Below, in pieces: positions 1-64,000 of a DNA stretch of 64,000 bases (its first letter is position 1; the number at the start of each line of letters is the position of its first letter). This DNA is from Caulobacteraceae bacterium (GTDB lineage: Bacteria > Pseudomonadota > Alphaproteobacteria > Caulobacterales > Caulobacteraceae). Under the pieces are notes generated by a model. The model was not told the DNA's origin and made no database searches. It saw only the letters and a program-made list of their open reading frames with translations. The DNA lies in contig CANJME010000002.1 of assembly GCA_947475875.1 (NCBI GenBank), forward strand, positions 124,001 through 188,000. Direction: 5' to 3'. The position numbers and the translations under genes are program-made.

Positions 1-3
1 ACC

Positions 4-1371
4 ATGAAGACGGCATTCGCTCTGGTCCTGGCCCTCGTCCTGATTGGCCCGGCTGTAGCCCAGACAGCCTCAACGCCAGCCGCCATCCGCGATGCGGCGC
101 TGAACGACTCCACGGCCTGGGATGTCCTCGAGAGCCTCACCACCGAGGTCGGGCCCCGCTTGGCCGGCACGCCGGCGGCCGAACGGGCGCGGGACTGGGC
201 GGTCGCCAAATTGCGCGCGCTGGGCTTCTCCAACATCCGCGTCGAGCCCTTTCCCATCCAGTCCTGGGTGCGGGGCGCCGAAAGCGCCGAGGTCACCGGG
301 CCCTATCCGCAAAAGCTGACCATCCTGGGGCTGGGTCGGTCCGTGCCAACCCCGCCGGGCGGGATCGAGGCGCCGATCGTGGTCTTCTCGACCTACGCCG
401 AGATGCTTGCCCAGCCGGAAGGCGCCTTCACCGGCAAGATCGTGATCGTCAACCAGCCTATGAAGGCCAACGAATACGGCGCATTCGGCCCTAACCGCCG
501 GACCGGGGCTTCGGAAGCCTCACGGCGTGGCGCGGTGGGCTATATGACCCGCTCCCTGACGCCGGCCACCACCGACTTCGCCCACACCGGCGCTTCCAAT
601 CCCATCGCGGGCGTGACGCCGATCCCGGCCGCGGCCCTCTCGCCGCCCAGCGCTGACCTTCTCGCCCGCATGGCCGCGCGCGGCCAACCCGTGCGGGTGC
701 GGATGAAGCTGGACTCCGCGCCGGGCGGGTCGACCGCCTGGACTGTGTCCGGCGACCTTCCGGGGACCACGCGACCTGACGAGATCATCGTCATCGGCGG
801 GCATCTGGACAGCTGGGACGTCGGGGGCGCGGTCGATGACGGCGCCGGGATCGCGGTGACCACGGCGGCGGCGAAGCTGGCCTCGGCCGGAGGCCGCAAC
901 CAGCGGACCCTCCGCGTGGTCATGTGGGGGGCCGAGGAGATGGCTTTTGCCGGCTCGGCTTACCTGGCCGCCCACCAGGGCGAGCTCTCGAAATTCGTGC
1001 TGACCAGCGAGAGCGATACCGGGGCGGACGGCGCGCTCGCTGTGCGCCTGCCGGCGGGCGCTCTGAACGGGCCAGCCTTTGCCAATCTCGCCGGACTGCT
1101 GGAGCCGCTAAAGGTTGTCGTCGAACCGGCCGCAGCAACCGGCGCGGGCGATGATGTGAGCGCCATCATCGGGCAGGGCGTGCCGGCCTTTTCGTTCCGC
1201 CTCGACGGCAGCCGCTATTTCGACCTGCACCACTCGGCCGACGACACGCTCGACAAGGTGGACAAGGCCAAGATGAACCAGATGGTCGCCGCCTGGGCGG
1301 TGCTGCTCAACCTCGCCGCGAATTCCGACCAGAATTTCCGCCCGCCGCCCGCGCTGGCGCCGGCACGATGA
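4..1371 (+). CDS. Secreted M28 family metallopeptidase
   Basis: Predicted zinc aminopeptidase/carboxypeptidase of family M28 (glutamate carboxypeptidase Q-like), exported to the periplasm or outside. Residues 1-20 form a signal peptide ending in AVAQ. A PA-like insert (about 100-240) precedes the catalytic part. Likely di-zinc ligands are H267 and D278/D279 in [17 protein letters not shown]311/E312 in WGAEEMAF, D338 in ESDTG and H409/H410 in LHHSADDT, so the site looks complete. At 455 aa it has normal family length. The ATG lies three bases from the window edge, so its ribosome site cannot be seen. It ends 10 bp before ddl, in the place where murB sits in many alphaproteobacterial division clusters. 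The substrate is unknown. Confidence 0.9.
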
Positions 1372-1381
1372 GACTGATGGA

Positions 1382-2326
1382 ATGATCGACCTTTCGAAAC
1401 TTCACGTCGCGGTGCTGATGGGGGGCATCTCGTCCGAGCGCGAGATCAGTCTGATCTCGGGCGGCGCCTGCGCAGATGCGCTTGCACCCCAATGCGCCCG
1501 GTTGAGCCGCGTAGACGCCGGCCGCGATATCGCGCAGGTGCTGACCACGCTGAAACCCGACGTCTGCTTCAACGCCCTGCACGGCGAGTGGGGCGAGGAT
1601 GGGTGTGTGCAAGGCGTGCTGGAGACGCTCGGCATCCCTTACACCCACTCAGGCGTGCTCGCCTCTGCCATCGCCATGGACAAGGCCAAGGCCAAGGCGG
1701 TTCTGTCGGCTGCCGGTGTGAAGGTTCCGGGCGGGGGCCTGTTCAACAGGCATGAGGCCGCGCGCGATCACGTCATGGCGCCTCCCTATGTGGTCAAACC
1801 CAATTCCGAAGGCTCATCGGTCGGCGTTTTCCTGGTCTTCGAAGGCGCCAACAGCCCGCCGCAGGAACTGATCGCGCCGGGCTGGACCTATGGCGAAGAG
1901 GTGATGATCGAGCCCTACATCCGCGGGTTCGAACTCGCTGTGGCTGTGATGGACGGCAAGGCGCTGGCGGTCACCGAGATCGTCGCCCGCACGGGCTTCT
2001 ACGACTATGAGGCCAAATATTCGGACGGCGGATCCGAGCACATTGTGCCGGCGCGCATTCCCGACCCCGTGGCCGCCCGGGCCATGGCCATGGCCGAGCT
2101 TGCCCACGCCGCGCTGGGCTGCCGCGGCGTGACCCGAAGCGACCTTCGTTATGACGACATTAACGACAATCTGGTTCTTCTTGAGGTCAATACACAGCCC
2201 GGAATGACTCCCGTTTCGCTTGCCCCTGAACAGGCGGCGTTCAAGGGGGTCAGTTTCAACGCGCTGGTGCGGTGGATGGTCGAGGACGCTTATGGTTGCT
2301 CTGGTGCGGGGAAGGGGAAATCGTAA
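1382..2326 (+). CDS. ddl: D-alanine--D-alanine ligase
   Basis: Joins two D-alanines with ATP in the cytoplasm to make the D-Ala-D-Ala end of the peptidoglycan precursor. The 314 aa ATP-grasp protein has the N-terminal glycine-rich start ([15 protein letters not shown]), [12 protein letters not shown], the [11 protein letters not shown] loop, the [11 protein letters not shown] strand and the metal-binding end [12 protein letters not shown]. The ATG is supported by the MGG(I/R)S motif near residue 12 typical of Ddl. Its 3' end overlaps ftsQ by 35 bp, the usual ddl-ftsQ order of the dcw cluster. A CtrA-like site sits inside the gene at 2149-2163. Confidence 0.96.
2149..2163. promoter_or_regulatory. 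Near-consensus CtrA site upstream of ftsQ
   Basis: TTAT-N7-TTAA, one mismatch from the CtrA consensus TTAA-N7-TTAA, inside the 3' end of ddl and 129 bp before the ftsQ start. In Caulobacter crescentus the ftsQA promoter is known to be CtrA-dependent, which makes the position meaningful. The site lies in coding sequence and could be chance. Confidence 0.35.
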
Positions 2327-3191
2327 CACGCGATCCCGCGCGCCTGCACCTGTCATCTCCGCCAAACCCAAGCCCAAATCCGCCGCCCGCGGCACGAAAC
2401 TGAAAGGCGCCGGCCGGGCCGGTCTGCCGCCCCGCATCGCCCTGATCGCCGCCTCCGGCGCCGTGGCGCTTTGCGCCGGCCTGATCCTTTTCACCGGCGA
2501 TCGTCTCAGCCTCGTCCAAACCGGCGCCGGGCGCAGCTTCTATGCGGCGCTGGGCGCCATGGGCTTCGAAATGACCTCGCTACAGGTCGCCGGCGCCTCG
2601 CCCTTCGCCACTGATGACATCGTCGCCGCCACGGGCATGAAGAAGCATGATCCGATCCTTGGCGTCGATCTGGCCGCGGTGCGGGGCCGAGTGCTGCAGG
2701 TCGGCTGGGTGGACAGCGCCACCGTCACCCGCAACCTGCCCAACACCCTGGTCATCCGCGTTGTCGAGCGTACACCCGTCGCCGTCTGGCAGACAGGCGG
2801 CCGCGTCGGCGTGATCGACGCCCATGGCCGCGTGATCCGTGAAGCCGATCCGGCCGAGTTTTCGCAGCTGCCGCTGGTCGTCGGCGCCGGAGCCAACGCC
2901 AGCGACGGATCGGTCTTCGCGCTCATTCGTGCGCGGCCCCGGCTGGCCGAGCGGCTGGAAGCCCTGGTCCGCGTCGATGAGCGGCGCTGGGATATCCGCC
3001 TGAAGAGCGGCGCCATTATCCAGCTGCCCGCCACCAATGAGGCCGGCGCCATGATCACCCTTGATCAACTGGACCAGGGGCAGGGCGTTCTCGACCTTGC
3101 GCTCGGCCGCATTGATCTGCGCTCTCCGGGCATGGTCGTGGTTCGTCAGCGCGACGCGGCCGATCCCGCCTCAACGCCGGGGAGCGCCTGA
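2292..3191 (+). CDS. ftsQ: Cell division protein FtsQ
   Basis: Bitopic inner-membrane divisome protein that links FtsB/FtsL with the early ring. The 299 aa product has a basic proline-rich cytoplasmic tail (1-40), one transmembrane helix (about 45-65), a POTRA domain (about 80-150) and the beta domain ([26 protein letters not shown]). I chose the ATG at 2292, inside ddl, because it gives the basic tail expected for alphaproteobacterial FtsQ; an ATG 72 bp upstream would add an untypical Arg/Trp-rich stretch read from ddl. ftsA follows after 3 bp, so the pair should be co-transcribed. Confidence 0.92.
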
Positions 3192-3194
3192 GCC

Positions 3195-4544
3195 ATGTCG
3201 CTGACCCTGGATCTGATGGGCAAGAGCAAGAGCCGCGATGACGGGCCCCGCGCCGGTCTGAAGGCCGCGCTGAGCCGCCAGCCGGTGGTCGCCGCCGTCG
3301 ATCTGGGAGCGCACAAGGTCGCCTGCTTTGTCATGAAGGCCAGCGGCGTCGACGCCGAGGCCCGCACCCTGACCGCCGCCGGCGTCGGCTATGTGGCGTC
3401 GCGAGGGGTGAAGGGCGGGGCCATCGTTAGCGCCGAAGAGGCCGCCGACGCTATCGCCATGGCGGTTGAACGGGCCGAAACCATCGCCGGGGAGCGGGTC
3501 GAGGGGGTGACGATCGCCACCTCGGGTGGCAAGCTGGCCAGTCTGCGGGTCAAGGCGCGCGTTGGACTGGGTCCCCGGCCGATTTCCGATCAGGACCTGA
3601 TGCGCGCCAATGCGGCGGCGCTGGCTCAGACCAAGCACGTCGACCGCCGGGCGATTCACCTGCTGCCGATCTCATGGTCGGTGGACGACCAGGGCAAGGT
3701 TCGCGATCCGCGCGGCATGGTCGGCCGGAGCCTGGGCCTTGAGCTGCTGGTCGTGACGATCAGTGAGAACGCCTTCCAGACCCTTATCCATTGCGTCGAG
3801 CGCGCCCACCTCGATTTCGAAGGCGTGGTCGCTGCGCCTTACGTTTCCGCCCTGGCCGCGCTGGAAGACGATGAGCGCGAGCTCGGCTGCATCTGCATCG
3901 ACATGGGCGGCGGCTCGACCTCTGTCGCCGTCTTCCAGCAAGGCGCCCTGGTGCATATCGACAGCCTCCCGGTTGGCGGCAGTCACGTCACTGCCGATAT
4001 CGCGCGGGGCATTTCAACTACAACGACCGGCGCCGAGCGCATCAAGACCCTGCACGGCTCGGCCATCGCCTCGGCCAATGAGGACCGCGAGATGATCGAG
4101 GCTCCGCCCCGGGGTGATGATCCCGGCGCCGGTCCTGTGGTCGCGCCGCGCAGCCTGCTCAAAGGCATTATCGCGCCCCGGGTCGAGGAGACTCTGGAAC
4201 TCCTCCGCGACCGCCTGAAGGCTTCTGGCGCGCCCATCGATCCTGACGCGGGTATCGTACTGATCGGCGGCGCAAGCCAGCTGGCCGGCATCCGTGAGGT
4301 CGCCGTGCGGGTGTTCGACCGCCCGGTGCGTCTGGGCCGGCCCATGCGGGCGCCGCACCTTGCCGACGCCGCCTCCGGTCCGGCGTTTTGCGCGGCGGCG
4401 GGCGCTCTGCAGCGCGCCGCCTTCGGCCCGCGGGAGATCGCCACGTCGCGGTCATTGGCGGGTCTCAAGCCCCTGCCAGGGTCGGGCGATGGGCAATCAC
4501 CCGTCTTCATCCGCATCCGCGACTGGTTGCGCGAGAACCTCTAG
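3195..4544 (+). CDS. ftsA: Cell division protein FtsA
   Basis: Actin-fold ATPase that tethers FtsZ to the membrane. The 449 aa protein has the phosphate-1 loop (VAAVDLGAHKVACFV), the 1C/SHS2 subdomain (about 105-180), the phosphate-2 loop (CICIDMGGGSTSVAVF), the adenosine motif (IVLIGGASQLAGI) and a C-terminal amphipathic membrane helix (FIRIRDWLRENL). A linker of about 25 residues (AIASANEDREMIEAPPRGDD) lies around 290-315. Normally ftsZ comes next; here an arsC-like gene follows, so the division cluster is broken. Confidence 0.95.
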   Translation: MSLTLDLMGKSKSRDDGPRAGLKAALSRQPVVAAVDLGAHKVACFVMKASGVDAEARTLTAAGVGYVASRGVKGGAIVSAEEAADAIAMAVERAETIAGERVEGVTIATSGGKLASLRVKARVGLGPRPISDQDLMRANAAALAQTKHVDRRAIHLLPISWSVDDQGKVRDPRGMVGRSLGLELLVVTISENAFQTLIHCVERAHLDFEGVVAAPYVSALAALEDDERELGCICIDMGGGSTSVAVFQQGALVHIDSLPVGGSHVTADIARGISTTTTGAERIKTLHGSAIASANEDREMIEAPPRGDDPGAGPVVAPRSLLKGIIAPRVEETLELLRDRLKASGAPIDPDAGIVLIGGASQLAGIREVAVRVFDRPVRLGRPMRAPHLADAASGPAFCAAAGALQRAAFGPREIATSRSLAGLKPLPGSGDGQSPVFIRIRDWLRENL

Positions 4545-4606
4545 ATCGCGACGGCGCTGCAAACTGGCGCCTTAACCTCGCCCGAAAAATTCGGCATGAG
4601 CGCGTC

Positions 4607-5023
4607 ATGGCCAAGTCTGACGTCACGATTTTTCACAACCCGAACTGCGGGACCTCACGGAATACCCTGGCGCTGATCCGTGAGGCGGGTGTCGAACCCC
4701 ATGTTGTCGAGTACATCCGGGCGGGCTGGACCAGGCCACAACTGACCGAATTGTTTCAGAAAATGGGCGCTCGGCCGCGTGAAGCCCTGCGGGTCGCCGG
4801 GACCAGCGCCGAGGAGAAAGGACTGACCGATCCGTCCGTCTCCGATGCCGCCCTGATCGCTGCCATGGTGGCCGACCCGATCCTCGTCAACCGGCCGATC
4901 GTGGTAACGGAACGGGGCGCGTCGCTATGCCGCCCTGTGGATAAGGTCGTACCGCTGCTATCTGATGAGGCTCAGGCCAACTTAAGGGCCAAGGGCCTTC
5001 CGGCGCCTCAAAATCAAGCTTGA
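4607..5023 (+). CDS. arsC: ArsC-family arsenate reductase (glutaredoxin type)
   Basis: A 138 aa thioredoxin-fold protein of the ArsC/Spx family. It has the catalytic loop HNPNCGTSRNTL (active Cys near residue 14) and the second signature NRPIVVTERGASLCRP that binds the oxyanion. It would reduce arsenate to arsenite with glutathione/glutaredoxin, or be an uncharacterised ArsC-like reductase, since no arsR or efflux gene is nearby. The ATG at 4607 gives the standard N terminus; no strong ribosome site precedes it. It lies 62 bp after ftsA where ftsZ would be expected. A DnaA-box sequence lies inside it at 4936-4944. Confidence 0.85.
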   Translation: MAKSDVTIFHNPNCGTSRNTLALIREAGVEPHVVEYIRAGWTRPQLTELFQKMGARPREALRVAGTSAEEKGLTDPSVSDAALIAAMVADPILVNRPIVVTERGASLCRPVDKVVPLLSDEAQANLRAKGLPAPQNQA

Positions 5024-5029
5024 CCGGCT

Positions 5030-5038
5030 GTGGATAAG
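5030..5038 (-). promoter_or_regulatory. DnaA box upstream of M23 gene
   Basis: Perfect 9-mer TTATCCACA on the minus strand. An identical 9-mer in the same orientation lies 94 bp upstream at 4936-4944 inside arsC. DnaA is a known transcription factor for division genes such as ftsZ in Caulobacter. The second box is within coding sequence, so only the intergenic one is a promoter candidate. Confidence 0.5.
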
Positions 5039-5054
5039 TTCAAATTGACGAAAA

Positions 5055-5069
5055 TTAACTTGCACTTAA
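5055..5069. promoter_or_regulatory. Perfect CtrA box upstream of M23 gene
   Basis: TTAA-CTTGCAC-TTAA matches the full TTAA-N7-TTAA consensus. It lies 110 bp before the M23 start, 16 bp after the DnaA box, and just after a TTGACG that could be a -35 element. A GACTC site (CcrM target GANTC) follows at 5112-5116. Together these resemble a cell-cycle controlled Caulobacter promoter. Confidence 0.6.
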
Positions 5070-5178
5070 GGGTCTTGGCCGGTCATGGTTCGCGAAACGG
5101 CCAGGGACCGCGACTCACGGGTTCAATAGGCCAGGTTGCAGGCGTACGCGTCTTCGAGAACGGGGGAACCCGGGGTAC

Positions 5179-6603
5179 ATGATGCAAGAGTTCGATCCAC
5201 GCCGGCCTACATTCCGCATTGCGCCCCGTGCGCTGATGGTGCTGGCGGGTTGCTGCGTTCTGGCGCTGGGCTTTCGTCTGCAGTCGGCCGAGGCGAGCCT
5301 GCCCGGCCCAGGTGCGCGAGCGGCTGACGCGGCGCGGGCAATGACCCTGCAGACCCGCGCCTTCGCCGAATCTGAAACCCAGCCCGGCATGGCCCATCCC
5401 GGCGCGGTCGATGTTGAGATCCTGCCCGGCGAAACCATCCTGGCGGCGGTCCGCCGCCTGGCGGTTGATCCCAAGGACGCCGAAGAGGCCGTAAGCCTGC
5501 TTGGCCAAACGTTCGACACCGACAAAATCCGCACCGGCACACATTTCCAGGCAGCGATCGCCGATCCGGTGGAGGCCGGCGGCTACCCCCGGCTGATCGG
5601 GATTTCGTTGCGTACGGGACCTGCTACCCAGGCGGTGATCTCCCGCAGCTACGACGGCGTTCTGCGCCTGCGCCAGCTGACCGAGCAGATCAGCGAGGAA
5701 ACCACCATTATCCAGGGCGACATCGAAGGTTCGCTTTCGGAAGCCGCCGGTTCGATGGGCGCCACCTCGGCGATTATCCACCAGGCCTCGCGACTGTTCG
5801 CCCACAAGGTCGACTTCGGGCGTGACATCCAGGAAGGCGATACCTTCAAGCTCGTCTTCACGCGGCGGGTCACCCAGAGCGGCCGGACCGTCGAAGGGCT
5901 GAACCTGCTCTACGCCGAACTGGACTCAAAGGCGGCGGGAGCCCAACCCTTGCGGTTCTACCGGTTCCAGGCGCCGGGCGACAAACAGGCCGACTACTAT
6001 GACGAGGCGGGCAAGAGCACCCGCGGCTTCCTGCTGCAGACGCCGGTGGGCTTTGCGCGCGTGACGTCCGGGTTCGGCAGCCGTATGCACCCGGTGCTCG
6101 GCTATACCAAACAGCACACCGGCATCGATTTCGCCGGTTCCACCGGCACGCCGATCTACGCCTCGGGCGACGGCGCCATCAAGGAGATGGGCTGGAAGGG
6201 TGGTTACGGCAACTGGATCGACATCAGCCACGGGAATGGCTGGGATACCGGCTATGCGCACATGTCGCGCTTTGCCCCCGGCATCCGGCGCGGCGTTCAT
6301 GTCACCCAGGGCCAGCTGATCGGTTATGTTGGCTCGACCGGTCAGGTCACCGGACCGCACCTTCACTACGAAGTCATGCACAACGGCGCCAAGCTTAATC
6401 CGCGCAGCACCGCGGTGCCGGCGGGCGGGCATGAGTTGACCGGCGCGAAACTGGCGGCCTTCAGGAACCAGGAAGGCTCGATGGACACCCTGCTTACCCA
6501 GGCCGATCAGCCGGGCGCCACCAGGCTCGCCAGTGGCGTCACCGCGCCGCCGAAGACGACGGTCGTGGTGCTCAATCCGTCCGGCGGAACCCTGCGGAAC
6601 TAG
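5179..6603 (+). CDS. M23 family peptidoglycan endopeptidase, membrane-anchored
   Basis: Predicted zinc endopeptidase (LytM/M23) acting on periplasmic peptidoglycan. The 474 aa product has one N-terminal membrane helix or uncleaved signal (about 15-38), an OapA/LysM-like region (about 75-125), a beta-rich middle domain, and an M23 domain (about 300-405) with H313 and D317 in HTGID and H394/H396 in HLHYE, so all zinc ligands are present. The C-terminal 70 residues are low in complexity. The ATG at 5179 follows GGGG-rich sequence; a second in-frame ATG follows directly. Its promoter region holds CtrA, DnaA and GANTC sites, which points to a role timed with division. It ends by a 4-bp stop overlap with the opposing esterase gene. 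Confidence 0.9.
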   Translation: MMQEFDPRRPTFRIAPRALMVLAGCCVLALGFRLQSAEASLPGPGARAADAARAMTLQTRAFAESETQPGMAHPGAVDVEILPGETILAAVRRLAVDPKDAEEAVSLLGQTFDTDKIRTGTHFQAAIADPVEAGGYPRLIGISLRTGPATQAVISRSYDGVLRLRQLTEQISEETTIIQGDIEGSLSEAAGSMGATSAIIHQASRLFAHKVDFGRDIQEGDTFKLVFTRRVTQSGRTVEGLNLLYAELDSKAAGAQPLRFYRFQAPGDKQADYYDEAGKSTRGFLLQTPVGFARVTSGFGSRMHPVLGYTKQHTGIDFAGSTGTPIYASGDGAIKEMGWKGGYGNWIDISHGNGWDTGYAHMSRFAPGIRRGVHVTQGQLIGYVGSTGQVTGPHLHYEVMHNGAKLNPRSTAVPAGGHELTGAKLAAFRNQEGSMDTLLTQADQPGATRLASGVTAPPKTTVVVLNPSGGTLRN

Positions 6604-8297
6604 CCCCCGCGACCGCCGCGGCCCCCGGCCGGGGCGCCAGCGCCGCCGCCTCCGCGACCAGCTCCGCCACGGCCGCCAGCCGCTGCAGGCGCGCCTTGCG
6701 GAGCGCCAGCGCCGGCAACCGCCGCGCCGGCCGCCGTCACTTGCTGGCCGTTGGCCAGGATCCAGTCCAGACGGGAGTTCAGGAACCCGGCAGTGGGCTT
6801 GGGCCCGCTCGACGAGAACTCCATCACCACCTCGCTCGGAGGCGCGTACTTCGACCACGGCGGGCCGCCGGCCGAGCCCGGATCGCCGTATTTGGCAAAC
6901 CCGCTCCAGTAGGAAACCATCGAATTGCTGGTCGCAAAGTCCTCGGGGAAGTTGGTCTGGCCCGGCCGGGCGAACGCATAGCCTACCTCGCCGCCGTGTC
7001 CGACACCCATCGCTGTCGTCCGTGTCGCCCGGGGAAGGTAGGAGAAGAAATAGCGATAGGTGGTCTGGCCGTTCTTGACGTGGAAGCGCGCCAGCGCCCG
7101 GTCGGGCTCGGTGATGTTCTGGTCGGTTATCATCCCGTGCAGGATGCGGTCGGCATTGCGCTCGCCGGTGGGGTCATAGGCCGCCAGGGCCTGGTCACGG
7201 TTCTGGGTAATGCGCGAGAGGCGCACGTCCAGCGGCGTCTGACCCGCGCGGATGAAGAAACTGGCCTCGTCCGAGGTGCCCCCGACGACCCAGGGAATCT
7301 TCATCTCGTCGCCTTTTTCAAAGGCGGCGTCGGCGTTCTGTTTAACCAGCACGCCGTCGTTGATCGGCCCCGCGCTGGCGCCCGCCTGCAAGTCGGCGAA
7401 GGGCATGGCGCGCATCTTGGCCAGAGTTTCGGCGCTATCGCCGGTGATGTTCTTGCCGTCGAAGAAGGTCTTGCCCTGCGCTTCCGAGCCCGCCAGGGGG
7501 CGTGCGGCCAGATGGCCGAAGCTCGACTGCGAGATGGCCTTGTGGAACAGGCCGCGCGTGGGCGCGACCGTCATCAGATAATTCACTGAAATACCGCCGG
7601 CCGACTCGCCGAAGACGGTGACGTTGTTCTTGTCGCCGCCGAAGGTGGCGATATTGGCCTGCACCCAGCGCAGAGCCGCGATATCGTCCAAAAGGCCATA
7701 GTTGGCCAGGGCCTCGCCCTTGGGGTTGTTCTTGGTGATGGCAGGGTGAGCAAACCAACCGGCCCGGCCCAGACGGTAGTTGATCGAGACGAAGACAACG
7801 CCGCGCTTGGCGTAGGGTGTGCCGTCATAAAGCGAGCCGGCGCCGCTGGTGAACGAGCCGCCATAAATCCAGACCATGACCGGCAGCTTGGCGCCGGGCT
7901 TTGCGTCGGCAGGGCGATAGACATTCAGATAGAGGCAGTCGTCGACTCCGCCATTAACGGCGCATGAGCCACCGTATTTCGAGCCGTCGCGTACCCCGCT
8001 CCAGGCCTTGACCGGCTGCGGCGCGCGCCAGCGCAGCTCGCCGACCGGGGGCGCGGCGAAGGGGATGCCGCGGTAGACCGCCACGTCCTTCTCGGCGTTG
8101 AAATAGGCGCCTTCGATCTGGCCGCCGGTCACGTGCACGACGGGCGCCTTGCCGGTCGGTGGGGCTGGGGGTTGCTGCTGTCCTCCGCGCGCGGGCGCGG
8201 CTTGCTGCTGCTGGCCCCAGCCTTGAGCGCCACAGGCCAGCACGCCCAGAGTGAAGGCCGCCGTGGTCACGGCGTTGAAAAGGGTTCTCTTGGTCAT
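6600..8297 (-). CDS. Secreted type-B carboxylesterase with RGG-rich tail
   Basis: Alpha/beta-hydrolase of the carboxylesterase B (COesterase) family, 565 aa, exported by a signal peptide (1-28). A Gln/Pro/Ala linker (29-50) leads to the catalytic domain: nucleophile S232 in FGESAGG, acidic residue in GTSDEASFF and histidine in GVGHGGEVG. The last 40 residues are an Ala/Gly/Arg tail ending GGRGGRGG. The ATG has a clear GGGAGG site. It is paralogous to the next upstream gene on the same strand, separated by 121 bp, so this is a tandem duplication. Substrate unknown; lipids, xenobiotic or plant esters are possible. Its stop overlaps the M23 stop at CTAG. Confidence 0.9.
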   Translation of the reverse strand: MTKRTLFNAVTTAAFTLGVLACGAQGWGQQQQAAPARGGQQQPPAPPTGKAPVVHVTGGQIEGAYFNAEKDVAVYRGIPFAAPPVGELRWRAPQPVKAWSGVRDGSKYGGSCAVNGGVDDCLYLNVYRPADAKPGAKLPVMVWIYGGSFTSGAGSLYDGTPYAKRGVVFVSINYRLGRAGWFAHPAITKNNPKGEALANYGLLDDIAALRWVQANIATFGGDKNNVTVFGESAGGISVNYLMTVAPTRGLFHKAISQSSFGHLAARPLAGSEAQGKTFFDGKNITGDSAETLAKMRAMPFADLQAGASAGPINDGVLVKQNADAAFEKGDEMKIPWVVGGTSDEASFFIRAGQTPLDVRLSRITQNRDQALAAYDPTGERNADRILHGMITDQNITEPDRALARFHVKNGQTTYRYFFSYLPRATRTTAMGVGHGGEVGYAFARPGQTNFPEDFATSNSMVSYWSGFAKYGDPGSAGGPPWSKYAPPSEVVMEFSSSGPKPTAGFLNSRLDWILANGQQVTAAGAAVAGAGAPQGAPAAAGGRGGAGRGGGGAGAPAGGRGGRGG

Positions 8298-8418
8298 GGT
8301 TCGTCCTCCCAGCCGCTGTTTGCCCCAGCGTTAGGGATGACTTTCGACCCGGAAGGGCCGGAATGTAAAGTGGGCGAATACCCGGCCGGCGATCCTGCCG
8401 GCCGGGTGTTGCTCAGGA

Positions 8419-10140
8419 TCAGCCGCCGCGACCGCCGCGGCCGCCGGCCGGTGTTCCACCGCCGCGCCCGGCCGCATTGGCTGGCTGAACCGCGCCGCGA
8501 GCGGCGGCAGCGGCGGGCGGGGCGTAAGGCGCGCCGGGTACGCCCGGATCGGCGGTCGAGGCGATCAGAGTGCGGTTGGCGATGGCCCAGTCGTAGCGGG
8601 CGTCGAACAGGTGGTTGCGCACCACCGGTCCGTTGACGCTGAACTCGAGAACCGGCTCGCTGGCCGCATCGTATTTCGGCCAGAGCACGCCGCCGGCGGC
8701 GCCCGGGTTGCCGTATTTGGCGAAGGAACTCCAATAGGCGACGGTCGCCTGCGACGTCGCCAGGTCCTGCGGATCGGCGGTGGCGCGGGCGAAGACGTAG
8801 GCGATTTCACTGCCGTGGCCGAGGCCCTGGGCCGTCGCCCGCTGGGCGGGCGGCAGGTACGAGTAGTAGTAACGATAGGCCGTTGCGCCGTTCTTGGTGT
8901 GGTCGCGGGCCAGCTGGCGGTCGTTGGAGCCGATGAAGTAGTCGGTCACCACCCGGTTGACGATGCGGGCCGCATCCCGGGTGTTGTCCGGATCATAGGA
9001 CGCCGGCAGGTTCGGGAACTTGGCCAGGCGCGCAGGTGCATTGGCGGTCGGGAAAAGGCTGGCTTCGTAGGAGTTGCCCCCCAGCATATAGGGAATCTTG
9101 TGCTCCAGTCCCTTGGCGAAGGCCTCGTCGGTGCCGCGTTTGACCAGCACACCGTCGATAATCGGGCCTGAGCTGCCGATCGGCGTACCGCCCTGGAGGT
9201 CCGACCAGGGCAGGGCGCGCATTCTGGCCAGAGCTTCGGGCGTATCCCCCGTGATGCCTTTGGAAGCGGACCAGTCGGCGCCAACCTTGTCGGTGCCGGG
9301 ACGGTCGGTGTCCTTCATGGACAGGCCCGGATTGATGCCGAAGCCGGATTCCGAAATCGCCTTGTGGAACAGGCCCTTGGTGGCGTCCAGCGTCATCAGG
9401 TAGTTCACCGAGATGCCGCCGGCGGACTCCCCGAAGATGGTGACGTTATTCTTGTTGCCGCCGAACTTCTCGATATTGGCCTGCACCCAGCGCAGGGCGG
9501 CGATATCGTCCATCAGCCCGTAGTTGCCGACGCTTTCGTTGGCGGGCTTGGCCTTGTCGAGCGCCGGGTGGGTGAACCAGCCCGAGCGGCCGAGGCGATA
9601 GTTGATCGAAACATAAACGACGCCAGTCTTGGCGTAGGGCGTGCCGTCATAGAGCGAGCCCGCGCCCGAGGTGAACGAGCCGCCATAGATCCAGAACATT
9701 ACCGGCAGCTTGTCGCCGGCCTTGGCGCCCGCGGGCTTCCAGACGTTGAGATAGAGGCAGTCTTCGCTTGCCTGGCAGGTGGCGCCGTATTTCGAGCCGT
9801 CTCGCACGTCGGTCCATGGTTTCACCGGTTGCGGCGCGCGCCAGCGGAAGTCGCCTACGGGCGGGGCGGCGAACGGAATGCCGCGGAAGCTGGCGATGTC
9901 CTTGTCAGCCGTGAAGTAGGCGCCTTCGACCTTGCCGCCTGTCACCTGAATGATTTCAGCCTTGCCGGTGGGCTGGGGGGCTGCCGGAGCCTGGCCGCCG
10001 CGGGCCGGAGCCTGAGCGCCGGCCGCCGGGGCCTGTCCGCCTCTACCGCCAGCCGGTTGCTGGCTCCAGGCGCTGCCTGCGACGAGCGCAAGGGTCACAA
10101 CCGCCACGCCGGCGGCGGTGAATAGGTCTTTCCTGATCAT
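8419..10140 (-). CDS. Secreted type-B carboxylesterase with RGG-rich tail, paralogue
   Basis: Second copy of the secreted carboxylesterase, 573 aa. The signal peptide ends near AWSQQ; a linker rich in GGRGG, APA and AQ (about 25-55) is followed by the COesterase domain with S239 in FGESAGG, acid in GGNSYEASLF and histidine in GLGHGSEIA. The C terminus again ends GGRGGRGG. I chose the ATG at 10140 because it begins a good signal peptide and follows GCGGGAGATGG; an upstream ATG would prefix a charged stretch. It lies first in the pair and is probably co-transcribed with the 6600-8297 gene. Confidence 0.9.
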   Translation of the reverse strand: MIRKDLFTAAGVAVVTLALVAGSAWSQQPAGGRGGQAPAAGAQAPARGGQAPAAPQPTGKAEIIQVTGGKVEGAYFTADKDIASFRGIPFAAPPVGDFRWRAPQPVKPWTDVRDGSKYGATCQASEDCLYLNVWKPAGAKAGDKLPVMFWIYGGSFTSGAGSLYDGTPYAKTGVVYVSINYRLGRSGWFTHPALDKAKPANESVGNYGLMDDIAALRWVQANIEKFGGNKNNVTIFGESAGGISVNYLMTLDATKGLFHKAISESGFGINPGLSMKDTDRPGTDKVGADWSASKGITGDTPEALARMRALPWSDLQGGTPIGSSGPIIDGVLVKRGTDEAFAKGLEHKIPYMLGGNSYEASLFPTANAPARLAKFPNLPASYDPDNTRDAARIVNRVVTDYFIGSNDRQLARDHTKNGATAYRYYYSYLPPAQRATAQGLGHGSEIAYVFARATADPQDLATSQATVAYWSSFAKYGNPGAAGGVLWPKYDAASEPVLEFSVNGPVVRNHLFDARYDWAIANRTLIASTADPGVPGAPYAPPAAAAARGAVQPANAAGRGGGTPAGGRGGRGG

Positions 10141-10254
10141 GGTCCATCTCCCGCGGCCGGTCTCATGCCGGCGTCGGCGGGCACACTCGCGCCAGATGGT
10201 CATCCTGTAAAGCTTTGCGTCGCCCGGACAGGCACGCTCGGCCGCTTTGTCGCA

Positions 10255-10600
10255 GGGAAAGTGGGAGGCTTCTGTTGCCAGGCGCCTCCCGGGCCCCGCC
10301 TTAGGATCTGAACCCCAAGGACTTTAGGTCGAAATTAGCCGAACCGCATTACGCGGCGAGGCGAACTTCTTCAGCGAAGTTATCGTTCGCAGTTAGAAAA
10401 TGGCCCGATGCGGCGGTACCATACCGAGAGAAAGCAATCGCCTTTACACGTCTGTCGATGCTGATCGGCCCCATGCTGTCCGGCGATACCCGGAAAGGAT
10501 TTGGTGGAGCCGCCGGGAATCGCACCCGGGTCCAGTCCGCTTATTACGCGCGCGTTTATCTCCATAGACCGGGCAAGCCCGGACAGGATCAATATAGGGA
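10255..10600 (-). ncRNA. ssrA: Circularly permuted two-piece tmRNA
   Basis: Rescues stalled ribosomes by tagging their products. Read on the minus strand, the acceptor part comes first: a T arm and 3' end (GGACCCGGGTGCGATTCCC, then CGGCTCC-ACCA, templated at about 10502-10530). After a processed spacer the 5' half begins GGGGCCG at about 10466-10472, which pairs with CGGCTCC to rebuild the acceptor stem. The tag frame lies at 10349-10390 and reads ANDNFAEEVRLAA then TAA; with the charged alanine the tag is AANDNFAEEVRLAA. A strong pseudoknot-type stem (GGGAGGC/GCCTCCC) sits near 10263-10290. The ends are approximate. It fills most of the gap between the esterase and ilvH. Confidence 0.93.
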
Positions 10601-10629
10601 CGAACGGTTAAGGGAGGAAGAGCGCGCGC

Positions 10630-11172
10630 TCAATCGGTGCCGCGGCTGATCGACAGCACGCCGGTGCGGGAGAGCTCAACCAGTCCCAGTGGGCGCATCA
10701 GGCGGAGGAACTTGTCAATCTTGCCCGAGGGGCCGGTCAGTTCGAAAACAAAGCTGTCGAGCTGGGTGTCGATCACCCGGGCGCGGAAGATTTCGGCCAC
10801 GCGCAGGGCCTCGATGCGGTGATCGCCGACACCTTTGACCTTGATGAGCGCAAGTTCCCGCTCAACCCCGCGCGGATCGTTGGTGACGTCGTGAACTTCG
10901 CGGACGCAGACGGTCTTTTCCAGCTGGGCGCGGATCTGTTCGAGGACTTCCGGCGTGCCGGAGGTGACCACGGTAATGCGGCTGGTGTGGGCGCGGGCGT
11001 CCGTCTCGGCGACCGTCAGGCTCTCGATGTTGTAGCCGCGGCCGGCGAAGAGGCCGACGACGCGGTGCAGGACGCCCGGCTCGTTGTCGACAATCACCGC
11101 GAAGGTGGCGCGCCCCTCCTTGGAGTCGGCGTGAGACATTTCATAGGCCGAGGCGGAAGTGGGGTCAGTCAT
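10630..11172 (-). CDS. ilvH: Acetolactate synthase small (regulatory) subunit
   Basis: Regulatory subunit of acetohydroxyacid synthase, giving valine feedback inhibition and higher activity to IlvB. The 180 aa protein has an N-terminal ACT domain (about 20-95; FAVIVDNEPGVLHRVVGLFAGRGYNIESL) and the C-terminal ALS_ss domain (about 100-175). Its start overlaps the stop of a SnoaL-like gene (ATG inside the TCATG of 11169-11172 on the plus strand), so translation should be coupled. It is the last gene of the ilv operon; ssrA follows 30 bp on. Confidence 0.95.
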   Translation of the reverse strand: MTDPTSASAYEMSHADSKEGRATFAVIVDNEPGVLHRVVGLFAGRGYNIESLTVAETDARAHTSRITVVTSGTPEVLEQIRAQLEKTVCVREVHDVTNDPRGVERELALIKVKGVGDHRIEALRVAEIFRARVIDTQLDSFVFELTGPSGKIDKFLRLMRPLGLVELSRTGVLSISRGTD

Positions 11173-11531
11173 GGCTCAATGTTCCGGTCGTAGAAGACGC
11201 GCGCTTCGGCCACCAGGCCGTCGTCGTCAAGGGTCATGGTCTCGACGGCGGTCGAGCCGTCTTCACCGGCATATATGAGCGCGATTCCGGTCCCGTCCCA
11301 GCAAGGTTTGGGGTCACTGAAGTGCAGCTCGGTGCGGAACGCCAGCCCCCGGGCGAAATAGGCGCGCAGGGCGCCCTTGCCGACCAGGGTGTCGGTCTTG
11401 CCGCCGGTGTAGCGGGCGACCTTGGGCGACCGGAACACCACGTCCTCGGCATAGTGCGCCACGATGGCGTCGAGGTCGTGGGCGTTCCAGTCCCGCACCC
11501 AGGCGGCAGAGAAGGCGGTGGGGTCCATCAT
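11169..11531 (-). CDS. SnoaL/NTF2-like protein inside the ilv operon
   Basis: A 120 aa cystatin-like alpha+beta protein of the SnoaL-like/NTF2 superfamily (WVRDWNAHDLDAIVAHYAEDVVFRSP, then GKGALRAYFARGL and the closing strand VAEARVFYDRN). These proteins often bind small molecules or act as isomerases; no specific function can be given. The ATG at 11531 (or the next codon, 11528) follows GGGGAGG at 8 bp. It is placed between ilvB and ilvH and overlaps the ilvH start, which is unusual, since these subunits are normally adjacent. Its ribosome site is part of the repeat element at 11532-11668. Confidence 0.8.
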   Translation of the reverse strand: MMDPTAFSAAWVRDWNAHDLDAIVAHYAEDVVFRSPKVARYTGGKTDTLVGKGALRAYFARGLAFRTELHFSDPKPCWDGTGIALIYAGEDGSTAVETMTLDDDGLVAEARVFYDRNIEP

Positions 11532-11668
11532 TGGAAACACCTCCCCGTCAAAGACGTGGAGGGGGACCCCGAAGGGGTGGAGGGGGAAACGTCGCGTCCG
11601 GTGCATCGGGTCTGCCCCTCCACCGCTTCGCGGCCCCCCTCCCCAACAAAGCTGGGGAGGTGTTTCAT
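11532..11668. repeat. Palindromic REP-like intergenic element
   Basis: Imperfect inverted repeat between ilvB and the SnoaL-like gene. The outer arms are AAACACCTCCCC (left) and GGGGAGGTGTTT (right); the inner units are GGAGGGGGACCCCGAAGGGG-type on one side and CCACCGCTTCGCGGCCCCCC-type on the other. The same AACACCTCCCC arm forms the terminator at 13951-13985. Such elements are common between genes in Caulobacterales. Here it may act as an mRNA stability or attenuation element within the operon and it supplies the ribosome site of the downstream gene. Confidence 0.7.
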
Positions 11669-11670
11669 CA

Positions 11671-13470
11671 TCACACCAGCTTCTTTCCCGCCGCGTCGAT
11701 GGCGTTGCCGATGTCGACGCTGTCGGCCAGCAGCATCTCGTTGTGGGCCTTGCCGGACGGGATCATCGGGAAGCAGTTCTCAGCCTTCTCGACCTTGCAG
11801 TCGAAGATCACCGGGCGGTCGGAATTGATCATCTGCAGGATCTTTTCGTCCAGCTCGTCCGGCGTCTCGGCGCGGATGCCGACACAGCCGAAGGCCTCGG
11901 CCATTTTCACGAAGTCCGGCAGGCTGTCGGAATAGGAGTGCGAATAGCGCTCGCCGTGCAGCAGTTCCTGCCACTGGCGGACCATGCCCATCCATTCGTT
12001 GTTGAGGATGAAGATCTTGATCGGCAGGTTGAACTGCACCGCCGTCGACATCTCCTGCATGGTCATCTGCACCGAGGCTTCGCCGGCGATGTCGATGACC
12101 AGGGCCTTGGGGTGGGCCAGCTGCACGCCGACGGCGGCAGGCAGGCCATAGCCCATGGTGCCCAGCCCGCCGGAGGTCATCCAGTGGTTGGGCTTGTCGA
12201 AATGGAAGTGCTGGGCCGCCCACATCTGGTGCTGGCCGACCTCGGTGGTGATGTAGACGTCGCGGTCCTTGGTCAGCTCGTACAGGCGCTGGATGGCGTG
12301 CTGGGGTTTGATGACGGTGTCGGAGGGCTTGTAGGAAAAGCCCTTTTTCGCCCGCCATTCGTAGATCTTCTTCCACCAGCCGCGCAGGTCCGCGGCCTCG
12401 TAGCGGGCGGCCTTCCACGCGGCGATCATGTCGGTGAGGACAGAGCCACAATCGCCAACGATTCCAACATCAACACGGACGTTCTTGTTAATCGAAGAGG
12501 GGTCGATGTCGATGTGGATTTTCTTGGAATTAGGGGCAAACGCCGTCAGCTTGCCGGTTACCCGGTCATCGAAGCGCGCGCCAATGCAGACCATGACATC
12601 GCAGTCATGCATGGCGTGATTGCTCTCATAGGCCCCGTGCATGCCGACCATGCCCAGCCAGTTCGGATTGGACGCCGGAAACGCGCCCAGCCCCATCAGG
12701 GTGGAGGTCACCGGAACGCCGGTCATTTTGGCCAGTTCGCGCAGCGCCTCGGCCGCCTTGGGGCCGGAGTTGATCACCCCGCCGCCGGAATAGAACAGCG
12801 GCTGCTTGGCCTCGGCGATCATCTTGACGGCGTCGGCGATCTTGCCGGCATCGCCCTTGGTGCGCGGCGCATAGCCGTGGATCTGGGTCACCTCAGTGGG
12901 CCCTTGATATTCGGCCGTGGCGAACTGGATGTCCTTGGGGATGTCGATCAGCACCGGGCCGGGCCGGCCGGAGGTGGCGATATGGAACGCCTCATGGATG
13001 ATGCGCGGCAAATCCGCCGCGTTCTTCACCAGGTAGTTATGCTTGGTGCAGGAGCGGGTGATGCCGATGGTGTCGGCTTCCTGAAAAGCGTCCGAGCCGA
13101 TCAGGTGGGTGGGGACCTGGCCGGTGAAGACCACCAAAGGAATGGAATCCATCAGGGCGTCGACAATGCCGGTGATGGCGTTGGTCGCGCCGGGGCCGGA
13201 GGTGACCAGAACCACACCCGGCTTGCCGGTCGAGCGGGCGTAGCCCTCGGCCGCATGGGTCGCGCCCTGTTCATGCCGCACCAGGATATGGCGCAGGCGG
13301 TCACCGTGCTTGTCGGTGTCCTGATAGAGCGCGTCATATATCGGCAGCACCGCGCCGCCCGGATAGCCGAAGATCACCTCGACCTTCTGGTCGATCAGGG
13401 CCTGGATGACGATTTCCGCGCCGGTCATGGTGCGGGCGGTTGCGGGGGCGTCTTTGGTTTGCGTGGTCAT
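11671..13470 (-). CDS. ilvB: Acetolactate synthase large (catalytic) subunit
   Basis: Thiamine-diphosphate enzyme that condenses pyruvate to acetolactate (or with 2-oxobutyrate), the first common step of branched-chain amino-acid synthesis. The 599 aa protein has the N-terminal PYR domain (IFGYPGGAVLPIYDAL; catalytic Glu in RHEQGATHAAEGYA), a central FAD-binding domain and a C-terminal PP domain with the metal motif GEASVQM...NNEWMGMV. Length is typical. The ATG at 13470 lies 96 bp behind the leader-peptide stop. It is the first structural gene of ilvB-SnoaL-ilvH. Confidence 0.96.
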   Translation of the reverse strand: MTTQTKDAPATARTMTGAEIVIQALIDQKVEVIFGYPGGAVLPIYDALYQDTDKHGDRLRHILVRHEQGATHAAEGYARSTGKPGVVLVTSGPGATNAITGIVDALMDSIPLVVFTGQVPTHLIGSDAFQEADTIGITRSCTKHNYLVKNAADLPRIIHEAFHIATSGRPGPVLIDIPKDIQFATAEYQGPTEVTQIHGYAPRTKGDAGKIADAVKMIAEAKQPLFYSGGGVINSGPKAAEALRELAKMTGVPVTSTLMGLGAFPASNPNWLGMVGMHGAYESNHAMHDCDVMVCIGARFDDRVTGKLTAFAPNSKKIHIDIDPSSINKNVRVDVGIVGDCGSVLTDMIAAWKAARYEAADLRGWWKKIYEWRAKKGFSYKPSDTVIKPQHAIQRLYELTKDRDVYITTEVGQHQMWAAQHFHFDKPNHWMTSGGLGTMGYGLPAAVGVQLAHPKALVIDIAGEASVQMTMQEMSTAVQFNLPIKIFILNNEWMGMVRQWQELLHGERYSHSYSDSLPDFVKMAEAFGCVGIRAETPDELDEKILQMINSDRPVIFDCKVEKAENCFPMIPSGKAHNEMLLADSVDIGNAIDAAGKKLV

Positions 13471-13505
13471 GGCGGGGACTTTTCGGCTGGTGTTGGATTT
13501 CGGGC

Positions 13506-13534
13506 AAGAAAAAAGGCCCCGGAAGGGACCTTTG
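13506..13534 (-). terminator. ilv attenuator terminator
   Basis: On the minus strand AAAGGTCCC-TTCC-GGGGCCTTT forms a 9-bp stem with one G-U pair, followed by a T run (TTTTTT counting the stem end). It lies between the leader peptide and ilvB. An upstream hairpin CTGATC-ACCC-GATCAG overlaps the leader stop and could be the pause or competing stem. Confidence 0.8.
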
Positions 13535-13565
13535 GCATGCGACCGTTCGCGAGCTGATCGGGTGA

Positions 13566-13610
13566 TCAGATCGTTCGCGGCCGCCGGATTACTACGAGGT
13601 TCGTGTTCAT
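13566..13610 (-). CDS. ilv operon leader peptide
   Basis: A 14 aa reading frame, MNTNLVVIRRPRTI followed by TGA, immediately upstream of the ilv attenuator. Four of its residues 5-8 are Leu-Val-Val-Ile, and a further Ile is the last codon, exactly the amino acids made by the pathway. Ribosome stalling at these codons when charged tRNA is short would favour the antiterminated form. Attenuation of ilv operons by such leaders is established in proteobacteria; the assignment here rests on the codons and the terminator. The start context has no strong ribosome site (AGCTGACCCC before ATG). Confidence 0.75.
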   Translation of the reverse strand: MNTNLVVIRRPRTI

Positions 13611-13657
13611 GGGGTCAGCTAAATGCATAAGGATTGAGGAAGCGTCAAGGGCGGGAG

Positions 13658-13870
13658 CTAAAACCGCCGCTGCTTCAACCGGTCGAAAGCATCCACCGCC
13701 CCGGCGGCAAATGCGCCGGTCTTCCAGGCGCTGGCGGAATCGTTGGCGGCGCCGGCGATGAGGACGTCGGCTCTGCGCACGACCGACCAGGTCCAGCCGG
13801 TTTCGTTGGGTGCGACCACAACCTGCTCGCGGCGGATGTTCGAGGCTTGGGCCATTTGAGGTGAATCCAT
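13658..13870 (-). CDS. Small hypothetical protein
   Basis: About 70 aa, with no domain I can name with certainty. The sequence has a beta-like segment (REQVVVAPNETGWTWSVVRRADVLIAGA) and a helical end (AFAAGAVDAFDRLKQRRF), similar in layout to small DUF2188-like proteins. ATG at 13870 is used; an in-frame ATG at 13852 is an alternative and an upstream one would add 29 residues of doubtful sequence. It lies alone between the histidine-kinase terminator and the ilv leader, on the same strand. Confidence 0.5.
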   Translation of the reverse strand: MDSPQMAQASNIRREQVVVAPNETGWTWSVVRRADVLIAGAANDSASAWKTGAFAAGAVDAFDRLKQRRF

Positions 13871-13950
13871 CCCATTATGATTTTCGCCGAAGGGTAGGGG
13901 CTGCCTGACCAGCCGTGATGGGTGGGGTGTGGAGATTTTATGCAGGGAGC

Positions 13951-13985
13951 AAAACACCTCCCCCGTTTCACGGGGGAGGTGTTTT
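13951..13985. terminator. Strong bidirectional hairpin after histidine kinase
   Basis: Perfect 15-bp stem: AAAACACCTCCCCCG, loop TTTCA, then the complementary arm, with T runs on both sides. It reaches the stop codon of the histidine kinase gene. The arm shares AACACCTCCCCC with the REP-like element at 11532-11668. Confidence 0.8.
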
Positions 13986-15559
13986 TAGGCCACCGGCAAC
14001 GTAACCTCGAACCTCGCCCCCTTAGGCGCCTTCACCGCGACGATCTCGCCTTTGCTGGCCGACAACAAAGACCGCGCGATTGGAAGCCCCAGCCCCGACC
14101 CGCCGTCGGCCCTGTGGCTGGTAAAGAACGGTTCAAAGACGCGGGCCAGGTCGGTGGCGGGGATGCCGGGGCCGTCGTCGGTTACGGTGAGGCAGACGGA
14201 CTGGTCTTTGGCGCGAGCCTTGATGCCCAGGGTCTTCGCCCCGGCCTGGCGGGCGTTCTCGGCCAAGGTGGTCAGCACGGTCTCGATGGCGGCGGCCGGC
14301 ACTGCCACCTCGGGCAGGCTAGCATGCAGGTCATGGGTCACGACAAAGTCGTGGTTGCTCATGGCGTCGGCGACCCGCCTGACGTTGTCGGCGACATCGG
14401 CGGCGGCGCCGGCTTCCGGCATGGCCATGTCGGCCTTGGCCAGGTCCATGAGCCGCGACACCAGCTGCGACAGGCGCGCGGCGTCGGCGGAGATATTGCC
14501 GAGGAACCGGCGGCGTTCGGCCTCGCTCATGGTCTCGGCGTGGTCTTCCAGCAGTTCGATGGCCCCGGAAATGCCGGCCAGCGGGGTCTTGAACTCATGG
14601 CTGACGGCGGCGGCGAAATCCTTGAGGTAGCGCGATCTCAGCGAGATCGCCTCGGCCATGGCGCGGAAATCCTCATAGAGCGCGCGGATTTCGATGGCGG
14701 CGGTGGCCGGCGTTTCGGGAATGTCGCCCTGGCCGGCGGCGACCTCGCGTGAGGCCCGCGACAGGGCCTCGATCGGCCGGGTGACGCCGCGCGAGACCAG
14801 ACCGGCCAGCACAATGACCACCGCGAAGATGACGACGAAGCCCAGGGCGATCTTGCCCCGGTCCTGGTAGATGCCCTTGAACAGCGCCCGCGGCGACCGC
14901 GAGAGCAAAAGGCCGCCGACCACCTTGCCGTTCACAACGATGGGGCGGGCGTGGTGGATGCGCAGCGACGCCGCACGGCTCAGCCACTCGACGGAATAGA
15001 CGGGATGATAGCTGCCGTTGCGGCGCAGCACCGTCTGCGGGCGGCCGGCGAGCATGGTTCGGATTTCCGGCAGGTCGGAATAATCGGCGCCGGTCATCGG
15101 GCCCCGGACAAAGCGGCCGTTGCGGTCGACGAAGACGATGGAGGCCAGCGTCGTGCGCGCCGTCTGTTCGATGATCGGTCCCAGCCGGTCCGAGACGATC
15201 AGGGCCTCGGGGTCGATCAGATCGGCGTTGACGCCGCGCGGCCTGGGGCGCTCGGGCAGAACCGGGTCGAACGACAGGTCAATGGCGACAAACTCGCCTT
15301 GGAAATAGGACGGGTCATCGCGCGCCGGCACGTTGATGTAGGCGGTAGGCCAGAGGTTCTGGGCCGTTGCGGCCAGGGCCGCGCTCTGGGTGATCAGCTC
15401 GGCTTCGGTCTGCCGGACCAGGGTGTTTTCGTAGACGCTTAAGAACACCGCGCCGAGGCCGGGCATGGCGGCTGAAAACAGCAGGACGCCGAGAAGAATG
15501 GTGCGAAGACGCAGCGCCGGCCAAAAGCGCTTGAGCAGGTTTTTGAACGCCCGGATCAA
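13985..15559 (-). CDS. Sensor histidine kinase
   Basis: Inner-membrane sensor of a two-component system, 524 aa. It has a transmembrane helix at about 17-38, a periplasmic sensing region (about 40-230), a second helix (about 232-255), a HAMP linker, a HisKA domain with phosphorylated H321 in AVSHEFKTPLAG, and an HATPase domain with the N box (TTLAENARQAGA) and G boxes (DDGPGIP, GGSGLGLPIA). The start codon is TTG overlapping the stop of the response regulator (TTGA), so the two are translationally coupled. The signal sensed is unknown. Confidence 0.92.
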   Translation of the reverse strand: MIRAFKNLLKRFWPALRLRTILLGVLLFSAAMPGLGAVFLSVYENTLVRQTEAELITQSAALAATAQNLWPTAYINVPARDDPSYFQGEFVAIDLSFDPVLPERPRPRGVNADLIDPEALIVSDRLGPIIEQTARTTLASIVFVDRNGRFVRGPMTGADYSDLPEIRTMLAGRPQTVLRRNGSYHPVYSVEWLSRAASLRIHHARPIVVNGKVVGGLLLSRSPRALFKGIYQDRGKIALGFVVIFAVVIVLAGLVSRGVTRPIEALSRASREVAAGQGDIPETPATAAIEIRALYEDFRAMAEAISLRSRYLKDFAAAVSHEFKTPLAGISGAIELLEDHAETMSEAERRRFLGNISADAARLSQLVSRLMDLAKADMAMPEAGAAADVADNVRRVADAMSNHDFVVTHDLHASLPEVAVPAAAIETVLTTLAENARQAGAKTLGIKARAKDQSVCLTVTDDGPGIPATDLARVFEPFFTSHRADGGSGLGLPIARSLLSASKGEIVAVKAPKGARFEVTLPVA

Positions 15560-16365
15560 CCCGGAGAGCCGCAGCAGGCGCCCAGCCGGTAGCCGACCCC
15601 GGCGCGGGTCTCGATCAGGTCATGGCCGCCGATGCCGGCGAACTTGGCGCGCAGGTTGCGGATGTGGCTGTCGATGGTGCGGTCGGTGATGGCGAACCCC
15701 GGCCCATGCAGCTGGTCGATAATGGCGTCGCGGGTGAAGACCCGGGTGGGGGCGGTGGCCAGGGCCTTGAGGATGCCGAATTCGGTGACGGTCAGCGGCA
15801 CCTCGGCCTCGTCCCAGCGGGCGCTCCAGGCGTCGATGTCGAGGAAGAGCTTGCCGCGCGTCAGGCTTGGGCCGGTCTGGGCGGGCGCGGCGGCGGCCAT
15901 GGCGGCCGAACGGCGCAGGATGGCGGTGACGCGGGCGGTCACTTCGCGCGGGCTGAACGGCTTGACCACATAGTCGTCGGCGCCGAGCTCAATGCCCAGC
16001 ACGCGGTCGATTTCCTCGTCGCGGGATGACAGGAACAGGATTGGCAGGGCGCCTTTCGAGCGGATGCGGCGGCAAACCTCCAGGCCGTCCATGCGCGGCA
16101 TGTTGATGTCGAGGACGACAAGGTCTGGCGCCTTGGCGGCGATGGCCTCGAGCGCGGCCTCGCCATCGGCGGCCTCACGCGTCTCGTAGCCGGCCTTGGC
16201 CAGCGCAAAGGCCAGCAGCTGGCGGATGTGCGGGTCGTCGTCGGCGATCAGTATGCTGCGCGGCATGAGCGGCATGTTCAGGGTTGCGGGAGGAAGGTCA
16301 ACGGCTAGCTGACGATCGGCTCTGCGAACCGGCCCGCGGACAGAGCTGTTTTGGGTGGAAGGCAT
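15556..16365 (-). CDS. OmpR/PhoB-family response regulator
   Basis: DNA-binding partner of the histidine kinase. A receiver domain (about 36-150, counted from the ATG at 16365) has the acidic pair in IADDDPHIRQ, phospho-acceptor D86 in VVLDINMPRMDG and K in VVKPFSPRE; a winged-helix domain follows (about 170-265; TVTEFGILKAL, TDRTIDSHIRNLRAKF, GVGYRLG). The ATG at 16365 has an AGGGGA site; ATGs at 16275 and 16266 would give the usual short N terminus but lack a visible site, so the true start is open. Just upstream is a tandem repeat (16453-16471) that looks like its own operator. Confidence 0.92.
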   Translation of the reverse strand: MPSTQNSSVRGPVRRADRQLAVDLPPATLNMPLMPRSILIADDDPHIRQLLAFALAKAGYETREAADGEAALEAIAAKAPDLVVLDINMPRMDGLEVCRRIRSKGALPILFLSSRDEEIDRVLGIELGADDYVVKPFSPREVTARVTAILRRSAAMAAAAPAQTGPSLTRGKLFLDIDAWSARWDEAEVPLTVTEFGILKALATAPTRVFTRDAIIDQLHGPGFAITDRTIDSHIRNLRAKFAGIGGHDLIETRAGVGYRLGACCGSPG

Positions 16366-16452
16366 GACGATGATCCCCTGTTAAGGCGGGGACTGTGCGC
16401 GCCAGGCTTGAAGCCCGTTGTCGCCACGCCGACAGGATTGCACGGCGATCCC

Positions 16453-16471
16453 GTGCAGATTTGGTGCAGAT
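16453..16471. promoter_or_regulatory. Tandem direct repeat, likely response-regulator operator
   Basis: GTGCAGAT-N3-GTGCAGAT: two identical 8-mers with an 11-bp period, the spacing used by OmpR/PhoB-family dimers. It lies upstream of the response regulator gene and at the 3' edge of miaA, suggesting autoregulation. Confidence 0.55.
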
Positions 16472-16472
16472 A

Positions 16473-17327
16473 TTAGCCTTCCACCCGCTCCCAGTCGGGC
16501 GTTTGGTTGCGGAACCAGGTCATCTGGCGCTTTGCGTAGTTCCTTGTGGCCATCTGGGCGGCGGCCAGGGCGTCATCAAGGGAGGCTTCCCCGCGAACGT
16601 GGGGTGAGAGCTCCCGCACCCCCACCGCCTTCATGGCCGGCAGGTTCGGGTCGAGGTCGCGGGCGAGGAGGGCCGAGAGTTCCTGCAACGCGCCGGCCTT
16701 GACCATGGAGGCCAGGCGCGCGTCGCAGCGGACGTAGAGGGCGTCGCGTTCCGGCTGGACGACAATCGCGCGGTATGTGCCGGGCTCAAGCGCGGGCAGC
16801 GTAAGGGCGTGCCATTCGGAGAGCGCGGTGCCGGTCTGGACAGCGACGGCGTGAGCCCGGGTCAGCCGCTGAACGTCGGCCGGGCCGATGCGGGCCTCGG
16901 AAACCGGGTCGAGTGCTTTCAAGACCGCGCGCAGTTCGCCTTCGGAGAAGTTTTGGCTGTCTTCGCGCGAGACCTTCGGGATATCGGCTAGGCCGTGGGT
17001 CAGGGCGCGGAAATAGAGCCCCGTGCCGCCGACGATCAGCGCCGGTTTGCCGCGCGAGGTGATCGCGTCCAGCGCGGCCATTGCCGCCTTCAGCCAGCGG
17101 CCGACCGACCAAGTCTCGGCCGCGTCGGCGACGCCGACCAGATGGTGTGGAACGCTGGCGCGGTCTGCCGGCGTTGGCGCGGCGGTCAGGATCGGCAGGT
17201 CCGCATAGATCTGCATGGAATCGGCGCTGATGATCTCAGCCCCGGTCTCGGCTGCCAGGCGCATGGCGAGCGCCGACTTGCCGCCGGCGGTGGGTCCGCC
17301 GATGAGAGTAATGGACGGCTGGGTCAC
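16473..17327 (-). CDS. miaA: tRNA dimethylallyltransferase
   Basis: Adds an isopentenyl group to A37 of tRNAs that read UNN codons. The 284 aa protein has the P-loop [13 protein letters not shown], the DSMQIY motif (catalytic Asp), [18 protein letters not shown] and the C-terminal [14 protein letters not shown] signature. The start is GTG overlapping the TGA of the LigD-type gene (GTGA), implying translational coupling. miaA next to serB is common in related genomes; here the polymerase gene lies between them. Confidence 0.95.
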
Positions 17328-18205
17328 TTCAGCCTGTCCCGCGCTGAGGCCAGCGACCCACCCGCGTTCTCATAGTCTCGCCAGGGGTTGCGCCTTTCGA
17401 CCAGGGCAGGGGCGGTGCGGACAGTGAACGCTTTGGGGTCGAGGCCGGGCCTCACCTCATTCCAGTCGAGCGGCATGGCCACAGTCGCCCCCAGCCGGGC
17501 GCGTGGAGAAAGCAGGGCTATGGCGGTGCTGAGCCGGTCGTTGCGCAGATAGTCGAGGAAAATCTTGCCCTTGCGCAGGGCCTTGGCGGTCTTGGCGACG
17601 TAGAGATCCGGCCGGTCGGCTACCATCTGTTCGCACACGCGCCGCGAGAGGCCCTTGGCCTCATCCCAACCCAGGTTTTCGGTCCGCAGGGGGACGACCA
17701 CATGCAGGCCCTTGCCGCCGGTGGTGCGGCAGAAGGGAGCAAGGCCGATGGCCTCCAGGCGGCTTCGGACATCCTGGGCGGCCTCGATTACCGCTTCCAA
17801 AGGCGCGCCGTCATCCGGATCGAAGTCGAAGACCAGCCGGCCCGGGGTGTCGGGGCGATCGGGCGCGCAGCCGGTGGGATGAAGTTCGATGGCGCCGATC
17901 TGGGCGCAGTCGATCAGGGCCTGCGGCCTGTTGAACACCAGATAGGGCGCGTGTTCGTTATCGAGCCGGACCTCTTCGAAGTGGGGCGAGGCATGGCTCC
18001 CCGCGTGGCGCTGGAAAAAGACCGGGCCCGGGACCCCGTCAGGCGCGCGAAGGATCGAGCAGGGACGGCCCCTGATATGGGGCATGATCCACCCGGCCAT
18101 GGCCTCGAAGTACCGGGCAAGATCGAGTTTGGTTACTGGTCGCCCGTCGCCCGCGTCGGGCCAGACGACTTTGTCAGGGTGGGTGATGGAAACGCCCATG
18201 AGCAT
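17324..18205 (-). CDS. Stand-alone LigD-type primase-polymerase (AEP)
   Basis: Archaeo-eukaryotic primase-like polymerase domain as found in bacterial NHEJ ligase LigD, about 293 aa, with no ligase or phosphoesterase domain attached. Motifs: the N-terminal [31 protein letters not shown], catalytic acids in [10 protein letters not shown], the [13 protein letters not shown] nucleotide loop and [11 protein letters not shown]. It could fill gaps in double-strand break repair or excision repair; no Ku or ligase gene is in the window. Start at ATG 18205 (or 18199) is chosen because anything upstream is antisense to serB. Its stop overlaps the miaA GTG. Confidence 0.88.
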
Positions 18206-18301
18206 GTTTGAACCATGGCGGGACCAGGCGGGCTTGGCCAGAGGGCGGGATTTCTCCGCCCGCACATTGATCGGGGGCAAGACGCAGGCTAACCCCACGC
18301 C

Positions 18302-19141
18302 ATGCCATTGCTGACCCTCGTCTCGCCCGACCGCGCCGCCGTTGAAGAGGCAATCGCGCGCGTCGGCGGCGATGCCGACTGGCTGGGCGATGCGGCGGCT
18401 GATGTAATGACGGGCCTCAATCATGCGGGCGTGACGCGCGAGATCGCCGGCCTGCCGGTGGACTTCGCGCTGCAAGCGGCGCGGGGGCGCAAGAAGGCGC
18501 TTTTCATCGCCGACATGGATTCGACCATCATCAATGTCGAATGCCTGGATGAACTGGCCGATTTCGCCGGTCTCAAGACGCAGATCGCCGCCATCACCGA
18601 GCGGGCCATGCGCGGCGAGCTGGTGTTCGAGGACGCCCTGCGCGAGCGGGTCGGCATGCTGAAGGGCTTGGGCCTCGACGCGTTGCAAAAGGCCTATGAT
18701 CAGCGGGTTCGGCTCAATCCGGGGGCGGAGACCCTGGTGAAGACCATGGCGGCGGCGGGGGCGCGCTGCGTGCTGGTCTCGGGCGGCTTCAAGTTCTTCA
18801 CCGGCCGGGTGGCGGCGGCGGCGGGCTTTCATGCTGATCGGGCCAATACCCTCATCGACGACGGCCAGGCGCTGACCGGCAAGGTCGGCGAGCCGATCCT
18901 CGGCAAGGCCGCGAAACTGGCGGCGCTGGAAGAAGAGGCCGCTGCGCTCGACATCCCGCTGTCAGCGACCATGACGGTCGGCGACGGGGCCAATGACCTG
19001 GCCATGATCCAGGCCTCGGGCCTGGGCGTCGCCTACCGCGCCAAGCCGATCGTGGCGGCCGAAGCCCATGCCAAGGTTGATCACAGCGATCTGACGGCGC
19101 TGCTCTATTTCCAGGGATATCGCCAGGCCGAGTTCGTCTGA
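18302..19141 (+). CDS. serB: Phosphoserine phosphatase
   Basis: Final step of serine synthesis, in the cytoplasm. The 279 aa HAD-family protein has an N-terminal small domain (1-60), the nucleophile motif D71-M-D73-S-T, the cap, VSGGFKFF (motif II), and GDGANDLAM (motif IV) with lysine in GKAAKL. It shares a short intergenic region of 96 bp with the divergent LigD-type gene. Its TGA overlaps the ATG of the next HAD gene by one base, so they form an operon. Confidence 0.95.
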   Translation: MPLLTLVSPDRAAVEEAIARVGGDADWLGDAAADVMTGLNHAGVTREIAGLPVDFALQAARGRKKALFIADMDSTIINVECLDELADFAGLKTQIAAITERAMRGELVFEDALRERVGMLKGLGLDALQKAYDQRVRLNPGAETLVKTMAAAGARCVLVSGGFKFFTGRVAAAAGFHADRANTLIDDGQALTGKVGEPILGKAAKLAALEEEAAALDIPLSATMTVGDGANDLAMIQASGLGVAYRAKPIVAAEAHAKVDHSDLTALLYFQGYRQAEFV

Positions 19142-19794
19142 TGTGGCCGCGCCGCGTCGAGGCGGTGGTCTTCGACATGGACGGTCTGCTGTTCGATACC
19201 GAGCGCATCCTCTACGAGGTGATGGTCGAGGTCGGCCCACGGTTCGATGTCGTCGTTGACCTGCCGCTCTTCCAGAGCCTGATCGGCCTGCCGATCCAGT
19301 CTTCCACCGCGATCATGATGGAACGCTACGGCCCGGACTTTCCGATGAAGGATTTCCTGGGCGCGGTCGGCGAGAAAGCCCGGCCGATCGCCGAGGCGGG
19401 CGTGGGGCTGAAAGCCGGTGTGACCGAACTGCTTGATCATCTCGACGACCTGGGCTTGAGGCGCGCCATCTGCACCTCGTCGGCGCATGCCTCGGTGGTC
19501 CGCAACCTTGGGCAACACGCGCTCTCGGAACGCTTCCACGCCGTCGTCGCCCGCGGAGACTATGAGCACGGCAAGCCGCATCCCGCCCCGTTCCTGAAGG
19601 CCGCGGAACTGTTGGCCGTTGCGCCGCAGTCCTGTCTGGCGCTGGAAGATTCCCACAACGGCGTGCGGGCGGCGCACGCGGCCGGGATGATGACGGTGAT
19701 GGTGCCCGACATGCTGGAAGTCACGGACGAGATGCGGGACCTGTGTCTGCGCATCGCCGACACTCTGCACGAGGTGCGGGCGACGCTGGTCTAG
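19141..19794 (+). CDS. HAD-superfamily phosphatase, beta-phosphoglucomutase-like
   Basis: A 217 aa HAD subfamily IA hydrolase: VVFDMDGLLFDTE (nucleophile and acid), a helical cap (about 20-85), CTSSAH (motif II Ser), KPHPAPF (motif III Lys) and LALEDSHNGVRAAHAAG (motif IV). It probably removes phosphate from a sugar phosphate or nucleotide; the exact substrate cannot be told. Start overlaps the serB stop (TGATG). It ends in a 4-bp CTAG overlap with hflC from the other strand. Confidence 0.88.
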   Translation: MWPRRVEAVVFDMDGLLFDTERILYEVMVEVGPRFDVVVDLPLFQSLIGLPIQSSTAIMMERYGPDFPMKDFLGAVGEKARPIAEAGVGLKAGVTELLDHLDDLGLRRAICTSSAHASVVRNLGQHALSERFHAVVARGDYEHGKPHPAPFLKAAELLAVAPQSCLALEDSHNGVRAAHAAGMMTVMVPDMLEVTDEMRDLCLRIADTLHEVRATLV

Positions 19795-20657
19795 CGCCCC
19801 GGGCCCTGCTGGAAATAGCGGAAGAAGTCGCTGTCGGGGGACAGGACGAGCACCGACTCCGGATTGGCTAGCGAGGCCTCGTAAGCGCGCAGGGTGCGAT
19901 AGTAGGCGGCGAAGGACGGATCCTTGCCAAACGACTGGGCCATGATGCGGGCCCGTTCGGCGTCGCCCTGGCCGCGGGTCGTCGAGGCCTCCTTGTTGGC
20001 GGTGGCCAGGATCGTCTTGGCGGCCTGTTCGCCCTGGGCCCGATATTGCGCCGCTTCCTGCTGGCGCTGGGTGATCATGCGGTTGAACACCTTGAGCTCA
20101 TTGGCCGGCGGCAGGTCGGCCCGCTTGATGCGCAGGTCGACGATTTCAATGCCGTAGCGCGAGGATTTGGCGCGGGCGTCGACGTCGTCACGCACCCGGC
20201 GCATGATTTCAGCGCGGTCCGACGAAATAATCTGGTCCGTCGTCGCCGAGCCCAGGGCCTGGCGCAGGGACGAGGCCATCAGCCGGTCAAGGCTGCTCTC
20301 GGCATTGTCCTGGGTCTGGAAAGCCCGGTAGTACTGCAGGGGATCCTTGATGCGGTAACGCAGGAAGGAGTCGACGATCAGTTTTTCCTGGCTGGAGGCG
20401 GTGATTTCCGAAGCCTGGGGTTCCAGCGAAATGCTGCGCCGGTCAAACTTGACGACGTTTTCCACGAACGGGATCTTGATCTGCAGGCCCGGGTGGGCGC
20501 CCGTCCGGTTGACGATCCGCTTGGGCGCGCCGATCTGAAGCACGATCGCCTGCTGGGTCTGGTCGACGACATAGAGCGTCTGCGACAGGACGATCACTGC
20601 GGCCGCCGCGGCGACCGCCAGGCCGATCAAGGTGGACTGGTTGAGCCTGCGGATCAT
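19791..20657 (-). CDS. hflC: HflC, modulator of FtsH protease
   Basis: SPFH/band-7 protein of the HflKC complex that surrounds and regulates membrane protease FtsH. The 288 aa protein has an N-terminal transmembrane helix (about 10-30; VVDQTQQAIV follows), the SPFH domain (about 35-190) and a long alpha-helical region with AQGEQAAKTILATANKEA. Its ATG overlaps the hflK stop (ATGA), so the two are translated together. Length is normal. Confidence 0.95.
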   Translation of the reverse strand: MIRRLNQSTLIGLAVAAAAAVIVLSQTLYVVDQTQQAIVLQIGAPKRIVNRTGAHPGLQIKIPFVENVVKFDRRSISLEPQASEITASSQEKLIVDSFLRYRIKDPLQYYRAFQTQDNAESSLDRLMASSLRQALGSATTDQIISSDRAEIMRRVRDDVDARAKSSRYGIEIVDLRIKRADLPPANELKVFNRMITQRQQEAAQYRAQGEQAAKTILATANKEASTTRGQGDAERARIMAQSFGKDPSFAAYYRTLRAYEASLANPESVLVLSPDSDFFRYFQQGPGR

Positions 20658-21865
20658 CGCTGGCCTCGCGAGGTGGTCGCCGCCGGCGCCTGGGGCGAGG
20701 GACCGATCACGGTGTTCTGGGCGCCAGGCCTGGGGCGGAAGGCGTCGGGCGGCAGGATAATCGGGGCGCTGGCCCCCTTGTTGTCGACAATGATCTTGTT
20801 CGACTTCGACAGCACCTTTTCCATGGTCTCGATGTAGAGGCGCTGCTTGGTGATGGCGGGCGCGAGCCGGTACTGGGCATAGACCTGGTCAAAGGCGGCG
20901 GCTTCGCCTTCGGCGCCCTGGATCGCCAGGGCCTTGTCGCCCGAGGCGGCGTTGGTGAGCCGGAAGGCTTCGCCACGCGCGTTGTTGGCCATGGATTCGG
21001 CTTCCTGCTGGGCCGACTGAACTTCGCGGAAAGCGTCCATCACCGCGCTGGGCGGCTGGGCGCTGACGATCTGAACTTCCTCGATCCTGACACCCGCATG
21101 ATAGCTGTCCAGCACCCGCTGCATCAGGTCGGCGACCTGGGTGCGCACCTGGTTCTGGGCGGTGGTGATAATGGGCTGCAGGGCATTGCGGCCGACAACC
21201 TCGCGCATGGAGCTCTCAGCCACCGCCTTCACGGCAGCGTCGGGATCCTTGAGGTTGAACATAAAATCGCGAGGGTTGGAGATGCGCCACTGCACGACAT
21301 ACTGGACATCGACGATGTCCTTGTCGCCGGTCAGCATCAGGCCTTCCTTCTCGTCATGCGCCGCTTCGACTCCGCCGATCGCCAGCCGGCGGATATTGGT
21401 GACGCCGAACTTGGTCACCTTCTGCATCGGCCAGGGCAGATGATAGCGCAGGCCCGGCCCATTCCAGCCGGAATAGGCGCCAAAGGTCTGGACGACGGCC
21501 TGTTCGTTGGCGGCCACCACATAGATGCCAGAGGCCGCCCAGATCAGAACGATGATCGCGGCGACAACGCCATAAGCGCCCGGCCGGATACCGCCGACGC
21601 CACCGCCGCTGGCGCCGCCCCCCATGCCGCTGAAGAGGCCGTTGACCTGACGGGTGAAACGGCGTGACAGGTCGCTGAAATCGGGAGGCGGCACGCCGCC
21701 GCCGGAGGGTCTGCGCCCCGGTCCGCGCGGCTCGCTGGACGCGCCGGTGGGCTCGCGGTCATCGCCGCTGGTGCCGCCCGATGGCGTATCGCCCCAGGGA
21801 CTGGGTTTGCCGCCCTTTTTTGGGGTCGGCTTGTCGCCGTCTTTGGAGCTGTCGTTCCAGGGCAT
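20654..21865 (-). CDS. hflK: HflK, modulator of FtsH protease
   Basis: Partner of HflC. The 403 aa protein has a Gly/Pro/Ser-rich cytoplasmic N terminus (1-95), one transmembrane helix (about 97-118; VVAAIIVLIWAASGIYVV), the band-7 domain opened by ANEQAVVQTFGAYSGWNGPGL, and a helical region rich in QQEAESMANNARGEA. It is first in the hflKC operon and is divergent from mrp, the start codons lying about 95 bp apart. Confidence 0.95.
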   Translation of the reverse strand: MPWNDSSKDGDKPTPKKGGKPSPWGDTPSGGTSGDDREPTGASSEPRGPGRRPSGGGVPPPDFSDLSRRFTRQVNGLFSGMGGGASGGGVGGIRPGAYGVVAAIIVLIWAASGIYVVAANEQAVVQTFGAYSGWNGPGLRYHLPWPMQKVTKFGVTNIRRLAIGGVEAAHDEKEGLMLTGDKDIVDVQYVVQWRISNPRDFMFNLKDPDAAVKAVAESSMREVVGRNALQPIITTAQNQVRTQVADLMQRVLDSYHAGVRIEEVQIVSAQPPSAVMDAFREVQSAQQEAESMANNARGEAFRLTNAASGDKALAIQGAEGEAAAFDQVYAQYRLAPAITKQRLYIETMEKVLSKSNKIIVDNKGASAPIILPPDAFRPRPGAQNTVIGPSPQAPAATTSRGQR

Positions 21866-21959
21866 CGGGGCTCATATGGGGGCGCGGGGAAGAATCTTTG
21901 ATGTTTCCCGCCAACGGTTCCGATATGAGGCGGCAGGCTTCGTTGTGCAAGACATACCC

Positions 21960-23048
21960 GTGACCATTGACCGAAACCGCGTGCTGGAAATGCTGAACGC
22001 CGTAGCCGACCCGGTCAGCGGCAAGGGCCTCGCCGACGCCGGTCTGGTGCAGGGTCTCTCCCTGCGTGAAGACCGGGCCGGTTTCATGCTGGAAGTCCCG
22101 GGCGAACTGGTTGCTCGCTATGAGGCCGTACGCAAGGCCGCTGAGCGGGCGCTGCTGACCGTCCCGGGTGTGAAGGCAGCGCAGGTCGTGCTGACGGCGT
22201 CCGAGCCGGTTCCGGGGCCCGGGGTAACGCGGGTGCGGCGGGGCGCGACCATTGCGCCCGACCCCAAGGCCGCCATGCGCCCTCCGGAGACGGCCGAGAC
22301 CCCCGATCACGTCGGCCGGGTTATCGCCATCGCCAGCGGCAAGGGCGGGGTGGGCAAGTCGACCGTGGCGGTCAATCTGGCTCTGGCCATGGCGCGAGCC
22401 GGCTGGTCGGTGGGGCTGCTGGACGCCGACGTCTATGGCCCGTCGATCCCGACCATGCTGGGCTGTGACGAAGAGCCGAATTTTACCGACGGCAAGCTCA
22501 ATCCCTTGCGGGCGCACGGGCTGAAGCTGATGTCGATCGGCTTCATTGTCGATCAGGGCTCGCCGATGATCTGGCGTGGACCCATGGCCTCGTCGGCGCT
22601 GCGCCAGATGATCCACGACGTACGCTGGGCGAGCGCGCAAGAACCGCTCGATGTGTTGATCGTCGACCTGCCGCCGGGCACCGGCGACATTCAGCTGACC
22701 CTGACCCAAAAACTCACCCTGGATGGCGTGGTGATCGTCTCGACCCCCAACGAGATCGCCCTGATCGACGCGCGCCGTGCTGTGGCCATGTTCGGCAAGA
22801 CCGCGACGCCTATCCTGGGGATGATCGAGAACATGGCCTATTTCGCGGACGCGAGCGGCGCCCAGGTCCCGATTTTCGGACGCGGTGGAGCCGCCGCCGA
22901 GGCCCGGTCCATGGGTGTGCCGCTGCTCGCCGAGGTGCCGATCGACATGGCGTTGCGGCAAGCCGGCGATGAAGGCCGGCCCGTCACCTCAGGTCCCGCC
23001 GCCGAGGTGTTTGACCGGGCGGCGGCGGTACTGATGGGTAAACGTTAG
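21960..23048 (+). CDS. mrp: Mrp/ApbC Fe-S cluster carrier ATPase
   Basis: P-loop ATPase that carries Fe-S clusters. At 362 aa it has the N-terminal DUF59/MIP18 domain (ADPVSGKGLADAGLVQGL, about 15-85), the deviant Walker A motif ASGKGGVGKSTVAVNLA, switch DADVYGPSIPTMLG, DLPPGTGD and the ENMAYF region; the CxxC typical of NBP35 proteins is not seen, as in several bacterial Mrp. I chose GTG at 21960 because it gives the family N terminus (VTIDRNRVLEMLNA); an ATG at 21876 in frame would add 28 residues. No clear ribosome site decides. Convergent 4-bp overlap with the next gene. Confidence 0.9.
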   Translation: MTIDRNRVLEMLNAVADPVSGKGLADAGLVQGLSLREDRAGFMLEVPGELVARYEAVRKAAERALLTVPGVKAAQVVLTASEPVPGPGVTRVRRGATIAPDPKAAMRPPETAETPDHVGRVIAIASGKGGVGKSTVAVNLALAMARAGWSVGLLDADVYGPSIPTMLGCDEEPNFTDGKLNPLRAHGLKLMSIGFIVDQGSPMIWRGPMASSALRQMIHDVRWASAQEPLDVLIVDLPPGTGDIQLTLTQKLTLDGVVIVSTPNEIALIDARRAVAMFGKTATPILGMIENMAYFADASGAQVPIFGRGGAAAEARSMGVPLLAEVPIDMALRQAGDEGRPVTSGPAAEVFDRAAAVLMGKR

Positions 23049-23950
23049 CCCCCCGAGGCCTTGCGCACGAACTTGCCGGTCTGCTCGCCCGCTGAGCGAA
23101 GGGCCTTCATGCCGGCGGTGTCGGTGATCTTCGACCAGTTGTCGCGGACTTCCTCGGCCGAGAGGCCGCCTTCGCCGAGCCAGGCGCCTTCGGTTTCGTA
23201 CATGGCGGCGACCGCGAACACGCCCGCGCCGGCCGAGAGGATGACGCCGTCCGGGGCTTCCTGGGACACCAGATACATGACGCCGGGCGAGACATATTCC
23301 GGTTTCAGCTTTTCCAGGATTTCCGGCGGCATCAGGTCTTCGGTCATCCGCGTAGCCGCGCAGGGGGCGAGGCCATTGAGAATGATGTTGTTCTTGCCGC
23401 CTTCCAGCTTCAGCGTGTTGATCAGGCCGATCACCGCCAGCTTGGCGGACGAATAGTTGGCCTGGCCGAAGTTGCCGTAGAGGCCCGAGGACGAACTGGT
23501 CACCAGGATGCGGCCATAGTTCTGGGCCTTCATGATGTCCCAGCAATGTTTGATCGGCTTGACCGTGCCCATCAGGTGGACGCCGATGACGAATTCGAAG
23601 TCGGCGATTTCCATCTTGCCGAACGACTTGTCGCGCAGAACGCCGGCGTTGCAGATCAGCACGTCAATGCGGCCCCAGGCGTCCATGGCCTGCTTGACCA
23701 TCAAAGCCACGCCCGCATCGTCATTGACCGAAGAGCCGTTGGAAATCGCCTCGCCGCCCATGGCCTTGATCTCCGCCACCACGGCGTCGGCTGCGGCGGA
23801 CGAGCCGCCGGTGCCGTCGCGGGCGCCGCCCAGGTCGTTGACGACGACTTTGGCGCCTCTGCGGGCCAGTTCCAGGGCGTGCTGGCGGCCAAGACCCCCG
23901 CCCGCGCCGGTGACGATCGCTACCTGTCCGTCAAAGCGGATGTCGGCCAT
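23045..23950 (-). CDS. SDR-family 3-hydroxyacyl-CoA dehydrogenase-like protein
   Basis: Short-chain dehydrogenase, 301 aa, most like the dehydrogenase unit of peroxisomal multifunctional enzyme 2. It has the cofactor loop VTGAGGGLGRQHALELA, the NDLGGARDG stretch typical of that subgroup, NAGVLRD, the catalytic Ser in TSSSSGLYGN and YSSAK (Tyr, Lys). It probably acts on an acyl-CoA or steroid-like substrate with NAD. The C-terminal 60 residues are an extra region. The ATG has GAGGA 10 bp upstream. No beta-oxidation neighbours are adjacent. Confidence 0.88.
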   Translation of the reverse strand: MADIRFDGQVAIVTGAGGGLGRQHALELARRGAKVVVNDLGGARDGTGGSSAAADAVVAEIKAMGGEAISNGSSVNDDAGVALMVKQAMDAWGRIDVLICNAGVLRDKSFGKMEIADFEFVIGVHLMGTVKPIKHCWDIMKAQNYGRILVTSSSSGLYGNFGQANYSSAKLAVIGLINTLKLEGGKNNIILNGLAPCAATRMTEDLMPPEILEKLKPEYVSPGVMYLVSQEAPDGVILSAGAGVFAVAAMYETEGAWLGEGGLSAEEVRDNWSKITDTAGMKALRSAGEQTGKFVRKASGG

Positions 23951-24060
23951 GGTGTTCTATTCCTCAGTGGTTTGAAATTTGGCGCGTATCTGATGCCGCG
24001 CGGCGAGCAGGTCAAGCGCGGCGGCTTGCCGGGCAGGCGGGGTTGGCTAGAGTGGCGCCC

Positions 24061-26121
24061 ATGAAACGCGCAAGCTCCCTGATCGCCCTCATCGCCATGG
24101 TGGCCGGACAGGCCTACGCCGCCGAGGGTTTGTGGACCTTTGACAAGGCTCCGATCGACAAAATCCGGGCCGAAACCGGGGCGGTCATAGACCAGGCCTG
24201 GCTGGACCATGTGCGGCTCTCGGCCGTGCGCCTTTCGAGCGGCTGTTCGGCCTCGGTGGTCTCGGGTCAGGGCCTGGTCGCCACCAACAACCACTGCGTC
24301 GAGGGTTGCGAGAGCGACCTTTCCGCCCGCGGAACGGACTATGTGAAGCAGGGCTTTTCGACAGCCAAACGCGAGGATGAGCGTCGCTGCCCCGGCATGG
24401 ATGCCGAGATACTCACCTCGATCAGCGACATCACCACCCAGGTGAATGCGGCGACGGCGGGCAAGACCGACCGGGCCTATACCCTGGCCCGAGACGGGGC
24501 CCTGACGACAGCGGAACAGGCGGCTTGCGGATCAGACACGGCCTATCGCTGCGAGGCCCTGGCCTTCTTTGGCGGCGGGCAGTTCAAGCTGCACAAGTAC
24601 CGCAAATATTCCGACGTGCGGCTGGTGTTCGCGCCCGAGCAGTTGATCGGCTTTTTCGGCGGTGATCCCGACAACTTCAACTTCCCGCGCTACGACCTCG
24701 ATATCAGCTTCGTGCGCCTCTATGAGAACGGCCGCCCGTTGGCCACGCCTGAACACCTGACCTGGTCAAGGACTGCGCCGAGGCCCGGCGACGCCGTGTT
24801 CACCGCCGGCAATCCGGGCTCATCCTTCCGCAACATGACCATGACCCAGCTGGCCGATGAGCGGGACACCCTGCTCAGGATCACCAACATTCAGCGCGCC
24901 GAGCTGCGCGGGCGAATGATCGAGTTCGGCAAGACCAGCGTCGAGGCCAAGCGGGTCTCGGACAACCGCCTGTTCGGCGTCGAAAACAGCGCCAAGCGCG
25001 ACTATGGCCGCCAGCTGGCCCTGTCCGATCCCGCCTTTATGGCCAGTCGCCAGGCGGCCGAGACCGATCTTCGGGATCGGGTGCGCGCTGACGCGGCGCT
25101 GGCCGCCCGCATAGGCGATCCGTGGGGCGAGATCGCCACCGCGCAAAGGGCTTATCGCGAGCACTGGCTGGCCTATCGCGAGCTCGAGACGGCTGCGGGC
25201 GGCGGCTCGGACCTGTTTGATTTCGCCCGTCTGCTGGTGCGCGGCGCGCGCGAGCAGGCCAAGCCTGAGGCCGACCGCCTGCCGGCCTATGCGCCCACCC
25301 GTATCGGCGCCATCCAGCGCGATGCGCTCGACAATTTTCCCGTCGATCCGGCGCTCGATCAGATGTTCCTCGAATTCTGGCTGCTGAAGGCGCGCGAGTA
25401 TCTAACGGTCGACAGCCCCGCGGTGAAGACCATTCTCGGCAGTGATAGCCCCGAGACCCTTTCCCGCCGGCTGATTTCAGGCACCAGGCTGGCCGATCCG
25501 GCCTTGCGCAAGCGGCTCTGGGACGGCGGTCTTCCCGCCATCGAGGCCTCCACCGACCCGATGATCGTCTTTCTGCGCAAGATGGATGAACTGGGCGTGG
25601 CCGAACAGAAGACCTGGACCTCACAGGTTTCCGGACCCATCGAAAGAGCCCAGGCGCGGATCACCCAGGCGCGGTTCGCGGTCTATGGCCAGAGCATCTA
25701 TCCGGACGCCAATTTCACCCTGCGGCTTTCCTACGGCAAGGTCGAGGGCTGGACCTACAACGGACAGACCGTGCCGCCGACAACCAATTTCGCTGGGCTG
25801 TATCAGCGCGCCACCGGCCAGTTCCCCTTCGCCCTGCCGGCCAAGTGGGTGGCGGCCAAAGACAAGCTCAATCCCAACACGGTGCTCAATTTTTCGACCA
25901 GCAACGACATCCTGGGCGGCAATTCGGGTTCACCCACCGTCAATGCCCGGGGCGAGATTGTCGGCCTGGCCTTCGACGGCAATATCCTCAGTCTCGGCGG
26001 TCAGTACGGCTTTGATCCGGCGGTAAACCGCTCGGTCATCGTCGCCACCGTGGCGATCACCGAGGCGCTGGAGAAGGTGTACGGGCAACCCCGGCTGGCG
26101 GCGGAATTGACGGGGAACTAG
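24061..26121 (+). CDS. S46 family dipeptidyl-peptidase
   Basis: Secreted serine exopeptidase of family S46 (DPP7/DPP11-like) that releases dipeptides in the periplasm. The 686 aa protein has a signal peptide (1-20, ending AYAA), catalytic H78 in ATNNHCVEG, an alpha-helical insert (about 250-550) and catalytic S622 in GGNSGSPTVNARGEIVGLAFDGN. Start: the ATG at 24061 heads a good signal peptide. Its last 65 bp overlap the 3' end of the convergent membrane-fusion gene. Confidence 0.93.
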   Translation: MKRASSLIALIAMVAGQAYAAEGLWTFDKAPIDKIRAETGAVIDQAWLDHVRLSAVRLSSGCSASVVSGQGLVATNNHCVEGCESDLSARGTDYVKQGFSTAKREDERRCPGMDAEILTSISDITTQVNAATAGKTDRAYTLARDGALTTAEQAACGSDTAYRCEALAFFGGGQFKLHKYRKYSDVRLVFAPEQLIGFFGGDPDNFNFPRYDLDISFVRLYENGRPLATPEHLTWSRTAPRPGDAVFTAGNPGSSFRNMTMTQLADERDTLLRITNIQRAELRGRMIEFGKTSVEAKRVSDNRLFGVENSAKRDYGRQLALSDPAFMASRQAAETDLRDRVRADAALAARIGDPWGEIATAQRAYREHWLAYRELETAAGGGSDLFDFARLLVRGAREQAKPEADRLPAYAPTRIGAIQRDALDNFPVDPALDQMFLEFWLLKAREYLTVDSPAVKTILGSDSPETLSRRLISGTRLADPALRKRLWDGGLPAIEASTDPMIVFLRKMDELGVAEQKTWTSQVSGPIERAQARITQARFAVYGQSIYPDANFTLRLSYGKVEGWTYNGQTVPPTTNFAGLYQRATGQFPFALPAKWVAAKDKLNPNTVLNFSTSNDILGGNSGSPTVNARGEIVGLAFDGNILSLGGQYGFDPAVNRSVIVATVAITEALEKVYGQPRLAAELTGN

Positions 26122-27061
26122 CTGCGGTCTCGGGTTTGAGGAAGCGCACCATCACCCGCTGGCCGATCAGCAGGGGCGCATCGCCCGCGCTGACCACCAC
26201 CTCGACCACCCGGTCATCCAGCCGCTCGGACGGATTGTCTGTGGAGAGCTTGCGCGCGCCATAGAGGCCGGCTCTGCGCAGTACCTTGCCGGGATAGGCC
26301 TTGGTTGCGTCTGACTCCGGCACGATCTGGATGGTCTGGCCGATGGCGATGTCGCCGATGGCCGCCTCGATCACCTCGGCGCGGACGATGCGCTGGGCGT
26401 TGGGTTCGATATCGAACATGTTGGAGACGTTGAGGGTCGAGGCGCCCGCGCCCGGATTGGCGTAACGGCGGATGATCCGTCCATCGACCGGAGAGCGGAT
26501 GACGGTGAGGTCCATCGCGTAGGCCGCTTCATTGACCGCGGCTTGCGCCACCCCGATCGAGGTCTGCTGGGCGGCGAGAGTGGCTTCCAACTGGCGGATG
26601 CGGTCGCGGCCCTGGTCGACCTGTTGCGAGGTTCCTGCGCCACGGTCGAAGAGGGTCTGGGTGCGGGCCAGTTCCCGCCGGGCGGCCTCGAGCTGGACAT
26701 TGGTCGAGGCGAGTTGGCTCTTGACCTGCTCCAGTTGCGCCAGGCTCATGGCGTGGGCCAGGCGCGGTTCGTCGTCTTCCTGCCTCGCGAGAATCTGGTC
26801 CTTCCTCACCAGTTCGCCTTCCTGGACCAGGACTTCGCGCACGATGCCGCCGCGGCGCGCCGCCACCGAGATAACCCCGCCCTCGACGTCGGCCTTGCCG
26901 TTGGCGACGGTGATGTAAGGGCTTTCGGGCGCCTTGGCCGGAACCGCGGCGACGGCCTTGTGGGCGCCGGCCGCCCCTTTCCAGGCGATGAAGGCCGCGC
27001 CTCCGCCCAGCACGACCAGGACCAGCAGCCAGAAGGACGGCCGTTTAAGCAGTCTGAACAT
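26057..27061 (-). CDS. HlyD/DevB-like membrane fusion protein of an ABC exporter
   Basis: Periplasmic adaptor of a MacB/DevBCA-like ABC exporter, 334 aa. One N-terminal membrane helix (about 10-30), a biotinyl-lipoyl half (ISVAARRGGIVREVLVQEGELVRKDQ), an alpha-helical hairpin (about 100-190, with repeated Gln/Ala/Arg heptads), the second lipoyl half (VIRSPVDGRIIRRYANPGAG), a beta-barrel and a Pro/Ser-rich end. Start ATG 27061 lies inside the ATPase gene's 3' end (17-bp overlap). No outer-membrane TolC gene is nearby. The 3' end overlaps the S46 gene on the other strand. Confidence 0.87.
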   Translation of the reverse strand: MFRLLKRPSFWLLVLVVLGGGAAFIAWKGAAGAHKAVAAVPAKAPESPYITVANGKADVEGGVISVAARRGGIVREVLVQEGELVRKDQILARQEDDEPRLAHAMSLAQLEQVKSQLASTNVQLEAARRELARTQTLFDRGAGTSQQVDQGRDRIRQLEATLAAQQTSIGVAQAAVNEAAYAMDLTVIRSPVDGRIIRRYANPGAGASTLNVSNMFDIEPNAQRIVRAEVIEAAIGDIAIGQTIQIVPESDATKAYPGKVLRRAGLYGARKLSTDNPSERLDDRVVEVVVSAGDAPLLIGQRVMVRFLKPETAASSPSIPPPAGVARTPSPAPR

Positions 27062-27761
27062 GATCGTTCCCCGTGCGCCGGTCGCCGGTGATGCGGCCGT
27101 CTTCGATGTGGATGACGCGGTCGGCGTAGGCTTCGAGCCGCACGTCGTGGGTGACGCAGATGACTGCCGCGCCCCGGGTCTTGGCCGCCTTTTGCAGGAG
27201 ACCGATGACGATCTGGCCGTTTTCGCCGTCGAGCGCCGAGGTGGGCTCGTCGGCGAAGATGAGCTGCGGCTGCTTGGCCAGGGCCCGGGCGATGGCCACA
27301 CGCTGTTTCTCGCCACCGGACATCTCGGACGGCCGCTGGCGGGCCTTTGGCGTCAGGCCCACGTCGTCGAGCGCCTGCGCCGCGGCGGCCCGCGCCTTGC
27401 GGCCGGAGAGGCCCTGGTAGTGCAGCACTGTCGAGACCTGCCGCAGAGCAGACAGCGAGGAGAAGAGGTTGAAACCCTGGAAGATGAAGCCGCAGTGGTC
27501 GAGGCGGAACTTGTCGATCTGGCCCGGGCTCATTTTCCACAGGTCCTGACCCATGGCCGTTACCTGCCCCTGGTCGGGGCGCAGGAGGCCCGAGAGGGCG
27601 GCTATCAGGGTGGACTTGCCCGAGCCGGAAGGGCCCATGACCATTGTCACCTCGCCGTGGGCGGCATCGAAAGCGACGGATTTCAACACTTCGACGTGGG
27701 ACTGGCCGGTCTTGAACCGCTTGACCAGGCCGGTGGCGGAAATGGCGGAACCGGACGTCAT
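27045..27761 (-). CDS. ABC exporter ATPase (LolD/MacB/DevA type)
   Basis: Cytoplasmic ATP-binding subunit, 238 aa. Walker [18 protein letters not shown] loop [18 protein letters not shown], signature [16 protein letters not shown], Walker [17 protein letters not shown] and the H loop ICVTHDVR are all intact. The FQ.FNL pattern is typical of the MacB/LolD group, which fits the FtsX-type permease next to it. Its start overlaps the permease stop (ATGA). Confidence 0.92.
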
Positions 27762-28876
27762 CGCAAAAGGTCCGCCGGCTGGCTTTTCTTGAGCAGGCCC
27801 AGCGACAGCACGCCCGAGACAATCGCGATGATCATCAGAAGGGCCGCAGTACCGTAGACCGAAAACGGTGGAAAGGTCATCGGCAGCCCGCGCTGTTTGG
27901 CGAGAATTGTCACCCCCCAGACAAGCGCCCCGGCAACCGCCAGGCCGACAACGCCTACCCAGAATGACAGCTCAAGCATCACCAGCCGAAGCGAGCCCAT
28001 GGAGACGCCCAGCGCCCGCAGGCTGGCCAGTTCCTTGATGTTGGCGAGAATGGCGCCGCGCAGTGTCAGGGCGGTGATGATGATGCCGATCGCCGTGCCG
28101 ATGACGACGGTAAAGCCCATCATGATGCCGACGATCTGCTGGTTGAGGATGAAGTTCTGGTTGGCCAGCGAGAGTTCCGCCTTGGTCCAGGCGCGGTAGC
28201 GGCCCTTGGCGACGAGGTTCAGCTGGTCCCGCACCAGTTCGGCCTTTTCAGGGTGCTTCAGCCTGACCAGCAGCGGGCCGGTATAGGTGACACTGTTGCT
28301 GAGGCCCAGCATCCGCAGGGTCTCGCGCGACATCACCACCTGCGGGTCCATCATGTTCGGGTAATTGGTCAACAGGGCGGCGACATAGACGCGGTGGCCC
28401 ATCAGCAGGGCCGGATCGCCCAGTTTCACGCCCATGGTCTTTTGTGCGGTCTCGTCGATGGCGATGGCATAGGGATTGAGCAGCGCCTGGCGGGTTTCTT
28501 CAGTATAATCATAGGGAAGCGTCGGGGCGCCGGGATAAAGATCGATCGCGCTGATATCGACGCCGCCGCTCTTTTGCGGCTCACCGGCCTTGGGAAGATT
28601 ACTGAAGCGCGTTCCGTTGCGTTCGATCTGGGCGACGACGTCCACCTCGGGGTTCATGTAGAGCGAGGGCCTTACCCGGGCCGACAGGCTGCCGGCGTCC
28701 GGCATATTGGGCGCATCGGCCGGCAGGATCATCAGATCGGCCTGGGCCCGATCGGTGTTGGCGGTGTAGGACTGTCCCAGGCCGATGAACATGCCGAACA
28801 GGGCCAGGATCAGCACGCCCGCGACGGCAAGCGAAATCATCGCCGCCGAGTAACGGCGCCATTCGTAGATCAACAT
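27758..28876 (-). CDS. FtsX/MacB-like ABC exporter permease (DevC type)
   Basis: Membrane subunit of the exporter, 372 aa. One N-terminal helix (about 12-35), a large periplasmic domain (about 40-235), and three C-terminal helices (about 245-275, 295-325, 340-365), with the FtsX cytoplasmic loop (LRGAILANIKELASLRALGVSMG). MacB-like transporters move substrates from the periplasm outward by mechanotransmission. First gene of permease-ATPase-adaptor. The ATG at 28876 has no clear ribosome site; no other start codon lies in the open frame just upstream. An AT-rich region with repeats precedes it. The substrate is unknown. Confidence 0.88.
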   Translation of the reverse strand: MLIYEWRRYSAAMISLAVAGVLILALFGMFIGLGQSYTANTDRAQADLMILPADAPNMPDAGSLSARVRPSLYMNPEVDVVAQIERNGTRFSNLPKAGEPQKSGGVDISAIDLYPGAPTLPYDYTEETRQALLNPYAIAIDETAQKTMGVKLGDPALLMGHRVYVAALLTNYPNMMDPQVVMSRETLRMLGLSNSVTYTGPLLVRLKHPEKAELVRDQLNLVAKGRYRAWTKAELSLANQNFILNQQIVGIMMGFTVVIGTAIGIIITALTLRGAILANIKELASLRALGVSMGSLRLVMLELSFWVGVVGLAVAGALVWGVTILAKQRGLPMTFPPFSVYGTAALLMIIAIVSGVLSLGLLKKSQPADLLR

Positions 28877-28926
28877 GGACAGGGCCAGCGACAGCTTCGA
28901 ATCCCCCCCGGGCGGCCTGGTACTAT

Positions 28927-28957
28927 GTAATACAAGATAATGACGTATAGCAAGATA
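28927..28957 (-). promoter_or_regulatory. AT-rich promoter region with 13-bp direct repeats
   Basis: On the minus strand, two near-identical 13-mers, TATCTTGCTATAC and TATCTTGTATTAC, start 18 bp apart upstream of the exporter permease. A candidate promoter overlaps them: TTGAGT (28972-28977), 17 bp, then TATCTT. The repeats could be an operator or duplicated promoter boxes. Confidence 0.35.
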
Positions 28958-29041
28958 GCTTGAGCGAGATTGTGACTCAACGCCTCACCCTTGTGAGGAG
29001 AGTGGCGCTCGCGACACCTTTTGGATGCGGGCGGGCCCCGA

Positions 29042-30712
<1,671 letters not shown>

Positions 30713-30903
30713 GCTTGAATGTTAGAACATGCTCACGGGCGACGCCAAGGCGGGAAACAGCATGGAATACCGGGCGAATTGCACGCCGTTGTCGACTTGA
30801 AAGGTCTGGTGTATCAATTGGCGATCGAATACCGACCGGCTCGGGCCGCTCTCCTTATGCTTAGCTCACCCATCGGGATCGAGCGTCCGGCCAGGGAAAC
30901 TTC

Positions 30904-30972
30904 CGAACCTTCGAGATTTGATCCGCCAGTCGGCGTTCGCCTGGCGCGTCACTTTAGGATCTAAAAGGTTCG
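30904..30972 (+). promoter_or_regulatory. Csp mRNA 5' leader able to hide the ribosome site
   Basis: CGAACCTT (30904-30911) is perfectly complementary to AAGGTTCG (30965-30972), which contains the AAAAGG ribosome site of the csp gene. Between them CGCCAG/CTGGCG (30924-30946) makes a second hairpin. This could act as an RNA thermosensor like other cold-shock leaders. The rest of 30719-30976 shows no gene. Confidence 0.45.
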
Positions 30973-30976
30973 AACT

Positions 30977-31186
30977 ATGGCTACTGGAACCGTCAAATGG
31001 TTCAACGCGACCAAGGGCTTTGGCTTCATTCAACCGGAAGCTGGCGGCCCTGACGTCTTCGTTCACATTTCCGCCGTCGAGCGGGCTGGCCTTCGCGGGC
31101 TGAACGAAGGCCAAAAGGTCTCGTATGAACTCGAAGCTGACAAGCGCAGCGGCAAAATGGCCGCCGGGCAACTTCAAGCGCTCTAG
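30977..31186 (+). CDS. Cold-shock domain protein
   Basis: A 69 aa CspA-family RNA chaperone. A single OB fold with RNP1 KGFGFI (15-20) and RNP2 VFVHI (27-31), starting ATGTVKWFN as usual. It binds single-stranded RNA and prevents secondary structure at low temperature or on entry to stationary phase. It is monocistronic, with a long leader and a strong terminator 27 bp after its stop. Several csp paralogues are usual, so no number is given. Confidence 0.95.
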
Positions 31187-31212
31187 GCGTTAGAGGAAAC
31201 GAGTTAGGGAAG

Positions 31213-31241
31213 GGCGCGGATCGCAAGGTCCGCGCCTTTTT
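31213..31241 (+). terminator. Intrinsic terminator of csp gene
   Basis: GGCGCGGA-TCGCAAGG-TCCGCGCC, an 8-bp perfect GC stem, then TTTTT. Placed 27 bp after the csp stop. Confidence 0.9.
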
Positions 31242-31317
31242 CGTTTGGCAAATCGCAGGTCGAGGATGCTAGGCTCTGGAGTGTGGCAGGACGATTTCTC
31301 GATAAGGGATATTCGGT

Positions 31318-31821
31318 ATGACTCTGCCCAGATGGCCTTCAAGCTGCATCATCGCGCTTTCCGTTCTCGGCTTGTCCTCGTGTGCGGTCTTTAGACCCGC
31401 GCCGGACGCAGCCGACCTGATGGCCACCTTCGAGTTTCCCAGTGCGGATTCTGCAAACTGGCGCCTTATCGAGGGCTTTGGAGATCCTCGGATATACGTC
31501 AGCAAATTTGAAGGCAGGGCGAACCCCGCCTACAAATATCTATGGGTCAGACAGGAATATGGAAGTCTGCAAAAATACCCTTTTCCGCCCACAGATTATC
31601 AATCTGAAGTAAGGCTTGAGAGAATAGATTGTGCGGGCGACGGGATTAATTCCGCCATCACCATCTTGTTTTCCTCAAATCCGCTGAGGTCTGAGGTGCG
31701 CAGATGGCAATCTCCGGAAATAATATACATAGCGGAGAATACTCCGATCAACGGCATATGGCTCACCGGATCCCAACCGCGCTTCAAATTCATGATGGAC
31801 GCAGTTTGCGCTCATAGCTGA
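31318..31821 (+). CDS. Hypothetical lipoprotein, lower GC than neighbours
   Basis: A 167 aa protein with a lipoprotein signal (lipobox LGLSSC, Cys near residue 22). The mature part has YLWVRQEYGSLQKYPFP and VRLERIDCAGDGINSAITILFSS, a pattern similar to the surface-adhesin E family of small lipoproteins, but this is only a suggestion. Base composition is clearly more AT-rich than the surrounding genes and uses AAA, AAT, ATA and TAT codons freely, hinting at transfer or weak selection. It stands alone after the csp terminator. Confidence 0.7.
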   Translation: MTLPRWPSSCIIALSVLGLSSCAVFRPAPDAADLMATFEFPSADSANWRLIEGFGDPRIYVSKFEGRANPAYKYLWVRQEYGSLQKYPFPPTDYQSEVRLERIDCAGDGINSAITILFSSNPLRSEVRRWQSPEIIYIAENTPINGIWLTGSQPRFKFMMDAVCAHS

Positions 31822-31841
31822 GGCAAGCGTCGCCAGGACGA

Positions 31842-32285
31842 CTACGCCGGCGGCAACCGCATCAAGGTCCCCGAAAACATCAGGATCACCTTATCACCCA
31901 CAAACATCTTGCCGCGCAGGAAGATCATCCGCTTGCCGGCCTTGATCACCTCGCCGGTGGCCTCGACCAGATCGCCGGCCTGGGCGGCAGAGACGAACTC
32001 GCTGTTCATCGAGACGGTAACGGCCTTGCTGTTGCCAAGCGCCACCGCGGCGATGCCGAACATGGCGAAGTCGGCGAAGGTCATCATCGCCCCGCCATGC
32101 ATGTGGTTCTGGCCGTTCATGTGCTTGGCCGTGGCGCGGAAGGCGCAACGGGCGGTCCCGTCGGCTTCCCGGCGGAAGTAGTACGGCCCGCCGTTCATTT
32201 CCCAGTTGTCGGAGGGCCAGTTCATCCAGCCGGCGAACTCGCCCTCGCTGGCGACCACCCAGGCGCTGCTGATTTCTCCGTCCAC
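31842..32285 (-). CDS. PaaI-like hotdog thioesterase
   Basis: A 147 aa acyl-CoA thioesterase of the PaaI/4HBT hotdog family. It has the helix motif NHMHGGAMMTFADFAMFGIA with the HGG turn that is catalytic in the family, then VTVSMNSEFVSAAQAGDLVEATGEVIKAGKRMIFLRGKM. It would hydrolyse aryl- or acyl-CoA in the cytoplasm. I chose GTG at 32285 because GGAGGA lies 8 bp before it; an upstream GTG at 32318 would add 11 basic residues. It is divergent from the next gene by 68 bp. Confidence 0.88.
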   Translation of the reverse strand: MDGEISSAWVVASEGEFAGWMNWPSDNWEMNGGPYYFRREADGTARCAFRATAKHMNGQNHMHGGAMMTFADFAMFGIAAVALGNSKAVTVSMNSEFVSAAQAGDLVEATGEVIKAGKRMIFLRGKMFVGDKVILMFSGTLMRLPPA

Positions 32286-32353
32286 TCTCTTGGTCCTCCG
32301 CGCACGGCGCCGTAACACTGGCCGCGTTGATAGCGAACAGCGCCGGAAATGCC

Positions 32354-33079
32354 ATGGCTCCCGAACTCAAATTCCGCGCAAGGACATTACCGGCGGCGCT
32401 TATCGCCGGTCTCGCCCTCTGCGTTCTGATCGGCGCAGCCGCTGCGTTCGGCGCAGCGATGCAGGTAGCGCCCAAGGCCGCCGCGCCAAAGGCGGCCGCG
32501 CCCAAAGCGGCGCCGAAAGCTGAACCCAAGGCGGCGCCCAAGGCCCCGGCGGCGGGCCCGGGCGGGCGTCCGACCCAGTCGGCGGTTACGCCTGAAAGCC
32601 AACTCCTGCTGGTTCCAAGCCGCCAGCTGAAGATCCTGCTCAACAGCAATGTTCCCATTGTGGCTGGCGAATCCGCCGCCGCGCCGGACCGGCCGGCCCA
32701 GCCGGTGTCCCAATGGTCGCTCGCCACCGAGGCGGACGCGCCCAAGGATCACAACATCAGCTTCTCACTCTATTCCGATCCCACTCGCGGCACGAAGCTG
32801 GTGGTCGCCAATGGCAGCGATCAGATTGTCATCTATGAGGCAGTTCTGCTGGTCACCGTCGAAGGACGAGGCGCCACGACGCTGGTCAATACCTGTTCAG
32901 TTCCGCCCGGCGGCGCGAGCGTCGAGTTCTGGGGCGTACAAGTCGACGCTGTCCTGGTGCCCAAGATCGCGGCGACCCCCAATCCGGTCTGCTTTGACCC
33001 GACGGCCGACCGGTTCTATCCGCCCGGAACGCCACCGCCCTCGCAAATTCAGGCTCAGGCCAGGGCGCCCGCCCCCTGA
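32354..33079 (+). CDS. Hypothetical secreted protein with Ala-Pro-Lys repeats
   Basis: No recognised domain. The 241 aa product has a membrane helix or signal (about 12-36), then a stalk of repeats of the form APKAA/APK (about 40-68), then a beta-rich domain (about 85-225) with SVPPGGASVEFWGVQVDAVLVP and a Pro-rich end. The stalk looks like those that cross the periplasm to the outer membrane or cell wall. Start ATG 32354 is used; a TTG 27 bp upstream is less likely. It is 73 bp ahead of the acyl-CoA dehydrogenase, without clear functional link. Confidence 0.65.
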   Translation: MAPELKFRARTLPAALIAGLALCVLIGAAAAFGAAMQVAPKAAAPKAAAPKAAPKAEPKAAPKAPAAGPGGRPTQSAVTPESQLLLVPSRQLKILLNSNVPIVAGESAAAPDRPAQPVSQWSLATEADAPKDHNISFSLYSDPTRGTKLVVANGSDQIVIYEAVLLVTVEGRGATTLVNTCSVPPGGASVEFWGVQVDAVLVPKIAATPNPVCFDPTADRFYPPGTPPPSQIQAQARAPAP

Positions 33080-33152
33080 CCCCTCTGCCGTCTCGACCCA
33101 TCCGGCGTTAGCGCCTATCAACCGCCCACTGAAACCAGTCCACGGACCCGCC

Positions 33153-34304
33153 ATGGCCCTCGATCTCGACACCCGCGAGCAGTTGCTCGACACCGTCCGC
33201 CGTTTCGTCACCGAGCGGTTGCGCCCGCTGGAAGCCCAGGTGGCCGAGCAGGACGAGGTGCCCGAGGATGTGCTGGGCGAGATGCGCGCCATGGGGCTCT
33301 ACGGCATTTCGATCCCGGCCGAGTACGGCGGCCTGGATCTCAACATGGAAGAAGAGGTCCTGCTGATCTTCGAGATGGGGCACACCAGCCCCGCCTTCCG
33401 CTCGGCCTTCGGCACCAATGTCGGCATCGGTAGCCAGGGCCTGGTCATGCACGGCAACGCCGAACAGAAAGCCAAGTGGCTGCCCGGCATAGCGTCGGGC
33501 GACTTCATCACTTCGTTCGCCCTGACCGAGCCCGAGGCGGGTTCGGACTCCGGTTCGGTGCAGACGCGCGCCGACCTCGACGGCGGCGAGTATGTGCTGA
33601 ACGGCGCCAAGCGCTTCATCACCAATGCCGACAAGGCGCACCTCTTCACCGTGATGGCCCGCACGGACCAGAGCAAGAAGGGCGGCTCGGGCGTTTCGGC
33701 CTTCGTGGTTGAGCGCGACCGGCCGGGTGTTTCGGTCGGCAAGCCCGAGAAAAAGATGGGCCAGCAAGGGGCCAAGATCTGCGAGGTCTATTTCGACAAT
33801 GTGCGCGTCCCGGCTTTCAACCGCATCGGCGAGGAGGGCCAGGGCTTCAAGGTGGCCATGCAGGTGCTGGATCGCGGCCGCCTGCACATCTCGGCCATGT
33901 GCGTGGGCGTGGCCGAGCGCCTGATTGACGACTGCGTGGCCTACGCCGCCGAGCGCAAGCAGTTCGGCCAGCCTATCGGCAGCTTCCAGCTGATCCAGGG
34001 CATGCTGGCCGACATGAAGACCGAGTGCCTGGCCGCCCGGGCCCTGGCGCTGGAGACCGCCCGCAAGCGCGACGAAGGCAAAAACATCAGTCTCGAGGCC
34101 GCGGCCTCGAAATACTTCGCGTCCGAGATGGTCGGCCGGGTGGCTGACAAGGCCGTGCAGATCTTCGGTGGGGCGGGCTACGTCACCGACCACGGTATTG
34201 AGCGCTTCTATCGCGACGTCCGCATTTTCCGCATCTACGAGGGCACCAGCCAGATCCAGCAGGTGGTCATCGCCCGCGAGATGCAGAAGAACGCTGGCAA
34301 ATAG
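33153..34304 (+). CDS. Acyl-CoA dehydrogenase
   Basis: FAD enzyme that introduces the alpha-beta double bond in acyl-CoA, with electrons going to ETF. The 383 aa protein has the FAD/substrate signatures FALTEPEAGSDSGSVQTRA (about 125-143) and KYFASEMVGRVADKAVQIFGGAGYVTDHGIERFYRDVRIFRIYEGTSQIQQ-type C terminus, where E of YEGT (near residue 367) is the likely catalytic base. Start ATG 33153 gives MALDLDTREQLLDTVRRF, typical of the family. It may act with the acyl-CoA synthetase 3 kb upstream, though not in the same operon. Confidence 0.95.
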   Translation: MALDLDTREQLLDTVRRFVTERLRPLEAQVAEQDEVPEDVLGEMRAMGLYGISIPAEYGGLDLNMEEEVLLIFEMGHTSPAFRSAFGTNVGIGSQGLVMHGNAEQKAKWLPGIASGDFITSFALTEPEAGSDSGSVQTRADLDGGEYVLNGAKRFITNADKAHLFTVMARTDQSKKGGSGVSAFVVERDRPGVSVGKPEKKMGQQGAKICEVYFDNVRVPAFNRIGEEGQGFKVAMQVLDRGRLHISAMCVGVAERLIDDCVAYAAERKQFGQPIGSFQLIQGMLADMKTECLAARALALETARKRDEGKNISLEAAASKYFASEMVGRVADKAVQIFGGAGYVTDHGIERFYRDVRIFRIYEGTSQIQQVVIAREMQKNAGK

Positions 34305-34352
34305 TGAACGATCGTGCTCCTAATTGACGCGTCGATCTGAAGGAGACCCGAC

Positions 34353-35000
34353 ATGATCCTCTATGGCTCTTCAGTTTCTCCCTTTGTCCGCAAGGTTCTG
34401 GCCTTCGCCGCCGAAAAGGGCGTCGAGCTTGAACTGAAGCCCACGGGCGCGCCCAACCATGATCCAGAATTCCTGGAAGCCAGCCCGTTCAAGAAGATGC
34501 CGGCCCTCCGCGACGGCGATTTCACCCTGGCGGACTCCACCGCAATCATCGACTACCTCGACAGCGTCAAGCCCGAACCGAACCTGATCCCGAAGGATCC
34601 CAAGGCGCATGCCAAGGCCATCTGGTTCGAGGAATTCGCCGACACCATCCTGTGCGCCACCGGCGGCAAGATGTTCTTCCACCGGGTGGTTGCGCCGATC
34701 TTCTATGGACGCCCGGGCGACGACGCCGCAGCCGACGAGGCGGAGAAGACCGAACTGCCGCCCATTCTGGATTATCTCGAAAAGACCATTCCGGCCTCGG
34801 GTTGGCTGGTCGAGGACCGGCTGACGCTCGCCGATATCTCGGTGGCCAGCGGCTTCGTGAACCTGCTGCACCTGGGGATAGTGCCCAACCCCGATACCCA
34901 TCCGAAACTGGCGGCCTATATCGCCAAGATGCACGCCCGGCCGTCCTATGCCGGATGGGTCGCGAAGGAAAAAGCCTTCTTCGCCAAACGCGCGGGCTAG
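34353..35000 (+). CDS. Glutathione S-transferase family protein
   Basis: A 215 aa cytosolic GST. N-terminal thioredoxin fold (1-77) with MILYGSSVSPFVRKVLAFAAEKG (Ser of SPF as candidate catalytic residue), the cis-Pro KKMPALRDGDFTLADSTAIIDYLD motif, and an alpha-helical C-terminal domain (about 88-210; LTLADISVASGFVNLLHLG). It would conjugate glutathione to electrophiles; the substrate is unknown. ATG follows GAAGGAGA at a good distance. It is 48 bp downstream of the acyl-CoA dehydrogenase and may be co-transcribed. Confidence 0.92.
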   Translation: MILYGSSVSPFVRKVLAFAAEKGVELELKPTGAPNHDPEFLEASPFKKMPALRDGDFTLADSTAIIDYLDSVKPEPNLIPKDPKAHAKAIWFEEFADTILCATGGKMFFHRVVAPIFYGRPGDDAAADEAEKTELPPILDYLEKTIPASGWLVEDRLTLADISVASGFVNLLHLGIVPNPDTHPKLAAYIAKMHARPSYAGWVAKEKAFFAKRAG

Positions 35001-35060
35001 CTCTCGCCGAGGACGAAGTGTCGCCTTACGTTCGACAAATGTGATCGGCTATAGGGGCGC

Positions 35061-36041
35061 ATGATCCGTAGGCTTTTCATAAGCTTGGCCTTCATGGCCC
35101 TTGCCGGTTGCGCCACGCCGGCCGTCCAGAGCGCGTTCATGCCCACATCCGGCTTTTCCGGGCCGCATCTGGAAAGCGACGCGTTTGTCTCGTTCGACGG
35201 CGCGCGGCTGGGACTGTCGAAATGGGAAGCCGAGGGCGAGCCCTGGGCGGTGATCATTGGCCTGCACGGCATGAACGATTATGGCCAGGGGTTCTGGCGG
35301 GCCGGGCCCTATTGGGCCAGTCAAGGCGTCACCACCTATGCTTATGATCAGCGCGGCTATGGCCGCTCTCCGGGGCGCGGCGTCTGGGCCGGCCAGGACC
35401 TGATCGACAAGGACGTCACCACCATGGTCGCTGTGGCCAAGGCCAAACATCCCAACGCCATCATCGCCGTAGCCGGAGTCAGCATGGGCGGGGCGGCGGC
35501 CATCACCGCCTTCGCAGGCAGAAACCCGCCGGATGCGGACCGGGTGATCCTGCTCTCTCCCGCCGTATGGGGCTGGTCCACCCAACCCCTGCCCAATCGT
35601 CTGGCCCTGTGGATCGCCAACAAGGCAAGGCCCGCCTGGGAGGTCAACCCGCCCAGCGCCATCGTCCAGTCCCACGTCCCGACCGACAACCGGGAAGAGC
35701 TTCGCCGCATGAGCACCGATCCCCTGATGCTCTATGGTGCGCGCGCCGACACCCTGAACGGCATGACCAATCTCATGCAGTCGGCCTGGCGGGACACCGG
35801 CAAGATCAAGGTTCCGACCCTCTATCTCTACGGCTATCACGATGAAATCATTCCCAGGCAGGCCGCGACCCAGGCGGCGGCGCGGCTGCGTGACGGCAAC
35901 CACACAGGCTTCTATCTCGATGGCTACCACCTTCTGCTGTCCGACAATCAGGCCAGGCGCGTATGGGATGATGTCGTTGGTTTTCTTCATGACCCGTCAA
36001 AGCCGCTGATTTCAGGCGTGGTTCCGATTCCGTCGCGGTAG
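35061..36041 (+). CDS. Lipoprotein alpha/beta-hydrolase (monoacylglycerol lipase-like)
   Basis: Membrane-anchored hydrolase, 326 aa, with lipobox LAGC (Cys17) and a Hydrolase_4/serine aminopeptidase S33 fold: oxyanion region IIGLHGMNDYGQ, YDQRGYGRSPGRG, nucleophile Ser in AGVSMGGAAA, acid in YGYHDEIIP and His in LDGYHLLLSD. Similar enzymes are lysophospholipases or monoglyceride lipases. It is 60 bp behind the GST gene. The 187 bp after it (36042-36228) hold no gene. Confidence 0.9.
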   Translation: MIRRLFISLAFMALAGCATPAVQSAFMPTSGFSGPHLESDAFVSFDGARLGLSKWEAEGEPWAVIIGLHGMNDYGQGFWRAGPYWASQGVTTYAYDQRGYGRSPGRGVWAGQDLIDKDVTTMVAVAKAKHPNAIIAVAGVSMGGAAAITAFAGRNPPDADRVILLSPAVWGWSTQPLPNRLALWIANKARPAWEVNPPSAIVQSHVPTDNREELRRMSTDPLMLYGARADTLNGMTNLMQSAWRDTGKIKVPTLYLYGYHDEIIPRQAATQAAARLRDGNHTGFYLDGYHLLLSDNQARRVWDDVVGFLHDPSKPLISGVVPIPSR

Positions 36042-36228
36042 GAACAGCTTGCTACGTCTGATCCCTAGTCAGCCAGATCGATGGCTCTACGGCAGCCGTT
36101 TCAAACTTCCGGGAAGGGTGGGACGTGGAAGTAGAGAGTTGTGGCTGGGGCATTCCTCAAGAGCGCCTCTATGACTCCTAAGGCCTCGAGTGATAAAGTG
36201 CCGGCCCCAAGATAAGGAAGGCGGCCCC

Positions 36229-37041
36229 ATGAATCCGAACAAGGCGCTGTGGGAAAAAGGGGACTTTACGAAGATCGCCGCCGCGATGCGGGAAAGTGGC
36301 GAGGAGCTGGTTGATAGCCTTGGTGTAAAGCCTGGCCTGGATATTCTTGATCTTGGCTGCGGAGACGGCACCACTGCGGTTCCCTCGGCGCGGCGAGGCG
36401 CTAACGTCCTGGGCGTGGACATCGCCCAGAATCTCGTGGCTGCCGGCAACGCGCGCGCAGTTGCGGCGGGATTGTACAACCTTCGTTTCCAGGAAGGCGA
36501 CGCGTCGGACCTGCGGGACCTCGCCGACGAGAGCTTCGACCTTGTGGTGACTATTTTCGGTGCGATGTTTGCGCCGCGCCCGTTCGATGTGGCGAAAGAG
36601 ATGGTGCGAGTCACGCGCAGCGGGGGCCGGATCGTTATGGGGAACTGGATTCCCGGCGATCCAACGCTGATTGCTCAGGTCCTGAAGACGAGCGCCGCCT
36701 ACACCCCGCCCCCGCCTGAGGGGTTCATCAGCCCGGTGACCTGGGGTGTCGAGGACAACGTTCGTGAGCGCTTCGGTGCGGCTGGCGTGCCGGCGGAGAA
36801 CATCGCTTGCGAGCGCGCGACCTATGTCTTCCGCCATCCTGCGCCGCCGCGCGAGCTGCTCCTGACGTTCAAACAATACTACGGCCCGACGATGAATGCG
36901 TTTGACGCGGCGTCAAAGGATGGCAGGGCCGAGCAGCTTGAGACGGAGCTGACGACACTCTTCGAAGAGCATAATCGCGCCGGCGGAGGTAGCACCGAAA
37001 TACCTGCCACTTTCCTCAAGGTGGTCGTCACAAAGCCGTAG
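36229..37041 (+). CDS. SAM-dependent class I methyltransferase
   Basis: A 270 aa Methyltransf_11/25-type protein with SAM-binding motif I ILDLGCGDGTTAVPSA (about 40-55), motif II LGVDIAQN, and the post-motif FDLVVTIFGAMFAPRP. The C-terminal part (about 155-270) may shape the substrate pocket; the substrate is unknown. The ATG at 36229 follows AAGGAAGG at 7 bp, which decides the start over a TTG/ATG upstream. It is flanked by its own short intergenic regions. Confidence 0.88.
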   Translation: MNPNKALWEKGDFTKIAAAMRESGEELVDSLGVKPGLDILDLGCGDGTTAVPSARRGANVLGVDIAQNLVAAGNARAVAAGLYNLRFQEGDASDLRDLADESFDLVVTIFGAMFAPRPFDVAKEMVRVTRSGGRIVMGNWIPGDPTLIAQVLKTSAAYTPPPPEGFISPVTWGVEDNVRERFGAAGVPAENIACERATYVFRHPAPPRELLLTFKQYYGPTMNAFDAASKDGRAEQLETELTTLFEEHNRAGGGSTEIPATFLKVVVTKP

Positions 37042-37109
37042 ACAGCGTCTGCGTTGGGTCGGCTCCTGGGGCGGAGTAGCTGGCATGAGATGGCTTGTGC
37101 GTACGCGCC

Positions 37110-37763
37110 CTAGCCGGCGAATCCCGCCTCGGCGAAATCGACCATCAGGCGGATCTGTGTTTCGACAGGCTCACCACCGGCGCGGCCGCCGGAGACCGAT
37201 CGCAGCCGTTCCAGTTCAATCTCGCGGTTCTGGTGGATCAGCCCCAGCACAAAGTGCAGGCGCCAGTAGATGTCCTGGGGCTTGAGGGCTGGGCAGGCCC
37301 GGGCCAGAGCCTCGGCGAAGCGGGAAAGGGCCGTGACGTCCCGGCGCAGGGCCTCGACCATTTCGGCCGTGCCTTCGCTGCGAGCCCGGATCAGGAACTG
37401 CAGTGAAACGAACCGGGCGCTGTTTGGGTCGGTCCAGCTGACCGGCGGGGTGATCAGCGCCGTCAGGATGGCCCGGAGCGGGGGTGAGCCGGCATGGGCG
37501 GTCTCGGCCTGATGCAGCAGGCGGGCGCGGGCCCGGTTGATCTCGCCCGACCGGGTGCGGAAGATTTCGAAGAGCAGGGCGTCTTTCGAGCCGAAGTGAT
37601 AGTTGATCGCCGCTAGATTGACGCCCGCCTCGGTGGTGATGTCGCGCACCGACACCTCGGCGAAACCCTTCAGCGCAAACAGACGCTCGGCGGTCACGAA
37701 GATGCGGTCGCGGGTGGCGTCACCCGAGGCGGCATCGTCTGTCCTGCGATCCGTCACCGACAC
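37110..37763 (-). CDS. TetR-family transcriptional regulator
   Basis: A 217 aa repressor. The N-terminal HTH (about 18-65; RIFVTAERLFALKGFAEVSVRDITTEAGVNLAAINYHFGSKDAL) is a canonical TetR_N domain; the C-terminal helical half (about 80-210) resembles CecR/YbiH-type (TetR_C_7) ligand domains. GTG start with AGGGGAG 8 bp upstream. It is divergent from DUF3297 with 129 bp between, where CTTGCGC and GCGCAAG form an inverted pair (about 37783-37820). Target and effector unknown. Confidence 0.92.
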   Translation of the reverse strand: MSVTDRRTDDAASGDATRDRIFVTAERLFALKGFAEVSVRDITTEAGVNLAAINYHFGSKDALLFEIFRTRSGEINRARARLLHQAETAHAGSPPLRAILTALITPPVSWTDPNSARFVSLQFLIRARSEGTAEMVEALRRDVTALSRFAEALARACPALKPQDIYWRLHFVLGLIHQNREIELERLRSVSGGRAGGEPVETQIRLMVDFAEAGFAG

Positions 37764-37892
37764 GCTCGCACGCTCCCCTGACCTTGCGCGACTTTAGGGG
37801 GCGAGGCCCAAGGCGCAAGCCGCGATTGGAATATCCGCCGCGCCGCGTTATGGCGTGCGCCTTCAATATGCGTTGCCGATGAGACCTAGCCG

Positions 37893-38141
37893 ATGAGTGA
37901 CACCCTGCCTGACCGCCTCTCGGTCAATCCGGCCAGCCCGTACTATGACGCTGCCCTGCTGGAGCGCGGCGTCGGCGTGATCTTCAAGGGCGTCGATCGC
38001 ACCAATGTTGAGGAATACTGCGTCAGCGAAGGCTGGGTGCGACTGGCCGTGGGCAAGTCCGTCGACCGCAAGGGCAACCCCCTGACGGTGAAGATGCAGG
38101 GCAAGGTCGAGCCTTACCTGCAGGGCGAAGGTGAAAGTTAG
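37893..38141 (+). CDS. DUF3297 family protein
   Basis: A conserved 82 aa protein of unknown function, DUF3297. The hallmark stretches are DRLSVNPASPYYD near the N terminus, GVIFKGVDRTNVEEYCVSEGW and GKSVDRKGNPLTVKMQGKVEPY. It is probably cytoplasmic (no signal). It is a single gene that ends in a 4-bp TTAG overlap with the opposing hydrolase gene. Confidence 0.85.
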   Translation: MSDTLPDRLSVNPASPYYDAALLERGVGVIFKGVDRTNVEEYCVSEGWVRLAVGKSVDRKGNPLTVKMQGKVEPYLQGEGES

Positions 38142-39625
38142 GGAACCTTCGCCGCTCTCGCCTCGGCGACGATCGCCTGGCCATCGGCCCTGGTGAGATA
38201 GCGCTGGCTGACCAGACTGCGGACGCTCGCCTGAACGGCCTTCACGTAGGCGTCGTGGGTCGGATAGAGCGCCTTCAAGCGTTCGGCCGTGAACGGGGTT
38301 TCATGCCCGGCGATCCGGCAGAAGGACGGCCCGGTGGAATTTCCGGCCCAGGTGCTGGTCGGGACATCCAGATAGGGGGTTCTAACCCCGCCCTTGACGT
38401 TGCCGTATTGGTCGAGTGCGCCCGTGTTGCCGCTCATCTGAACGACGGCGCCGGGTGGCGGGACGGTCCCTTTTTCGGCCCAGGCTTCAAGGTTCTGCAG
38501 GATGGCGTTGAAGGGCGCGCGTGAGGGAAAGCGACTGCGGGGGCCCTCGTTGCAGTCCACCGGTGGGGGTGGCTGGCCGCCCTGGGTGATGTCGGCGGGG
38601 CTGGGACCGTAGTACAGCTCATCCGGCGTAGCATGGCCGGCGCCGGAGAGGTCGTAGTCTCGATAACCCTCGGCCCGAGTATTGTTGTCCGGCATGCGGT
38701 TGGGTGCAAAACCGGCGTAGTCGGACTGGGTCATGACGTGCATGACCGGCACACCGACGTGGCTGGGCTTGCGGCGAGGATCGCCGGCGGGGATCGCCGG
38801 GGCGCACTGGTTGATGGCGCCGGGGCCGCCCGAAGTGGCGATCAGATAGCCATCGAACATCGACTTGCCGTCGGCCTTGACCACCAGCGGATGGATGGCG
38901 TTGACGTAGGTGTAGAGAAAGCTGCCGGTCTGGGAGTACCCCCAGCCGTAGAGGTATTTCGCCCGGGTTTTGCGGCCGCCGTAGGTGAACGGGTTGCCGG
39001 CCCCATCGCTGCGGATCCAGGCGCCGACCTGGGTGTTCATGTCCCAAACGAGGCCGTTTTCGGTGGCTTGCGTCTGCTGGCCGGTGGCGGCGCAGTTGAG
39101 CGGATCGCTCGCGGCCCTGGGATTGGCCCAGTTTAGCGGCCCGTAGCGGACGGGATCGAACTTTTTCAGGGTGACAACGGATATGGGTTTGGAGGTCAGG
39201 CCGACCCAGGCGTCGCCCGAGCGCATCAACTGGTCGCGGTGAATGGCCCAGCCGATGTTGAGGTCGATCAAGTTGGTGGGGTTCATCATCTCGACCACCA
39301 CCCGGCCGCTGAACTTGCCGGCGGATTTGGGACGTCGGACGAGAACCCGCGTGGTGTAGGGCGCATCCGCCGTGCGGACGGTCGCACCTGACGGCTGCCA
39401 GTCGTAGACATTGGCCTTGCCGCTGACGAAGAACTCTTCTTCGACGTAGCCTGAGGCCGCGAGGTTTTCGGGCCGCAGCTGGTGGTCCGCCGCGCCGAAC
39501 GGGTGCGAGGTCGCGGTGAGCGGAACCAGCCGCGCCTCAGGGACCGGAGTCGCGGCGGAGGACAGTGTAGGAACCGCCAGGGTGGCGGCCAGCACCACCC
39601 CAGCGGCGATCAGCCCCCTGATCAC
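38138..39625 (-). CDS. Secreted alpha/beta-hydrolase-domain protein coupled to glycerol transporter
   Basis: A 495 aa exported protein (signal peptide 1-24, ending SSAA) of the large alpha/beta hydrolase domain family PF20091. It has GWGYSQTGSFLYTY (nucleophile Ser) and a C-terminal part containing PAPFCRIAGHETPF-like sequence (here PSFCRIAGHETPFT) where His may be catalytic. Substrate unknown. It starts with GTG overlapping the TGA of the transporter binding-protein gene (GTGA at 39622-39625), so its translation is coupled to the glycerol ABC operon. It could release glycerol or another alcohol for uptake; this is inference. Confidence 0.85.
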   Translation of the reverse strand: MIRGLIAAGVVLAATLAVPTLSSAATPVPEARLVPLTATSHPFGAADHQLRPENLAASGYVEEEFFVSGKANVYDWQPSGATVRTADAPYTTRVLVRRPKSAGKFSGRVVVEMMNPTNLIDLNIGWAIHRDQLMRSGDAWVGLTSKPISVVTLKKFDPVRYGPLNWANPRAASDPLNCAATGQQTQATENGLVWDMNTQVGAWIRSDGAGNPFTYGGRKTRAKYLYGWGYSQTGSFLYTYVNAIHPLVVKADGKSMFDGYLIATSGGPGAINQCAPAIPAGDPRRKPSHVGVPVMHVMTQSDYAGFAPNRMPDNNTRAEGYRDYDLSGAGHATPDELYYGPSPADITQGGQPPPPVDCNEGPRSRFPSRAPFNAILQNLEAWAEKGTVPPPGAVVQMSGNTGALDQYGNVKGGVRTPYLDVPTSTWAGNSTGPSFCRIAGHETPFTAERLKALYPTHDAYVKAVQASVRSLVSQRYLTRADGQAIVAEARAAKVP

Positions 39626-41427
39626 TTGTTCCAGCTCTTGATCAGCGTGTCGTAGTCGACGGTTTCACCCTTTGGCCGCTCATTGGCGACCTTGGGATAG
39701 GGCGCGCCGGGCTGGTCGAACCAGTACTGGGCCGTTTGCGGCGCACCCAGCTTGGGTCCGGCGGCGTCCTTCTGGGCGCCGGATTTCTCGAGCCGGTCCA
39801 GCACGTCTTCCTGGGCCGCGCAGAGCGAGTCCATGGCCGCCTGCGGGGTTTTCGCGCCGGAAGCCGCGTCACCGATGTTCTGCCACCACAGCTGCGCCAG
39901 CTTCGGATAGTCGGGCACATTGGTGCCGGTCGGCGTCCATTGCACGCGGGCGGGCGAGCGGTAGAACTCGACCAGGCCGCCCAGCTTGGGCGCTCGGTCG
40001 GTGAAGCTCTGGTGATGGATGGTTGAGTCGCGGATGAAGGTCAGGCCTTCATGGCTCTTCTTCACGTCCACCGTCTTTGAGGTGACGAACTGGGCGTAAA
40101 GCCAGGCGGCCTGAGCCCGGTCAACCGGGGTCGACTTCAGCAAGGTCCAGGCGCCGGCGTCCTGATAACCCAGCTTCATGCCGGGTTGCCAGTAGGCGCC
40201 GTGCGGAGAGGGGGCCATACGCCACTTGGGCGTGCCGTCAGCGTTCATCACCGCGGCCGATTTCACCATGTCTGCGGTGAAGGCGGTGTACCAGAAGATC
40301 TGTTGGGCGACGTTGCCCTGGCCGGGCACCGGGCCGGATTCGGAGAAGGTCATGCCTTGCGCTTCCGGAGGCGCGAAACGCTTCATCCAGTCGAGGTATT
40401 TGGTGATCGAATAGACTGCCGCCGGGCCGTTGGTGTCGCCGCCACGGGCGACGCAGCTGCCCACGGGGTGTTCCTGCGCGTCGACCCGGATGCCCCATTC
40501 ATCAACTGGCCAGCCGTTCGGGCGGCCATTGGTCTTGTCGCCGTTGCCGGCCATGGAGAGCCAGGCGTCGGTGAAACGCCAGCCCAGCGAGGGATCCTTC
40601 TTGCCGTAGTCCATGTGGCCATAAACCTTGTGGCCGGACGCATCGGTGCGGGTGAAGAATTCGGCGATATCCTCATAGGCCGACCAGTTGACCGGAACGC
40701 CCAGTTCGTAGCCGTACCTGGCCTTGAAGTCGGCCTTGTTCTTGGGGTCGTTGAACCAGTCGTAGCGGAACCAGTAGAGGTTGGCGAACTGCTGGTCGGG
40801 CAGCTGGTAGAGCTTGTGATCGGGCGCGGTGGTGAACGAGGCGCCGATGAAGTCCTTCAGGTCGAGGCCCGGGCTGGTGACCGACTTGCCCTCGCCGGCC
40901 ATCCAGTCGGTGAGGTTGCGGGCCTGCTGATAGCGCCAGTGGGTGCCGATCAGGTCGCTGTCGTTGACATAGGCGTCGTAGACGTTCTGGCCGGTCTGCA
41001 TCTGGGTCTGCAGCTTTTCGACGACGTCGCCCTCCTGGATGATGTCGTGCACCACCTTGATGCCGGTGATCGCCGAGAAGGCCGGGGCCAGCACGTGGCT
41101 TTCATAGTCGTGGGTGGTGATGCTCTCGGACACCACGTGGATTTCCATCTTGGCGTCGCGGAAGGGCTTGGCCGCGTCGATGAACCACTGCAGCTCTTTT
41201 TCCTGGTCGGCCCGCGACAGGGTGGAGAGGTCCTTGATCTGATCGTCGAGGAAGGCCTTGCCGGCGTCGATGCCGGTCTTCCCGGCGGCGTCCCAAACCT
41301 TGTAGGCCGAGGCAGGCGCTTCGGCGGCCTTGTTCGCCGTGCCGGCCTTGTTGCAGGCAAACAGCAGCAGCACCGAGGCCGTGACGGCAAAGGCGGTCTT
41401 CAGCGACGACGCCGGACGCAAGGGCAT
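39622..41427 (-). CDS. glpV: Glycerol ABC transporter substrate-binding lipoprotein
   Basis: Extracellular solute-binding protein, 601 aa, of the GlpV type. A lipoprotein signal (LLLFACN, Cys near 22) is followed by an N-terminal extension (about 40-95, ADQEKELQWFIDAAKPFRDAKMEIHVVSE) and the binding lobes (IKVVHDIIQEGDVVEKLQTQMQTGQNVYDAYV, DQQFANLYWFRYDW, GWRFTDAWLSM). The family link to glycerol uptake comes from the R. leguminosarum glpSTPQ(U)V transporter, which has this gene order. The ATG at 41427 has a GGGGAGGA site. Its stop overlaps the hydrolase start. Confidence 0.85.
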   Translation of the reverse strand: MPLRPASSLKTAFAVTASVLLLFACNKAGTANKAAEAPASAYKVWDAAGKTGIDAGKAFLDDQIKDLSTLSRADQEKELQWFIDAAKPFRDAKMEIHVVSESITTHDYESHVLAPAFSAITGIKVVHDIIQEGDVVEKLQTQMQTGQNVYDAYVNDSDLIGTHWRYQQARNLTDWMAGEGKSVTSPGLDLKDFIGASFTTAPDHKLYQLPDQQFANLYWFRYDWFNDPKNKADFKARYGYELGVPVNWSAYEDIAEFFTRTDASGHKVYGHMDYGKKDPSLGWRFTDAWLSMAGNGDKTNGRPNGWPVDEWGIRVDAQEHPVGSCVARGGDTNGPAAVYSITKYLDWMKRFAPPEAQGMTFSESGPVPGQGNVAQQIFWYTAFTADMVKSAAVMNADGTPKWRMAPSPHGAYWQPGMKLGYQDAGAWTLLKSTPVDRAQAAWLYAQFVTSKTVDVKKSHEGLTFIRDSTIHHQSFTDRAPKLGGLVEFYRSPARVQWTPTGTNVPDYPKLAQLWWQNIGDAASGAKTPQAAMDSLCAAQEDVLDRLEKSGAQKDAAGPKLGAPQTAQYWFDQPGAPYPKVANERPKGETVDYDTLIKSWNK

Positions 41428-41459
41428 GGAATCCTCCCCAGGATTTCTTTTATTGATTA

Positions 41460-41496
41460 GGGCTTCGAGCCCGCTTTGAGCCGCTAAACAAAGCGG
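41460..41496 (-). promoter_or_regulatory. Intercistronic hairpins before glpV
   Basis: Two stems between glpU and glpV: CCGCTTTG/CAAAGCGG (41471-41478 with 41489-41496, overlapping the glpU stop) and GGGCT-TCG-AGCCC (41460-41472). No T run follows on the minus strand. They may stabilise the downstream message or set the level of the binding protein relative to the membrane subunits. Confidence 0.45.
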
Positions 41497-41765
41497 AAAA
41501 CCAGCGCTCCGTAAATGGCTGATATCGCCAGCGCGATCCACAGCGAAAGGTCTGTCACTCCGAGCCAGGCCAGATGGATGAAGGCCGAGCCCAAAAGGGT
41601 GATGAACAGCCGGTCGCCGCGATGGGTGTTGAGCCGCAGGATGCCTCGCCGCGGGCCGCCGCCGGGGGCCAGCCGCTCCCATAGCGCCATACCGGCGATG
41701 AGCGTGACGATGACGATGAAGAAGATCGCCGTGGCGCTCGTCCAGGCCATCCACGAGAGGTCCAT
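41484..41765 (-). CDS. glpU: DUF2160 small membrane protein of glycerol transporter
   Basis: A 93 aa protein with three predicted membrane helices (about 8-30, 50-72, 75-92). It matches DUF2160 by its placement and the start MDLSWMAWTSATAIFF and motif RLNTHRGDRLFITLLGSAFIHLAWL. This small gene is a regular part of glycerol ABC operons (called glpU in rhizobia), but its role is unknown. The ATG follows GGGGAGGG within the 3' end of the permease gene; only 2 bp separate it from the permease stop. Confidence 0.85.
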   Translation of the reverse strand: MDLSWMAWTSATAIFFIVIVTLIAGMALWERLAPGGGPRRGILRLNTHRGDRLFITLLGSAFIHLAWLGVTDLSLWIALAISAIYGALVFRFV

Positions 41766-41767
41766 GA

Positions 41768-42581
41768 TCAGACCCTCCCCAGGGCAAAGCCCTTGGCGAT
41801 GTAGTTGCGGACAAACCAGATGACGAGCGCGCCCGGCACGATGGTCAGGATCCCGGCCGCGGCCAGGACGCCCCAGTCCATGCCGGAAGCCGAGACCGTG
41901 CGGGTCATCACTGCGGCGATCGGCTTGGCGTTCACGGTGGTCAGGGTGCGGGCGAGCAGCAGCTCCACCCATGAGAACATGAAGCAGAAGAACGCCGTCA
42001 CCCCGATGCCGCTGGCGATCAGCGGCGTGAAGATGCGGAAGAAGAAGCGGGGGAAGGAATAGCCGTCGATATAGGCCGTCTCGTCGATCTCGCGCGGCAC
42101 GCCGGACATGAACCCTTCCAGGATCCACACCGCCAGCGGCACATTGAAAAGGCAGTGGGCGATGGCGACGGCAATGTGGGTGTCGATCAGCCCGAACGCC
42201 GAATAGAGCTGGAAGAATGGCAGCACGAACACCGCTGGCGGGGCCATGCGGTTGGTGAACAGCCAGAAGAACAGGTGCTTGTCGCCGAGGAACCGGTAGC
42301 GCGAAAACGCGTAGGCGGCGGGCAGGGCCACGGCGAGTGAAATCGCCGTGTTCATAACCACATAGATGATCGAGTTAATGTAACCGTGATACCACGACGG
42401 GTCGGTGAAAATGACCTTGTAATTGGCAAGGGTCGGCGATCTCGGCCACAATGAAAAGCCGCCGGTGATCTCGCCGTTGGTCTTCAGGCTCATGGACGCG
42501 AGCCAGTAAATCGGCACCATCAGGAACAGGATGTAGAGCGTCGGGATCAACCACCCGAGCCTCAACCATCTCTTGTGCGGT

Positions 42582-42592
<11 letters not shown>
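41768..42592 (-). CDS. glpQ: Glycerol ABC transporter permease 2
   Basis: Inner-membrane permease of the MalG type, 274 aa with six helices (first about 12-34). It carries the EAA coupling loop as EIDETAYIDGYSFPRFFFRIFTPL (about residues 180-200), which contacts the ATPases. The start overlaps the end of the other permease by 11 bp. It should form a heterodimer with it. Confidence 0.92.
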
Positions 42593-43435
<843 letters not shown>

Positions 43436-43439
<4 letters not shown>

Positions 43440-44505
43440 GGCTGTGTCCCCAGCCGCCAGGAGTCGGCGAACACGCCCACCTTGCCCGCTTCGATCTGCA
43501 CATGCGGGTCGGCCGGAACCTCGCCGTCTTCGGGCGCGGCGATAACCAGATCAAGGCCTTCGAGCTTGCCGCGCACGATGCGCCGGCGGCCCACGTCCTC
43601 GATGCGGTCGATCCGGATCGGCAGGCCGGTGCGGCCAAGCGTCAGGTGTTCGGGCCGTATGCCCAGTTCAATGGTCTTGCCCGCGGGGATTTTCACGCCG
43701 GCCGGCAGGGCGACCGCCTGACCGCCGATCACGGCCCGGCGGCCGTCGACCTTGATCGGCAGCACGTTCATGCCGGGCGAGCCGATGAAATAGCCGACGA
43801 AGGTGTGAGCCGGCTCGTCGAACAGCTGGGCCGCATCGCCGATCTGCACGATCTCGCCCTCGAACATCACGGCGACTTTGTCAGCGAAGGTCAGCGCCTC
43901 GGTCTGGTCGTGGGTGACATAGATCATGGTTCGCCCGAACTGGCGGTGCAGCTGTTTGAGCTGGCTGCGCAACACCCATTTCATGTGCGGGTCGATGACC
44001 GTCAGCGGCTCGTCGAACAGGATGGCGGCGACGTCGGCGCGCACCAGGCCCCGGCCCAGCGAGATCTTCTGTTTCTGGTCGGCGTTGAGACCGCGCGCCT
44101 TTTTGCCGGCCATGGCGGCGAGGCCGATCATATCCAGCACCTCGGCGACCTTCGCCTTGATCTCGCCGGCCGGGACGCGGCGGTTGCGCAAGGGGAAGGC
44201 CAGGTTCTCGGCCACGGTCATGGTGTCGTAGACGACCGGGAACTGGAACACCTGGGCGATATTCCGACCCTGGGTCGAAAGGTCGGTCACGTCCTGACCG
44301 TCGAAAAGCAGCCGCCCCTCGCTTGGCCGCACGAGGCCGGAGATGATGTTGAGAAGCGTGGTCTTGCCGCAACCGGACGGTCCCAGCAGGGCATAAGCCG
44401 CGCCGTCCTCGAACGTGTGGTGCACTTCTTTCAGGGCGTAGTCGGCTGGCGAGGCCGGATTGGGTCCGTAGGCGTGGCGGATGTGGTCGAGGGTGATGGC
44501 GGCCA

Positions 44506-44506
<1 letters not shown>
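43436..44506 (-). CDS. glpT: Glycerol ABC transporter ATPase with degenerate signature
   Basis: ATPase of the MalK/UgpC type, 356 aa. Walker A is intact (GPSGCGKTT, 42-50, K48), Walker B is intact (LFDEP, D165-E166) and the H loop has H199 in YVTHDQ. The signature motif, normally LSGGQ, reads LNADQ (140-144). The C-terminal regulatory TOBE domain covers about 240-350. It should form a dimer with the other ATPase, whose defects are complementary. Start overlaps that gene's stop by one base. The name glpT follows rhizobial usage and is not the E. coli glycerol-3-phosphate antiporter. Confidence 0.9.
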
Positions 44507-45561
<1,055 letters not shown>

Positions 45562-45591
45562 GCCTCGTTCCACTCCCCGTTTTTCTTTCCG

Positions 45592-45620
45592 GGTATGCGC
45601 AGGAACGCGAGGCCGTGCAA
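45592..45620 (-). promoter_or_regulatory. Candidate promoter of the glycerol transporter operon
   Basis: On the minus strand TTGCAC, 17 bp, CATACC, placed 31 bp ahead of the glpS GTG. The match to a housekeeping promoter is moderate. Confidence 0.3.
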
Positions 45621-45681
45621 GGCGATTTGGCATTGGCGCGGTGGCTTTGTTCCCTTGCGTCGAAAGGCTAGTCTTGCGCGC

Positions 45682-46737
45682 ATGAGCGGATGGAAAGGCG
45701 CATCGTGGCGGCTGACGGGGCTGCTGGCCCTGATCGTGGCGGCCCCAGGGAAAGCGCTGCCGCAAGACCGCCCGCCGCGCTCGGAAATTCCGATCCGTGA
45801 GGTGAGGTTGAGCGACGGGGTTCGACGCTATGGCATCCCGATGACCATAGGCGGGACCGAGGTGCTGGCCGGCATCGACACCGGCGCGGCGGGCCTGCGG
45901 GTGATGCCGGACGCCATTCCCGCCGGCGCCGCGAGGGGGAGCGCGGCGGCGGAATTCTACAATTTCGGTTCCGGCACGCGGCTCGACGGCGTGGCGGGGC
46001 GGGCCGATATCAGGATCGGCGCGCTGTCCGGATCGAGTTCGCTGCACCTGGTCAACAAAGCCGGTTGCATCGCCAGCCGCCCCGGTTGTCCCGGGACTCT
46101 GGGCCTTGGTTACGGCTTTCTCGGTGACGGACTGCCGAGAGAGGGATTTCGCGTCCTGCTCGGCGCAAACATGGGCCGCACCACGATCGACAATCCGCTT
46201 ATCGCCGTCGGCGCGCGCCGCTGGATCATCGAACTGCCCAGGCCCGGCGACACGGCGCCCGGGAGACTGGTCATCAATCCGAGCGATGAGGAGATCAAAG
46301 ACTTCGTGATGTTACGTCTGGTCGGCGGCTTTCGCGAGGAGGAGGGCGGGGGGCTTCACGATTCCGTCCAGGGCTGCCTGACCAGCGAGACCAGCCGGTC
46401 GCGGGCCTGCGGACCTGTCGCGCTCGACACCGGCGCCTATTCGGTGCGGGTGCTGAACAGCAGCCTCGGCCAGACGCCCTGGCCCAGCGGGGCGCCCATG
46501 ACTCTGGAGTTCACCGATGAAACCCGCAGGGCAGCCGTCACGGTCCGTATGGTCGTTGGCCGGGAGATGCAGTCGCTGTTCTACGGAACCGCGCCGCGGC
46601 GCGAGACCATCATTGAAGCCGGCGTCGCCCCCTATTTCGCCTATACGGTGCTTTACGACCCCGTCCGTCGGATGATGGGGTTCAAGGTGCGAGCCCCGTT
46701 CGATGGCGGCCCGGCCGGGAATCCGCCGCCACCCTGA
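45682..46737 (+). CDS. Secreted aspartic-protease-like protein with two DTG motifs
   Basis: A 351 aa protein with a signal peptide (about 1-27). It contains GIDTGAAGLRVM (D66) and ALDTGAYSVRVL (D249), two DTGA-type motifs about 183 residues apart, each after hydrophobic residues and before hydrophobic strands. That is the layout of a two-lobed pepsin-like aspartic protease. Between them lie a glycine-rich part (LGLGYGFLGDGLP) and paired cysteines at about 129/136 and 232/243. Pepsin-like proteins are rare in bacteria; it might instead be an inactive relative. Divergent from the glycerol operon (120 bp). The ATG was chosen because it heads the signal peptide. Confidence 0.7.
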   Translation: MSGWKGASWRLTGLLALIVAAPGKALPQDRPPRSEIPIREVRLSDGVRRYGIPMTIGGTEVLAGIDTGAAGLRVMPDAIPAGAARGSAAAEFYNFGSGTRLDGVAGRADIRIGALSGSSSLHLVNKAGCIASRPGCPGTLGLGYGFLGDGLPREGFRVLLGANMGRTTIDNPLIAVGARRWIIELPRPGDTAPGRLVINPSDEEIKDFVMLRLVGGFREEEGGGLHDSVQGCLTSETSRSRACGPVALDTGAYSVRVLNSSLGQTPWPSGAPMTLEFTDETRRAAVTVRMVVGREMQSLFYGTAPRRETIIEAGVAPYFAYTVLYDPVRRMMGFKVRAPFDGGPAGNPPPP

Positions 46738-46962
46738 CCGCCCTCATTATGGCGCATTGCGCGCCTAGGGCTGGAAGGTCCATATGTCAGCCGAACGACT
46801 CAGGCCACCAGAGACCGGAGCCGCCTTTTGCGAAGGGGCGGACGCTTCTGCCCACAATTCGCCGAGCTGAACACCTGGACCCGCGCGGACGTAAGCGCGG
46901 GACCGGAACCCTGGTAACCCGCGCCGACCCGCCAGCTCAGCGGCGCACCATGAGAGTCTGTA

Positions 46963-48015
46963 TTGACCCCTGATTCCTCGACCCAAACGCCCTGGCGCCA
47001 GATCCTGGCTGCCTATCAGCATCCGAACCATTTCCGTTCGATCCTCGAGATCCTGCTCTCTGTCGGGCCACTGGCCATACTCTGGACCGCAGGATGGTTC
47101 GCCACGGCCTTCGGCCTGTGGTGGCTCGCGTTGCTGCTTTCTGTTCCCGCGGCCCTGTTTCTCGTCCGGCTGTTTATGGTGCAGCACGACTGCAGCCACC
47201 GCTCTTTCTTTGAGAGCGCGGCGGCCAACGACTGGACCGGCCGGATCATCGGGATTCTGACACTTACGCCGTACCATTGCTGGCGCAGGTCTCACGCCAT
47301 CCACCACGCCTCGTCGGGCAATCTCGATCATCGCGGACTGGGCGACATCCTGACGCTCACGACCGATGAATACCGTGCCCTGCCGTTCTGGAGGCGGCTT
47401 GGCTACCGCCTGTTTCGTCACCCGCTCGTGCTGTTCGGCCTCGGCCCCGCCTACGTGTTTCTCATCGAGCAGCGTTTTCCATCCGGTCTTGGGCACGAGG
47501 GCTGGCGTCCCTGGCTCAGCGCCATGGCCACGAATCTTGCCATAGCCCTCCTGGTCTTTCTGGCCATCGCCCTGGGAGGCTGGAAAGGCTTGCTGCTCGT
47601 TCATCTCCCTACGCTGCTGATCGCCGCGACGATCGGGGTCTGGCTGTTCTACGTCCAGCACCAGTTCGAAGGCGCCTACTGGGCGCGCCGCGCCGATGGC
47701 TGGAACCTGGCCGACGCCGCCCTGCAAGGCAGCTCGCACTATGACCTGCCGCCGGTCCTGCGCTGGTTCACGGCCAATATCGGCGTCCACCACGTCCACC
47801 ACCTGGCCAGCCGTATTCCGTCATATCGCCTGCAGGCGGTCCTCAAGGATCACCCTGAATTGCGCGAGGTCAGTCGTCTTGGCCTGCTGGAAAGTCTTCG
47901 ATGCCCGGGCCTTGCTCTGTGGGACGAGGCGAGCGGGCGGTTGGTGTCTTTCAAGGAGCACCGCCGATCGGAACGTCGGCTAAAATGGCCCGCCCTGGCG
48001 CACGCGACCGCCTAG
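46963..48015 (+). CDS. Membrane fatty acid desaturase
   Basis: Di-iron desaturase of the FA_desaturase family, 350 aa, with membrane helices near 30-70 and 185-235. Histidine boxes: H75-DCSH79, H111-AIHH115 and HHVHH near residue 270. It inserts a double bond in membrane acyl chains and may help at low temperature. The start is TTG (46963), since no ATG/GTG is in frame before residue 72 and upstream frames are closed. The gap 46738-46962 holds only a small GC hairpin (CCCGCGC/GCGCGGG near 46880-46900). It ends in a 4-bp CTAG overlap with the L,D-transpeptidase gene. Confidence 0.88.
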   Translation: MTPDSSTQTPWRQILAAYQHPNHFRSILEILLSVGPLAILWTAGWFATAFGLWWLALLLSVPAALFLVRLFMVQHDCSHRSFFESAAANDWTGRIIGILTLTPYHCWRRSHAIHHASSGNLDHRGLGDILTLTTDEYRALPFWRRLGYRLFRHPLVLFGLGPAYVFLIEQRFPSGLGHEGWRPWLSAMATNLAIALLVFLAIALGGWKGLLLVHLPTLLIAATIGVWLFYVQHQFEGAYWARRADGWNLADAALQGSSHYDLPPVLRWFTANIGVHHVHHLASRIPSYRLQAVLKDHPELREVSRLGLLESLRCPGLALWDEASGRLVSFKEHRRSERRLKWPALAHATA

Positions 48016-49592
48016 GGACCGACGTCAGTCGCCGTGGCTGGCGCGACTTCCCGCTTCATCGGCAGGGCCATTTCCAGCGCTGACGCGAGCTTTTCGTCCC
48101 AACCGTACACGTCGGGGCGATAGGCGATGACACCCGCCGGGTCGAGGAACGCCGTGTGATAAAAGACGCGCACTGGAAGCGCCGCGCCGAGCGGCACGGT
48201 GGCTGTGGCCTCCCTGGCCAGTTTGGCCTCGAAGTCGGCCGTCTTGCCATGCTCGCCTGCCAGAAGCCGGGCAAAGCCGAGCGCGTCGTCGACCCGCACG
48301 CAGCCATGGCTCAGATGCCGCTCGTTGGCTTGAAAAGCCGCCTTTGATGGGGTGTCGTGCAGATAGATCGCGTAGGGGTCTTCCATGTTGAATTTCACCC
48401 GTCCGAGCGCGGATTTTGGCCCGGGGCGCTGAACCAGCCGGCCGCCGGTGACATACATGTCGTTGGCCGCCAGGTAGCCGGCGCCCTTGGGCAGAATCTC
48501 CTTCGCCGCAATCCCCGCCGGAACGTTCCAGGGCGGATTGACCACCAGATCGTCGAAACTGCTCTCGAGATTGGGCGTTGGGGTGGCGCGCTTGCCGGTG
48601 ATCACCCGGCGGATCTCCACGAGCGCATTGTCACGAAAATAGCTGAGCGTGCTGGCGGCGGTGTTCACGTCGATCCGCGTTTCCGGCGGAGCGTGGTTCA
48701 GCCACCGGCGGGATTCGAGATTGAGGGCGATCTGGCGGGCGCGATCAGCGGGGCCGGCATTCATGACGGCAATGGTGCCGGCGCCCAGGACGCCGTCGGC
48801 GTTGATGCCCTGGCGGTTCTGGAACAGCTTGACGGCCTCGACCAGGTTCTCACCGTACAGTGGCGGCAGAGCTGTAACAGGGGCCGCAGGATCAGGCGGC
48901 GGCGGGGCCAGCAGATAGCCGCCGTCGATCAGGGCCTGAACGATCTGGGGAATGCGAGGGTCGGTCTGGCCGGGTTTGATCGCCTTGCCGGTGGCGATCG
49001 CCAGGGGCTGGGCCAGTTTGGCCTGCTCCAGCATACGCAAATAGGTTTCGGACAGGGCCACATATTCCTCGTCCTGCGGCGGCAGGCTGGCGAGCCAGTC
49101 GGCGAGCCGGCGCTTGTCCAGCGCCACGCTGAGGGTCGCGTCCACACTGAAAGTGTTGCGCTTGAGCGCGAAGATTTCAAACACCGTGGCCGGGTTGATC
49201 AACCCGTGCGCCAGGATGTCGCCATAGGCCAATGCCGTTTGAGTAAGCGCGATTTCACGTGCGGTTGTATCTTCGACAGCGATATCCGCGGTCAGGCGGG
49301 CGGGGTCGACGCCGTGACGAGGCAAATCCTTCACGGCGGTTTGTAGCTGGGCGGCCGATTGCGCGGTCCAGGCAGGCCGCCAGGCGCGCGCCTCGTAGAA
49401 TGCCCGAACGCGCGCGTCGAGCTGTGCGCCTTGCAGAGCCTCAGGCGTAGCCTGAACCCAGTTGGGCGCAGGCGCGGCGGCGGCTTGTCCCGGAGCGGCC
49501 GGAGGCTTTCCCGGCGAAGGGCTGCAGCCAAGCAACAGGGCGGAAAGGGCGGCGACTGCGAAGGGGCGCGGTGTTACAAGCTGGACGGTCAT
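48012..49592 (-). CDS. L,D-transpeptidase (YcbB/LdtD type), lipoprotein
   Basis: Makes 3-3 crosslinks or anchors proteins in peptidoglycan. The 526 aa protein has a lipoprotein signal (ALLLGCSP, Cys about 23), a helical scaffold domain (about 50-220), a peptidoglycan-binding domain (about 240-275; AVKLFQNRQGINADGVLGAGT) and a YkuD catalytic domain (about 305-480) with S428-H429-G430-C431 in the HLSHGCVRVDD motif. All catalytic residues are present. It is divergent from an M15 peptidase gene with 88 bp between, so the pair may share control. Confidence 0.92.
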   Translation of the reverse strand: MTVQLVTPRPFAVAALSALLLGCSPSPGKPPAAPGQAAAAPAPNWVQATPEALQGAQLDARVRAFYEARAWRPAWTAQSAAQLQTAVKDLPRHGVDPARLTADIAVEDTTAREIALTQTALAYGDILAHGLINPATVFEIFALKRNTFSVDATLSVALDKRRLADWLASLPPQDEEYVALSETYLRMLEQAKLAQPLAIATGKAIKPGQTDPRIPQIVQALIDGGYLLAPPPPDPAAPVTALPPLYGENLVEAVKLFQNRQGINADGVLGAGTIAVMNAGPADRARQIALNLESRRWLNHAPPETRIDVNTAASTLSYFRDNALVEIRRVITGKRATPTPNLESSFDDLVVNPPWNVPAGIAAKEILPKGAGYLAANDMYVTGGRLVQRPGPKSALGRVKFNMEDPYAIYLHDTPSKAAFQANERHLSHGCVRVDDALGFARLLAGEHGKTADFEAKLAREATATVPLGAALPVRVFYHTAFLDPAGVIAYRPDVYGWDEKLASALEMALPMKREVAPATATDVGP

Positions 49593-49680
49593 CTTGCCTT
49601 AACGCGGTAGTCGGGGTTTGGTGCGACAAATTCGCCGCCGGGCTTTTTTCGGACACGTTCGGTGATCAGATGGGTTGGCG

Positions 49681-50634
49681 ATGCTGAAACCTCTTTCGAT
49701 TCTTGTAGTTGCGCTTGTGGCTGGGTCTGTTGCGGCTGCGGCCGCTCTGGCCCCGCGAGCCTCGGCCCGCAGCGGGTCATCGTCATTGACCGAAGTCAAT
49801 GTCGCGACCGAAGATCAGAGAGCCGCTCCAGTATCGGATTGTTCGGCTCCGGAATTCGTTCAGGCGGCCTCCCGCAACAGCGCTTCGCTCCAGTCTTTGA
49901 CCTGGTCGCCCTTCGGACGCGCGGAAAAGGGATGGGCGATCTATCAGGAGCATGTCGCCCACGATCTCGATACCTCATGTCAACCGGGCTCGCCCGGATT
50001 TGCGGCAGCCCTCGCCCGCTGGCAACAGGACCATCGTCTTCCAGCCAATGGTGAGGCCACCGCCCAGACCCTCGTCGTCTTCAAGACCCGCTGGCAGGAT
50101 GCCAGGCCCTATGTCGCGCTGCGGGCCAGCGGTGTCTGTCCGGACGCCCCTCCAGAGTCGATGCTGACGACTCTGAACGCCCGCGAGGGCTACAAGGGAA
50201 AGTCCATCCAGTTGAAGAATGACGTCGCCGGCGCCTATCGCCGGATGGTCACGGTGGCCCGCGCCGAGGTTCCCGAACTGGCAGCCGACCCAGAGATGCT
50301 GTCGATCTTCTCAGGCTACCGCAGTCCGGCCTATGACGCCGCCCGCTGCGCGAGGGATCACAACTGTGGCGGCGCCGAGCGGGCGACGTGCTCAGTGCAT
50401 CGCACCGCGACGGCGTTCGATCTCGTGGTCGGTTCGGCCCCTGGTTTTCCGGTGGATTCCAGCGCTGACGCCAACCGGCTCTTCCAGTCGCGGACGCCCG
50501 CCTATCGCTGGCTGGTGGCCAATGCAGGCCGCTTCGGCTTTATCAACTACGCCTTTGAGCCCTGGCACTGGGAGTGGGTGGGCGAGCCCGCCCGTAACGG
50601 TCAGATCGCCACCATCGAGGTCGGCGCGCGTTAG
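49681..50634 (+). CDS. M15B (VanY-like) D,D-carboxypeptidase
   Basis: Zinc peptidase acting on peptidoglycan stem peptides, 317 aa. A signal peptide (1-27), a peptidoglycan-binding-like segment (about 95-125; FAAALARWQQDHRLPANGEATAQTL) and a VanY domain (about 155-310) with H240 and D247 in CSVHRTATAFD and H296 in EPWHWEW. The canonical SxHxxGxAxD motif has Ala in place of Gly. The ATG at 49681 is used; a TTG two codons earlier is possible. Four to six cysteines suggest disulphides. It is divergent from the L,D-transpeptidase gene. Confidence 0.88.
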   Translation: MLKPLSILVVALVAGSVAAAAALAPRASARSGSSSLTEVNVATEDQRAAPVSDCSAPEFVQAASRNSASLQSLTWSPFGRAEKGWAIYQEHVAHDLDTSCQPGSPGFAAALARWQQDHRLPANGEATAQTLVVFKTRWQDARPYVALRASGVCPDAPPESMLTTLNAREGYKGKSIQLKNDVAGAYRRMVTVARAEVPELAADPEMLSIFSGYRSPAYDAARCARDHNCGGAERATCSVHRTATAFDLVVGSAPGFPVDSSADANRLFQSRTPAYRWLVANAGRFGFINYAFEPWHWEWVGEPARNGQIATIEVGAR

Positions 50635-50817
50635 GAGTTCATGCTCTGTAACCGACGCTCACCCTAACCCCCACCCGGCCCGTGAATTCCGCCCGGCATT
50701 TCATGGCGCGCGCGGTGCACGGATTTGCCCTCGGTGTTTCGCCATCGCTAACCCTCGTCCCCCTCGTTCCAGGGTTTGGGAAGCTGATGCTCGTAGAAGA
50801 TTCCGAAGCGCATCGCC

Positions 50818-51852
50818 TCAGACCCGCTCGACGGCGGGAACGTGGCTCATGCTGCGCGTCTGACCCCAGTGCGCGCGCGTCTTGTAATGGAAATGCGGCG
50901 GGCGGCTTGAGAGGCGGCGAGTGGCGAGCCACAGCCGTTTCAAATGCCGCTTCTTGCCCGACGCGGCGTCGTCTTCGTAGGCGCTGCGCCCATGCAGCAC
51001 GTGATAGTTGTTGATGAACTGCATCACCCCCGGCTGCAGGTCCATGTAGACGTTGAAGTCCGGATCGCGGGCCATCTGGGACATGGTGTCGATCGCCTCA
51101 CGCTGGAGGGCGGTAAGGCGCGGCGTCTCGGGGTATTTCTGGCTGGACTTGATGTACTGGGGGATGAACTTGACGAAGAGACGGTCCTCGAACTCGGTGA
51201 AGACCGGCTGCATGTAATAGGGCTTGCCGCCCTTCGGCTGCTCACCCCGATGATCCCAGGGGAATTTTTCATAAAGAACTTCAACAAGATCGGGCCGGGT
51301 CTTCACCAGCTCATTGTAGATGGCGACCACATTGGCCACGCACGACAGGCCGCCGCGCGCCGCGGGGCGCAGGCACATCAGGCCGACCAGGTCCGAGCCG
51401 TCGGTGTGATAGTCAAAAGCGATGCCGCCGATCTCGTTGCCGCGCGAATAGGGATCATCCGCCGTCTTGCCCTGGTCGGTGACGTCGCCCAGCAGATGCC
51501 CGTGCTTGTTCTGCGGCCAGGGCTCGCCCAGGTGCGCGCCGATGCCCCAGTAGATCAGGGTGAGTTCGTCATCGGAGTAGCGCGAGGCGTCGAGGCCGGC
51601 GATCCGCACAAAGCCGCGCCCGTCGATCAGTTCGCGCTCGACCTCGGCGAGCTTGGGAACCAGGCCCGAGAGCGGGAACTCGTCCCGGCTTACATCGAGG
51701 ATATCGAGGCCGCCGGCCTGGACCGACCGCACGGCCGCGTCGATCTCAGCCTGGTCGGCGTCATCCAGCTGCAGGGTCCACGCCGCCGGATCGGCTACGT
51801 CGGCCGCGCGCCAGTTCACGTGGGTGTCGAGCGGTTTCGGCTGGAAGGTCAT
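50818..51852 (-). CDS. TauD/TfdA-family Fe(II)/2-oxoglutarate dioxygenase
   Basis: A 344 aa dioxygenase of the TauD/TfdA or clavaminate synthase-like group. The iron ligands are His and Asp in FDYHTDGSD and a distal His in NNYHVLHGRSAYED; Arg in KRHLKRLWLATRR binds 2-oxoglutarate. It probably hydroxylates a small metabolite; the substrate is unknown. The ATG at 51852 is chosen because the upstream extension is rich in Arg/Pro without family match. The 183 bp after the M15 gene (50635-50817) hold no gene that I can see. Confidence 0.88.
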   Translation of the reverse strand: MTFQPKPLDTHVNWRAADVADPAAWTLQLDDADQAEIDAAVRSVQAGGLDILDVSRDEFPLSGLVPKLAEVERELIDGRGFVRIAGLDASRYSDDELTLIYWGIGAHLGEPWPQNKHGHLLGDVTDQGKTADDPYSRGNEIGGIAFDYHTDGSDLVGLMCLRPAARGGLSCVANVVAIYNELVKTRPDLVEVLYEKFPWDHRGEQPKGGKPYYMQPVFTEFEDRLFVKFIPQYIKSSQKYPETPRLTALQREAIDTMSQMARDPDFNVYMDLQPGVMQFINNYHVLHGRSAYEDDAASGKKRHLKRLWLATRRLSSRPPHFHYKTRAHWGQTRSMSHVPAVERV

Positions 51853-52023
51853 GAGCGCGCCCCCGGTGGTCTTGTTTTGCGGGATGTTAGGGCGCCGAAG
51901 GGGAGGGCGCCACCCCGCCGCCATCGATGCTCAATCCCGGACTCTGTGGGTTCCAACAGTCCATTTGACGGTCTTCAGGCGCAGGCGTACCATCGCTGCG
52001 GAACAAGAGCAGGGAGTACGCCG

Positions 52024-52596
52024 ATGAGGGCTGTCCCAGTGGTGTTCGCGGCCGCGGCGATTGTAGCGGCGCTTGGTGTGGGAACACCCGCTCGAACCCA
52101 GGTCAAGGTGGTCGGCGGTCCGTTCGCGACAACCTGCGCGGCGTTGGCCATCGGCGGCGCCAAGATGGTCGAGGCGGTCGAGATTTGCACCCGCGCCATC
52201 GACTACGACACCGGCCTGTCCAGCCAGGACGCGGCCAAAACCCTGGTCAACCGGGGCGTTATCCAGATGAGGCGCGGGCAGCTATCCGACGCCGAGAAAG
52301 ATTTCGCCGCCGCCCAGAGCACCATGCCCCAGTTGGCGGAAATCTACATCAATCGCGGCGTCTCCCTGATCAGGCAGGGCAAATGGCGCGAGGCGCTGGT
52401 CCAGCTTGACCGGGGAATCCTGCTGAACCCGTGGGAGCCGGAAAAGGCCTATTTCAACCGGGCGCTGGCGCGTGAGGCGCTGGGAGACCTGGTGGGCGCC
52501 CGGGCCGACTTTTCCAAGGCCGCCGAACTCAAGCCGGACTGGATGCGTCCGGTGATCGAGCTGAGGCGCTATCCGACGACCCTGAGCGCGCGCTGA
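52024..52596 (+). CDS. Periplasmic TPR-repeat protein
   Basis: A 190 aa exported protein with a signal peptide (1-25, ending PARTQ) and three TPR-like units (about 45-80, 85-115, 120-165; AEIYINRGVSLIRQGKWREALVQLDRGILLNPWEPEKAYFNRALAREALGDLVGARADFSKAAELKPDW in outline). TPR proteins act as binding scaffolds; a partner is not evident. ATG with GCAGGGAG upstream. It is followed by tRNA-Ser on the other strand. Confidence 0.85.
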   Translation: MRAVPVVFAAAAIVAALGVGTPARTQVKVVGGPFATTCAALAIGGAKMVEAVEICTRAIDYDTGLSSQDAAKTLVNRGVIQMRRGQLSDAEKDFAAAQSTMPQLAEIYINRGVSLIRQGKWREALVQLDRGILLNPWEPEKAYFNRALAREALGDLVGARADFSKAAELKPDWMRPVIELRRYPTTLSAR

Positions 52597-52611
52597 GCGG
52601 CGGAACAGGTC

Positions 52612-52703
52612 TGGCGGAGACGCAGGGATTCGAACCCTGGATACCCCTTACAGGGTATGACGATTTAGCAAACCGTTGCCTTCAGCCACTCGGCCACGTC
52701 TCC
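52612..52703 (-). tRNA. tRNA-Ser (anticodon GCU)
   Basis: Cloverleaf on the minus strand: acceptor GGAGACG/CGTCTCC, D arm GGCCGAGTGGCTGAAGGC, anticodon stem ACGGT/ATCGT with loop TTGCTAA (anticodon GCT, reads AGC/AGU), a long variable arm (ATACCCTGTAAGGGGTAT) as in class II tRNAs, and T arm CAGGGTTCGAATCCCTG. The CCA end is encoded (52612-52614). Confidence 0.97.
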
Positions 52704-52749
52704 GGCAGGCGCGGTGTTTGCCCCCGCGGCCCGGCCCGGTCAATCCCCG

Positions 52750-53529
52750 CTAGCCCCGCCTGATCGAATTGCCCCCATCCACCACGATGACATCGCCCAC
52801 CACATAGTCGCCGGCCTTTGAGGCCAGGAAGATCGCCGCCCCCGCCATGTCTTCGGCGATACCCACCCGGCCCGAGGGCGTGCGGGCGGCGACCGCGTCA
52901 GCCTGGTCGCGGGCGATGGTGTTCATGTCAGAGGGAAACGGGCCCGGCGCGATAGCCGAGCAGATGATGTTGTCTTCGGTCAGCCGCAGCGCCATGCGCC
53001 GGGTCAGGTGGATCAGACCGGCCTTGGAGGCTGCGTAGGGGTAGGTCTCCTGCATGTTGACGGAAAGCCCGTCGATAGAGGCGACATTGATGACTTTGGC
53101 CGGGCGGTTTTTGGTCGCGGCGGCGCGCAGCAGCGGCAGAAGGGCCTGGGTGAGGAAGAAGGGGGACTTCATGTTGAGGTCGACGACCTTGTCCCAACCG
53201 CTTTCCGGGAACTCGTCGATGGGCGCCATCCAGGCAGCGCCGGCGTTGTTGATCAGGATGTCGAGCTTGGTCTCGCGTTTTGCGATCTCGGCAGCAAGCG
53301 CCTTGCAGCCTGCGACGGTGGAGACATCGATCGGCAGGGAGGTGACATCGCCGCCCATATTGCGCAGCTCTGCGGCCGTGGCGTCGCACTGGGCGGCCTT
53401 GCGGGCCGAGATGTAGAGTTTGACGCCCGCGGCGATGTAACCCTCGGCGATCATCCGGCCGATGCCGCGTGAGCCGCCGGTGATGAGGGCGACGCGGCCC
53501 TTGAGCGAGAAGAGTTCCTGAACGTCCAT
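52750..53529 (-). CDS. SDR-family oxidoreductase with palindromic operator
   Basis: Short-chain dehydrogenase, 259 aa: LITGGSRGIGRMIAEGYI (cofactor), ISARKA, NNAGAAWMAP, Ser in INVASIDGLSV, YPYAASKAGL (catalytic Tyr/Lys) and the C-terminal VGDVIVVDGGNSIRRG. The closest pattern is 3-oxoacyl-ACP reductase/gluconate dehydrogenase-like or RhlG-like; the substrate is unknown. The ATG at 53529 gives MDVQELFSLKGR as in the family. A perfect palindrome lies 11 bp upstream (53540-53561), so a repressor probably controls it. Confidence 0.9.
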   Translation of the reverse strand: MDVQELFSLKGRVALITGGSRGIGRMIAEGYIAAGVKLYISARKAAQCDATAAELRNMGGDVTSLPIDVSTVAGCKALAAEIAKRETKLDILINNAGAAWMAPIDEFPESGWDKVVDLNMKSPFFLTQALLPLLRAAATKNRPAKVINVASIDGLSVNMQETYPYAASKAGLIHLTRRMALRLTEDNIICSAIAPGPFPSDMNTIARDQADAVAARTPSGRVGIAEDMAGAAIFLASKAGDYVVGDVIVVDGGNSIRRG

Positions 53530-53539
53530 GATGGGTTTC

Positions 53540-53561
53540 CCGTCAAACAATTGTTTGACGG
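53540..53561. promoter_or_regulatory. Perfect 22-bp palindrome, likely TetR-type operator
   Basis: The half-site CCGTCAAACAA is followed directly by its exact reverse complement. The core AAACAATTGTTT resembles operators of TetR-family regulators. It is 11 bp before the SDR start, where binding would block transcription or ribosome loading. No regulator gene is next to it. Confidence 0.65.
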
Positions 53562-53599
53562 CGTCTTAGCGGCGGTAAGGAGAGAGCGCCAGCGGCGGG

Positions 53600-54145
53600 T
53601 TACGAGCGGCCGACGCCCGCCGTGCGGGTGTCGTCGGCAAGGGTGTCGCCGGGATATTCGGCGTCCATCAACCTCAACAGGCGCGCGCGGGCGCGGTTGA
53701 CCCGGCTCTTCATTGTGCCGAGCGCGCAGCCGCAGATCTCGGCGGCCTCTTCGTAAGTGAGACCGGCGCCGCCAACCAGCACCAACGCCTCGCGGTGTTC
53801 GGCCGGAAGCTGACGTAGCGCGGCCTCAAGCGTGGTCACCGCCATGTGCCAGTCCTGGTCGGCCGGGCTGATCAGGGTGGCGGCGAAAACGCCATCCTCG
53901 TCGCGCACCTCGCGGCGGCGGCGAGACAGGCTTGTGTAGTAGGTGTTGCGCAGGATGGTGAAGAGCCAGGCCCGAAGGTTCGAGCCCATCTGGTACTTGT
54001 CCTGGTTCATCCAGGCCTTGATCAGGGTGTCCTGCACCAGGTCGTCCGCATCCGAGGCGTTGTGGCTGAGCGACCAGGCGAAGGCCCTAAGCGCCGGGAT
54101 CAGCGCGATGACATCGCCGCGCCAACTGGCCGCCGTTCCGGTCAT
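53600..54145 (-). CDS. ECF sigma factor, EcfG-like
   Basis: A 181 aa extracytoplasmic-function sigma factor. Region 2 (about 10-80): IPALRAFAWSLSHNASDADDLVQDTLIKAWMNQDKYQMGSNLRAWLFTILRNTYYT-like; region 4 (about 105-165): LPAEHREALVLVGGAGLTYEEAAEICGCALGTMKSRVNRARARL. Both are intact and the sequence is close to the general-stress sigma factor EcfG group of alphaproteobacteria. The usual partners nepR and phyR are not nearby, so it may be an accessory paralogue. ATG at 54145 without a strong ribosome site. Confidence 0.9.
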   Translation of the reverse strand: MTGTAASWRGDVIALIPALRAFAWSLSHNASDADDLVQDTLIKAWMNQDKYQMGSNLRAWLFTILRNTYYTSLSRRRREVRDEDGVFAATLISPADQDWHMAVTTLEAALRQLPAEHREALVLVGGAGLTYEEAAEICGCALGTMKSRVNRARARLLRLMDAEYPGDTLADDTRTAGVGRS

Positions 54146-54241
54146 TGAACAGGCGCTCTGGACGCACGACTGCTTTGATCGTTCAAGGCGAACCCCGACT
54201 AAAAGCGCTGGCCGTCTCCAGCCTTGATTGAACGCGCTCGC

Positions 54242-55681
54242 CTAAGGCGCGTTCCGGGCGGCCTCGCCAAATTCCTCCACCGGCGGAGCGCCAGGATGGC
54301 AGTCGCACTCGCGCGGACGCAGCCAGGCGTCGAGGTCGGAAAGAGCGCGCAAGGCGATCGCCCGCCGCCGGGCCGAGCCCGCGTCCTTGCGCGCCGCCCG
54401 CTTGCCGCCTTCGATCGGCGGGGCCTCGATGGGCGGAAGAAGGCCGAAATTGATGTTCATCGGCTGGAACTTGCTGCCGATCATGTGGCCGCCGGTGATG
54501 TGGGCGATCAGGGCGCCGTGCGCGGTGGTGGGCGGCGGAGGGTCGCGCTGAAGGCCCAGCCGCTCGGCGGCGGCCAGCCGTCCCGCGATCAGGCCGGTTG
54601 CGGCGCTTTCCACATAGCCCTCGACGCCAGTGATCTGGCCGGCGAAGCGCAGGCGCGGGTCGGCCTTCAGACGCAGCTGATCGTCAAGCAATCTGGGGCT
54701 GTTCAGGAAAGTGTTGCGGTGCAGGCCGCCCAGGCGGGCGAAGGCGGCGTTCTGCAGGCCCGGGATCATGCGGAAGACGTCCGCCTGGACGCCGTGCTTC
54801 AGCTTCGTCTGGAAGCCGACCATGTTGTAGAGCGTGCCCAGAGCATTGTCCTGGCGCAGCTGGACGACGGCATAGGCCTTGGTCTGCGGGTCGTGTTCGT
54901 TGGTCAGGCCGAACGGCTTCATCGGTCCATGGCGCAGCGTCTCGCGGCCGCGCTCGGCCATCACCTCGATGGGCAGGCAGCCGTCGAAATAGGGGACGTG
55001 CTCCCAGTCCTTGAATTCCGCCTTGGGTCCGTCGATCAAGGCATCGACGAAGGCCTCGTACTGGGCCCGGTCCAGAGGGCAGTTTATGTAGGCGGCGGCG
55101 TCTCCACCCGGGCCTTCCTTGTCATAGCGCGACTGGCGCCAGGCCACGCTCATGTCGATGCTGTCGGTGTGAACAATGGGGGCTATGGCGTCAAAGAAGC
55201 TCAGGGACTCCTCGCCGGTCAGGTACAGGATAGCCTCGGCCAGAGCCGGAGAGGTGAGGGGGCCGGTGGCGATGATCACCTGGTCCCAGTCGGCAGGGGG
55301 CAGGCCGGCGATCTCCCCGCGTTCGACGGTGATCAGCGGATGGGATTCGATCACCGCCGTGACACCCTCTGAGAAGGCTTCCCGGTCGACGGCCAGCGCT
55401 CCGCCGGCGGGCACCTGGTAGGCGTCGGCCGCGGCCATGATCACCGAACCCAGCCGTCGCATCTCGGCGTGCAGCAGGCCGACGGCGTTGTTTTCCCAAT
55501 CATCGGACCGGAATGAGTTGGAGCAGACCAGTTCGGCCAGGCCCTCGGTCTGGTGGGCGTCGGTTTTGCGGATCGGCCGCATTTCGTGCAGCACGGCAGG
55601 AACACCGGCCTGGGCGATCTGCCAGGCCGCCTCGCTGCCGGCGAGGCCGCCGCCGATGATGTGGATGGGTGAAGTCGACAT
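54242..55681 (-). CDS. trmFO: Methylenetetrahydrofolate-tRNA (uracil-5-)-methyltransferase
   Basis: FAD-dependent enzyme that makes m5U54 in the T loop of tRNA using methylene-tetrahydrofolate. The 479 aa protein starts [21 protein letters not shown] (FAD-binding), then [44 protein letters not shown] (conserved Cys) and the [21 protein letters not shown] region, all typical. Gram-negative proteobacteria outside the alpha group usually use TrmA instead. ATG at 55681 with AAGAGG upstream. It is divergent from the membrane-protein cluster. Confidence 0.95.
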
Positions 55682-55812
55682 TTGCCGACCTCTTAGCGCA
55701 GGCGGCGGCCGCGCGCACCCGCCCTTGCGGTGTTCGGCTGGCGCAGGCGCGATGCGGGTGTATGGTGCGAGGGAAGCAGATTCCAGGAACGCGCCTCCGG
55801 GGGGAGATCGCG

Positions 55813-56056
55813 ATGCAGAAAGCCAGTCTGCCGCCGGCTGTTGGAGCAGGGTTTTCGTTGAGCCGGCGCGAGCCACTGTCTGTTCTGGCCTGGGGCCTAT
55901 CAAATCATCGCCGGTGCGCGCGACGCACAGTCGGGCGAGGTCTTCAGTTGGGCGGCGGCGAGTTCTGGTCGAAAGGCGGGTCCGGTGTGCAAGATTGATG
56001 ATCTCACGCCTGGCTACTGTGGCGGAACGGTCGTGAATAGGGGGGTGGGTAGATGA
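55813..56056 (+). pseudogene. Probable decayed third copy of the downstream membrane proteins
   Basis: An ATG at 55813 follows a strong GGGGGGAGA ribosome site and reads about 28 residues ([17 protein letters not shown] near the end) matching the N-terminal pattern GF-L-R--P-----W of both downstream paralogues. That frame then loses the pattern and stops at 55998. Another frame is open from 55862 and ends in a TGA overlapping the next gene's ATG (ATGA at 56053-56056), as in a coupled operon. This is consistent with a frameshifted, internally deleted copy. The remaining part of 55682-56052 is a divergent promoter region without other genes. Confidence 0.4.
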
Positions 56057-56982
56057 ACGAGTTCTCGGCGGTGTCCGTGGCGACAAGCGGTTTCCAGTTG
56101 ATGCGCAGCCGCCCTGGAACGGTGGCCGCGTGGATCGGCGCGCAGTTCCTGCTGATCGTGGTGTGCGGGGTTTTGGTTGTCGCGGTTCTGGCGCCGGTGT
56201 TCGCGCCTCTTGCGGGCGCGTTCATGGAGACGATGAATTTGAATTCCGGCGCCGAGGATCGCCTGGGTCAGCTGGTTCTCGCTCGGTTGCCCCTTCTTAT
56301 CGGGCTTTACCTGGTCTTTCTGGTGCTCGCCCTGGTCGTTACGACCGTCTTCAATTGCGCGATCCTGCGGGCGGTTCTTCGGCCCGAAGAAAGCGGGGCG
56401 GCCTATTTGCGCCTGGGCGGGGACGAGATGCGGGTTTTGGGCGCCCAGCTTGTCTATGCGCTCATGTATCTGGCCGGTTTTGGCGTGGTGGGGTTTGCCG
56501 TTTTCATGCTCGCCATAGCCGTCGGATCGATGGCGTGGCTGGTCTATTTTTTGGCGATTGTGGGGGGTATCGTTGGAGCGATCTTCCTGGCTGTTCGATT
56601 GTCGTTGGTAATGGTCCAGACCTTTTTCGAGGGCCGCATTCAGCTTTTCGGTTCGTGGACTCTGACAGCGGGGCGTTTCTGGCCGCTGCTGGGCGCCTAT
56701 CTGCTTACCTTCGTTTTCATGATTGTGATTTCGATCGTCGGCAGTGTGATCACCCAGATTTTCGGTGCGGCTTTCGCGGGATCGGCGGCCAGCTCCATGG
56801 CCGGGCTTTCCTCGGGCGAGACCCCTGATGTGGGCGCACTTCTCGGCGTTCTGGCGCCGCTGTTCGTGATCTCGATCATCATCAGTGCGATCACCAACGC
56901 GATCGGTAATGTGCTTATGGTTTCCGCCACCGCGTCGGCCTACAGGGCGGTGAGCCCAGCGTTTGTATCCGAAGTCTTTTGA
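56053..56982 (+). CDS. Polytopic inner-membrane protein (paralogue 1)
   Basis: A 309 aa membrane protein with about six hydrophobic segments (near 35-60, 85-115, 140-170, 172-200, 215-245, 270-295). It has no catalytic motif I recognise. The N terminus [24 protein letters not shown] has a counterpart in the next gene, and both share MRVLRPE-like and [20 protein letters not shown] elements, so they are paralogues. GTG/ATG context: GGGTGGGTAG before ATG. Possibly a transport or membrane-remodelling function; unknown. Confidence 0.75.
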
Positions 56983-56990
56983 GGCCTGCC

Positions 56991-57911
56991 ATGAGCGAAT
57001 TTTCCCCGACCGATTCCGCACTCGAAGGTTTCCGTCTGGCCCGCGAGCACCCGTCGGCCATGGGGATCTGGGCTGTGATCAGCCTGGTCCTGAGTCTCAT
57101 CACCTACGCGCTCCTGCTTTCCGCGGCCGGCCCGCAGGTCGCGGCGTTGATGGATATCGTCACCAAGGCCCAGACCACGCCTGGCGCCCCGCCCCCGGAC
57201 CCGGAAGCGATGGCCGCGCTGGTCAACGCCATGGGCACGGCGTTGCTGCCGATCTATCCGGCCATGCTGGGGATTTCCCTGGTTGCCAATGCGGTGCTCA
57301 GCGGCGCCAACATGCGCATGGTCCTGAGGCCGGAGGATCGCTCGCCGGGTTATCTTCGGTTCGGCGGCGATGAATTGCGCATTCTGGCCGTGATGATGGT
57401 CAAACTGATCATCTTCTTCGGTCTCACCATTGTCGGCTCCCTGCTGATGGGGCTCTCCGCCGGGCTTTTGGGCGTAGCGGGCGTGTTGCTGGCGTTGCTG
57501 CTTTTCTTTGCCCTGATTGCGGCCGCGGTGGTGATCGCCGTGCGGCTGTCTCTGGCGACGCCACAGACCTTCGCCGAGCGGAGGATCATGCTCTTCCAGA
57601 GCTGGGGCCTGACGGCCGGGAAGTTCGGGCCGTTGCTGGGCTGCTATCTGCTGACCCTGGTTCTGATCATCGTGGTGGCGATCGTCGGAAGCCTGGCGAC
57701 CGCGGCCATAACCGCTGTCATCGGCATGATCGCGGGCGCCCCCCCGAAGGTCGACTTCAGCTCGGTGCAGGCGTTCTTCACGCCCCTGCAGGTGGTCAAT
57801 CTGGTGATCGGATCGGTGATCGGGGCGCTGACCCTGGCGATCAAGGGCTCACCGCCAGCGGTGATCTATCAGCGGCTGACCGGCGGCGGAAACCAGGCGA
57901 TCTTTTCCTGA
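56991..57911 (+). CDS. Polytopic inner-membrane protein (paralogue 2)
   Basis: A 306 aa membrane protein with about six hydrophobic segments, paralogous to the gene 8 bp upstream (shared GFRLAREHPSAMGIW N terminus; MVLRPEDRSPGYLRFGGDELRIL; RIMLFQSWGLTAGKFGPLLG). An ATG at 56991 is used. The pair forms an operon. It has no assigned function. It ends 8 bp before the convergent uvrA stop. Confidence 0.75.
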   Translation: MSEFSPTDSALEGFRLAREHPSAMGIWAVISLVLSLITYALLLSAAGPQVAALMDIVTKAQTTPGAPPPDPEAMAALVNAMGTALLPIYPAMLGISLVANAVLSGANMRMVLRPEDRSPGYLRFGGDELRILAVMMVKLIIFFGLTIVGSLLMGLSAGLLGVAGVLLALLLFFALIAAAVVIAVRLSLATPQTFAERRIMLFQSWGLTAGKFGPLLGCYLLTLVLIIVVAIVGSLATAAITAVIGMIAGAPPKVDFSSVQAFFTPLQVVNLVIGSVIGALTLAIKGSPPAVIYQRLTGGGNQAIFS

Positions 57912-57919
57912 ACCTGCGA

Positions 57920-60814
<2,895 letters not shown>

Positions 60815-60930
60815 GGTCTCGAAGCTAACGCGTGAAGCCGGCCGATGGGCCAGACGGTCATTCTATGTAGTGCCGGGAGTCGACAATTGGCACAAGAACA
60901 TTTAGCGAACAAGAAAATCCTCGGTTTCAA

Positions 60931-60949
60931 ATATTCCAAAAAGGAATAT
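60931..60949. promoter_or_regulatory. Inverted repeat at the toxin-antitoxin start
   Basis: ATATTCC-AAAAA-GGAATAT, a perfect 7-bp inverted repeat with a 5-bp spacer. It overlaps the AAGGA ribosome site of the first gene and lies in an AT-rich patch. It is a good candidate for the operator of the XRE-family partner. Confidence 0.6.
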
Positions 60950-60954
60950 CATTC

Positions 60955-61230
60955 TTGGCATGGCTTGTGTCCTTCGAACTACATGCAGTCAGGCAAATCC
61001 GCACCTGGCCTCGCCAGCGAAGAGATCGCCTGGAAGAGGTTGTCCAGCAACTCGTCGACGTCGGACCGTTGGCCTGTGTCTCCGCCCCAGGCGCGGTGAG
61101 CTGGGAAGACGTTCAGGTTCGGATCATTCGCACCGGCTTTGCGTCTTTTCACGGCGGGGCCTACGGCCTGCGCCTGGAGATCCATCCAGGCCGGGCTTTG
61201 GTGATCAGAGAGGTGGAGTTCTATGAGTAA
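60955..61230 (+). CDS. Small toxin-like protein of a RelE/HigB-like pair
   Basis: A 91 aa basic protein. The helix-rich N-terminal half (VSFELHAVRQIRTWPRQRRDRLEEVVQQL) and the beta-rich C-terminal half (VQVRIIRTGFASFHGGAYGLRLEIHPGRALVIREVEFYE) follow the general RelE/ParE fold order, though no exact motif is proven. Start is TTG with AAGGA 9 bp before it. Its 3' end overlaps the XRE gene start by 8 bp. The toxin-first order and the XRE partner recall HigBA. Confidence 0.6.
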   Translation: MAWLVSFELHAVRQIRTWPRQRRDRLEEVVQQLVDVGPLACVSAPGAVSWEDVQVRIIRTGFASFHGGAYGLRLEIHPGRALVIREVEFYE

Positions 61231-61591
61231 GCCGCCGGGCGTTGAGGAGCAGCCACTCGACCTCGGAGATGAGTTCGAGCCCAATCCCGCAATTCCTGGG
61301 ACCTATTTTTGGCGCCCCAAACACACGCCTGAGGAAGAAGTCGAGATCGCCGCCGGGTCAGAGGAACTGGGGAGGACGCAATCCCTGTTGAGGGCCATTC
61401 GGGACAAACTTGATCTCACTCAGGATGAGATGGCCGCCATCCTCGGCATAACTCAATCCAGCGTCTCCAAGCTCGAGTCGAAGAACGATCCGCCAATGAA
61501 AATCCTTCGCCGCCTGGTAGAACGCAGGGGCGGGCGGCTCAAGCTTGTGGTCGAGATGAACGGTGAAGACCTGGAGTGGCCGTTTCTCTAA
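61223..61591 (+). CDS. XRE-family antitoxin-like regulator
   Basis: A 122 aa protein with a helix-turn-helix (about 58-100; LLRAIRDKLDLTQDEMAAILGITQSSVSKLESKNDPPMKILRRLV) and a leading acidic region (EEEVEIAAGSEELGR). Such proteins neutralise a co-encoded toxin and repress the operon. The ATG lies in the end of the toxin gene, so translation is coupled. The inverted repeat at 60931-60949 is its likely site. Confidence 0.8.
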   Translation: MSKPPGVEEQPLDLGDEFEPNPAIPGTYFWRPKHTPEEEVEIAAGSEELGRTQSLLRAIRDKLDLTQDEMAAILGITQSSVSKLESKNDPPMKILRRLVERRGGRLKLVVEMNGEDLEWPFL

Positions 61592-61662
61592 ATAACCTTG
61601 ACGTGGACATCGATCGGCTCAGGTTGGCGACAGCGGACGAAGAGCTGCGCTGAGGAGACGTT

Positions 61663-62808
61663 ATGACCACACGGCGAACAATTCTGGCGGGCGCCGCGGC
61701 GCTGGCGACGGCGCCTCGGGCGTGGGCGCAGGCGCGGACGCTATATTGGCCCACCGCCACCGAGTGGGCCACGAGCGACCCGAAGGCCGCCGGGTTCGAT
61801 CCGGCCAGACTTGACGCGGCGGTCAAGGCGGCCATCGCCGACGGCAGCACCAGCGTCATGGTGCTGCGTGACGGAAAGATCGTGAATGAGACCTACGGGA
61901 CGGGCGGGGGCGCTACGGTCAGCCGGGAGATCGCTTCGGCCGGCAAGTCGATGGTTTCCGTTCTGACCGGCTGTGCGCTGGACGACGGCAAGATCAAGAG
62001 CCTTGGCCAGTCGGGAGCGGACTTCTTTCCGCAGTGGAAGGGCACGCCGAAGGAAGCGATCACGGTCAAGCACCTGATCAGCATGACCAGCGGGCTCGAC
62101 GACGCGGGCCTGGCGGTGCGCAATGTCATGGGCGACCAGGCGGCGATCAATGCGGCGACGCCCCTGATCAATCCGCCGGGGACACGCTGGCTCTACAACA
62201 CGCCGGTCTATCACCTTATGTTCCACCTGGTGGCGCGGGCGGCCGGTGAGCCCTTCGAGGCCTACGCCAAGCGCAAGCTGCTCGATCCCCTGGGCATGAC
62301 GTCGACCTGGCTGATGAACAAGGGCCGAGACGCGGCCGGCAAGGAAGTCACCAACTATTATACCGGCATCTGCAAGGCGCGCGACCTCGCCCGGTTCGGC
62401 ATGATGGCGCTGGGCGGCGGAAGCTGGAACGGACGCACGGTGGTCAGCTCAAGCTACTTCAAGGCCGCCACCAGCCCCTCGCAGGACCTCAATCCCGCCT
62501 ACGGTTATCTGTGGTGGGAGAACGCCAGGCCCGGCCGGGCGGCGGCGGCCGGGGCCGCGGCGGCTGCGGCGCCGCCCCGCTACCTGTTCGGCGGTTCGCC
62601 CGTCGACACCTTCGCGGCCCTGGGCGCCGCCGGCCAGAATGTCGTCGTGGTTCCCTCGGCGGGATTGGTGATTGTGCGTCAGGGGACAGCCCCGTCTGGT
62701 CCCGCCAGTCAGGCCGGTCTGACCGCCGCGGTGATCGCCGCCATGGACACCCCCCCGGCGGTGGTTCGCAATGCAGGACAAGCACAGGTTCCCACACCGG
62801 CCGGGTGA
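61663..62808 (+). CDS. Serine hydrolase, class C beta-lactamase family
   Basis: A 381 aa exported protein of the beta-lactamase class C/penicillin-binding family. The N terminus TTRRTILAGAAALATAPRAWAQ looks like a twin-arginine or Sec signal with cleavage after AWAQ. S92-AGK95 is the SxxK nucleophile motif; the second motif is YNTPVYH (YxN-like) and a third may be in the GGSPVDTF region. Function could be esterase or D-peptidase rather than beta-lactamase. It has a run of alanines (about 285-300). A start ATG with GGAGACGTT upstream. proS follows 37 bp on. Confidence 0.85.
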   Translation: MTTRRTILAGAAALATAPRAWAQARTLYWPTATEWATSDPKAAGFDPARLDAAVKAAIADGSTSVMVLRDGKIVNETYGTGGGATVSREIASAGKSMVSVLTGCALDDGKIKSLGQSGADFFPQWKGTPKEAITVKHLISMTSGLDDAGLAVRNVMGDQAAINAATPLINPPGTRWLYNTPVYHLMFHLVARAAGEPFEAYAKRKLLDPLGMTSTWLMNKGRDAAGKEVTNYYTGICKARDLARFGMMALGGGSWNGRTVVSSSYFKAATSPSQDLNPAYGYLWWENARPGRAAAAGAAAAAAPPRYLFGGSPVDTFAALGAAGQNVVVVPSAGLVIVRQGTAPSGPASQAGLTAAVIAAMDTPPAVVRNAGQAQVPTPAG

Positions 62809-62845
62809 GGCTATGGCATGGCCTCAGAATCTTCCGGAGCCCAAG

Positions 62846-64000
62846 ATGCAACGCGCGCTTAGCGTAACCCGCGCCGACTTCCCCGAATGGTACCAGGCCG
62901 TCGTGCGTGAAGCCGACATGGCCGAGAACTCGCCCGTGCGCGGGGCGATGATCATCAAGCCGTGGGGCTACGGCGTCTGGGAACTGATCCAGAAGGACCT
63001 TGACCGGCGCATCAAGGAAACCGGGCACGACAACTGCTATTTCCCGCTGTTCATCCCGATGAGCTTCATCGCCAAGGAAGCTGGCCACGTCGAAGGCTTC
63101 GCCAAGGAAATGGCGGTGGTCACCCACCACCGGCTGAAGATGATCGACGGCAAGCTGGCCGTGGATCCGGACGCCAAGCTGGAAGAGCCGCTGATCATCC
63201 GCCCGACGAGCGAAACCATCATCGGCGATGCCTTCTCGCGCTGGATCAAGAGCCACCGCGATTTGCCCATGCTGATCAACCAGTGGGCCAATGTGGTGCG
63301 CTGGGAGATGCGCACGCGTCTGTTCCTGCGCACGAGCGAATTCCTCTGGCAGGAAGGCCACACCGCCCACGCCGACGAGGCGGACGCGCGGGCCGAGACG
63401 CTGAAGATGCTGGAAGTCTATCGCGACTTTGCCGAGACGACGCTCGCAATGCCCGTGGTGGCCGGCGAAAAGCCCGAGAACGAACGCTTCCCCGGCGCGG
63501 TGAACACCTATTCGATCGAAGCGATGATGCAGGACGGCAAGGCGCTGCAGGCTGGCACCTCGCATTACCTCGGCCAGAATTTCGCTCACGCCCAGGAGAT
63601 CAAATTCCAGAACGATGCCGGTCAGGTGGAATACTGCCACACCACCAGCTGGGGCGTGTCCACCCGTCTGATCGGGGGGGTGATCATGACCCACGGCGAC
63701 GACGATGGTTTGCGCCTGCCGCCGGCCATCGCGCCGCGCCAGATTGTGGTCGTGCCCATGCTCCGCGACAAGCCCGAGGACGCCGACGTGCTGGCCTATG
63801 GCGAGGCGCTGGTGAAGCGGCTGAACGCCCAGACTGCACTGGGCGAGCGCATCCGGGCGCTGATGGATTTGAAATCTATCCGTTCAGGCGAAAAGCGCTG
63901 GAACTGGGTGCGGCGCGGCTGCCCCATCATCGTCGAGATCGGCCCCCGCGACGCTGCCGGCGGCCAGGTGACCTTCCTGCGCCGCGATGACCTGCGCGAC
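62846..64000 (+). CDS. proS: Prolyl-tRNA synthetase, eukaryote/archaea-like type (partial)
   Basis: Charges tRNA-Pro; the reading frame runs off the window, so 385 residues are seen. The start RADFPEWYQAVVREADMAENSPVRGAMIIKPWGYGVWELIQ and the stretches PLIIRPTSETIIGDAFSRWI (class II motif 2 area), WEMRTRLFLRTSEFLWQEGHTAH and TSHYLGQNFAHAQEIKFQ are typical of the ProRS type 3 group that lacks the bacterial editing insertion. ATG at 62846 has GGAG six bases before it; an in-frame ATG at 62813 is possible. Anticodon-binding domain begins near residue 280. Confidence 0.93.
   Translation, partial: MQRALSVTRADFPEWYQAVVREADMAENSPVRGAMIIKPWGYGVWELIQKDLDRRIKETGHDNCYFPLFIPMSFIAKEAGHVEGFAKEMAVVTHHRLKMIDGKLAVDPDAKLEEPLIIRPTSETIIGDAFSRWIKSHRDLPMLINQWANVVRWEMRTRLFLRTSEFLWQEGHTAHADEADARAETLKMLEVYRDFAETTLAMPVVAGEKPENERFPGAVNTYSIEAMMQDGKALQAGTSHYLGQNFAHAQEIKFQNDAGQVEYCHTTSWGVSTRLIGGVIMTHGDDDGLRLPPAIAPRQIVVVPMLRDKPEDADVLAYGEALVKRLNAQTALGERIRALMDLKSIRSGEKRWNWVRRGCPIIVEIGPRDAAGGQVTFLRRDDLRD

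Follow-up and report, generated by a model that had tools for sequence, protein, structure and literature searches.

A predicted CtrA-controlled M23 endopeptidase gene in the usual place of ftsZ in a Caulobacteraceae genus

In the 64,000-nucleotide stretch of Caulobacteraceae DNA analysed here (the window), a gene for an M23 endopeptidase follows the ftsA region, and DnaA boxes, a CtrA box and a CcrM methylation site lie in front of it. The question raised by this locus is which of these three eye-catching motifs is under selection, and whether the gene may be controlled in the manner of ftsZ. Upstream, ddl (1382-2326) precedes ftsQ, which ends at 3191, and ftsA (3195..4544, plus strand; TIGR01174, 290.9 bits). 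Between ftsA and the M23 gene lies arsC, encoding a glutaredoxin-type arsenate reductase (4607..5023, plus strand; TIGR00014, 124.7 bits, above the cut-off), and a gap of about 155 bp separates it from the M23 gene, a probable ldpD orthologue (5182..6603, plus strand), which may start at 5179 or 5182, the latter being the conserved start. The sites described in a sequence-only reading of this DNA were all found in their places: two perfect DnaA boxes TTATCCACA on the minus strand (4936..4944 and 5029..5037), a perfect CtrA box TTAACTTGCACTTAA of the form TTAA-N7-TTAA (5055..5069), and CGACTC (5111..5116, plus strand) with the CcrM methylation site GACTC at 5112-5116. The DnaA boxes do have the same orientation, at a start-to-start spacing of 93 bp rather than the 94 bp given before. 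The first of them lies inside arsC, on the codons GTG GAT AAG (V-D-K), and the second, which reads TGTGGATAA on the plus strand, is intergenic. That reading mentioned neither arsC nor the position of the first DnaA box within its coding sequence.

As a statement on gene order, the remark that the M23 gene occupies the expected place of ftsZ is correct, because ftsZ has moved next to ctrA. In most genomes of the family ftsA is followed by ftsZ, as read from two coordinate tables, and several other genera have the order ctrA, one gene, arsC, M23. In the sister genome G015 (L146/L159), ftsZ follows ctrA at a distance of about 380 bp, and arsC and the M23 gene come after ftsA. In the genome of the window (G000), ctrA lies at a contig end (C22:340-1026, L158) and ftsZ at the start of another contig (C2:314, L001); an insertion between the two genes probably split the assembly. 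An IS3-like transposase frame starts just behind ctrA in this genome and is probably what stands between it and ftsZ. Set against the orders ctrA-M23 and ftsA-ftsZ found elsewhere, the window genus has ctrA-ftsZ (seen directly in G015) and ftsA-arsC-M23, an arrangement most simply explained by a swap in the ancestor of the genus, in which ftsZ and arsC-M23 traded their positions behind ftsA and ctrA. The relocated ftsZ still has its own promoter with CtrA, GANTC and DnaA-like elements. A second full-length ftsZ is present in several genomes of the family (G087, G097, G122, G074 and G118).

The M23 protein has a membrane-anchor-like N-terminus followed by an M23 domain (Peptidase_M23, 6.8e-33), in which the zinc-ligand motifs HxxxD (HTGID) and HxH (HLH) are both intact. 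The closest models are ShyC, ShyA and MepM, all with scores below the NCBIfam equivalog cut-offs, and the closest PDB relatives are 3slu, 6muk and ShyA 6ue4. The protein is a catalytically intact, periplasmic LytM endopeptidase of the LdpA-E type, similar to ShyA and MepM. The orthologue stands directly behind ctrA in 19 of the 22 genomes of group g22, which judging from this ctrA-M23 order would be Caulobacter, and in all three genomes of g2, where fliI- and flhA-like frames, recognised by translation, adjoin ctrA. Since this is the place at which a figure legend lists the C. crescentus LytM gene beside CtrA as LdpD (PMC13384398), the M23 gene is probably the orthologue of ldpD. The LdpA-E enzymes are described as largely redundant and as contributing to general fitness in C. 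crescentus (PMC10336132), and for this reason a divisome role is not indicated; the earlier suggestion of a possible place of the enzyme in the division machinery is unsupported. No cell-cycle data for C. crescentus ldpD were found in our search of the open literature.

For comparison of the sites, the upstream regions of 110 M23 orthologues in the family were collected. A perfect CtrA box is located no further than 130 bp from the start in all three genomes of the window genus (TTAACTTGC[A/G]CTTAA, at -121 to -126), and one g19 genome (G060) has the same box sequence at -127, the distance between box and start being nearly constant throughout (-121 to -127). In the alignment of these four genomes 14 of the 15 columns of the box are invariant and all 8 TTAA letters are kept, against 19 of the 160 other upstream positions (12%), and no other 15-mer of the M23 upstream region is as well conserved in the four g1/g19 genomes. 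Group g2 carries a perfect CtrA box in three of three genomes as well (TTAAYCTTTGGTTAA, at about -100), in a different promoter context. Most genera lack a full box at the M23 position, among them g22 (probably Caulobacter), g7 (Phenylobacterium), g3 and g15, and the M23 protein tree did not tell a single gain of the full box from repeated gains. Within the window TTAACTTGCACTTAA occurs once, with 0.04 copies expected. The genome encodes a CtrA that is 91% identical to the copy of G120 (g22), together with GcrA, SciP and a RAMA-domain protein of the CcrM type.

A GANTC is likewise kept in three of three genus members, as CGACTCA in G000 and G015 and as TGATTCT in G030. The CGACTC context is the same as in the ftsZ and mipZ promoters, and its reverse strand fits the GcrA-preferred YGAKTCK (PMC3708114, PMC7987155). 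The window has less than one third of the GANTC sites expected (82 versus 279), a strong depletion of the kind that a CcrM organism should show, and one such site inside 180 bp is not unusual at the window density (about 20%). Relative to the start that we predict below for promoter P2, the GACTC would lie at about +17, i.e., downstream and outside the usual -10/-35 window, although another promoter may be located further downstream. Of the ftsZ-like CcrM/GcrA control proposed before, the site itself stands, and the control appears plausible, because all three members of the genus retain a GANTC in the GcrA-preferred context.

The DnaA boxes are the part of the proposal that fares worst in the relatives, since the CtrA box and a GANTC are conserved in the genus whereas the perfect DnaA boxes are missing from both congeners. 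Their local density is high: TTATCCACA occurs twice in the window with 0.14 copies expected, none of 100 shuffles reached two, and the whole genome (2.85 Mb) has four perfect copies, the probability that two of four random sites fall within 93 bp being about 4e-4 (a post hoc value). This clustering, the presence of all three site types in perfect form at the M23 promoter, and the occurrence of the same three kinds of element in the promoter of ftsZ in G000 speak for a full ftsZ-like triple control of the M23 gene by CtrA, DnaA and CcrM/GcrA. Against it, no perfect DnaA box is found in any other M23 upstream region of the 110, the congeners G015 and G030 included; the site of the first box reads CCCGTTGAAAAGG in G015; and even the relaxed core TCCACA is present in just 8 of the 110 regions, with the window as the sole member of its genus. 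Moreover, one of the two boxes lies inside arsC. The case for DnaA control is weak with perfect boxes limited to the window species, and such control is unlikely or very recent; the triple control as a whole we regard as unlikely, though by no means negligible.

The orthologue alignment reveals a promoter core common to several genera, in which TGTGACAAA is followed after 14-17 nt by an AT-rich element, then by CTTGC and, about 18 nt further on, by CATGG. On this basis two putative promoters may be placed in the window: P1 (5030..5058, plus strand), with GTGGAT (5030-5035), 17 nt and AATTAA (5053-5058), where the relatives have GTGACA-N17-AATATT/AATAGT, and P2 (5060..5089, plus strand), with TTGCAC (5060-5065), 18 nt and CATGGT (5084-5089). 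The start of P2 would then fall at about 5096 and the 5' end of the CtrA box near -41. We infer both positions from conservation only; a plain sigma-70 scan of the region found no consensus promoter. Among 109 upstream regions, GTGRCR-N16-18-AT-rich is present in 28 versus 0.5 expected (in g22, in 22 of 22), CTTGN-N16-20-[CG]ATG in 24 versus 2.0, and TTGC-N2/3-TTAA half sites, found in other genera, in 13 versus 0.8, counts that overstate the evidence, as members of the same genus are not independent. In the window the CtrA box extends over parts of both promoters, namely the AT-rich element at the putative -10 of P1 and the CTTGC at the putative -35 of P2, and the second DnaA box occupies the place of the conserved -35-like TGTGACAAA of the relatives. 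A derivation of this promoter from that of ftsZ was rejected, as the M23 core of the relatives (TGTGACAAA ... CTTGC ... CATGG) has been kept, and so was a short leader ORF from the conserved CATGG, the frames of which differ in length and sequence among three species.

Given this anatomy, the TTAA letters could be mere AT-rich borders of a -35 element, with no action of CtrA at the M23 promoter. CTTGC is indeed conserved far outside the lineages with the full box, and the total of perfect TTAA-N7-TTAA in G000 (2.85 Mb) is near chance, with 6 versus 5 for a reversed-pattern control. As the count hardly exceeds the control, the positions of the boxes weigh more than their number. Two are in the hemE-ppsR gap and one each at ftsZ, in a flagellar region between fliP-like and flgB-like reading frames, at the M23 gene and at a proline-rich gene, so that, the M23 box apart, four of the five stand at canonical CtrA places (two at Cori, one at ftsZ, one at a flagellar operon). 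The identities of hemE, ppsR and the flagellar genes were taken from translations alone. Together with the invariance of the eight TTAA letters in a region that is otherwise 12% invariant, these positions make the absence of CtrA action distinctly improbable. The Cori-like hemE-ppsR gap (C9:91410-91761, L056) also holds two TGTGGATTC DnaA-type boxes besides its two perfect CtrA boxes, and the box at C24:15480 (L156) lies at the start of the proline-rich, secreted-looking protein. The CtrA part of the original proposal finds good support: the box is conserved under divergence, it is located at a putative -35-like element, and it is one of the six in a genome where most of the others are canonical. 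We put the probability that CtrA controls the M23 gene, as predicted from sequence, at about 0.8.

Full CtrA motifs near -35 mark predivisional activation, and in the ctrA gene a single full box activates P2, relative to which it lies at -39, and is proposed to repress P3, relative to which it lies at -14 (Zhou 2015, PMC4287350). By the same logic, CtrA~P would bind the full palindrome at 5055-5069, wrapping the -35 of a weak, activator-dependent P2, and would switch the M23 gene on at the CtrA peak, expected in predivisional cells. Bound there, CtrA~P would also cover the -10 of the upstream constitutive-type P1 and repress it. Methylation of CGACTC by CcrM, read by GcrA, may add timing to the expression, and binding of DnaA may occur as well; if real, it would be recent and limited to the window species. 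The promoter positions, the sign of regulation and the timing are what we infer for this gene.

A more far-reaching reading would be that after the swap the endopeptidase gained a full CtrA/CcrM switch, plus DnaA in the window species, and that a redundant growth-type enzyme is now produced in time with FtsZ and acts in constriction; we consider this very doubtful. That the DnaA boxes are a replication or titration element and not a part of the promoter can be put aside as extremely improbable: two perfect boxes of the same orientation near a CtrA box are a combination of site types also met at Cori, but the boxes here are not conserved, and a replication origin at the M23 promoter was rejected since the Cori of this genome, which has two CtrA boxes together with boxes of the TGTGGATTC type, is found at hemE-ppsR. 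The M23 gene is likely to be a new CtrA regulon member, ordinary in kind though well conserved. From this point of view, the locus adds a peptidoglycan endopeptidase to the predicted targets of CtrA, in a genus of Caulobacteraceae that has been little studied. The swap between ftsZ and the M23 gene, both of which have CtrA boxes at their new places, is a natural experiment on whether the promoters of cell-cycle genes move along with them.

Among known systems, the ctrA P2/P3 region of C. crescentus is comparable in that at the M23 gene, too, a TTAA-N7-TTAA would overlap one promoter at its -35 and a second one at its -10; the target here is, however, a peptidoglycan endopeptidase gene, and its promoter positions are predictions. 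The ftsZ promoter of C. crescentus and other Caulobacterales also combines a CtrA box, a CGACTC GANTC and a DnaA-type box in close proximity, whereas at the M23 gene the order of the elements differs and the DnaA boxes are not conserved. At the protein level, the DD-endopeptidases ShyA, ShyC and MepM share with the M23 protein a Csd3-N2-like domain and the M23 domain, although its scores under the equivalog cut-offs set it apart from these enzymes in the strict sense. Further counterparts are LdpD and the LdpA-E enzymes in general, with similarly intact catalytic motifs; the g22 and g2 orthologues lie directly behind ctrA, much as LdpD is listed next to CtrA for C. crescentus, while in the window genus the gene follows ftsA-arsC and has a full CtrA box.
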